Assembly (NCBI GenBank): GCA_012034575.1
Contig: JAAUPF010000055.1
Location: 1-36,424, forward strand
DNA: 36,424 nucleotides
Source: Richelia sp. CSU_2_1
Lineage (GTDB): Bacteria; Cyanobacteriota; Cyanobacteriia; Cyanobacteriales; Microcoleaceae
Direction: 5' to 3'
How positions within the stretch are numbered: position 1 is the first letter of the stretch; every line of letters begins with the position of its first letter. The notes beneath the pieces are model-generated. The model was given only the letters and a program-made list of their open reading frames with translations. It was not told the origin of the DNA and did no database searches. The position numbers and the translations under genes were made by a program. This document shows, piece after piece, positions 1 through 36,424 of this stretch.

Positions 1-46
1 AGAACACTCTGTAATACGTGCAGTATACAGTGGAGGTTTCACAGAG

Positions 47-116
47 AGATACAGAGATGGAGAGGGAGAGAGAGGGGTGGAGAGAGGGAGAGAGGGGGGA
101 GGGGGCGGGGGCGATC
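47..116. repeat. GA-rich low-complexity tract
   Basis: An almost pure purine stretch of GAGAGGGAG-type units with no coding potential. A pyrimidine-rich counterpart (CTCCCCCTCT-type units) lies at about 22703-22750, so this is a recurring intergenic sequence type in this genome. Confidence 0.6.
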
Positions 117-248
117 GAGCTTTGTTTTGAAATGTTATATCTGCCTGAACATTACTATTAATGTTAATTAACTGCGACGATCGGGCTGTTTTAAATATTA
201 GGATTTAAGGGCGATCGGTCTTGACTTTTCCCTAGACTTGACATATCA

Positions 249-1190
249 TTAAATCGTGGGAATATGTGCCGCAATATAAAGCATTTTGCAGTGCGAAATA
301 CGGCTAAATTTTCTCCGATCGCAAATTCCGGATCTCTTCGATATCTCTTCGATACTCAGTCCCGTTGTTTGACCGATAGTTTCGTCATCAAGGCGATCGA
401 GTAACTCTCTCGCCACCGCCTGCATTGCTTCTTTGCGACCTTCTTCTCGACCCTGTTCCAGACCTTGTTCTAGACCTTCTCGATTAGCTTTGATTATAAC
501 TCCTTGTTGGTCGTAAATAAACTGTTCTTGTCTTTCGAGGGCTTCTAATTCGTCAGGGTTTAAATTAACTTGATTGGCTATGTCAAAGGCTTGATGGATC
601 TCTGGCACAACATCCATTGTTTGCGGTACTTGTGTCAGCATATTAGCATATTTCATGAAATAAATCCATTTATCGGTCAGGGTTTCTATTTGTGACAATT
701 CTTTGGTGAATTTGGGAAGTTCGACGAACACTAACTCAATGTTATTGTCAGTATATTCAATATTGGTTGTTGTTTCTTTGTAAACAAATCGAGAAATTAG
801 CCGATCGCTATTTTTAAACATCTCGAAATCAGTAATCGTCAGTGCAATTACAGGTTTCAGCATTCGGTAGCCTTGTCCTTTCTGTAATTGAGAGGCATAA
901 GTTTTGGCAGCGTTGTACAAAACTCTCTTCCCGAAAGACTCGACATTTAATACCTGCATTTCAATAATCACCAGCGTTCCGTCAATCAGTTGGGCTTTGA
1001 CATCTAAAGAAGAGTCTTTTAAGCCTGCTATTTTGGGCGGTAAATTAGGATCGATGATTTCTAAGTCTGCAATGGTAGGATTGCCCTCGTAAATCGTGGC
1101 GTTGAGAAAGCTGATGAGAATGCCTTTGCTATCTCGGGAAGCAAAGATTTTTTTGAAGGCGTAATCGGTTTTGGGGTTGATGAATGTCAT
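249..1190 (-). CDS. Rpn family PD-(D/E)XK nuclease / putative transposase, C-terminus altered by an 11-bp duplication
   Basis: 313-aa protein beginning MTFINPKTDYAFKKIF, the standard start of Rpn (recombination-promoting nuclease, PDDEXK_2) proteins. The nuclease core is visible as D63 followed by E77-x-Q79. The C-terminal third has the family's charged EQGREEGRKEA segment. Known family members cut DNA and promote RecA-independent recombination; the exact role here is inferred. The last 25 or so residues do not fit the family. Nucleotides 332-342 and 343-353 are identical 11-mers (atctcttcgat). Removing one copy gives the usual ending IEEIRNLRSEKI with a stop at 304-306 (291 aa). So the present tail is a frameshift product. 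The gene lies downstream of purL on the same strand, separated by a hairpin, and is probably expressed separately. Confidence 0.85.
   Translation of the reverse strand: MTFINPKTDYAFKKIFASRDSKGILISFLNATIYEGNPTIADLEIIDPNLPPKIAGLKDSSLDVKAQLIDGTLVIIEMQVLNVESFGKRVLYNAAKTYASQLQKGQGYRMLKPVIALTITDFEMFKNSDRLISRFVYKETTTNIEYTDNNIELVFVELPKFTKELSQIETLTDKWIYFMKYANMLTQVPQTMDVVPEIHQAFDIANQVNLNPDELEALERQEQFIYDQQGVIIKANREGLEQGLEQGREEGRKEAMQAVARELLDRLDDETIGQTTGLSIEEISKRSGICDRRKFSRISHCKMLYIAAHIPTI
332..353. repeat. perfect 11-bp tandem duplication inside the Rpn gene
   Basis: The 11-mer atctcttcgat occurs twice back to back. Because 11 is not a multiple of three, it shifts the reading frame near the 3' end of the nuclease gene and replaces its normal C-terminus. 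Confidence 0.9.
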
Positions 1191-1196
1191 GGTGAG

Positions 1197-1226
1197 AAAT
1201 CGAGATAACGATCGCTATCTCGATTT
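1197..1226 (-). terminator. hairpin between purL and the Rpn gene
   Basis: An 11-bp perfect stem (AAATCGAGATA pairing with TATCTCGATTT) with an 8-nt loop sits about 70 bp past the purL stop and just upstream of the nuclease start. The T-tract is short on the minus strand, so intrinsic termination is plausible but not certain. Confidence 0.45.
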
Positions 1227-1295
1227 TATCATCAGGGTCTGGAATTTGACTGCCGATCGCTCTTATGTTTTTTGTGACGATAACGACGCTCGAAA

Positions 1296-2546
1296 TCAGA
1301 CAGATGCAATCCGACGTTCGATCGCATTATAGAATCGATCGCCCATATCGCCCATCCCCACATCGATTAGCACTTCACTGTCACTATTAACAATCTTTAA
1401 AGGCGAGTCAGTACCTCCAACAGAACCGATTTTTTGCCACAATTTCGGCAAATATTCTTGCAGGTAAGCTTCCCAAACTTCTCGATGTTTGGGCGCGACG
1501 GAAACAATAATGCAGTTCCCCATTTCGCCAAACAAAATTTCATCCCAGCGGCCGACATTTTGCGAATTAAAATTGAGTTGAATTTCCGCACCTAGTTGAG
1601 CATCAATGCAGCATTCTGCAAGGGCGATCGCAATTCCACCTTCGGCACAATCGTGGGCGGAACATACCCAACCTTGGCGAATGCCATCGCGACAAACTGC
1701 TTGCACTTTCCTTTCCAATTCAAAATTGATAATTGGCGGTTTTCCCGCTACAATTCCGTGAATTGCTGCTAAATATTCCGAACCCCCGAGAGTAGTAAAA
1801 GCAAGCTTTGGATTTTCTGTTTTCAGTTCCGACTGGCTGGATTGAAAAAAGGTTAATTCGGGGTTATCGGGATTTTCGGCTGGTGTTCCACCACCGATTC
1901 CCAACACATAAATTAAATCGCCTTTCTTGAGCCAACCTTGACCGCAAATCTTCGTTAAATCTGGAATCAATCCTACCATTCCAATTACCGGAGTTGGATA
2001 AATCGGTTCGGGATTGCCATCAGAATCTATGGTTTCATTGTACAGAGAAACATTGCCGCCAGTCACGGGTGTTTTCAACTCCCGACAAGCATCAGCAATT
2101 CCCCGACAAGCTGATGCTAACTGCCAGTATCCTACAGGTTTTTCGGGACTGCCAAAATTGAGATTGTCCGTAACAGCTAAAGGTTCGGCACCCACACAAG
2201 TTAAGTTTCTCGCTGCTTCGGCTACGACGGCTTTTGCACCTTCGTAAGGGTCGAGATAAACGTAGCGGGAATTGCAATCAACTGTCGCTGCAACTCCGGG
2301 AATAACCCCCCCCGGCCAGGGCGGGCACGGGGGCACCGCCCCTACAAGGGGGGGAGAAAGTTCGGGAGTTTCTCTTCCTTGTGCCTTCTTAAATAGAGGA
2401 ATTACTTCTTCTTCCTGTTTACTTTGGGAAGCTTGAGGAACAGCATCTTCTCCCTCTTGAAGCCCCCCCTTAGCAAGGGGGGGGTTGGGGGGGGTTTTTT
2501 TGACACGGTTCCAGCGGGCGCAATCGAACAACCGCAGCATCAGCAC
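1296..2546 (-). CDS. purL: PurL C-terminal part (FGAM synthase), separate reading frame
   Basis: C-terminal portion of phosphoribosylformylglycinamidine synthase II, which makes FGAM from FGAR, ATP and ammonia delivered by PurQ/PurS in purine synthesis. From [13 protein letters not shown] onward the sequence is typical cyanobacterial PurL, including [15 protein letters not shown] and [13 protein letters not shown], and it ends normally. The first 80 or so residues are not PurL: they are translated repeat DNA (NPPLAKGG and [13 protein letters not shown]). The frame is offset by one base from the N-terminal part, so a single polypeptide needs one base fewer or a +1 shift. Joined, the protein would be 869 aa against about 780 for the family, the excess matching the insertion. 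The frame opens at GTG 2546. A better start is ATG 2540, with GGAGG 5 nt upstream, which could allow a separate C-terminal chain. Confidence 0.85.
2298..2505. repeat. two-part repeat insertion in purL
   Basis: About 208 bp (boundaries approximate) separate the conserved PurL segments [13 protein letters not shown] and [13 protein letters not shown]. The insert contains two elements also found between genes. One is ccagggcgggcacgggggca plus ccgcccctac, matched in inverse orientation near 35220-35262. The other is a C7-TTAGCAA-G8 palindrome followed by TT, G8 and T7, matched at 19855-19878 and 32803-32827. The homopolymer runs (7-8 bases) are where the two PurL frames part. Confidence 0.8.
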
Positions 2547-3906
2547 CTCCCGGCAAAACTACAGTATTATTTTGCACTTGATGGTCGTATTGGCGGTAAA
2601 CCCAGCGTTTAGATGCGATCGAGGGCGTGTCTAAAAGCTGCAATAAAATCTCGTTCCAAGTTTGCAAATTGCCGTTAATTTCAATGCCTGCAACGGTAGC
2701 TTCCGGCAGCAAATCTGCCGTCCATGCTGCTGCTTTTTTAGCATATTCTGGTGGATCTGCCAACAGTTCTCGATGGTAAATTGGCGTGTTATCTGCTAAA
2801 GCAGTGGCGGGAATTTCTGCTGCGATTTCGCCTTTGAAAAGAATGCGGACGATCGGCTCTTCTATCACTTTACCCGCAACGACAGCGTGCAATTCCCAGC
2901 GGTGAAAAATATCAATTAATTCCTGTTCTCGCCCTTTCTCGGCAACAAATAACATCCGTTCTTGGGATTCCGAAAGCAGGTATTCGTAGGGAATCATGCC
3001 GCTTTCGCGCGCGGGAACTTTGTCTAGATCGAATTCAATGCCGACTCCACCTTTAGCCGCCATTTCTGATGTCGAACAGGTAATTCCTGCGGCACCCATG
3101 TCTTGGGCGGCGACGACTGCACCAGTTTTAAATGCCTCCAAACAAGCCTCAACTAATGACTTTTCTAAAAACGGATCTCCTACTTGCACTGCGGGTCGAT
3201 CGTCCATAGATTTATCGGTCAATTCTGAGCTAGCAAAACTCGCGCCGCCCATGCCATCTCTGCCAGTAGTTGAACCGACATAAAGCACCGGATTTCCGAT
3301 TCCCGCAGCGCCGGATTTAACTATTTCGGGAGTTTCCATTAAACCCAAGGCCATGACATTAACTAAAGGGTTGCCGGAATAGGCAGGATCGAAGTAAACT
3401 TCGCCACCAACTGTAGGTACCCCAATGCAATTACCATAGTGGGAAATTCCCGAGATTACTCCTTTAAATAACCGCTGAGTTTTGGTATCATCTAAGTTGC
3501 CAAAACGCAGGGAATTTAAAAGTGCGATCGGGCGTGCGCCCATTGTAAATATATCGCGCAGAATGCCCCCTACTCCAGTTGCTGCACCTTGAAAAGGTTC
3601 GACTGCTGAAGGGTGATTGTGAGATTCAATTTTAAAAGCTAATTGCAGCCCTTCGCCCAAATCTACAACGCCGGCATTTTCTCCAGGTCCGACGAGAATG
3701 CGATCGCCCTCTGTGGGAAACTGTTTTAATAGCGGTCGCGAATTTTTGTAACAGCAGTGTTCGCTCCACATGACCCCAAACATTCCCAATTCTGCTTTGT
3801 TGGGATGGCGGTTGAGGCGGCGCACTATGTCTTCGTATTCTTCGGGCTTAATGCCTTCGGAGGCAATTTCTTCAGGGGAAAATGGGGATTCGGTGATGAC
3901 TGACAT
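2470..3906 (-). CDS. purL: PurL N-terminal part (FGAM synthase), ends in repeat insertion
   Basis: 478-aa ORF with the N-terminal AIRS-type domains of FGAM synthase II. Recognisable blocks are [29 protein letters not shown] near the start, the [24 protein letters not shown] nucleotide-binding segment around residues 91-115, and the SESQERMLF segment around 313. The native frame runs to about RLRPLEP and then enters the inserted repeat, giving [11 protein letters not shown] and a stop at 2470-2472 inside the palindrome. The C-terminal catalytic half continues in another frame. No second purL is visible in the window, and purine synthesis is normally essential. So the product is probably made by frame correction, by two chains, or the sequence has a one-base error in the G/C runs. 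Confidence 0.9.
2538..2551 (-). promoter_or_regulatory. internal Shine-Dalgarno and ATG inside purL
   Basis: Minus strand reads GGGAGGTGCTGATG: GGAGG, a 5-nt spacer, then ATG at 2540-2538. This ATG is in the frame of the PurL C-terminal part. The bases also encode Pro-Gly-Gly-Ala-Asp of the N-terminal part, so the site may be a coincidence of conserved codons. Even so, it could serve for translation of the downstream half. Confidence 0.4.
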
Positions 3907-4015
3907 GGAAATTCGGCATAAACCACAGGATTTATTCTAAACGCCCTTTGGTTCCGATCGCCTTAAATTTTAAATCTCAAATTCTCAAGCCTTGGGTTTG
4001 TTAATCTAAAATCTG

Positions 4016-4130
4016 GCAATGATGTCAATATTCGGAGATTTTTTGTGGGTGGGGGCGGGTTTATTTAACTTGTTTGTAACTTTTAAATCTGTTGGCGACC
4101 CCGCCTACAGGATTGGTGAAAATGCTGCCT
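4016..4130. repeat. GGGGCGGGTTT palindromic repeat, copy A
   Basis: Starts with gcaatgatgtcaat, then gtgggtgggggcgggtttat, a spacer, and a complementary arm gcgaccccgcctacagg, ending gaaaatgctgc. The same order of blocks occurs at 7005-7172, 14305-14424 and 27719-27900. Lies in the gap between purL and the Uma2 gene. Confidence 0.7.
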
Positions 4131-4149
4131 ATAAAGTTTTTACTACGAA

Positions 4150-4782
4150 CTAATTTGACTGATGCTTTGCCCATTCTCGCAATTCTCGCACTGCTGCCGT
4201 TGTACCTATATTTTGACATCGATCGATAAACTCGTTAACTTTTGTCGTCGGTAATATGGGGAAAGCAATGGAAAAATTGCACTCCGCGTATTCGCCATTT
4301 TGCAATCGATAAAACTTGATGCTGCGTCCGTCGTAGCGCCAAATTTCCGGCACTCCTAAATCTGCATATAAATCGAATTGATTTAAGGAACTGCTGGTAA
4401 TATCGATTTCCAGCGCTAAATCTGGCGGCGGATCTCGATCGAAATCTAATTCTATTTTACCTCTAACCTTTGCTTCATTCTGAATGTAATAGCATGAATC
4501 TGGTTCTTTTCCCGCCGATTTTTGGCGTTTTTTAATAGTCATCGAGCCAAACGGGTTGTATTCGAGATTGAGTTCTTCTATGAGAGCAACAATTAAGCGA
4601 TCGATCTGTCTGTTGCGATTTTCATGTTCCGGTAATGGCACCATAATTTCTAACTTATTTTGATGGTAAGCGATTCTGCTGGAACGTTGGTTTCCCAGTT
4701 CCGCTAGCAGGCTTTCATAAAGTTGCCAACTGATATTTGACAGTAAGACTCGCTGTTCGGGAGGCGTCGCTATTGTTATCAT
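4150..4782 (-). CDS. Uma2 family (DUF820) PD-(D/E)XK nuclease-like protein
   Basis: 210-aa protein of the Uma2/DUF820 family, which is hugely expanded in filamentous cyanobacteria. Visible family marks are the N-terminal ISWQLYESLLAELG helix, the EPDSCYYI strand (E94, D96) and PPPDLALEID (D121, E125), the presumed metal-binding core. Late in the protein comes the GVPEIWRYDG strand. These proteins are predicted endonucleases, often tied to mobile DNA; cellular roles are mostly unproven. Length is normal and the frame is intact. It stands alone, with repeat copy A just downstream. Confidence 0.9.
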   Translation of the reverse strand: MITIATPPEQRVLLSNISWQLYESLLAELGNQRSSRIAYHQNKLEIMVPLPEHENRNRQIDRLIVALIEELNLEYNPFGSMTIKKRQKSAGKEPDSCYYIQNEAKVRGKIELDFDRDPPPDLALEIDITSSSLNQFDLYADLGVPEIWRYDGRSIKFYRLQNGEYAECNFSIAFPILPTTKVNEFIDRCQNIGTTAAVRELREWAKHQSN

Positions 4783-5180
4783 TTTACTTTGCTTGAATAT
4801 GGTAATAATATTTTAGTTGCAAGTATACCTATTTGACAACTATAGAGATAATCAATTATTTGTGCATTTCCTACTTCCTCCCCTTTTTCTCAATTTTAGA
4901 TTGCCTATTTTAGATTAAAGTTACTCATCAATTATCAGAGCAGAGCGTTCAATCATTCAATTATTCAATCTAAGATCTAAAATCTAAAATCTAAAATTAG
5001 CACATCGACTGCGATCGTCCGTAAATGTCGGTATTACTATTGAAGCTGCCAAAAACTACGGTCATGCGCTACCCTAGCTAATAGACCGCAAAGTGAAAAG
5101 TAACTCTTGAGCTGGCAGGATACCTGCCCCACAATAGTTATTGTAGAGGTTAACAGACTGCGGTCAATAATGATTAACGT
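4783..5180. other. AT-rich intergenic region between divergent genes
   Basis: Separates the minus-strand Uma2 gene from the plus-strand DUF3352 gene, so both promoters should lie here. It holds a short ctaaaat heptamer run near 4975-4998. No convincing operator or small gene was seen. Confidence 0.5.
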
Positions 5181-6935
5181 ATGAAGTTGCGATCGTTCTT
5201 TTCTGTTCTCATTGCTGGCGTCTTGGCACTTTTAGGATTGAGTGCGGGCGGTTTTTACTGGCTGACAACTCACACTCCGCTGAATTTGCTGGCGGGCGGG
5301 CCGACAACAACTCCGGCTGCGGCTGTGTTTGTCTCGAAACAAGCACCTTTGCTAGCATCAATGTTAGTAAATCCCGATCGGCTCGAATCCCTGCGACAAG
5401 TCTTTGCTAGTCCCGAAGAAAGAAGTCGATCGCACGCGGAATTTGAACAGATTAAAAAAAGTCTCCTCGCCAATACTGGCTTAGATTACAGTCGGGATAT
5501 CCAACCTTGGATCGGAGACGAAATTACTTTAGCAGTCACAGATTTAGATTTCGATCGCGACAGCAGGAATGGCAAGCAAACCGGATTTTTACTAGCAGTT
5601 TCTTCCCAAAATATCGAACGCAGCCAACAGTTTCTCGACTCCTACTGGAAAAAAAAATCGGCTGCTACTAAATCGGTAGAATTTGAACAATACAAAGGCA
5701 TCAAGCTAGCTTACCAAGAGTTGCCTGCATCTAAATCAAAGCCTGCGGCGATCGCACCGATAAATCCGCTGTTTCCGACAAATTCTAACATCCCGCCCAG
5801 TTTTGCTACAGCCCTAGTCAGCAGCAATGCCGATCCGGAAAACAACCGCAGTTTTGTATTATTTGCCAACAATCCCAAGGTACTGCGCGATGCCATTAAC
5901 AGCGTGGAATCAGCTAACCTCAATCTCAACAATACCGCCGAATACCAACAAGCATTGCAGCAGCTAACTCAAGGTAGAATAGCTTTAGGATTTGTCAATC
6001 TCCCGCAGCTAGCAGACTGGGAAACTTCCCAACAAACAACTCCCGAAAAGTCCCAAACTTCCCTGAATTCTCTAGCAGTTGCTGTCGGAATCAACAGGCG
6101 CGGATTAGTCGCTCAAACTGCTTTAGTAACCGACCGACAACAAACAGCCCCCCCAGCACTTTCCGAACCAGTGCAAGCCTTGAAATATATCCCTGCAGCG
6201 AGTCCTTTCGCAGTCGCCAGCACCGATTTGCAGAATATTTGGACGCAATTTTCATCTTTAGCTGCTGCCAACCCAGAACTATCAAAAATAGCCGATCGCG
6301 CGATCGCGGACATTCAAAAAGATTGGGGTATCGATTTGCCGCAAGATATATTTAATTGGGTAAAAGGAGAGTATGCTTTAGCTGTTTTACCCGATGGCTC
6401 AAACAGTGCCGATTGGATTTTTGTAGCCGAAAAATCTTCAGATTCCGAGCAAGCGATCGCCCGTTTAGATGAAATTGCCCGCAGCAAAGAATACAGCATT
6501 GGCAGCTTCACCCTCAGAAACCAAAAAATTACTGCTTGGACGCAGTTGACAACCAACCAGAATTACGATAACAACAAGCAGAAAAGCGCGATCGAAACTG
6601 AAGCAAAAGGAGTTAGAGCTACTGTTGGCAACTACGAAATTTTCACGACTTCAGTGGAAGCAATGGACGCAGCACTAAAAGCTGCCGAAACTGGCTCTCT
6701 AGTTGCAACTGAAGACTTTCAAACCAGCATCGAACCGCTACCGCCATCCAACGACGGTTATTTTTATTTAGACTGGCCAAACAGCAGGGGAATTTGGGAA
6801 AAAGAGATACCGCTGTTTCGGTTAGTTGAACTGTCAGCAAGACCGATATTCGACCACTTGCGATCGCTCACTTTTACTAGCACCGGGCAAGTAGAAGGAA
6901 TCCGCAAAGCCGCGATATTTATGCGGCTGCAATAG
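5181..6935 (+). CDS. DUF3352 domain-containing membrane-anchored protein
   Basis: 584-aa protein with one N-terminal membrane segment at about residues 7-30 (FFSVLIAGVLALLGLSAGGFYWLTT), then a large extracytoplasmic region. The body matches the cyanobacterial DUF3352 family: AAAVFVSKQAPLLASMLVNPDRL near the start, WIGDEITLAVTDLD around residue 110, WVKGEYALAVLPDG around 395, and the late DGYFYLDWPNSRGIWE. Function unknown. The family is conserved in cyanobacteria and likely sits on the periplasmic or thylakoid-lumen side. It appears monocistronic, with a 7-2-7 palindrome directly downstream that may end its transcript. Confidence 0.88.
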   Translation: MKLRSFFSVLIAGVLALLGLSAGGFYWLTTHTPLNLLAGGPTTTPAAAVFVSKQAPLLASMLVNPDRLESLRQVFASPEERSRSHAEFEQIKKSLLANTGLDYSRDIQPWIGDEITLAVTDLDFDRDSRNGKQTGFLLAVSSQNIERSQQFLDSYWKKKSAATKSVEFEQYKGIKLAYQELPASKSKPAAIAPINPLFPTNSNIPPSFATALVSSNADPENNRSFVLFANNPKVLRDAINSVESANLNLNNTAEYQQALQQLTQGRIALGFVNLPQLADWETSQQTTPEKSQTSLNSLAVAVGINRRGLVAQTALVTDRQQTAPPALSEPVQALKYIPAASPFAVASTDLQNIWTQFSSLAAANPELSKIADRAIADIQKDWGIDLPQDIFNWVKGEYALAVLPDGSNSADWIFVAEKSSDSEQAIARLDEIARSKEYSIGSFTLRNQKITAWTQLTTNQNYDNNKQKSAIETEAKGVRATVGNYEIFTTSVEAMDAALKAAETGSLVATEDFQTSIEPLPPSNDGYFYLDWPNSRGIWEKEIPLFRLVELSARPIFDHLRSLTFTSTGQVEGIRKAAIFMRLQ

Positions 6936-6950
6936 TAAGATGTTTGTAGT

Positions 6951-6966
6951 GAGGACTTTAGTCCTC
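6951..6966. repeat. 7-2-7 palindrome after the DUF3352 gene
   Basis: GAGGACT-TT-AGTCCTC, beginning 15 bp past the stop, followed by gcactaaagtcttta, which partly repeats the motif. It resembles a dispersed cyanobacterial repeat. It may form a stem-loop but has no T-tract. Confidence 0.5.
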
Positions 6967-7004
6967 TCGATCTGCGCACTAAAGTCTTTAATTACTCACA
7001 TCTG

Positions 7005-7172
7005 GCAGCAATGTCAATAAGAGGTTTTCTGGTGGGGTGGGGGCGGGTTTATGAACCTGTTTGCTACCTTTTAGGCTGTTGTGAACCCTTTCAAGGTGAG
7101 AATCGAATATGCTGCGCTCGTTATTCGATTATCACCTTGAACCCTACAGGCTATTGAGAAAGGTGCAAGATC
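7005..7172. repeat. GGGGCGGGTTT palindromic repeat, copy B with nested insertion
   Basis: Begins gcagcaatgtcaat and ggtggggtgggggcgggttt like the simple copies, and ends ggctattgagaaaggtgcaa then gatctcag. Its middle carries an extra palindrome: tttcaaggtgagaatcgaat, atgctgcgctcg, then ttattcgattatcaccttga. The same inner palindrome, without the left arm, stands alone at 13898-14022. Copy B therefore looks like one repeat nested in another. Confidence 0.7.
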
Positions 7173-7448
7173 TCAGTAATTACGCACTAATCTGCGCGAT
7201 CGCTCTCGTTTTGCATTCACCAGCACAAGTTAAATTAACAATCGCTCTTTCTAAGGTGATAGCAATTGTTAAGCGACAACTCTACAGCCATTTGCAATTG
7301 AATCAAAAATTGTTCGGGGCGATCGCTATTTTTTGGTATTAAGAAGTACATATTGACTTAACACTCAATTCATTCTTGCGGGAGAAGTTCATTCGCTCCC
7401 CAACAATTATTATGTTGGTTAACAAGTTACCATACCAGACCGCACAAA

Positions 7449-7592
7449 ATGAAGGTAAAGCCGTCGATTTTCACTGGGGAATATTTGCGATCGCCCTCGC
7501 GAGAAAAACCTCCAGTAAATTTGGTAGAAGCTATGGGAATGCCCGTACCTCCAGCTCTTTTGTCGTCTGCGAACCAGCAGAAAGTTACCTAA
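7449..7592 (+). CDS. small ORF, 47 aa, unknown
   Basis: Starts MKVKPSIFTGEYLRSP and ends VPPALLSSANQQKVT. I do not recognise it. The composition, with a PVNLVEAMGMPVPPAL segment, looks more like protein than random translation, and the stop lies 5 nt before the ATG of the next small ORF, as in an operon. It may also be the relic of a longer gene. No good ribosome-binding site is visible. Confidence 0.3.
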   Translation: MKVKPSIFTGEYLRSPSREKPPVNLVEAMGMPVPPALLSSANQQKVT

Positions 7593-7597
7593 AAGTT

Positions 7598-7795
7598 ATG
7601 AAGATTAAGCTGGCGATCGAATTTGACCCCGCTGCGAGTGTCAACCAATCGATCGAAGAAAACTACGATCTTATCGAACGGATTGCTCAAACTCAGAAGA
7701 TCGAACAATCTTTTGCGGAACTTCACCGCTTTCTCGAAGAATTAGAACACGAAGTAAGATCCGAACTCCACCGCTCTAAAACAGTCGATAGTTGA
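7598..7795 (+). CDS. small ORF, 65 aa, unknown, ends in heptamer array
   Basis: Starts MKIKLAIEFDPAASV and continues as a charged, probably helical protein (EENYDLIERIAQTQKIEQSF, then ELEHEVRSEL). The frame is open further upstream to 7376, but that part overlaps the preceding ORF and reads poorly. So ATG 7598 is preferred. The last residues (TVDS) and the stop are read from the GTTGATA heptamer array. The radical-SAM gene ends in the same four residues for the same reason. Function unknown. Confidence 0.4.
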   Translation: MKIKLAIEFDPAASVNQSIEENYDLIERIAQTQKIEQSFAELHRFLEELEHEVRSELHRSKTVDS

Positions 7796-7846
7796 GAGTT
7801 GAGAGTTGATAGTTGAGAGTTGATAGTTGACAGTTGACAGTTGACA
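7784..7846. repeat. heptamer array, nine GTTGANA units
   Basis: Nine consecutive 7-bp units (gtcgata, gttgaga, gttgata, gttgaca variants). It overlaps the 3' end of the 65-aa ORF and provides its stop. TTTTGAG-type heptamers continue to about 7965. Confidence 0.9.
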
Positions 7847-8050
7847 GTTGTTCGGGAGTTCTTAGTTTTGAGTTGTAGTGCGAGCGTCCCCGCTCGCGAT
7901 CGATTGAGTTTTGAATTGAAGAAAAGTTTTGAGTTTCTCGGGAGTGCGTGAGTTTTGAGTTTTGAGTTGACTTGCATGACAGTTGACTATCAATCGCTGT
8001 CAATAGCCAACTGTCAACTGCGCGGACTGCGGTCTTCCATTGTCTAATGA

Positions 8051-9886
8051 CTACTGACCGCTGACTGCTGACTCCTGAGGGTTGACAGGTGTTTTAGGCT
8101 TCCCAAAATAAGCTTGAAACACCTGTTTCGCGATCGGGGCTGCCGCTACCGAACCAAAACCGCCATTTTCTACAACCACGGCGATCGCGATTTCCGGTTT
8201 TTCCGCCGGGCCGAAAGCTACGTAAAGAGAGTGCGACTTCTGTCCGATAATTTCCGAAGTCCCTGTTTTGCCGCCCGTCAGCGGAATCGTACCGTCGTTG
8301 ACCCCTTGTCCGGTACCGTCCGTAACTACAGCTACCAATCCCTCTTTAATTTTGTCAACCGTTGAAGGCTTCATTCCCGTCGGCACCGGTTTAGTCTGTG
8401 GCGTGCCTGTCATCGAAGTCAAAAGATGGGGCTTGATTCGATAACCGCCATTGGCGATCGAACTTACCATCACCGCCGCCTCCAAAGGAGTCACCAACAC
8501 CAAACCCTGCCCGATCGAAGTTGTCACCGTATCTCCCACATACCAAGGTTCTTGATAGATTTTCTCCTTCTCTGGCGGCGTCGGAATTTGACCGTAATCG
8601 CCACCGCCGAGCCCCAAAAGTTTCAAATCCGTATCGGGACCGATTCCCATGCGTTTTCCCCACTGAGAAATTAATTCCGGTCCGATACCGAGCCCGATTT
8701 GATAAAAAAACGTATTGCTGCTGAAGGCCAAAGCCTCCCGATAGCCTATGTCCCCGTAACCTCCGCTGTGTTCGTTAAAATCCATTCCCCCCACAATAAT
8801 CGAAGATGACGTACCCAAAATAGAGTCCGGTCCGAACTTGCCCGATTCCATACCGGCTGCCGAAGTTACGATTTTAAAAGTGCTGCCGGGGGGATAGCCT
8901 TGCAGCGCTCGATTCAAAAAAGGATTTTCGGGATCTTGAAGAGTTTCCCACTCGGCTTTAGTCATTTTGCGGGTAAATAGATTCGGGTCAAAAGTTGGAT
9001 GACTCGCCAGTACCAGTACCGCACCGGTGTTTGCGTTTAAGGCTACTACTGCTCCCCGACGGCTTCCCAGAGCTTCTTCCGCAGTTTTTTGCATATCCAG
9101 GTCTATAGTTAGCTGCACGGATTCCCCAGGCTTGGGCGCTCTTTCTCCCATCAGCCTCAGTTCTTCATTTTGGGCGTTCACCTCGATCAGTCGATCGCCC
9201 CAAATGCCTGCTATCTTGCTGTTAGAACTCGCTTCTACTCCCATCTGCCCGACGATCATGCCCATCGGATATTCGGGGTTAGCTTTGAGATCCTTTTCTG
9301 TAGCTTCGCCGATGTATCCCAAAACATGGGCTGCCACACTTTTTTCGGGATAGTAGCGGTTTGCTTCGGCCCGCACTTCCACTCCCCGCATTTGTCCCAT
9401 CAGTTCTCCGAGAGACACAAACACTTCTGGCGAGATGGCTTGAGCCAGCCGGATCGGCCTGTAGGATGTGGGATCGACCTGTTTGATTTTTGCCAAAATT
9501 TCTGGAACCGGGATTTTCAGCAGGGGACTCAACTTTTCTGCCGTGATTTTCCACTGTTCGGGCGTTTGTTCTCTCGGCCACAAATAGACCGATCGAGCTA
9601 AATTGTTACCTGCTAGCACTTTGCCCGCGCGATCGATAATTTTGCCTCGGTTCGCCGCCATCGGCACCAAGCGGACGCGGTTGTTTTCGGCTCTTTCCCG
9701 GTTTTGTTTCCCTTCTACCAGTTGCAACTGCACCAGCCTCGCGACGTGCGCTCCCAGCAAACCCGTTACCAGCAGCATCAAAACAATCGCGTGATGTATC
9801 GGACGCGACTGCCGCTTAGCTTCTTGTTGCAAGGTTTTGTCTGCTAAGCGCAATTCAGAGAGCGAAGAAATTTCTCGTTGCATCAT
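8051..9886 (-). CDS. mrdA: penicillin-binding protein 2 (peptidoglycan D,D-transpeptidase)
   Basis: 611-aa class B PBP that cross-links peptidoglycan, normally with RodA in the cell-elongation machinery. One N-terminal membrane segment lies at about residues 31-51 (HHAIVLMLLVTGLLGAHVARL), then the PBP dimerisation domain. The transpeptidase domain shows the three active-site motifs: S-T-F-K in YPPGSTFK, S-S-N in AFSSNTFFY, and K-T-G in GGKTGTSE. Length is normal. The C-terminal tail ESAVSGQ and the stop are read from a heptamer repeat (TGACTGC-type units at about 8045-8080), so the end of the protein was probably remodelled by repeat expansion. A 53-aa membrane ORF lies upstream on the same strand. 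Confidence 0.95.
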   Translation of the reverse strand: MMQREISSLSELRLADKTLQQEAKRQSRPIHHAIVLMLLVTGLLGAHVARLVQLQLVEGKQNRERAENNRVRLVPMAANRGKIIDRAGKVLAGNNLARSVYLWPREQTPEQWKITAEKLSPLLKIPVPEILAKIKQVDPTSYRPIRLAQAISPEVFVSLGELMGQMRGVEVRAEANRYYPEKSVAAHVLGYIGEATEKDLKANPEYPMGMIVGQMGVEASSNSKIAGIWGDRLIEVNAQNEELRLMGERAPKPGESVQLTIDLDMQKTAEEALGSRRGAVVALNANTGAVLVLASHPTFDPNLFTRKMTKAEWETLQDPENPFLNRALQGYPPGSTFKIVTSAAGMESGKFGPDSILGTSSSIIVGGMDFNEHSGGYGDIGYREALAFSSNTFFYQIGLGIGPELISQWGKRMGIGPDTDLKLLGLGGGDYGQIPTPPEKEKIYQEPWYVGDTVTTSIGQGLVLVTPLEAAVMVSSIANGGYRIKPHLLTSMTGTPQTKPVPTGMKPSTVDKIKEGLVAVVTDGTGQGVNDGTIPLTGGKTGTSEIIGQKSHSLYVAFGPAEKPEIAIAVVVENGGFGSVAAAPIAKQVFQAYFGKPKTPVNPQESAVSGQ

Positions 9887-9996
9887 TCTTTAGGTAGATG
9901 TCAGATATTAGATTTTAGGTTAGCTACCCACACCTATGCAGTATAGAGCATCAGGCATGGAGCGCCGAACCCGAGGCGCAAGGCATTGGCTGATGG

Positions 9997-10158
9997 CTAA
10001 TCTGCCAAGCACCAAGCAATACATAGCACGATCGAGGTCAGGCTCAACCAATTGGGAATGTGCAGCCATCCCAGCGAAGCTATAGGTAACAGTATCAAAA
10101 CCTGCGTTAATAAGGAACCGATCGCCAACAACACGATCAGAAGTATTAAAAGTTGCAT
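9997..10158 (-). CDS. small hydrophobic membrane protein, 53 aa
   Basis: Minus-strand ORF from ATG 10158 to TAG 9997. It has a strong ribosome-binding site (GGAGG at 10167-10163, 4 nt before the ATG). The product begins MQLLILLIVLLAIGSLLTQV and is almost wholly hydrophobic. A first membrane segment covers residues 3-30; after an HIPNW turn, a second covers about 38-52 and ends AWCLAD. I do not know its family. It lies upstream of PBP2 on the same strand, with about 110 bp between. A link to the cell-wall gene is only suggested by position. Confidence 0.6.
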   Translation of the reverse strand: MQLLILLIVLLAIGSLLTQVLILLPIASLGWLHIPNWLSLTSIVLCIAWCLAD

Positions 10159-10162
10159 ATTT

Positions 10163-10167
10163 CCTCC
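10163..10167 (-). promoter_or_regulatory. ribosome-binding site of the 53-aa membrane ORF
   Basis: Minus strand reads ACGGAGGAAATATG. Strong SD elements are uncommon for the genes in this window, so this one supports real translation of the small ORF. Confidence 0.6.
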
Positions 10168-10330
10168 GTACAATGTGGCGACAATTTTTACAATCCCCTG
10201 TCAGTACAGCACTAGCAGTTGCTCGCTGCTTGCAAATATTTACGATCGTCCGGTTTCCCAGACCTGCAGCTAACTGCCCCAGTTCGGTAAAATGAAGTAG
10301 CGCGTTTAACCAAAATTGGTAACTCCGAAA

Positions 10331-11143
10331 GTGCTAAAGACTCTACGAGCTGACTTCAGTATAATTTTCGATCGCGACCCTGCGGCCCGCAACTGGCTGG
10401 AAGTTTTATTTTGCTACCCCGGCCTCCAAGCTCTAGTGCTGCATCGCCTCGCTCACTGGTTGTACTTGTTGGGAATTCCTTTTATCCCCCGCTTGATTTC
10501 TCACATCGCCCGCTTTTTGACGGGGATTGAAATCCACCCCGGAGCTACGATCGGTAAAAGTGTATTTATCGACCACGGTATGGGAGTCGTGATCGGTGAA
10601 ACAGCAATTGTCGGGGATTTTGCCCTGATTTACCAAGGTGTCACCCTCGGCGGTACCGGCAAGCAAAGTGGCAAGCGCCACCCAACTTTGGGCGAAAATG
10701 TAGTTGTCGGTGCCGGTGCGAAGGTACTCGGCAATCTGTTAATTGGCAATAACGTCCGCATCGGTGCGGGTTCGGTGGTGCTGCGGGACGTGCCTTCTGA
10801 TTGTACGGTGGTAGGGATTCCCGGCCGCATCGTTTACAAATCGGGCGTGCGCGTAAATCCTCTAGAGCACGGCAGTTTGCCGGATTCGGAAGCTGTCGCG
10901 ATCCGTTCTTTGCTCGATCGCATCGAAGCTCTAGAAAACCAAGTAAAAAGTTTGCAACCCCAACATTCTGCTAGCTTAACTTCTGCTGCCGATTTCCACG
11001 CTGCTAATTTCAATTCAGTACCTGCTGTTTTAGATTTAGGTAGCAATGTCGCCGTCGCTGAAAAAATCGAACTAGCTGTCACTCCTAGCTGTCAGTTAAA
11101 AGATCGAGTAATTCAAGAATTTTTAGACGGCACCGGCATCTAA
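10331..11143 (+). CDS. cysE: serine O-acetyltransferase
   Basis: Converts L-serine and acetyl-CoA to O-acetylserine, the first step of cysteine synthesis. The protein begins [21 protein letters not shown], has a short N-terminal helical domain, then a left-handed beta-helix of hexapeptide repeats from about residue 65 ([20 protein letters not shown]). The catalytic region contains FIDHGMG, and [17 protein letters not shown] binds substrate and CoA. The frame extends upstream to TTG 10316, but GTG 10331 gives the conserved family start and is preferred. After about residue 185 comes a long tail of roughly 85 residues with a short coiled coil ([15 protein letters not shown]) and a variable end, as in other cyanobacterial CysE proteins. 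Confidence 0.95.
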
Positions 11144-11145
11144 GG

Positions 11146-11322
11146 AGTTTTAAGTTTTGAGTTTTGAGTTTTGAGTTTTGAATGAAGAACTGTCTTTAAC
11201 TCAAAACATATTTGCCCCAATCTGAAGAAAGCCCCCGATCGGCTCAAAATTCAAAACTTATTACCAATTACCAATTCTCAATTCCCAACTATCAACTGTC
11301 AACTGTCAACTGTCAACTATCA
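11146..11322. repeat. heptamer-rich gap: TTTTGAG, AATTACC and CAACTGT units
   Basis: Between cysE and the convergent flavoprotein gene lie TTTTGAG units (about 11146-11181), then accaatt-type units (11260-11285), then caactgt-type units (11286-11322). The last group reaches the 3' end of the flavoprotein gene. No gene is seen here. Confidence 0.85.
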
Positions 11323-11940
11323 AGGATTGACCGATCGCACCGACCAATTTCCTTGCCCGTCGCGCAAATAAAGCGACCTGTTCTGCGGTTGGCCCCGCAA
11401 TTCCAAAAAATCCACTTGTTCCGGTTCTAGCAGCAGCAAGCAAAAGTTATCCAGCGGCGCGATCGAGTCTGGCGCGGGCTGTTGAAAAACGCTCGCTGCT
11501 GCTTTATTTTCCCCCGGTTGAGGCCAAGCAAACTGCGATCGGGCTGCCTCAGAAATCTCCTGCCAAGCTATTTGCCTCGCTTGTTGCAATGCGGGATCTG
11601 AATCGCCCGCATTCACTAAATTTAGCCTTCCAGCAATCCGAAATTGTTCCCGAGTTTTGGGGAAATACCAGCAAATTTCCCCCCAAGGATAGAGATCGAT
11701 CTCTTGTACTTTTTGACTGCGAAGATCTGTAATAAACTTTAGTTGGTTGGTATTTTCCACAAAACCCCGAAATACTACTGTACGGTTAGCAGGCCGCCCG
11801 CTAGCGCGAACTGTTGCTAGTTGCAAGTAGCGGGCATAAACCAGACTGCGGTTGCGGTGGAGAGAGCCGGCTAAGAGCGATCGCCAAGGTGCTAAAGATA
11901 GTTGAGAGTTTATAGTTGAGAGTTTATAGTTATCAGTCAT
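11320..11940 (-). CDS. PPOX-type FMN-dependent flavoprotein (pyridoxamine 5'-phosphate oxidase-like)
   Basis: 206-aa protein of the cyanobacterial/plant pyridoxamine-phosphate-oxidase-like group. Family marks are LAPWRSLLAGSLHRNRSLVYARYLQLATV at the start, GRPANRTVVFRGF for FMN binding, the central YPWGEICWYFPKTREQFRIAG, and the C-terminal EQVDFLELRGQPQNRSLYLRDG. Its substrate is not established; PLP salvage is a possibility. The first 15 residues (MTDNYKLSTINSQLS) are translated from heptamer repeats. The native protein most likely starts just before LAPWRS, so either the start was replaced by repeats or a non-ATG start there is used. Confidence 0.87.
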   Translation of the reverse strand: MTDNYKLSTINSQLSLAPWRSLLAGSLHRNRSLVYARYLQLATVRASGRPANRTVVFRGFVENTNQLKFITDLRSQKVQEIDLYPWGEICWYFPKTREQFRIAGRLNLVNAGDSDPALQQARQIAWQEISEAARSQFAWPQPGENKAAASVFQQPAPDSIAPLDNFCLLLLEPEQVDFLELRGQPQNRSLYLRDGQGNWSVRSVNP

Positions 11941-11970
11941 TAGTTATGCGTCATTAGTTATGCGTCATTA
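11895..11970. repeat. heptamers and 14-bp repeats at the flavoprotein start
   Basis: agttgag/agtttat units followed by three partial copies of tcattagttatgcg. The first ATG of the flavoprotein ORF falls within this array. Confidence 0.8.
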
Positions 11971-12110
11971 GCAAGAGTTATTTCTCTGAATTTAATTATT
12001 ATACTGTATCACGATCGTAGTACGTGAGAGATTCACGAGAGCCAAAACATTTACTAAATAATTTGTTTGCAGATATTAGAGTTCGATCGAGTGAGGTACT
12101 GAAACTCAAT

Positions 12111-13275
<1,165 letters not shown>

Positions 13276-13276
13276 G

Positions 13277-13301
13277 AATTGGTAATTGGTAATTGGTAAT
13301 C
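13277..13301. repeat. GGTAATT heptamers after tocopherol cyclase
   Basis: Three ggtaatt units directly after the stop codon, the complement of the array in front of the same gene. The gene is therefore bracketed by inverted heptamer arrays. Confidence 0.8.
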
Positions 13302-13353
13302 GGGTTTGTATAAATAAAATCTCAACGACTACCACGATCGATGAATTTACAGG

Positions 13354-13863
13354 ATGCTTAATATGATGACAAAAACAGTCTGTTTGCAATTGAAACAACA
13401 TTATCGCAACCACCGGATGCAGCGATCGATCGAGGTAATTTTGGCGATAATTTTATGTGGGTGCGCAATTTTGCTGCCTGCGAGAAATGCTTTTGGCAGC
13501 GACTTGTCTCGCCAACCCGTGACCGAAGTTAATGTGAGTTTGGGCAGCGAAACAGGCGAACTCAAGTTCTTTCCAAATAACCTAGAATTCGAGTCTGGCA
13601 AACGCTACAAATTAATCTTGAAAAATCCCAGCCAGCAGAAACATTATTTTACTGCTAAAAGCTTTGCCGATGCGAGTTGGACTCAAAAAGTTGATGCTGG
13701 TAATGTGGAAATTAAAGGCGCGATTCACGAATTGGAATTGAGGTCGGGATCTAAGGCAGAATGGGTGTTTGTACCTCTAAAATCGGGAACTTACAACCTG
13801 CGTTGTACTGTAGCGGGACATACGGAAGCGGGAATGGTGGGAAAAATTGCGATCGCCCCTTAA
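13354..13863 (+). CDS. cupredoxin-domain (blue copper) protein
   Basis: 169-aa exported protein with a hydrophobic signal or anchor at about residues 27-45 ending ARNAFG. The mature part is a plastocyanin-like fold. Type-1 copper ligands are all present: H97 (QKHYF), C151, H156 and M161 in the C-x4-H-x4-M motif CTVAGHTEAGM. A small electron carrier or copper-binding role in periplasm or lumen is likely; the partner is unknown. The start could also be ATG 13417, which still leaves a full signal peptide. It stands 78 bp downstream of tocopherol cyclase on the same strand. Confidence 0.85.
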   Translation: MLNMMTKTVCLQLKQHYRNHRMQRSIEVILAIILCGCAILLPARNAFGSDLSRQPVTEVNVSLGSETGELKFFPNNLEFESGKRYKLILKNPSQQKHYFTAKSFADASWTQKVDAGNVEIKGAIHELELRSGSKAEWVFVPLKSGTYNLRCTVAGHTEAGMVGKIAIAP

Positions 13864-13897
13864 TCGACTGTCAAATTGCTACTAAATACAAGCATAA

Positions 13898-14022
13898 GCT
13901 GTAGGGTGCGCAGTGCGAACCCTTTCAAGGTCTTGTCTTACTCGAATATGCTTGCGCTCGTTATCCGAGTAATCCCGTGGAACCCTACAGCCTATTGAGA
14001 AAGGTGCAATATCTCAGTTTAA
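13898..14022. repeat. TTTCAAGG palindromic repeat, copy C
   Basis: Carries tgtagggtgcgcagtgcgaa, ccctttcaagg, an inverted pair around tgcgctcg, then ggaaccctacagcctattga gaaaggtgcaatatctcag. The right half matches copy B at 7090-7172 closely, while the stem bases differ in a compensated way. This suggests the folded form is maintained. Confidence 0.65.
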
Positions 14023-14086
14023 AAGACTATTTTTTAATTAATATTTACCAAGTATTTATAGATATTTAAAGAATAAACTCTTATAG

Positions 14087-14458
14087 TTGATGCAACGAAT
14101 TTTGACTGCTTTGTCAATCAGCAATAGGTGCATAATGCCCAATTTAAACACTCAAGTTTCAGGAAGTGCGATCGCGTTTATCGATCGTCAGGTTGCAGAT
14201 TATCAAAGCTTGATTGCTGGTGTAACATCGGGTACGGAAGTAGTCGTTTTGGATGAGAACCGGGATGCGATCGACCAAATCACTCAAATTTTAGCTCTTC
14301 GCAGCAATGTCAATTGGGGGTTATCGGCGGGGTTGGGGCGGGTTTATTTAACCTGTCTGCGACCGAAAAAGCCTGTCGCGAACCCGCCCCTACAGCTTAT
14401 TAAAAATGCTGCAATATCTGAGTTTCAACCGGGCGATCGATCTGATATCGTTAGTTAA
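14087..14458 (+). pseudogene. truncated DUF4347 protein fused to repeat sequence
   Basis: Residues about 26-72 (GSAIAFIDRQVADYQSLIAG through EVVVLDENRDAIDQIT and ILALRSNV) match the start of DUF4347, the N-terminal domain of very large cyanobacterial surface proteins. In those it would continue into an HIVSHGAPG block. Here the match stops at RSNV, exactly where palindromic repeat D begins, and the rest (NPPLQLIKNAA and so on) is translated repeat. The gene is thus a 5' stub. The native start is probably ATG 14135 (MPNLNTQVSG). It is unlikely to be functional. Confidence 0.75.
14305..14424. repeat. GGGGCGGGTTT palindromic repeat, copy D
   Basis: Runs from gcagcaatgtcaat through ggggttggggcgggtttatt to the complementary arm gcgaacccgcccctacag and the end aaaaatgctgcaatatctga. 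This is the cleanest single copy of the family and shows both ends. It interrupts the DUF4347 reading frame. Confidence 0.75.
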
Positions 14459-14589
14459 TCGATCGTTATCATTATATATTAAAAAGTGGTTGTCCAATTG
14501 AGAAGCTACAATTAGAAACAGCATCAAGGTTAGAAATGGCTATAGCTACTTAGGACGCTATCTTAAGCAGAGAGGGATAAATTTTAGCT

Positions 14590-15213
14590 ATGCAAAGCAG
14601 CATGACATTGAGCAGTATAGGAGCATTGTTCTGTGCGATGACAGTCTTGGCCGCTATTCCCAGCATTAGCGTATTAGCTGTCTCCACTCGATCGGCCGCA
14701 TTTGGCTTCATTCACGGTGTTTTCACCACCCTAGGAATAGTAGTTGGTGATATCATTTTCATCCTAATAGCTATTTTGGGTTTATCGCTGCTTGCTCAAA
14801 AAATGGGCAGCCTATTTTTTGCAATAAAATACCTCGGTGGGGCTTATTTAATCTGGTTGGGAATAGGGCTGTGCAAGTCAAAAATACAAGATGTGAAAGC
14901 AGAGGAAGTTGTTAAATCTTCTTTGATGTCCAGTTTTTTTACAGGACTGTTTATTACCTTGGGCGACCAAAAAGCTACTTTATTTTATCTGGGATTTTTC
15001 CCCGCTTTTCTCGATCTTTCTCAAATCTCTTATTTTGATACCGCGATCGTCATTGCAATATCTATAGTATCTGTAGGTGGTGTAAAACTCGGTTACGCAC
15101 TCGCGGCCGATCGAGCGAGATTGTCGATCGGTTGTAAAATCAGAAAAGGTATCAACATTGCGGCTGGCTGCGTCACGATCGCAGTTGGCATATTTTTGAT
15201 AGCAAAAACTTGA
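14590..15213 (+). CDS. LysE family exporter
   Basis: 207-aa integral membrane protein of the LysE/RhtB amino-acid exporter family. Hydrophobic segments lie at about residues 8-30, 40-66, 72-92, 112-135, 148-170 and 186-205. The family's GxxxLGxxxGD-like pattern appears as HGVFTTLGIVVGDI, and IKYLGGAYLIWLGI is the conserved second block. It likely exports amino acids or related small molecules; the substrate cannot be read from sequence. The frame is intact and the gene stands alone in a stretch of gene relics. Confidence 0.88.
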   Translation: MQSSMTLSSIGALFCAMTVLAAIPSISVLAVSTRSAAFGFIHGVFTTLGIVVGDIIFILIAILGLSLLAQKMGSLFFAIKYLGGAYLIWLGIGLCKSKIQDVKAEEVVKSSLMSSFFTGLFITLGDQKATLFYLGFFPAFLDLSQISYFDTAIVIAISIVSVGGVKLGYALAADRARLSIGCKIRKGINIAAGCVTIAVGIFLIAKT

Positions 15214-15233
15214 AGGTCGATTTCCTGTTTCTT

Positions 15234-15389
15234 ATGACAACATTTTTAATCTACAAACCAATCTCGATCGACCTGTCGCCAAGCGTTTTATTTGAGGCGC
15301 TAACTGACTCCGACAAAATCGTGAAATATTATCCACTTAAAGAAGTTCGATCGACTTGGAAATTTGGTAGCGAGATTATTCTCAAATGA
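15234..15389 (+). pseudogene. N-terminal remnant of an SRPBCC/AHSA1-like protein
   Basis: 51-aa ORF. Its sequence (ISIDLSPSVLFEALTDSDKI, then VKYYPLKEV and TWKFGSEI) matches the first third of activator-of-Hsp90-homologue SRPBCC proteins, which are about 140-160 aa. It then hits a stop, and no continuation is seen in another frame. A decayed gene fragment. Confidence 0.6.
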
Positions 15390-15465
15390 CGTAGAACTAT
15401 TATTAGCTCACATTGGAAGTTCTGCCAGAGATATTCAGCCGATCGGCGCATAGAGCGATTTTACA

Positions 15466-15540
15466 TTTGAGATTTTAGATTGCTAATTTGAGATTTGAGA
15501 TTGCTGATTGTCAATTTGAGATTTGAGATTTTGATTGGTG
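15466..15540. repeat. GAGATTT heptamer-like array
   Basis: Imperfect gagattt/gattgct units in the leader region of the toxin-antitoxin pair. Otherwise the 15390-15586 gap holds nothing recognisable. Confidence 0.75.
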
Positions 15541-15571
15541 ATTTTCGAGATCGCATAGTATAAAATAAAAC

Positions 15572-15578
15572 AAGGAGG
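15572..15578 (+). promoter_or_regulatory. strong ribosome-binding site of the antitoxin gene
   Basis: AAGGAGG, 8 nt before the ATG at 15587, with a possible -10 box TATAAA just upstream (about 15560). A strong antitoxin SD fits a need to make antitoxin in excess of toxin. Confidence 0.7.
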
Positions 15579-15586
15579 ATTAACTT

Positions 15587-15880
15587 ATGACTTCACAACT
15601 TCAACAAGCGATCTATCTTGCTCGTTCCCTGTCTTTTGCGGAACAGCTTGAACTACTTAAAACACTATCTGCTATTATCCAATACACCCATTCTCTGGAA
15701 ACTCAAACTGCGACAACAGAAGAGGATGATGCTTTTGCTGATGCCGAGTGGGTCGAGTCCGTTAGAACTAAAATTGACGCAGCGATTGAAGCCTCCACTC
15801 ATACTCCTCCAATTGATGGTGAAATCTTCGTCAACCAAATTTTAGAGCGATTCCAGCAAGCAAATCAAACACAAATATGA
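15587..15880 (+). CDS. putative antitoxin partner of ParE-like toxin
   Basis: 97-aa acidic protein. The N-terminal region (QQAIYLARSLSFAEQLELLK) is helical and resembles the region found in cyanobacterial antitoxin-like proteins. The acidic middle (ATTEEDDAFADAEW) and amphipathic end (GEIFVNQILERFQQAN) could wrap the toxin. Its stop overlaps the toxin start by four bases (ATGA), the usual type II layout. The antitoxin role is inferred mainly from position; no classic DNA-binding motif is obvious. Confidence 0.7.
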   Translation: MTSQLQQAIYLARSLSFAEQLELLKTLSAIIQYTHSLETQTATTEEDDAFADAEWVESVRTKIDAAIEASTHTPPIDGEIFVNQILERFQQANQTQI

Positions 15881-16176
15881 GTCGCTATGTCATCAACATT
15901 CTTGCCAGCAGGGACCTCAACGAAATTGCGGATTACTTTGCTGAAAATAATCTGGAAGCAGGCGATCGTTTTTTTCGTGCCTTCAATCGCAAATGCCAAC
16001 AACTTGTTGCTTTCCCCAACAGTGGAAAAAGCTATGCGACAATCCGCGCCGACCTTCGAGGATTGTCTCTGGAAGGCTATATAATTTTCTACAGGATTCT
16101 GGACGATGGTATTGAAATTTTGCGAGTTGTGAGCGGTCGTCGCGATTTTCCATCTGTTTTTGAGCAGTCCAATTGA
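15877..16176 (+). CDS. ParE/RelE superfamily toxin
   Basis: 99-aa basic protein. The start SRYVINILASRDLNEIADYF is the usual beta-strand and helix of ParE-like toxins. Next comes AFNRKCQQLVAFPNSGKSYATIR, and the C-terminal strands YIIFYRILDDGIEILRVVSGRRDF are diagnostic for the fold. ParE proteins poison gyrase and RelE proteins cut mRNA; the sequence favours ParE-like, but the target is not proven. Translationally coupled to the upstream antitoxin. Confidence 0.85.
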   Translation: MSRYVINILASRDLNEIADYFAENNLEAGDRFFRAFNRKCQQLVAFPNSGKSYATIRADLRGLSLEGYIIFYRILDDGIEILRVVSGRRDFPSVFEQSN

Positions 16177-16212
16177 CCTATGGAAATAATGCAAATTCTT
16201 GATAGGGTAATT

Positions 16213-16680
16213 ATGAGTACATTTAAGAACGATCGCAAACCAATTGCTTGGTTTGCAGAAGAAGATTTAGAAATGTTAGAAGCAATCCGCCAAGCTCAAT
16301 TGGCTTACTCGGATTTCATCTCTGCGATCGAAGAAGAAAGCAAACGTATCTTTCCGGTCTTTGATGATGCCCTTGTCAAATACGCATTTCCAGCAACTAA
16401 AGCAGGCATCAAAGTCGAACATCTTTTTATCTCAGATATTGAATTGAGAGGCGATAAATTGTGCGGCACGGTTGCCAGCGAACCGCTGTACGCGAATTCT
16501 GTTAAAGAAGGCGATTCGATCGAAATCGAACCATCGCGCGTATCCGATTGGTTGTATGTTATTAATGCTATTGGAGTCGGCGGCTTTACTTTTAAACTGA
16601 TGTGGCAGCGTTTCTCAGAACAGGAAAAATCCGCCTACCGAAATCAACCTCCTTTTATATGGCTGAATGCTAACAATTAG
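16213..16680 (+). CDS. DUF2314 domain-containing protein
   Basis: 155-aa protein from ATG 16213; the frame also has ATG 16180, four bases after the toxin stop. The core matches DUF2314: KYAFPATKAGIKVEHLFISD, then GTVASEPLYANSVKEGDSIEIEPSRVSDWLYV, which in this family is a small all-beta domain of unknown function. It is closely linked to the toxin-antitoxin pair and may be transcribed with it, but no functional tie is established. Confidence 0.78.
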   Translation: MSTFKNDRKPIAWFAEEDLEMLEAIRQAQLAYSDFISAIEEESKRIFPVFDDALVKYAFPATKAGIKVEHLFISDIELRGDKLCGTVASEPLYANSVKEGDSIEIEPSRVSDWLYVINAIGVGGFTFKLMWQRFSEQEKSAYRNQPPFIWLNANN

Positions 16681-16714
16681 ATAGTTTGAAACGCAACCTT
16701 CTATTGATAGCTAT

Positions 16715-17103
16715 TTACACCTGTATTTTGTAATTCAAATTCAACTCATCTCCGGGAACTCCCCTCACCCCCCAATTGTGTGGAGGAACTTCATACAAGA
16801 TAATTTCAATGTCGTTAGGCGCGATATTTAAAGCATCATTAGCTTTTGATAAATCAGGCGCATCAGATTTTTCTTCGCTTCGATACTTCGCCCTGCAAAC
16901 AAACTAATTTCAATAACCAGATATTGGTTAGTTCGATCGCCCGGATAAATAAAATCCTCATCTTCCAGCGAGATAAACCTTTGAAATCGCTTGTCAGGCG
17001 GGTAAGATAAAGCTTCGATCGTGCAAGCGTGGATGCTGTCAGATATCGTTTGGCGGTACTGCTGGATAAATTCGCGATGTCCGTAGATTTTAGTTTGAGG
17101 CAT
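16715..17103 (-). pseudogene. tautomerase family protein, frameshifted
   Basis: The first frame gives MPQTKIYGHREFIQQYRQTI through VIEISLFAGRSIEAKKNLMR and stops at 16828. One base over, the family's C-terminal half continues: ANDALNIAPNDIEIILYEVP then PHNWGVRGVPGDELNLNY, with a stop at 16715-16717. Adding one base to the T4 run at 16844-16847 (A4 in the gene) restores a single 129-aa tautomerase-like protein, matching the family length. The 4-oxalocrotonate-type family uses Pro1 after Met removal, and Pro2 is present here. Recent pseudogene or one-base sequence error. Confidence 0.75.
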
Positions 17104-17164
17104 AATTCAAGAGTCGATCGAGCGGCGGAATAAACTATTATATTGATAACTGTGGAGTCAAGCG

Positions 17165-17940
17165 ATGGAAATTTCAGCGATCGGGGTTAGTGCGAGTTTG
17201 ATGGCGGGCGGTGCGACATTTGTGGGCGCATTACCCGTACTATTTTGCGCAAAATGAGCGATCGTCTCATCACTATTATGTTAGGTTTTGGCGGCGGTGT
17301 CATGCTGGCTGCAACAGCTTTTTCGCTGCTGATTCCAGGGATTGAAGCGGCGGGCGAACTTTATGGCGCGAAGTCGTTGGTATTGGTGGTAATTACTTTG
17401 GGATTGGCGTTTGGGAGTTTGTTGCTATCAGTTATCCACCGCTTTGCACCCCACGAACATTTTATTAAAGGGGTGGATGGAACTAAGAGTAGTAGTTTAG
17501 CGCGAGTTTGGTTGTTTATCATTGCGATCGCCCTGCACAATTTCCCCGAAGGATTGGCGGTAGGAGTCAGTTTTGGCAGCGAAAATACCAGCGATGGAAT
17601 TATTACCGCCTTGGGAATCGGCTTGCAAAATATGCCAGAAGGCTTGATTGTAGCTGTATCTTTGATAGCTGAAGGATATCGGACGCGCTATGCTTTGTGG
17701 GTGAGTTTTTTGACGGCAATTATTGAGCCTGTGGGAAGTTTTGTAGGTTTTGGTTTGGTGAGTTTGGCTCGATCGGCTTTACCTTTGGCTTTGGCATTTG
17801 CGGCGGGTGCGATGCTGTTTGTAATTTGCGATGAAATTATCCCCGAATCCCACAAGCGAGGCAAAGAAAATGAAGGGACGATCGGGATTATTGCGGGATT
17901 TATTGTAATGGTAATGTTGGATATTGCTTTTGGTGGCTAG
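17165..17940 (+). pseudogene. ZIP family metal transporter, frameshifted near the N-terminus
   Basis: The native start is ATG 17165: MEISAIGVSASLMAGGATFV then GALPVLF, stopping soon after. The next frame from 17245 gives MSDRLITIMLGFGGGVMLAA and the rest of a ZIP (GufA-like) divalent cation transporter. It includes the metal-site helices IALHNFPEGLAVG and GLQNMPEGLIVAV, and CDEIIPESHKRG. One extra T in the T4 run at 17243-17246 joins the frames into 258 aa, the usual length. The 231-aa part starting at TTG 17245 retains most helices, but loses the first one. Either recent decay or a sequence error. It would move zinc or related metals into the cytoplasm. Confidence 0.8.
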
Positions 17941-18508
17941 GGCGATCGTGCAGTTTATTAAGAGTGTTAATCGCTCTGTTATAGTTATCTGTATCCTTTC
18001 GCTCCCCAAATAAATCTGCTGCTTTCAGAAAGTCAGCAATTGCACCCTCCTTGTCTCCTAATTGCGATCGAGAATTTCCCCGCTGGTAGTAGACATCTGC
18101 TAATTTAGGATTAATTTGCAAAGCTGCGTTGAAATCGGCGATCGCACCCCGATCGTCTCCTAATTGTAAGCGAACAACTCCCCGGTTGTAATAGGCTTCG
18201 GCAAAACCAGGATTAATTCGCAAAGCTTCGTTAAAATCGGCTAGCGCGCGCTGCTTTTCTCCTAATTGCGATCGAACAATTCCACGGTTGTAGTAGGCTT
18301 CAGCATCTGACGGATTAATTCGCAAAGCTTTGTTATAATTGGTTAGCGCACTCTGCTTGTCTCCCGATCGATAGCGGGCATTTCCCCTGTTGTAGTAATC
18401 AATAGCATCTGACGGCTTTATTCGCAAAGCTTTGTTAGAATCGGCTAGCGCATCCTGCTTGTTTCTTAAACCATTAAAGGCGATGAGAAATTTGTGAAAT
18501 AAGTTCAT
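17900..18508 (-). CDS. TPR repeat protein
   Basis: 202-aa protein with four to five tetratricopeptide repeats of 34 residues (patterns such as AEAYYNRGIVRSQLGEKQRA, AIADFNAALQINPKL). The consensus A/Y/G/P positions are kept across repeats, and the units are nearly identical, pointing to recent internal duplication. It is a protein-interaction scaffold; no enzymatic domain or signal peptide is clear. Its 3' end overlaps the convergent ZIP gene by about 41 bp, and the last 15 or so residues may lie outside the ancestral protein. Confidence 0.85.
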   Translation of the reverse strand: MNLFHKFLIAFNGLRNKQDALADSNKALRIKPSDAIDYYNRGNARYRSGDKQSALTNYNKALRINPSDAEAYYNRGIVRSQLGEKQRALADFNEALRINPGFAEAYYNRGVVRLQLGDDRGAIADFNAALQINPKLADVYYQRGNSRSQLGDKEGAIADFLKAADLFGERKDTDNYNRAINTLNKLHDRPSHQKQYPTLPLQ

Positions 18509-19002
18509 TGCGATCGGAGGTTTGCGATCGGATTTCGCAAATAGGAAAACTTGTACTTGATATAGTTATCGAAACTACTTCTCATGTCAATTCATAAAAT
18601 TCATAACTTAAAGTCATAAACTTCATATTTGTAATAAGTAAGTCGGCGTGAATATTTATCTTTGGCGTCAGCTAGGAGTCAGGAGACAGGAGTCAAGAGG
18701 GTTTGAGTGCGAGCTATATTTCGTTACCTAGTTTTGTTTATTTGCGCCTTTCTACTTAAGTTATTTTAAGAAGTATGCTCGCGATCGAACTTAATTTAGA
18801 GTTTTTTTGTCCAGCAGAGTGCGGTTGACAATTGACCGTCATTGCCAGCACAATATTCAAATAGCCTCACCGCCAACTATGACCGGACATCACCAATCCA
18901 TCATCGACCAGTTCGCCCGTCAGGCAATTCCATTCTCTAAAGTGCGCGTCTAAAGCCCAGTCTCAAAGTTGCAAAAATACTAATAACTAATAACTAATAA
19001 AT
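18509..19002. other. long intergenic region with repeats and a gene relic
   Basis: AT-rich DNA between divergent TPR and radical-SAM genes. It holds a caggagacaggagtcaag-type direct repeat near 18676-18695, the methyltransferase-like relic at 18879-18953, and ctaataa heptamers at about 18981-18999 right before the radical-SAM ATG. No other gene is seen. Confidence 0.55.
18879..18953 (+). pseudogene. possible N-terminal relic of a SAM methyltransferase
   Basis: A 24-aa ORF reading MTGHHQSIIDQFARQAIPFS. The pattern SIIDQF-x-RQA-x-PF is how many class I methyltransferases of the UbiE-like group begin. The rest of the gene is absent. Short, so uncertain. Confidence 0.35.
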
Positions 19003-20460
19003 ATGAGCGAATTATCCACCAGTCCCGCCTTAATTACCACAGTAATACCCGACAGCATCGCCGCCGAGATGGGATTTGAACCGGGAGATGCGATCGTTGC
19101 CGTTAACGGTCAAAAACCCCGCGATTTAATCGACTATCAATTTCTGTGCGCCGACGAATTTCTGGAACTCGAAGTATTAGATGCTAAAGGCAAAACCCAC
19201 AAGTTAGAAATAGAAAAAGAGTATGACGAAGATTTAGGATTGGAATTTGAGACAGCTCTTTTTGACGGGTTAATTCAGTGCAACAATCGCTGCCCGTTTT
19301 GCTTTATCGACCAACAACCTCCGGGAAAGCGCGAAACTCTTTATCTCAAAGATGATGATTATCGACTCAGTTTCCTTTACGGTAGCTATCTAACTCTGAC
19401 AAATTTGTCGCAGCGGGAATGGGAGAGAATCGAACAAATGCGACTTTCTCCCCTCTACGTTTCCGTACACGCTACCGAACCGGAAGTGCGAATTCGACTG
19501 TTGAAAAATTCCCGTGCCGGTCAGATTTTAGAACAAATTAAATGGTTTCAAGAACGCCGCTTGCAAATTCACGCTCAAGTTGTGGTTTGTCCGGGGATTA
19601 ATGACGGCGAACATTTAGAACGCACTCTGTTGGATTTGGCAAAGTTTCATACTGGAAATATCCCGGCTGTGGCTTCGGTGGCTGTGGTGCCCGTCGGTTT
19701 AACTCGCTTTCGCCCTGCTGAAGATGAATTGATTGCGGTAACGCCGGAAAAAGCGCGGGAAGTTATCGCGCAAGTGCGGCAAATTCAAGCAGTTTTGAGT
19801 CAGGGGAAAAGCGGGAAAAAGGCGAAGCAAAAAAGTTTAAAATCTACCCCCCCCAGCCCCCCCTTACTAAGGGGGGGAGAAGATTTAGTAGTAGATTTAG
19901 CAGGTTTAAATGTTGGAAAGTCGGGCTGTATTTGGCTGGCTGATGAGTGGTTTTTAATTGCAGGCGAGGAGTTGCCACAGGCTGAGGATTATGCAGATTA
20001 CCCGCAAATTGGCAATGGTGTGGGTTCGATCCGGCAGTTTATCCAACAGTTTGAAACGGCTTTTGAGAAAACGAAAATTGCAAAAGTTAACCCGCCGCGA
20101 AAACTAATTTGGGTGGTGGGAAATGCTGTCGAAAAAGCTTTTGACCCCATAGTGCGCCAACTAAATCAAATTCCCGGCTTAGAAGTTAATATGGTAGCTC
20201 TGTGCAGCAAGTATTGGGGGCAGCAAATTACTGTCACCGGTTTGCTTACCGGACAAGATTTGGCTTCGGCTTTGCAGGGCAGGGATTTGGGAGACGGCAT
20301 CTTGTTGCCTTCGGTAATGCTAAAACAGGGGGAACCGCGTTTTTTGGACGACATGACTGTTGCCGAACTCGCTGCTTTCCTGAAAACGGAGATTTTTCCA
20401 GTTAATGGAGTTGAGGAACTAATCTCAAGGGCGATCGGTCTGGGAACGGTTGACAGTTGA
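19003..20460 (+). CDS. DUF512 radical-SAM protein, cyanobacterial type, with in-frame repeat insertion
   Basis: 485-aa protein of the cyanobacterial Fe-S oxidoreductase family with DUF512. Order: PDZ-like N-terminal domain (residues 1-75, AAEMGFEPGDAIVAVNGQKP); radical-SAM-like core with the C-x3-C-x2-C cluster site CNNRCPFC near residue 92; then the DUF512 domain containing VVPVGLTRFR and ending LPSVMLKQGEPRFLDD. The reaction is unknown. Two oddities. First, residues about 272-295 (KSLKSTPPSPPLLRGGED) are translated repeat DNA inserted in frame before VVDLAGLN. Second, the last residues TVDS and the stop come from a GTTGACA heptamer array. The ATG follows ctaataa heptamers, so no SD is present. 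Confidence 0.9.
   Translation: MSELSTSPALITTVIPDSIAAEMGFEPGDAIVAVNGQKPRDLIDYQFLCADEFLELEVLDAKGKTHKLEIEKEYDEDLGLEFETALFDGLIQCNNRCPFCFIDQQPPGKRETLYLKDDDYRLSFLYGSYLTLTNLSQREWERIEQMRLSPLYVSVHATEPEVRIRLLKNSRAGQILEQIKWFQERRLQIHAQVVVCPGINDGEHLERTLLDLAKFHTGNIPAVASVAVVPVGLTRFRPAEDELIAVTPEKAREVIAQVRQIQAVLSQGKSGKKAKQKSLKSTPPSPPLLRGGEDLVVDLAGLNVGKSGCIWLADEWFLIAGEELPQAEDYADYPQIGNGVGSIRQFIQQFETAFEKTKIAKVNPPRKLIWVVGNAVEKAFDPIVRQLNQIPGLEVNMVALCSKYWGQQITVTGLLTGQDLASALQGRDLGDGILLPSVMLKQGEPRFLDDMTVAELAAFLKTEIFPVNGVEELISRAIGLGTVDS
19847..19878. repeat. C-rich palindromic repeat inside the radical-SAM gene
   Basis: C8-AG-C7 followed by TTACTAA and G7, the same element as in purL (2463-2494) and between genes at 32803-32827. 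It keeps the reading frame here and adds the peptide PPSPPLLRGG. Confidence 0.85.
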
Positions 20461-20490
20461 CAGTTGACAGTTGACAGTTGACAGTTGATA
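20449..20490. repeat. heptamer array, six GTTGACA units
   Basis: Five GTTGACA units and one GTTGATA. It begins inside the last codons of the radical-SAM gene and gives its TGA stop. More cagttgac units follow at 20521-20532. The rest of the gap to 20765 holds no gene that I recognise. Confidence 0.9.
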
Positions 20491-20765
20491 GTCAATCCTT
20501 CGACTTCGATCTGGACAGCGCAGTTGACAGTTGATAATAGCATACAGGTTGACGGTTGAGAGTGAGGTTTTGAAGAGGGAGATTTAAACTCTGTTTTAAA
20601 AACAATTGCGTCGGTTTGAGAACGGCGGCGGCTAATAACCCTTGATGTTTGGTAAGATTGGTAAGCTGTAAATCTCGATCGAGCTTTCAACAGGTTACGA
20701 GTGACAACTTGAGACCGAATCGTGTTCTAGAATTGTCTCTGGAATTGCAGGTTAATTAAGAAATT

Positions 20766-22619
20766 ATGCGTGTTTTTCATCAAATTGTGGTATTGGGAGT
20801 GGGCGCTGCAATTACTTTCAGCAATGTGGGACAGAGTGCTGCGGCACAACCTCCGGTTCAGTCCCCCGAAAACTCGCCCCAGAGCGATCGACTCCAACTT
20901 GCACCCGACGGGGTAGAATCAGCTCCGAATCTAATGCCGGAAACAGCATCAGAATCGGGAGGGGCGGTTGCAGTAGAGCAAATCACAGCAGAGTTCGATC
21001 GGCAAGCAACAGCAAGCGCTCAGCCGCCAGAGGTTCAATCCCAACAGCCAACAGCCGAAAAAGCAGCAAAACTTCCCGATGCTCAGAAAGCGGAGACACT
21101 CGCACAAGCAACACCGCCTCCGGCCCCCAACCCAGTGCCGGTACCTATCGTCCCAACACCAGCCCCGCGCAACACGCCGCTCGAAAATTTCCCTCCCGTT
21201 ACTCCCAAGGGAATTTTAGACACCCAACCTCCCAGCTTCCTGGAACCCAACCCGAACCCGCTGAATTTTCCGACTCAGCCGGATGATGTGAGGATCGAGC
21301 AAATTCAGCCGATTACCTTGCAGCAAGCGGTTGACTTGGCGCGCCGCAACAGCCAAACCGTGCAAATCGCCGAACAGCAAGTCCAACAAAGCCGAGCCGC
21401 CCTGCGGGAACAGCAAGCCGCTTTGTATCCAGACCTTACTTTTCAAATGGACGCCAGCCGATCCGTGACGGCGGGCGGAGAACTCGGAGTGCGAGCCCAG
21501 CAGCGCCGTCTCAATAACTTACAAAACCGACCGCCCGACGCTCCCGACCCCCAAAATTTCGGCAGCAACGCTCTCAACAGCACTTTGCAGTTGAGCTACG
21601 ACTTCGATTTGTTCGGCCGCCGCAACGCTAACATCCGCGCCGCTGAAGAACAGGTGCGGTTTCGGGAACTGGAAGTAGAACGCCAAGCTGAAGAGCTCCG
21701 CTTTGACGTTACCGAGTCTTACTACAACCTGCAAGATGCCGACGGACAAGTTGCAATCCGCCAAGCTTCGGTGCGCAACGCCCAGCAAAGTTTGCGGGAT
21801 GCGGAAGCTTTGGAACGGGCTGGAGTGGGAACGCGGTTTGCGGTGTTGCAGGCTCAGGCAAATTTGGCTAACGAACAGCAGCGCCTCGCCGAGGCTCGCC
21901 GCGACCAGCGAGTCGCCCAGCGCCGCCTGTCTGAGATTTTGAATATCAGCCAGTCGTCGAATTTGACGGCGGCCGACCCGGTAGAACAAGCGGGTTCTTG
22001 GCGGCTGTCTTTGGAAGAGAGCATCGTACTGGCTTTTAAGAATCGCGCTGAGTTGGAACAGCAGTTGGTGCAGCGCGATATCAGCAAGCAGCAAAGGCGA
22101 TCGATTTTGGCGGGGCGCTGGCCTCAATTGGGCGTTTCCGCTGCTTACAACGTGCTCGGTCAAGACCCTGACGATCCGAACCCGTTTGCGGCTCGCGGCT
22201 GGGCGGACGGGTATTCGGTACGGGCGACTTTGACTTGGAATATTTTCGATGGGGGCGCGACGCAAGCGAGGGCGAGACAGCGCGAGGTGGATATCAAGAT
22301 TGCCGAAGGTCGGTTCGATCAAGTTCGCAATCAAGTGCGCCGGGAAGTGGAACAGGCGTATTTTGGCTTGGAGTCGAGTTTTGAGAATATCGAAACTTCG
22401 GAGGCGGGGGTGTTGCAGGCTAGGGAAGCTTTGCGTTTGGCGAGGCTGCGGTTTCAAGCTGGGGTGGGCACTCAGACGGATGTGATTCAGGCAGAAACGG
22501 ATTTGACCAGGGCTGAGAGAAACCGCTTGTTGGCAATTATTGGCTACAATCGATCGCTCTCGTCTCTCCAACGGGCCGTCACCAATCTCCCGAGTAATGA
22601 CCTTTCGGACACTCCTTAA
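20766..22619 (+). CDS. TolC family outer-membrane protein
   Basis: 617-aa outer-membrane efflux protein. It has a signal peptide (about residues 1-27, ending QSAAAQ), a long Pro/Gln/Ala-rich linker to about residue 175, then two TolC-type repeats. The first opens with ITLQQAVDLARRNSQTVQIA and contains LQLSYDFDLFGRRNANIRAA; the second contains VRATLTWNIFDGGATQARAR. Long coiled-coil helices run between (REQQAALYPDL, ARLRFQAGVGTQTDVIQAET). It forms the trimeric channel for export systems; the inner-membrane partners are not adjacent. Length is larger than E. coli TolC because of the linker, common in cyanobacteria. Confidence 0.93.
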   Translation: MRVFHQIVVLGVGAAITFSNVGQSAAAQPPVQSPENSPQSDRLQLAPDGVESAPNLMPETASESGGAVAVEQITAEFDRQATASAQPPEVQSQQPTAEKAAKLPDAQKAETLAQATPPPAPNPVPVPIVPTPAPRNTPLENFPPVTPKGILDTQPPSFLEPNPNPLNFPTQPDDVRIEQIQPITLQQAVDLARRNSQTVQIAEQQVQQSRAALREQQAALYPDLTFQMDASRSVTAGGELGVRAQQRRLNNLQNRPPDAPDPQNFGSNALNSTLQLSYDFDLFGRRNANIRAAEEQVRFRELEVERQAEELRFDVTESYYNLQDADGQVAIRQASVRNAQQSLRDAEALERAGVGTRFAVLQAQANLANEQQRLAEARRDQRVAQRRLSEILNISQSSNLTAADPVEQAGSWRLSLEESIVLAFKNRAELEQQLVQRDISKQQRRSILAGRWPQLGVSAAYNVLGQDPDDPNPFAARGWADGYSVRATLTWNIFDGGATQARARQREVDIKIAEGRFDQVRNQVRREVEQAYFGLESSFENIETSEAGVLQAREALRLARLRFQAGVGTQTDVIQAETDLTRAERNRLLAIIGYNRSLSSLQRAVTNLPSNDLSDTP

Positions 22620-22620
22620 A

Positions 22621-22700
22621 CAGTTGACAGTTGACAGTTGACAGTTGACAGTTGACAGTTGACAGTTGACAGTTGGTAAGTGGTAATTGGTCATTGGGAA
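22621..22700. repeat. heptamer array, seven GTTGACA units
   Basis: Seven perfect GTTGACA units (22623-22671) start 4 bp after the TolC stop and change into ggtaatt-type units, followed by a pyrimidine-rich stretch to about 22750. Confidence 0.9.
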
Positions 22701-22814
22701 TTCTCCCCCTCTCCCCCTCTTCCACTCTCTCCCTCTCCTCTTCTTTCTTAGAGATCGACATATTAGTTAATATTCTGTAATAGACCTCTATGTCAAAAGT
22801 GTAAGGAACGGGCA

Positions 22815-23111
22815 ATGGCCAATATCAAGTTTGTCAAGGAAAATAAGGAAGTCATTGCAGCAGACGGAGCGAATTTGAGGCTCAAGGCTCTAGAAAACCG
22901 CATCGACTTGTACACTTTTTCGGGAAAGATGATGAATTGCGGGGGCTACGGTCAGTGCGGCACCTGCATTGTGGAAATTGTCGAAGGAAGCGAAAATCTT
23001 TCGCCTCGCACTGACTTTGAGAACCGCAAGCTGAAGAAAAAGCCGGAAAGCTACCGGTTGGCTTGTCAAGCTTTGGTCAACGGCCCGGTAAGCGTGAAGA
23101 CTAAGCCCTAA
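22815..23111 (+). CDS. [2Fe-2S] ferredoxin-like protein
   Basis: 98-aa protein of the adrenodoxin/plant-type ferredoxin fold. Cluster cysteines are C42, C48, C51 ([10 protein letters not shown]) and C84 (RLACQ), the C-x5-C-x2-C...C pattern. It is a soluble electron carrier or cluster protein; the partner is not known. AAGGA lies 7 nt before the ATG. The gene directly precedes psbM on the same strand, an arrangement I recall from other cyanobacteria, so a tie to photosynthetic electron flow is possible but inferred. Confidence 0.88.
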
Positions 23112-23128
23112 CTGGGGGCAAGAAGTCT

Positions 23129-23156
23129 GTTGATAGTTGACAGTTGACAGTTGACA
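23129..23156. repeat. short GTTGACA heptamer array
   Basis: Three to four units between the ferredoxin-like gene and psbM, followed by a C/G-rich short repeat (tcgggccttcgggctttcgg). Confidence 0.85.
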
Positions 23157-23258
23157 TTCGGGCCTTCGGGCTTTCGGACTCTCTCGCTCTGTAACATACC
23201 TTTGATGGTATTCTAGTTTTGTGTGTTTTTCTATTTGCCGATCGAGGCGGGCGTCATC

Positions 23259-23372
23259 ATGGAAACTAACGATCTAGGGTTTGTGGCAACCATTCTGTTT
23301 GTATTGGTTCCCAGTGTTTTTCTCATCATTCTTTACATTCAAACAGCTAGCCGCCAAGGCAAAAAAGATTAA
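23259..23372 (+). CDS. psbM: photosystem II reaction centre protein M
   Basis: 37-aa single-span membrane protein: [20 protein letters not shown], then [17 protein letters not shown]. PsbM has one helix and sits at the interface of the photosystem II dimer in the thylakoid membrane. Residues 5-27 are the transmembrane helix; the DLGF...LFVLVP...ILYIQTASR pattern is diagnostic. Length fits the family. A strong terminator follows about 40 bp downstream, so the transcript probably ends there. It identifies the host as an oxygenic phototroph. Confidence 0.95.
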
Positions 23373-23412
23373 GCGACTGCTGATATTTTTTGTCGGGCTT
23401 TGCTGTTTGTTG

Positions 23413-23449
23413 AAAAAGTGCCACTAGCTTTTTGCTGTGGCGCTTTTTT
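23413..23449 (+). terminator. intrinsic terminator of psbM
   Basis: Stem AAAAAGTGCCAC / GTGGCGCTTTTT (one G-U pair) with a loop of about 12 nt, ending in T6. Correctly placed after psbM. Confidence 0.8.
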
Positions 23450-23488
23450 AGTTGAAGGAAGAAGTCAGTCGATCGTTGGGAATTTGTA

Positions 23489-23557
23489 AGGAGTTTTGAG
23501 TTTTGAGTTAAAGACATTTCTTAATTCACAACTCAAAACTTAAAACTCAGAACTAAT
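23489..23557. repeat. inverted TTTTGAG heptamer pair between convergent genes
   Basis: gagttttgagttttgagtt is followed about 20 bp later by the complementary aactcaaaacttaaaactc. It can fold into a long AT-rich hairpin between psbM and the universal stress protein gene. It could end transcription from both sides. Confidence 0.65.
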
Positions 23558-23559
23558 AA

Positions 23560-24414
23560 CTAAGCTGCTGGGGTGCGGGCTAGCAATACGGGACAGGTGG
23601 CATAGACTCGCACGTAATCTGATAGAGAATTTCCCAACAGCCGATCGAGATCGACGAAACTTTTAGCTATGTTGGGGCGGCGATCGGGCGAACCGAGCAC
23701 TAATAAATCGGCGTTCATTTCATCGGCAATCCGACAAATTGTTTCCCCAGGCTTGCCTGTGGCCGTGACACAGCGGTAGCTGACTCCCATTTGTTTTGCA
23801 AGTGCTACAGCGGGCGCTAATGTGGGGTCTTTTTCAGCATTTGCTGTTAAATCTTCGCTGGATTTTCCAGTCAAATCTTTGGTAACGTGAATTAAAATTA
23901 TCTCTGAACCGCTCACTTCTTTGACTAAAGATAGGGCGATTTCTAAGGATTGTTTGGCGGATTCAGATTTGTCGATCGCTACCATCACGCGCTTGATTTT
24001 TTTGACGTAGATGTCGTCTTTTACTAACAGCATCGGTCGCGATGTTAGCTGGAAAACATACTGGCTGACTGAGTTTTCCAAAATCGATTGCAGCCTGCCG
24101 AGTCCCCGCGAACCCATAATTACTAAGTCGGATTGTTCTTCTTCTGCAACTTGGCAAACTGTGGTTTTAGGATCTCCCTGTTTGAGTCGGGGATTGACTT
24201 TGCTGGGGTCGATTTTTAAAGACTGGATTGCTTGTGCTAAAATCTTTCCTCCTTCTTCCAATTTTTCGGCCATGCCGTCGGAAGTTACTTGAGGCGGAAC
24301 GACGTGCAAAACGGTGACAGCAGCTTGTTGCAATGAAGGGATGTCCATCAACATATTAAACATCTCTTCGCACAGACCTCGACCGGCTACAGCTACTAAA
24401 ATTTTTTCTATCAT
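23560..24414 (-). CDS. universal stress protein, two UspA domains
   Basis: 284-aa tandem UspA protein. Domain 1 (residues 1-135) starts MIEKILVAVAGRGLCEEMFN and contains LVIMGSRGLGRLQSILENSV. Domain 2 (about 140-280) starts RVMVAIDKSESAKQSLEIAL and contains DLLVLGSPDRRPNIAKSF. The G-x2-G-x9-G-S/T type nucleotide-binding loop is partly preserved in domain 1 (GSRGLGRLQSILENSVS) and degenerate in domain 2 (GSPDRRP). Domain 1 also starts with AGRG where D-GS is common, so ATP binding may differ between the halves. It is a cytoplasmic stress-linked protein; the exact role is unknown. Convergent with psbM. Confidence 0.92.
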   Translation of the reverse strand: MIEKILVAVAGRGLCEEMFNMLMDIPSLQQAAVTVLHVVPPQVTSDGMAEKLEEGGKILAQAIQSLKIDPSKVNPRLKQGDPKTTVCQVAEEEQSDLVIMGSRGLGRLQSILENSVSQYVFQLTSRPMLLVKDDIYVKKIKRVMVAIDKSESAKQSLEIALSLVKEVSGSEIILIHVTKDLTGKSSEDLTANAEKDPTLAPAVALAKQMGVSYRCVTATGKPGETICRIADEMNADLLVLGSPDRRPNIAKSFVDLDRLLGNSLSDYVRVYATCPVLLARTPAA

Positions 24415-24570
24415 GGTTTTTTTTGACGGTGAAAATTGTTGAGTTTTGTTGTGCGGCGTTAAACTAGGGCATCGGTACTCTAGTTTCTTAACTTAGGACT
24501 AAAATCCAGCATAGACCTGAAGTTTGTCCTATGATTTGTAGAAATGTAGCGTTTTGGAACGATTTGTAAC

Positions 24571-25065
24571 GTGTTGGAGAACGATCGAACTCAACCGGAA
24601 CTGGCACAGGCAGGCGCGATTCAGAGCTTGTCTGCGGGCGAATACGGCGGCTGGTTTGAATATTTGGTGCGAGTGTACCCTCACCATACGGACTACGGCG
24701 GTATGGTGTGGCACGGAACTTACCTGGCTTGGATGGAAGAAGCGCGGGTGGAAAGTTTGCGATCGATCGGGATCGAGTATGCTGATTGGGTTGCCCAGGG
24801 CTTGGAATTGCCGGTGGTGGAACTTTCGATCCGCTACCACCGGGCAGTGCAGATGGGGCAAGCTGTGGCGGTGAGGACGCGGATGGCTGCGGGCGAGGGA
24901 GTGCGGCTGCTGTGGGATTACGAAATTCGATCGGCCGACGGTAAGGAATTGTACGCGACGGCACAGGTTACGCTGGTAGGGGTCGATCGAGAAAAGGGCA
25001 AGATTATCCGCCAGTTGCCGCCCGCGCTGAAAGATGCTTTGACGAGGCTTTCTGCGAAATCGTGA
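24571..25065 (+). CDS. acyl-CoA thioesterase, 4HBT-like hotdog fold
   Basis: 164-aa hotdog thioesterase. The signature RVYPHHTDYGGMVWHGTYLAWMEEAR (residues about 33-58) holds the active-site Asp of the 4-hydroxybenzoyl-CoA thioesterase family, followed by ELPVVELSIRYHRAVQMGQAV. It hydrolyses acyl-CoA or acyl-ACP thioesters. The substrate is open; in cyanobacteria such proteins include DHNA-CoA thioesterase for phylloquinone, but this cannot be assigned here. The start is GTG 24571; the first 25 residues are variable. Divergent from the universal stress gene, with about 155 bp between. Confidence 0.88.
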   Translation: MLENDRTQPELAQAGAIQSLSAGEYGGWFEYLVRVYPHHTDYGGMVWHGTYLAWMEEARVESLRSIGIEYADWVAQGLELPVVELSIRYHRAVQMGQAVAVRTRMAAGEGVRLLWDYEIRSADGKELYATAQVTLVGVDREKGKIIRQLPPALKDALTRLSAKS

Positions 25066-25124
25066 ATTATCGTCTCCAATCCGCTTTAAAAAATCCCCAA
25101 ACTCGCCGATTCAAAGGGCGATTC

Positions 25125-25185
25125 TCCCGTACAGGCGCTTCGCGAAGGCGGGCGATTCCCTCTGCTACGCTTCGCCGCGACACAA
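25125..25185. repeat. GCGCTTCGCGAA-type dispersed repeat
   Basis: Contains tacaggcgcttcgcgaaggc and ctctgctacgcttcgccgcg, a type of GC-rich repeat common in filamentous cyanobacterial genomes. A frame across it has no protein-like content. Confidence 0.6.
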
Positions 25186-25230
25186 ATTTGCCTCCCGCGC
25201 CAACTGGGAAATCACAAACACCTACCGTTG

Positions 25231-25257
25231 TAGGGACACAGCAATGCTGTGTCCCTA
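25231..25257. repeat. perfect 13-1-13 palindrome
   Basis: TAGGGACACAGCA, a central A, then TGCTGTGTCCCTA: 27 bp without mismatch. Lies after the thioesterase gene. It may fold as a terminator-like hairpin or be a mobile palindromic repeat. Confidence 0.85.
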
Positions 25258-25366
25258 TTGTGTTTGGGCCTATACGAATTCTTTGGGACGGGTTTGATAT
25301 TATTTAAGCCGGATTTAGAATCAAGCAGTTTGCCAATTTTTGTACTGAATTTAGGAATCGTTAATA

Positions 25367-26431
25367 ATGTCAAATAAACTGGGCTTGCCAGAAAAGAACC
25401 TCGAAAAAACCTCACAGATTTCGGAGTTAGATAATTTAGATCGCGGTTTAAAACCTCTCGATGAAATCAGGATCGTTTCGGCAAAGCGGGAAAGTGCGCT
25501 CACGGGCAAATCAGCTCAAAACAAAAATGATTTTTGGACGGTGGTTGCGCTGTTGGTGGCAATGACTGCTGTGTCTTTTGCAGCTATTTTTATCAGGTTT
25601 AGCGAACAGGAACTTAGTGCGAATGCTACTGTGTTTAACCGTTTGTGGATCGCGACAGTTGTATTTGCAATTTGGAACGGTGTTAGTGCTGCGCGCCGCC
25701 GGATTTCTGGGGATGAAATTGCAGGTCGATCGAGCTACACTCTGAAGGATTTGATGCTGTTGGTGGCTGTCGGTGTGGTTTCTACTACTTCTTTGCTTTT
25801 CTGGGCTTGGTCGCTAACTCAAACTAATGTGGCAAGTTCTACTTTACTGCGCAATTTCACGCCTTTGTTTACTACATTGGGCAGTTGGCTGCTGTTTGGC
25901 AGGTGTTTTGACAGCAGATTTTTAGTAGGAATGACAGTTGCTTTAGCAGGTGCAGGCGCGATCGGACTTCAGGATTTGCAAATTGCTGGAGACAATCTGG
26001 TTGGGGATTGTGCAGCTCTTTTAGCGGCGATGTTCTATGCAGGTAATATGTTAATTGTCGAAAACTTGCGATCGAAGTTTCCGGCGACAATTATATCAAT
26101 GTGGCGGTGCGTTGTTGGCAGTGTTTTAATTTTGCCTCTAGTGCTGCTTGCGGGCGATCGAGTTTTCCCTTATTCTTGGCAGGGATGGCTGGCTGCGATC
26201 GCTCTGGGTGTAATTTGCCAAGCTATCGGTCAAGGACTTTTAACCCACAGTCTCGGACGTTTGTCGTCGGGATTTGTCGGTCTGGTTCTGCTGTTAGAAC
26301 CAGCGTTTACCGCAATCCTAGCTTGGCTGCTGTTTTCGGAAAGTTTGAGTTTGTTAAAATTGCTGTATTTTGCTGTGGTTTTGTGCGGCATATATTTGGC
26401 AAAATCCAGCAAATCGATCGATAAAAAATGA
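25367..26431 (+). CDS. EamA (DMT) family transporter
   Basis: 354-aa membrane protein with a polar N-terminal 60 residues and ten hydrophobic segments forming two EamA domains. The first (about 65-200) includes FAAIFIRFSEQELSANATVF and STTSLLFWAWSLTQTNVASS. The second (about 210-345) includes LVGDCAALLAAMFYAGNML and FVGLVLLLEPAFTAILAWLL. It is a likely small-metabolite exporter; the substrate is unknown. Its stop overlaps the next ATG (ATGA at 26428-26431), so the two genes are probably co-transcribed. Confidence 0.9.
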   Translation: MSNKLGLPEKNLEKTSQISELDNLDRGLKPLDEIRIVSAKRESALTGKSAQNKNDFWTVVALLVAMTAVSFAAIFIRFSEQELSANATVFNRLWIATVVFAIWNGVSAARRRISGDEIAGRSSYTLKDLMLLVAVGVVSTTSLLFWAWSLTQTNVASSTLLRNFTPLFTTLGSWLLFGRCFDSRFLVGMTVALAGAGAIGLQDLQIAGDNLVGDCAALLAAMFYAGNMLIVENLRSKFPATIISMWRCVVGSVLILPLVLLAGDRVFPYSWQGWLAAIALGVICQAIGQGLLTHSLGRLSSGFVGLVLLLEPAFTAILAWLLFSESLSLLKLLYFAVVLCGIYLAKSSKSIDKK

Positions 26432-27629
26432 AGCAAAAAGGAAAAATATTTGACATGGTTGCCACGCAAATTAGTCCGAATCGCTTGCATTACGACTTTA
26501 GTTTGTTGCCTCAATATTTAGAGGTATTATTTGTGAAATTGCGGATTGCGGTTGTGTTCGGCGGCAACTGCGATCGCGAAGGTTCGGTAATTTACAAAAC
26601 TCACAACCCGCGATCGTGGAAAAGTTACGAAGTAGTCGCGCGCGAGATCGCAGCAGCTTTAGCAGAAATAGGCTGCAAGCAAGTATTTGTGATGCCCGAT
26701 GACATGAATTTGCCGGAAAAACTCAAACGAGAAAACATCCATTTAGTGTGGCTGAATACGGGTGGCGTGCAGGGATACAATCCTGTTTGTCACACTCCGG
26801 CTTTGTTAGAAATGCTGGGGATGCCCTATGTCGGTCACAATCCTTTGAATAGCTCAACTTTAGATAACAAACACGCTTTTAAACGGGAATTGGAATCGGT
26901 AGGAATTAAAACTGCGCCGTTTGTAACTTGGCATCCTTCTCAGGGAATTTTGCAACCTAATTTGCAGCAGCGTTTTGCGATCGCTTTTGGCGACTATCGA
27001 GGGCCTTTTGTCGTGAAACCAGTATCTGGCCGCGCTTCGCTGCAAGTCCATTTTGTCGAAAAAATTGAGGGTTTGTCTCAGGCTGTTGCGGAGGTTCACC
27101 GCACAACTCACAATACTGCGTTGATTGAAAAGTATTTGCCGGGGCGCGAGTTTTGCGTGGCGGTTTGCGGCTACGTTACTTATGCGAAAGGCAGTTTTTC
27201 TAAGAATACCAAACCGTTTGCTTTTTCGACGATGGAACGAGTTCTGGAGCCGGATGAGCGCATTTTACATCGATGGATAAAAAGGCGATTACGGCCGATC
27301 GCGCGCGGCTGATGGGCGCAGAGGAAGCGGAATTAAAGCAGGAGTTAATCGATTTGGCTCGCAAAATTTATTGGGAGTTTAGTTTGAATAGTTTGGTGCG
27401 GATTGATATTAGGAATGATGCGAATGGAGAACTTTATGTTTTGGAGGCAAATCCGAAACCGGATCTGAAACGTCCGGCAGAAAATGTGACGAGTTTGGTA
27501 GCTTTGGGTTTGGCGGAATACGGGATGAGTTATAACGATTTAATTTTGAGTTTGTTGGCGGACAGGTTGGATTATTTGCTGACGCAGCACGGGGATATTA
27601 TTCCTCATATTGTGGAGTTGCTTCATTGA
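26428..27629 (+). pseudogene. D-alanine-D-alanine ligase-like ATP-grasp protein, frameshifted
   Basis: The first part (to 27312) begins with RIAVVFGGNCDREGSVIYKT and continues through GMPYVGHNPLNSSTLDNKHA and the ATP-grasp central strands GPFVVKPVSGRASLQVHF and ALIEKYLPGREFCVAV. The second part (from about 27267) holds the metal-binding end RIDIRNDANGELYVLEANPK (D, E and N ligands). Adding one T to the T4 run at 27263-27266 joins them: ERI-FTSM-DKKAITADRARL, giving 400 aa overall. The native start may be GTG near 26533 (VKLRIAVVFGG) rather than ATG 26428. Ddl-type enzymes ligate D-Ala or related substrates. The substrate loop here (NCDREGSV) is unlike classical Ddl, so another substrate is possible. 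Either a recent pseudogene or a sequence error. Confidence 0.8.
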
Positions 27630-27718
27630 TCTGGCTGGTTCGGAGCGGGTTTTTCAGGTAATTTTTTAGATCGAGATACTTGTTAAAACTCACCCTTTGG
27701 TATCTTTAAAAAATGCGG

Positions 27719-27900
27719 GCGATCGCATTTCTTTGGTGGGTGGGGGCGGGTTTTTGAGATTGTTAATTATTGCCAAGTATGGTTGGTGAACCCGCCCCTA
27801 CAGGATACGGCGATCGTATTTCTTTGGTGGGGCGGGGGCGGGTTTTTGAGATTGTTGGAAGGAATTCAAGATGGTTGGTGAACCCGCCCCTACAGGATTT
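27719..27900. repeat. tandem pair of GGGGCGGGTTT palindromic repeats (copies E and F)
   Basis: Two copies with a 91-bp period, each reading gcgatcg-atttctttggtgg, then gggcgggtttttgagattgt, a variable loop, then ggttggtgaacccgccccta caggat. Arms are nearly identical while the loops differ. Fills most of the 27630-27913 gap. Confidence 0.8.
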
Positions 27901-27913
27901 GGTATTATGCTTT

Positions 27914-28357
27914 TTAATCAAAAGCATTTTTGATACTGTCAACAGCCTTTTCGACAGCATTCTTTGTGTTATCTACTGCTTTTTGAGTGCGGGCGGCATC
28001 TTCTTCTGCTCTTTTTTCAATTGTAGCAGCATCTTTTTTAGCTTTGCGTTCTGCAACACTGCCGTCCTCTGTCGATCGATCGACTTTAGCAGCATTTTTC
28101 TTGGCTGTTCGCTCTACTTTGTCTGCGGTATCTCTGATAAAATCTTTGGTGTTTGCAGTATCTTCACTGACTTTGCTTTTAACTCGATCGCCCGTATCTG
28201 CTGCTAAGATAGAGTTAGTAAAAGGAGCAGCCATTGCTGGGGCGACAGGCAAAAATGCACCCTGCCAAACAAAGGCGATCGCCGACAAGTAAAATAGAGT
28301 TGCAGCGAGCCAACGTCCCGCCCTCGAAAGCCCTTTGGTAAAGTTATGCAGTTTCAT
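27914..28357 (-). CDS. secreted helical repeat protein (LEA-like), unknown function
   Basis: 147-aa protein from ATG 28357. It has a signal peptide (residues about 18-43, LAATLFYLSAIAFVWQGAFL to APAMA). The mature part is highly charged and Ala/Lys/Asp/Glu-rich with 11-residue-like periodicity (DKVERTAKKNAAKVDRS, ERKAKKDAATIEKRAEEDAA). This resembles late-embryogenesis-abundant-like or apolipoprotein-like helices seen in cyanobacterial stress proteins. Function unknown; a role in stress or envelope protection is only a guess. The frame extends to TTG 28366, which is less likely. Confidence 0.75.
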   Translation of the reverse strand: MKLHNFTKGLSRAGRWLAATLFYLSAIAFVWQGAFLPVAPAMAAPFTNSILAADTGDRVKSKVSEDTANTKDFIRDTADKVERTAKKNAAKVDRSTEDGSVAERKAKKDAATIEKRAEEDAARTQKAVDNTKNAVEKAVDSIKNAFD

Positions 28358-28442
28358 AGAATACAATTTCCATGTGGTTTAGCATTCTATTTGTACTTTA
28401 TTTGACTCCTGGTTCCAATCGCTCCCCAGATAGAGGTTTTCG

Positions 28443-28455
28443 AGCAATTATTGCT
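28443..28455. promoter_or_regulatory. AGCAAT-T-ATTGCT palindrome upstream of the ABC permease
   Basis: A perfect 6-1-6 inverted repeat about 140 bp before the permease start, in a non-coding stretch. Could be an operator; the binding protein is unknown. Confidence 0.3.
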
Positions 28456-28593
28456 AGCAAAATTCATTATTTTGATAGATTGAATGCGGCCGTTCTTTTA
28501 TGCGTGCGGCCCGATTTTGGGCAACATATAGCTTTGGCATCCAGTAATTGTAGGGCGCGCGCCGCGCACCCGATCGCGTATTGAGGTAATTAA

Positions 28594-29433
28594 ATGTTAA
28601 ATTTGCTAATTGAGCCACTACAATTTGAGTTTATGAGAAATGCGATCGCCACTGGCGTTTTGCTGGGAATTCTCTGTGCGGTTGTCGGCTCTTATTTAAT
28701 CGTACAGCAAATGGGAATGATGGTTGACACGATCGCCCATTCGGTTTTAGCGGGATTGCCAGTTGCTTTTTCTTTAGGTTTCAATATTTCGATCGGCGCT
28801 TTTATTTCGGGAATTATCAGCGCTGCAATTATGGTGTGGATTCAGTCGCGATCGCGCATTAAGATTGATGCAATTATGGCATTAATTTTATCGACATTTT
28901 TGGCAATTAGCGTGACGCTGATTAGCGTGCTGCGGACGACAAAGTTAGACCTTGATGGCTTCTTATTTGGAAATATTTTATCAGTTGCACCGTCAGACTT
29001 GCAGCAAACATTTATCGTTACTGCGATCGTGCTGGTAGCAGTTAAACTATTTTACAAGGAATTGCTATTTTATACTTTCGATCCGCTGGGAGCCCAAGCT
29101 AGCGGTTTGCCTGTAAACTGGATTTATTTGGGGATGATTTCGGCGATGACGCTGACAATTGTGGCGAGTTTGCAAACCGTGGGGGCGCTGTTAGTAATTT
29201 CGCTGTTAATCGGGCCGGGAATTACGGCGTATTTGTTGGTGAAAGAACTGCATTTAATGATGGGAGTGGGCGCGATCGTCGGGGTGGCAGCAAGCGCGAT
29301 CGGGATGTATTTAAGTTATTATTTGAATGTGCCTTCTGGAGCGGCGATCGTCCTGGTTGTTTTTGGGTTATTTGTGCTAGCTTTGCTGTTGAGTCCCAGT
29401 CAAGGAATTTTGACCGGGAAGAAGGGAGAGTAA
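28594..29433 (+). CDS. metal ABC transporter permease (ABC-3 family, ZnuB/MntB type)
   Basis: 279-aa inner-membrane permease with about eight hydrophobic segments. Family blocks: FMRNAIATGVLLGILCAVVGSYLIVQQMGMMVDTIAHSVLAGLPVAF near residues 10-55, a central LFYKELLFYTFDPLGAQASG that docks with the ATPase, and VASLQTVGALLVISLLIGPGITAYLL near 190-215. It imports Zn or Mn with an ATPase and a binding protein. Neither partner gene is adjacent on the visible side, so they lie elsewhere. GAGGT precedes the ATG by about 7 nt. Nearby CobW and a Zur-like site favour zinc. Its TAA stop sits within a 50-bp tandem repeat. Confidence 0.9.
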   Translation: MLNLLIEPLQFEFMRNAIATGVLLGILCAVVGSYLIVQQMGMMVDTIAHSVLAGLPVAFSLGFNISIGAFISGIISAAIMVWIQSRSRIKIDAIMALILSTFLAISVTLISVLRTTKLDLDGFLFGNILSVAPSDLQQTFIVTAIVLVAVKLFYKELLFYTFDPLGAQASGLPVNWIYLGMISAMTLTIVASLQTVGALLVISLLIGPGITAYLLVKELHLMMGVGAIVGVAASAIGMYLSYYLNVPSGAAIVLVVFGLFVLALLLSPSQGILTGKKGE

Positions 29434-29528
29434 TATCTTATTTAGTAAGGTGCGCACTGCGCACCCTACATATATAGTAGTAATATCTTATTTAGTAAGG
29501 TGCGCACTGCGCACCCTACATATATAGT
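29429..29528. repeat. two tandem 50-bp repeats with GGTGCGC palindrome
   Basis: Two identical 50-bp units (29429-29478 and 29479-29528), each with agtaatatcttatttagtaa, then GGTGCGC-ACT-GCGCACC and ctacatatat. The first unit starts inside the permease stop codon. The 7-3-7 palindromes may act as transcription end signals between the convergent permease and WD40 genes. Confidence 0.9.
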
Positions 29529-29571
29529 AAGTGCGTACTTCAAGACGCACCTTATTGTTTGTGTTGTTGCC

Positions 29572-30633
29572 TCATTTCTGCATCTTGTTAAAGCCTTTTC
29601 CCCGCATAGATTTTGACCAAACCAGCAACTCGCCATTATCGCCGCCGGCTGCTAGAAATTGACCGTCAGGATGCCAAGCAAGACAGGAAAAACCCCTTTG
29701 AACACCCTCAAGAATTTGCAGCAATTGTTCGGCTTCGTACCACAAACAAAGTTGACCGTCTTCGGAGGCGGAAGCTAATAAAAATGTCTGGGGTTGAAAA
29801 GCAATCGCCCTGACAACTTTTTCGTGTACTTCCAACGCCCAACCTTCCCAACCGATACTTTCATCGGCTTGTCTTTCCCACAAGGCAATTCCTTCAGAAC
29901 TCGCAGCAGCTAATAAAGGCGCGCCTAATGAATTAGTTTTATCCGACCAAGCTAATTGCCTAACTTTGCCGGGAAAACCCTGCATTACCCAAGGTTGAGA
30001 ATTTCCCCATTCGTTGACAATTAGAGTATTGTCCATATTGCCGCAGGCTAAATATTGCCCTGACGGCGACCAAGAAACTGCACCTGTTGCAGATGGTACA
30101 GACAAAAAATGCGGGTCTTCATCCCAGTCTTCACCGTTCCAAACTTTTACACCTTGATAGCCGCTAATTGCCAGATATTTAACAACCGGATGCCACGCTA
30201 AATCTAGCACCGAGGATGAGTCGAAATTCAGGGTTACTTCAACTGTATTTTCCTCAGCATTCCAAACTTGCACGCAGCGACCCATACTGAATGCTAATTG
30301 GTTGCAATTGTGATTCCAAGCTAATTTGTCAACCCACACGCGCTTGTTGTCCAAATCGGCAATTAATTCCCCAGAATTAACGCGCCAAATTCGCACTTTT
30401 CCGTCTTGTCCCCCCGCAGCTAAGAATTGGCTGTCTGAGGAAAAAGACAAGCAATCTGTTGACTTACCCGTAGCTGTTTGCAGCGGCCGCAAGGACAATT
30501 CATTCATTGCCCCTACAGTTCCTAACATCACTTCGCCGGCGGCGGAAGAGATTGCTAAAGTTTTGCCGTCGGGTGACCAAGTAACGGCGGTTACGTAGTC
30601 AGATAGGATTTCTTTAGCGTGGAATTGCAGCAT
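29572..30633 (-). CDS. WD40 repeat protein
   Basis: 353-aa beta-propeller made of about seven WD40 repeats (AVTWSPDGKTLAISSAAG, DCLSFSSDSQFLAAGGQDGK, AVSWSPSGQYLACGNMDN, AIAFQPQTFLLASASEDGQ, CLAWHPDGQFLAAGGDNG). The frame is open to 30771, but the extra N-terminal stretch overlaps the CobW gene and does not look like protein. ATG 30633 (MLQFHAKEILSDYVTAVTWS) starts right at the first blade and is preferred. It follows CobW by 38 bp on the same strand, so they likely form an operon under the Zur-like site. Its role may be scaffolding in metal handling; this is inference from context. Confidence 0.9.
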   Translation of the reverse strand: MLQFHAKEILSDYVTAVTWSPDGKTLAISSAAGEVMLGTVGAMNELSLRPLQTATGKSTDCLSFSSDSQFLAAGGQDGKVRIWRVNSGELIADLDNKRVWVDKLAWNHNCNQLAFSMGRCVQVWNAEENTVEVTLNFDSSSVLDLAWHPVVKYLAISGYQGVKVWNGEDWDEDPHFLSVPSATGAVSWSPSGQYLACGNMDNTLIVNEWGNSQPWVMQGFPGKVRQLAWSDKTNSLGAPLLAAASSEGIALWERQADESIGWEGWALEVHEKVVRAIAFQPQTFLLASASEDGQLCLWYEAEQLLQILEGVQRGFSCLAWHPDGQFLAAGGDNGELLVWSKSMRGKGFNKMQK

Positions 30634-30671
30634 TAATTCGCTTCTGCTGGTCTTTTTTTTGCCAGTTTGTT

Positions 30672-31655
30672 TTAAACCAGACACTTGCGGAAATCCTCTG
30701 TTAATTGAGCGGCATTTAAGTTGCGGCCGATGAATACAAGCTCGTTTTTCGGAGTTTCGGTTGCTTTCCAAGCTCGATCGGGCTTGCCATCAAACAGCAT
30801 ATGGACTCCTTGAAACACAAATCTCCGGTTGTCTCCAGCCATGTTTAAAATGCCTTTTGTCCGAAAGATATCCGGGCCTTTTGTCCGCAGCAATTCGCCG
30901 ATCCAATCGCTGAATTTGTTGCCGTCGATCGTACCGGATTCGACTATTGCTACGGAAGTTACTGTTTCGTCATGTTCGTGGGCGTGCTCTTCCAAAAAAT
31001 CTGGTTCGATTTCTAAAGCTCGGTTCAAATCGAAGGCTTTAACTCCTAACAAAGCATCCATTTCTAGATCGGCATTGCGGGTGCGGTAGATTTTTGCCAT
31101 TGCATTCATGCTGCGAATCCGTCTTTCTAGTTCCGCTAACTCTTCGGGAGTAACTAAATCGGTTTTGTTGAGCAAAACTACGTCAGCGAAGGCAATTTGT
31201 TCTTGGGCTTCGTCTGCATCCCAGTGCTGGTGGATGTGTTTGGCATCGACTACAGTAACAACTGCATCCAGCAGCATTTTGTCCCGCATATCTTCGTCTA
31301 CAAAAAATGTTTGAATTACGGGTGCGGGGTCTGCTACGCCCGTGGTTTCGATGACGAGGTGGTCGAATTTGTCGCGCCGCTTCATTAAGTTGCCGATAAT
31401 GCGAATTAAGTCGCCGCGAACCGTACAGCAAATGCAGCCGTTGTTCATCTCGAAAATTTCTTCGTCGGCATCAATTATCAGTTGGTTGTCGATACCCACT
31501 TCGCCGAATTCGTTGACGATGACAGCAACTTTTTTGCCGTGCTCGTGGGTTAAAATGCGGTTGAGTAACGTAGTTTTGCCTGCACCCAGATAGCCCGTGA
31601 GAACAGTTACGGGAATTGATTCGGAAATTGATTCGATCGCGACCGCCGTCACCAT
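30672..31655 (-). CDS. CobW/ZNG1-type GTP-binding metallochaperone
   Basis: 327-aa G3E-family GTPase. Walker A is GYLGAGKTT at residues 21-29; the metal-binding CICC is at 74-77 (NNGCICCTVRGDL); switch and Walker B-like ETTGVADPAP is near 105; the guanine-specificity motif is NKTD near 163. A His-rich stretch EEHAHEHDE lies before the C-terminal CobW_C domain. Members of this family transfer zinc or cobalt to client proteins. In Anabaena, CobW-type genes are known targets of Zur repression. A Zur-like inverted repeat lies about 25 bp upstream of the ATG, consistent with expression under zinc limitation. Confidence 0.93.
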   Translation of the reverse strand: MVTAVAIESISESIPVTVLTGYLGAGKTTLLNRILTHEHGKKVAVIVNEFGEVGIDNQLIIDADEEIFEMNNGCICCTVRGDLIRIIGNLMKRRDKFDHLVIETTGVADPAPVIQTFFVDEDMRDKMLLDAVVTVVDAKHIHQHWDADEAQEQIAFADVVLLNKTDLVTPEELAELERRIRSMNAMAKIYRTRNADLEMDALLGVKAFDLNRALEIEPDFLEEHAHEHDETVTSVAIVESGTIDGNKFSDWIGELLRTKGPDIFRTKGILNMAGDNRRFVFQGVHMLFDGKPDRAWKATETPKNELVFIGRNLNAAQLTEDFRKCLV

Positions 31656-31679
31656 AACTTTACCTCAAGTATTGTGGAA

Positions 31680-31694
31680 TGATAACCATTGTCG
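31680..31694 (-). promoter_or_regulatory. Zur-like operator upstream of CobW
   Basis: TGATAAC-C-ATTGTCG, an imperfect 7-1-7 inverted repeat close to the cyanobacterial Zur box TGATAAT-n-ATTATCA. Located 25 bp before the CobW start. Zinc-loaded Zur would repress CobW and the following WD40 gene. Confidence 0.6.
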
Positions 31695-31754
31695 GTATTT
31701 TACACCAGCATTGCTGCTAGCAGCAATAATTTAAAAAAATATTAATAAAATCTG

Positions 31755-31787
31755 GTTGGTAATTGGTAATTGGTAATTGGTAATTGT
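31755..31787. repeat. GGTAATT heptamer array
   Basis: Four ggtaatt units between the divergent CobW and 107-aa genes. The remaining 31788-31914 stretch is AT-rich and probably holds the promoter of the plus-strand pair. Confidence 0.85.
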
Positions 31788-31914
31788 TCGTGGAATTTCA
31801 CGTTGTGGAGGGAATAACTCGATCGCCTGCAGCGCGCTCCATGAGAACTGATATAGACAAAATAACTATAGTAAGTTACGATATTAAATCTATACATTAA
31901 ATTTAAAAAACGCC

Positions 31915-32238
31915 ATGACTCAAATTTCTGAAAAGCGACAAGCGTTACGGAAGAGAATCTCTCCCGATCGAATTGTACCGCCAGAAGAATTAGCAAGACG
32001 CAAAGCAGAGAGAACCGAACGGCGTTTGCGCGGTAGGGCAATATTTGAGAGACTTCGACCGGAATTGATCGGCGAGCATTACAATTGGTTTATTGCGATC
32101 GAGCCGGATAGCGAAGAATACTTAATCGACCCCACATTATTAGGCATCGTCCAAAAAATTAAGGAATATTGCAGCGATAAAAATGTGATGCTAACAGCTT
32201 TTCGTCTCAATGAAACTGGAGCCTGCGGTCGAATATGA
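31915..32238 (+). CDS. conserved hypothetical protein paired with retropepsin-like protease
   Basis: 107-aa protein. The first 45 residues are strongly basic and helical (EKRQALRKRISPDRIVPPEE, then LARRKAERTERRLRGRA). The second half (YNWFIAIEPDSEEYLIDPTL) is a compact acidic domain. I recall similar short proteins before aspartyl-protease-like genes in cyanobacteria, but know no function. Its TGA overlaps the ATG of the next gene (ATGA at 32235-32238), so the two are translationally coupled. A toxin-antitoxin-like or protease-adaptor pairing is one possibility. Confidence 0.75.
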   Translation: MTQISEKRQALRKRISPDRIVPPEELARRKAERTERRLRGRAIFERLRPELIGEHYNWFIAIEPDSEEYLIDPTLLGIVQKIKEYCSDKNVMLTAFRLNETGACGRI

Positions 32239-32609
32239 TATCAGGTTGGTTTGGGGAAAACGGAGAGTTGTTTTTTGAGATAGAACTAATTGCCTCGAAT
32301 GGCGATATTTTTCCTGTAGAAGTGATGTTAGATACAGGTTTTACCGCTGGCTATATAGCAATTAATTTTCAAGATATGGAAGCTTTGGAATGGCCGTTAG
32401 TTGAGTCGGATTTCGAGCTGCAGACAGCGCGGGGAGATGCTTTATTTGACATTTATGAAGGTCGGGTAATTGTTGACGGTCAAGAATTTACCGTTCCGGT
32501 TCATGTTGGCGACGAACTCCCGGAGATTTTAATCGGTTCGCAATGGTTAGAAAGTATGCAGTTAGTTGTCAATAAACCAAGGGGAATTTTAACATTAGAA
32601 ATAGTATAG
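32235..32609 (+). CDS. clan AA aspartic protease-like (retropepsin-like) protein
   Basis: 124-aa protein with the single-domain retropepsin pattern. The active-site motif is D-T-G in PVEVMLDTGFTAGYIAI (Asp near residue 33). The flap region follows (TARGDALFDIYEGRVIVDGQ), and the late ILIGSQWLESMQLVV matches the hydrophobic-hydrophobic-G motif before the last strand. Such proteins act as dimers. Substrate unknown. Likely co-expressed with the 107-aa protein. Confidence 0.85.
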   Translation: MISGWFGENGELFFEIELIASNGDIFPVEVMLDTGFTAGYIAINFQDMEALEWPLVESDFELQTARGDALFDIYEGRVIVDGQEFTVPVHVGDELPEILIGSQWLESMQLVVNKPRGILTLEIV

Positions 32610-32621
32610 CATTTTTGGGGT

Positions 32622-32648
32622 AATTGGGAATTGGGAATTGGGAATTGA
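32622..32648. repeat. GGGAATT heptamer array
   Basis: Three to four gggaatt units shortly after the protease stop. Confidence 0.85.
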
Positions 32649-32799
32649 TTGAGAGTTTGCATCATGCCCCGAAAAGAATTGCAATACATAAATTCGTTCT
32701 ACCCAAGCCACTAAGCTCGATCGTGTGTTACAAATTAGAAAGATAAGCGAACCGACATCGATCGACGCAACAACCTAGAGCGTGCTTTCAAAATGGGAG

Positions 32800-32912
32800 A
32801 TCCCCCCCCAGCCCCCCTTAGTAAGGGGGGAGCAAGAGTGTTAAAGTCTCGCTTCTTAAGGGCGACAATAATCTTAAAGTCCCCCTTCTTAAGGGGAATT
32901 TAGGGGGATCGA
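32800..32912. repeat. C-rich palindromic repeats (CCCCCCTTAGTAAGGGGGG family)
   Basis: Two neighbouring elements: C8-AG-C6-TTAGTAA-G6 at 32803-32827, and cccccttcttaaggggaatt then tagggggatcga at about 32880-32910. This is the family inserted in purL and the radical-SAM gene. They fill the gap ahead of the oligopeptidase gene; nothing else was recognised in 32610-32967. Confidence 0.8.
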
Positions 32913-32967
32913 AAATTGAAATTTTTCTGTTCGCTTAAATGTTTTCCACCGATTGCTATAAAATTCC

Positions 32968-35067
32968 ATGACTGCAACACTTACCGTTACCGAAAATCCC
33001 TTACTTACGGGCAAAGGACTGCCAACCTTTGATGCGATCGCACCGGAACACGTAGTTCCTGCCGTCACTCAACTGCTGGCAGAATTAGAAACAGAATTAG
33101 CTAACTTAGAAACCTCCGTTAAACCGACTTGGGATGGTTTAGTAGAACCCTTGCAGCTACTCGGAGAACGTTTGAATTGGACTTGGGGTATTGTCGGACA
33201 TTTAATGGGCGTCAAAAACAGTCCCGAATTGCGATCGGCCCACGAAACTGTACAGCCGCAAGTAGTACAATTTTATAACAAACTCAGCCAAAGTAAGCCG
33301 CTGTACGAAGCTTTTAAAGCATTGCGCGAAAGCGAAATTTGGGACGGTTTAGAACCAGCTCAAAAACGCATTGTAGAAGCATCCCTCCGAGATGCGCAAC
33401 TTTCCGGTATCGGTTTGGAAGGCGAGAAAAAAGAGCGCTTCAATGCCATTCAATTAGAATTAGCAGAACTTGCTACCAAATTTTCTAACCACGTTCTCGA
33501 CGCTACCAAAGCTTTCAGCCTCACCCTCACAAACCCAGAGCAAGTTGACGGTTTGCCACCAAGTTTGTTGAGTTTGGCAGCCCAAATTGCTCGCGCTGCT
33601 GGCGCAGAAAATGCAACTCCTGAAAACGGCCCTTGGCGGATTACTTTAGACTTTCCCAGTTACGGCCCTTTCATGCAGCACAGTACCCGCCGTGACTTGC
33701 GCGAAAAGTTGCACAAAGCTTTAATCTCTCGCGCTTCTAGCGGGGATTTGAACAACTGGCCTTTGCTCGATCGAATTTTAGCATTGCGTCAGGAAAAAGC
33801 TGTTTTGTTGGGCTTTGAAAGCTACGCTGAATTGAGTTTGGCAAGCAAAATGGCTCCTAACGTTGCAGCAGTGGAAAGTTTGTTAGAAGAATTGCGCCAA
33901 GCCAGTTACGATGCTGCTGTCAAAGACTTAGCAGACTTGAAAGAATTTGCAGCAGCAAAAGGCGCACCGGAAGCTGCTGAATTGATGCAATGGGATGTCG
34001 GTTTTTGGTCGGAAAGACGGCGGGAAGAACTGTTTGCTTTCAGTGCCGAAGAATTGCGCCCTTATTTTGCTTTGCCGCAGGTGTTAGAAGGATTGTTTGG
34101 ATTAGTAAATCGATTGTTTGGCGTGAAAGTAAAAGCTGCTGACGGTCAAGCTCCAATCTGGCACAAAGATGTGCGATATTTCCAAATAGATGATGAAGCC
34201 GGAAATACGATCGCCTATTTCTATTTAGACGCTTACAGTCGCCCGGAAGAAAAGCGCGGCGGTGCTTGGATGAACGAGTGCGTAGTGCGCGCTAAATTCG
34301 TGGAAGCGGGAACGACTTCAACGCGCTTACCGGTGGCATATTTAGTGTGCAATCAAACTCCGCCAGTTGATGGCAAACCGAGTTTAATGACTTTTGCAGA
34401 TGTCGAAACTTTGTTTCATGAATTCGGTCACGGTTTGCAGCATATGCTAACAACTGTAGACTATCCGGGAGCTTCCGGCATCAATAATGTGGAGTGGGAT
34501 GCGGTGGAATTGCCCAGTCAATTTATGGAAAATTGGTGTTACGATCGCGCTACATTATTCGGGATGGCAAAGCATTACGAAACTGGGGAAACTTTGCCGG
34601 AACACTATTACCAAAAACTGCTAGCAGCGCGTCACTACATGAGCGGCAGCGCCACGCTCAGACAGGTACATTTTAGCACGATCGACATTGAATTGCACCA
34701 CCGCTATCGATCGGGAGGTAGCGAAACTGTAGTCGATGTTCGCAATCGAATTGCCAAAACTACAACTGTTTTGCCGCCCTTGAAAGAAGACGCATTTTTG
34801 TGCGCTTTCGGACATATTTTTGCGGGCGGTTACGCGGCGGGTTATTACAGTTATAAATGGGCGGAAGTGCTCAGCGCTGATGCTTTTGCGGCCTTTGAAG
34901 AAGCGGGTTTGGAAGATGAAAGCGCGATCGCTTCTACGGGCAAGCGTTTTCGAGATACAGTGTTAGGATTGGGCGGCAGTTTGCACCCGATGGAGGTTTT
35001 TAAAACTTTCCGAGGACGGGAACCGAGCACTAAGGCTTTATTGCGTCACAGCGGTTTAGCTGCTTAA
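32968..35067 (+). CDS. M3 family oligopeptidase (oligopeptidase A type)
   Basis: 699-aa zinc metallopeptidase of the thimet-oligopeptidase family. The zinc site HEFGH is at residues 484-488 (FHEFGHGLQH), with the third ligand Glu in the following EWDAVELPSQFMENW helix. The N-terminal half is the helical cap (PTFDAIAPEHVVPAVTQLLA). The C-terminal GHIFAGGYAAGYYSYKWAEVLSADAF and GREPSTKALLRHSGL are conserved. It degrades short peptides in the cytoplasm, including cleaved signal peptides in the E. coli PrlC model. Length and frame are intact. Confidence 0.95.
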   Translation: MTATLTVTENPLLTGKGLPTFDAIAPEHVVPAVTQLLAELETELANLETSVKPTWDGLVEPLQLLGERLNWTWGIVGHLMGVKNSPELRSAHETVQPQVVQFYNKLSQSKPLYEAFKALRESEIWDGLEPAQKRIVEASLRDAQLSGIGLEGEKKERFNAIQLELAELATKFSNHVLDATKAFSLTLTNPEQVDGLPPSLLSLAAQIARAAGAENATPENGPWRITLDFPSYGPFMQHSTRRDLREKLHKALISRASSGDLNNWPLLDRILALRQEKAVLLGFESYAELSLASKMAPNVAAVESLLEELRQASYDAAVKDLADLKEFAAAKGAPEAAELMQWDVGFWSERRREELFAFSAEELRPYFALPQVLEGLFGLVNRLFGVKVKAADGQAPIWHKDVRYFQIDDEAGNTIAYFYLDAYSRPEEKRGGAWMNECVVRAKFVEAGTTSTRLPVAYLVCNQTPPVDGKPSLMTFADVETLFHEFGHGLQHMLTTVDYPGASGINNVEWDAVELPSQFMENWCYDRATLFGMAKHYETGETLPEHYYQKLLAARHYMSGSATLRQVHFSTIDIELHHRYRSGGSETVVDVRNRIAKTTTVLPPLKEDAFLCAFGHIFAGGYAAGYYSYKWAEVLSADAFAAFEEAGLEDESAIASTGKRFRDTVLGLGGSLHPMEVFKTFRGREPSTKALLRHSGLAA

Positions 35068-35109
35068 CAACAATAGGATTCAGCTAATATCAATTTAATG
35101 TGAAGTTGC

Positions 35110-35338
35110 ACAGATCTCGATCCCCCTAAATCCGCGCCACTTGCTTCATTTGGGGGGACCCCAAGATCGCAGTGGCTTCCCTCCCGGGGGACTTAAAGAG
35201 CGATTCCGGTCCCCCCCTTCTGTAGGGGTGGTGCCCCCGTGCCCACCCTGGCTAGGGGGGATCGAATTCTATGCAACCTCATAAAAAATTGGTATAACAC
35301 TTTTGACCAAAGTTCCCCTTAAAAAAAAGGGGGACTTT
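35110..35338. repeat. cluster of C/G-rich repeats after the oligopeptidase
   Basis: Contains tccccctaaatccgcgcc, a ggtcccccccttctgtaggg block followed by tggtgcccccgtgcccaccc (the inverse of the element in purL), and finally agttccccttaaaaaaaagg ggga. It lies between convergent genes and ends at the nucleoside hydrolase stop. No gene. Confidence 0.8.
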
Positions 35339-35342
35339 CGAC

Positions 35343-36281
35343 CTATCGCGCCCATTGCTGCAATATATAATTGTAAAACTTCTCAGTATCTACTCGATCC
35401 ATTGCTTGAATTTTCCGCCCTCCAGCTTGAACTTTAGTCCGCCCTTGACTCAAACCTTCCGTAACAATTTCAGTTTCCCATTCTCGCAGTTGGTAAAACT
35501 CAGGATGCGCCAAATAAGCCGTTGCTAAAATATCCCAAAAATAGTAATCTTGTGATATTGCCAGCGCGTAACACTGGCCGGCTAAGTCGGAAATTGGATA
35601 GCGGCGCTGTTTTGCTAAAAGATTGGAAAATTCCACAGTTAGCGGTACATTATTGGTAATATCTAGAGGACACATAACAACGGGAATTTGAGTTTGCCAA
35701 ACGCGATCGATCGCGATCGGGTCCCAATAAGCATTCCATTCCGCTGACATATCTTGTCCGGGTTCCATATCTTTGCTAACATTACCGGGAACGTTTAATG
35801 CACCTCCCATCCACACTATTTCTTGAATTTTAGTTTCAATTTCCGGCGCGATATCTAAAGCTTGAGCTACTGTTGTTAAAGGCCCCGTTACCATTAATGA
35901 GATCGGTTCCGGTGCATCCTGCAAAACTCGAACCATAAAATTTTGTCCGGGTTCCGAAATTAATGGCGCATCAATTGTCGTTTTTTCGTTTAGAATGGGA
36001 AGTCGATCGACCGCAAAGGAATCCCGCCGAAACAACACCGGAAAAGGGTTGAGTCCCCTCACGGTACTCGCCGCCACCGGAACATCTGAACGCCCCATTA
36101 AATCTAGAATTTTGCGCGTTGCACTCACCGCCGGCTGAATGTAGCAGTCCGCAGGAGTTACAATTACTCCCAGGGTTTCGACTTCCTCCATTGTCATCAA
36201 CAATACGACTGAAAGATAATCGTCAACCGCACCGTCATGATCCATCAGTACAAGTTTTTTAGACGCAAGTTTTTTAGACAT
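35343..36281 (-). CDS. nucleoside hydrolase (IU-NH family)
   Basis: 312-aa nucleoside hydrolase that splits the N-glycosidic bond of nucleosides for base salvage. The calcium-binding signature D-x-D-x3-D-D is DHDGAVDD near residues 14-21. Other blocks are MVTGPLTTVAQAL, VWMGGALNVPGN, and AEWNAYWDPIAIDRV holding Asn/Asp ligands. The late YFWDILATAYL has Trp-Asp where inosine-uridine enzymes have His-Asp, as in the group lacking the catalytic His, so the substrate range may differ. Length normal. Heptamer repeats begin about 45 bp upstream. Confidence 0.92.
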   Translation of the reverse strand: MSKKLASKKLVLMDHDGAVDDYLSVVLLMTMEEVETLGVIVTPADCYIQPAVSATRKILDLMGRSDVPVAASTVRGLNPFPVLFRRDSFAVDRLPILNEKTTIDAPLISEPGQNFMVRVLQDAPEPISLMVTGPLTTVAQALDIAPEIETKIQEIVWMGGALNVPGNVSKDMEPGQDMSAEWNAYWDPIAIDRVWQTQIPVVMCPLDITNNVPLTVEFSNLLAKQRRYPISDLAGQCYALAISQDYYFWDILATAYLAHPEFYQLREWETEIVTEGLSQGRTKVQAGGRKIQAMDRVDTEKFYNYILQQWAR

Positions 36282-36328
36282 TTCGATCGCCCCGACATAA
36301 TTTCTATAAAATACAATATATCTTTTTG

Positions 36329-36424
36329 GGTAATGGGTAATGGGTAATGGGGTAATGGGTAATGGGTAATGGGTAATGGGTAATGGGTAATGGGTAATGG
36401 GGTAATGGGTAATGGGGTAATGGG
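36329..36424. repeat. GGGTAAT heptamer array at the window edge
   Basis: At least 12 units of gggtaat, several with an extra G (ggggtaat), running to the end of the window and perhaps beyond. The longest array in the window. Confidence 0.9.

Follow-up and report, generated by a model that had tools for sequence, protein, structure and literature searches.

Dispersed palindromic repeats that appear to have enlarged a coding linker in purL across a cyanobacterial genus

The purL gene of Richelia sp. CSU_2_1 is divided between two reading frames by DNA that contains two short dispersed repeats, R1 and R2. Our best reading, to which we assign a probability of about 0.75, is that this DNA is a coding linker grown from the two repeats and that the break in the frame is an error of sequence. 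R1 itself appears, from the frames in which its copies lie, to be largely a protein-coding repeat and not an intergenic one. The case is made by a linker that is in frame across the genus, by in-frame copies of R1 in named protein families, by filled and unfilled sites in ligA, by the predicted disorder of the PurL linker and by the conservation of R1 units at synonymous sites.

The window – the whole stretch of DNA analyzed, 36,424 nt of contig JAAUPF010000055.1 – comes from an assembly coded here as G000 (7.27 Mb in 370 contigs, 86% complete, 6.6% contamination). On its minus strand purL begins at 3906, can be followed to the peptide VVRLR (2518) and resumes at GVAATVDCN (2297) in another frame, as the sequence-only reading had recognized. 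The two open frames (2470–3906 and 1296–2546, both minus strand) share 77 nt, which they read differently, and NCBIfam assigns both pieces to PurL (Table 1); TIGR01736 (PurL, small form) is matched by the N-terminal piece with 630.1 bits against a cut-off of 525.75, and by the C-terminal piece with 242.7 bits over the remaining profile. The N-terminal frame reaches its stop inside the first R1 unit. The runs to which the frame change had been ascribed are present (G8 at 2477–2484 and at 2487–2494, T7 at 2495–2501), and the length of the linker leaves a remainder of one on division by three, so that the uninterrupted frame found in 21 congeners is absent from the window. A search of the G000 assembly for a second purL gave none; since that assembly is 86% complete, this is no proof of absence. 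The nearest named PurL belongs to Tychonema/Microcoleus. Adjoining purL is an ORF (249–1190, minus strand) whose product, judged from its sequence, we take to be a protein of the Rpn/PD-(D/E)XK nuclease family.

Table 1. Positions of the purL pieces, the linker and the repeat copies in the window.
Feature	Position	Strand	Details
PurL N-terminal part	2518..3906	-	463 codons to VVRLR; NCBIfam PRK01213 profile 2-433/723, 719.8 bits
PurL C-terminal part	1296..2297	-	from GVAATVDCN; NCBIfam PRK01213 profile 437-721/723, 292.8 bits
Expanded interdomain linker	2298..2517	-	220 nt, mod 3 = 1; out of frame in G000
R1 unit, first	2463..2494	-	C8-AA-C8-TTGCTAA-G7 on coding strand
Second R1, outer arms around R2	2306..2354		C8 at 2306-2313, G7 at 2348-2354
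R2 core	2321..2345	+	between the arms of the second R1; 128 genomic places
R1 in frame in TIGR03279 radical SAM protein	19859..19875	+	ORF 18994-20457; 736.1 bits, cut-off 574.7
R1 copy outside open frames	32813..32829	+	R1 pattern search
R2-containing copy	35210..35260	-	inverted relative to 2307-2357, 84% complementary

Both repeats are abundant. R1 (CCCCCTTRSYAAGGGGG, up to one mismatch) occurs at 72 places in the G000 genome and R2 (GCGGGCACGGGGGCACCGCCCCTAC, up to three mismatches) at 128, the reversed-pattern control giving 0 in each case, which bears out the claim that the DNA between the two parts of purL is built from dispersed repeats. R1 measures some 30–50 bp and consists of a C-rich arm, a TTRNYAA center and a G-rich arm; its extent is the stretch common to aligned contexts, with boundaries judged by eye. 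Of 120 genomes sampled from the order, 58 contain exact R1 (the reversed control matched one site in one genome), and the five members of the genus in that sample hold 12–88 exact copies each. One congener R1 unit is predicted to form a 9-bp stem with a 3-nt loop (-18 kcal/mol, z -1.9 relative to shuffled sequences). A second unit, folded with its 3' flank, is no stabler than its shuffles (z 0.2) and R2 gives z -1.2 to -1.3; stability beyond that expected from composition is therefore not established. Rfam, searched at gathering thresholds, has no match in the window. The G000 contigs C121, C192, C279 and C361 end within or near copies of R1, and R1 thus probably fragments the assembly. The window also contains 7-bp tandem arrays (for example of GTTGACA and GGGTAAT) at 7776–7867, 11256–11331, 20449–20502, 22623–22702 and 36327–36424.

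The cassette is not peculiar to the G000 genome: wherever a congener has a complete linker free of gaps, in 21 cases, that linker is expanded. Across 29 genomes of the genus purL is in frame in 21, out of frame in one (G000), gapped in one (the linker of G019 has 100 N inside), split in two by contig ends (G001 and G014) and without a PurL match in four. Weak matches alone came from G005, G021, G022 and G025, even though G021 is 99% complete. The 21 in-frame linkers comprise 58–174 codons, most with R1-type units; that of G002 carries a 36-bp tandem array in frame, those of G007 and G024 are without R1, and in the G012/G027 group the 3' R1 unit has decayed. At the position of the second R1 of the window several congeners without R2 have an unbroken R1, and R2 nested in R1 recurs in the linkers of G006 and G008, making three genomes with the window. 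With 21 of 22 ungapped genus linkers in frame and the window as the exception, tolerated insertion, one of the explanations first offered, is strongly supported. The expectation that the gene exceeds its family in length was likewise correct: 12 intact congener PurLs have 830–949 codons, compared with mostly 761–814 in the non-expanded cyanobacterial PurLs listed (start codons were assigned by script).

Outside the genus the linker is mostly 4–5 codons in the Bacillus-type PurLs compared, 4–17 codons in the best 30 order-level loci and mostly 4–41 codons in named cyanobacteria, a Tychonema record excepted; in the PurL of Thermus (3viu) the two aligned parts abut. R1-like units are found in the PurL linker of G080, a member of the same family as the genus. 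Other repeated peptides occupy the linkers of G113 (GGQDAHPTR units), G106 (two further types) and Nostoc locus L010 (an LSEVERSRS type). In a model of the G008 PurL (mean pLDDT 83.1, pTM 0.86) the linker is predicted to be disordered, residues 470–534 having a pLDDT below 50; the prediction covers PurL, a LigA model from a 13-row alignment (mean pLDDT 38.3) having been left unused.

The location of R1 in other genes leads to the same reading. A copy was counted as inside a gene if the ORF around it had 150 aa or more and extended 40 aa or more beyond the repeat in both directions. In G027, a genome of one contig, 32 of the 43 exact R1 copies (RNY center) lie inside ORFs and 11 do not; random 17-mers from the same genome lie inside ORFs in 689 of 1000 cases when drawn from a stretch of 100 kb and in 682 of 960 when drawn near R1 loci. 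The repeats had been called intergenic, and here the sequence-only reading was mistaken: in G027 the frequency of R1 in open frames is about that of random sequence. It is because the genus linkers are in frame, and because these 32 copies include ones in murE, ligA, aroE, cysS, glyS and valS, that R1 would seem to be a protein-coding repeat. Of these copies one belongs to dnaX, whose frame breaks at the R1 or beside it, and another (L301) is in a doubtful 167-aa frame; the rest are counted as unsplit within the 40-aa margin. Counting against our best reading, R1 is less often genic in some genomes: 18 of 52 copies examined in G000 (a number that includes the split hisC), 3 of 16 in G145 and 1 of 4 in G067. 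The remaining samples from outside the genus gave 11 of 21 in G089 and 7 of 11 in G113, and 15 of the 33 R2 copies examined in G000 were inside ORFs. The G000 samples represent 52 of 72 R1 places and 33 of 128 R2 places. Among these, 11 R1 and 6 R2 copies were provisionally classed as edge cases; at L163 the flanking frames belong to different families, and L167 is chlD. Among 26 exact R1 copies outside frames in G000, nine sit at the ends of contigs or stretches.

Many of the host genes belong to well-defined families. In G000, 13 of 20 scanned repeat-bearing ORFs (a part of those counted as inside) exceed curated NCBIfam cut-offs and seven are without a match over cut-off. The families are TIGR03279, MenC, AroE, QueG, LigA, TlyA, PrmC, MurE and valine–pyruvate aminotransferase, together with CysS, RsmE, LarC and LL-diaminopimelate aminotransferase, which carry R2. 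In G027, 10 of 20 scanned ORFs exceed the cut-off (E up to 1e-60), the other ten being without a match at the thresholds used, and the host families are GlyS, PrmC, MurE, CysS, AroE, ThrB, ValS, DnaX, MenD and MenC. In AroE, MurE and PrmC the distance of R1 from the start is similar in the two genomes. R1 is read in all three frames. In the larC-like gene of G000 (L194) the R2 copy lies just beyond the end of the LarC1 match; in other bacteria LarC is a product of frameshifting.

Two further genes show a single site in different states. In LigA the R1 site lies a few residues before the KxDG motif. The site is unfilled in G025, G026 and G015 (10–12 codons) and has 32–126 codons, mostly R1-type, in the other in-frame genomes, that of G008 being of different sequence. 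At a second LigA site G019 has VGAVPPCPP, the R2 peptide, and G009 a sequence that nearly matches it. HisC has 9–110 codons in frame at one site. ligA is in frame in 20 of 22 resolved genomes and hisC in 21 of 23, so that over purL, ligA and hisC the frame is kept in 62 of the 67 resolved combinations of gene and genome.

R1 units are conserved at synonymous sites some 3–9 times better than the genes that host them. Differences at fourfold sites number 14 of 361 in the R1 units of ligA as against 3288 of 9721 in the flanks (10 loci), 63 of 702 as against 3856 of 12126 in hisC (13 loci) and 53 of 388 as against 4740 of 12497 in purL (9 linkers, 36 pairs). These counts concern units that keep the motif (10 of 20 in ligA, 13 of 21 in hisC, 9 of 23 linkers in purL), exclude unit pairs of unequal length and are drawn from pairs that are not independent. 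Restricted to Pro and Gly codons, the figures are 8 of 217 versus 880 of 2369 for ligA and 24 of 468 versus 892 of 2883 for hisC. In the flanks GGG is preferred in neither gene, and CCC in hisC only. Within the units the arms are nearly fixed and the loop triplet is variable.

This conservation could stem from turnover between copies, from the youth of the units or from selection on the hairpin. The last of these – direct selection on the nucleic acid, for example on a DNA or mRNA hairpin, in place of turnover or young age – concerns the conservation alone and is compatible with a coding repeat. Synonymous conservation in all three genes, a predicted hairpin and a loop that varies between near-fixed arms are what it would produce. 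Several ligA and hisC alleles, however, are without the unit and the arms have decayed in one purL subgroup, so that no R1 unit is indispensable; moreover, one of the two R1 units folded was no stabler than its shuffles. We therefore consider selection on the hairpin an unlikely cause, if a serious candidate.

As for the frame break, the suggestion of a sequencing error in the runs is favored. At least four housekeeping genes are split in G000. Besides purL they are hisC, broken in the 43 nt of its repeat linker; chlD, whose two frames (profile positions 1–397 and 397–608) part at an R1/R2 pair or no more than about 60 nt from it; and dnaX (L146:1054–3191). The dnaX break is some 500 nt away from the R1 of that gene and not at a long run, which points to indel errors in the G000 assembly. 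Elsewhere, splits are found at R1 in ligA of G003 (6 contigs), in both ligA and hisC of G028 (1 contig) and, at or next to R1, in the G027 dnaX already mentioned. When the 67 resolved cases are divided, two of the three in G000 are split, three of the nine in genomes of at most 10 contigs and none of the other 55. This distribution would fit homopolymer errors that depend on the sequencing method, for which contig number is a proxy. Since at least four G000 housekeeping genes are split and breaks elsewhere cluster in few-contig assemblies, the broken purL frame most likely reflects an indel error that the assembled sequence contains at the homopolymer runs of the repeat, and not a dead gene.

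Comparisons between whole stretches of close genomes found few splits. Among 75 ORFs of G027 compared with G028 (100 kb), the one split was that of ligA at R1, in G028; the reciprocal comparison of 81 ORFs gave two, in overlapping ORFs (122 and 127 aa) that align about 1 kb apart. Between G018 and G017 one of 31 ORFs was split (a 246-aa ORF), and none of 32 in the reverse direction. In the window purL alone was split relative to its relatives, a weak test with 5–10 ORFs per relative.

If the sequences of G027, G028 and G003 are right, then frames really are lost, or recoded, at R1, and these splits stand as a counterweight to our best reading. A real break in the window would mean that a slippage mutation in the runs either disabled purL or divided it into two polypeptides that assemble. 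The sequence as given, the R1 splits in these three genomes (1, 1 and 6 contigs) and the failure to find a second purL in G000 agree with this, but dN/dS gives no clear sign of relaxed selection in either half of the gene: values for the C half are 0.157–0.214 against seven congeners and 0.110–0.208 in four intact pairs, and for the N half 0.046–0.085 against congeners and 0.036–0.057 in intact pairs. Furthermore, hisC, chlD and dnaX are split in the same assembly, and a phototroph lacking all four genes is implausible. A real break is accordingly improbable.

Programmed or tolerated recoding, by which transcriptional slippage or ribosomal frameshifting would restore some full-length PurL and other R1-split proteins, finds support in the runs of 7–8 at R1, in the repeated splitting of essential genes at R1 in more than one genome and in the dnaX of G027, which is split between its conserved N-terminal region and its C-terminal region. 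Elsewhere, the gamma/tau recoding of dnaX falls between just such regions. Against it, one frame suffices in most congeners (purL 21 of 22, ligA 20 of 22, hisC 21 of 23), and dnaX matches in one frame over profile positions 3–626 or more in 13 genomes, counted irrespective of R1. Slippage of the transcript in the homopolymers, which the sequence-only reading had proposed, is disfavored despite the T7 run, for the accessible text of a study of E. coli and Buchnera places 100% of transcription insertions in homopolymer runs in A/T runs (PMC5574713). By analogy, slippage in the G/C runs of purL is unlikely, and we rate recoding as a whole as very improbable. It is hardly credible that we are dealing with an ordinary disordered linker of low complexity, rich in Pro and Gly, whose likeness to repeats comes from composition. 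The predicted disorder of the linker and its variability in other cyanobacteria would suit this, but a 17-mer is found 72 times and a 25-mer 128 times, with reversed controls at 0, the DNA of R1 cores differs very little from gene to gene or genome to genome, and R2 lies inside R1 in three genomes.

We return to the reading of a repeat-grown coding linker. The cassette would join two folded parts of PurL as an expanded linker, which grew, probably in the ancestor of the genus, from the short palindromic R1 and from R2, the latter landing also inside R1. R1 would spread through the genome and be kept where it is in frame in loops or linkers, adding PPxPP-L/Y-x-K/R/Q-GG peptides to housekeeping enzymes; its arrays would later gain and lose length by multiples of three bases. 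We infer that R1 has at some time been, or still is, mobile or recombinogenic and owes its uniformity to turnover between copies. A bolder version, which we put forward tentatively and at somewhat less than even odds, makes R1 an active coding DNA element: one that inserts in genes as readily as elsewhere, is retained when in frame and stays uniform in its DNA for longer than synonymous sites do, so that a mobile or self-homogenizing hairpin would have its main reservoir in housekeeping genes.

Among known systems, the closest in behavior are the Rickettsia palindromic elements (RPE), described in the accessible part of a 2024 review as palindromes of about 150 bp that lie in frame in unrelated housekeeping genes and add peptide to their products (PMC10969869). 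R1 is likewise a palindrome (predicted 9-bp stem, 3-nt loop), in frame in unrelated and functionally diverse genes, a likeness drawn from description and not from compared sequences. It differs from RPE as described there in its size (about 30–50 bp) and its host, a free-living cyanobacterium, and we therefore do not file it as an RPE; it differs also in being read in all three frames, often in arrays and nested with R2. REP and REPIN sequences, given as high-copy short palindromes of about 20–40 bp in the part of the source available (PMC3733652), resemble R1 in length, symmetry and copy number. REPs, however, are named for their extragenic location, and 32 of 43 exact R1 copies in G027 are inside ORFs, close to the random rate. 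Within cyanobacteria, the small dispersed repeats (SDR) of Nostoc are reported, by Elhai et al. in 2008, to be 21–27 nt long, to form hairpins and nested copies and to lie largely in tandem heptamers or minitransposons. As very short dispersed repeats with a hairpin and nesting they would be similar to R1, which is set apart from this description by lying, in G027, mainly inside coding frames. The PurL linker peptides of L058, L012 and L015 look derived from heptamers or short tandem repeats, which we take to be the cyanobacterial STRRs, and these peptides, from which the judgment was made, are unrelated to those of R1. No account of in-frame palindromic repeats in cyanobacterial housekeeping genes was found in the open-access literature, searched by titles and the beginnings of abstracts.

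What is known, then, is the in-frame palindrome in housekeeping genes of Rickettsia; what is new is a protein-coding palindrome of free-living cyanobacteria, of which purL is one of many hosts. The review cited above, in its accessible part, holds that the same kind of in-frame insertion is conceivable in other prokaryotes (PMC10969869), and here in-frame palindromes occur at genome scale in a free-living cyanobacterial genus with large genomes. Because filled and unfilled alleles exist among the 29 genomes, the origin, spread, protein cost and turnover of the repeat are directly testable. There is also a practical consequence: where coding repeats are rich in homopolymers, essential genes can come out as false pseudogenes or be cut by contig breaks.

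Larger insertions of another kind are present in two of the host genes. The PurLs of G113 (L322:990–2369), G043, G067, G071, G095, G112, G125 and G128 are longer by a block of several hundred aa, placed at about profile position 143. The 460-aa block of G113, the one among these to which the match applies, matches the N-terminal splicing region of inteins (TIGR01445, 37.2 bits, cut-off 24.5). In dnaX of G001, G007, G008, G011, G012, G021 and G028 a long insertion at about profile position 130, in frames of 884–1138 aa, is probably an intein.
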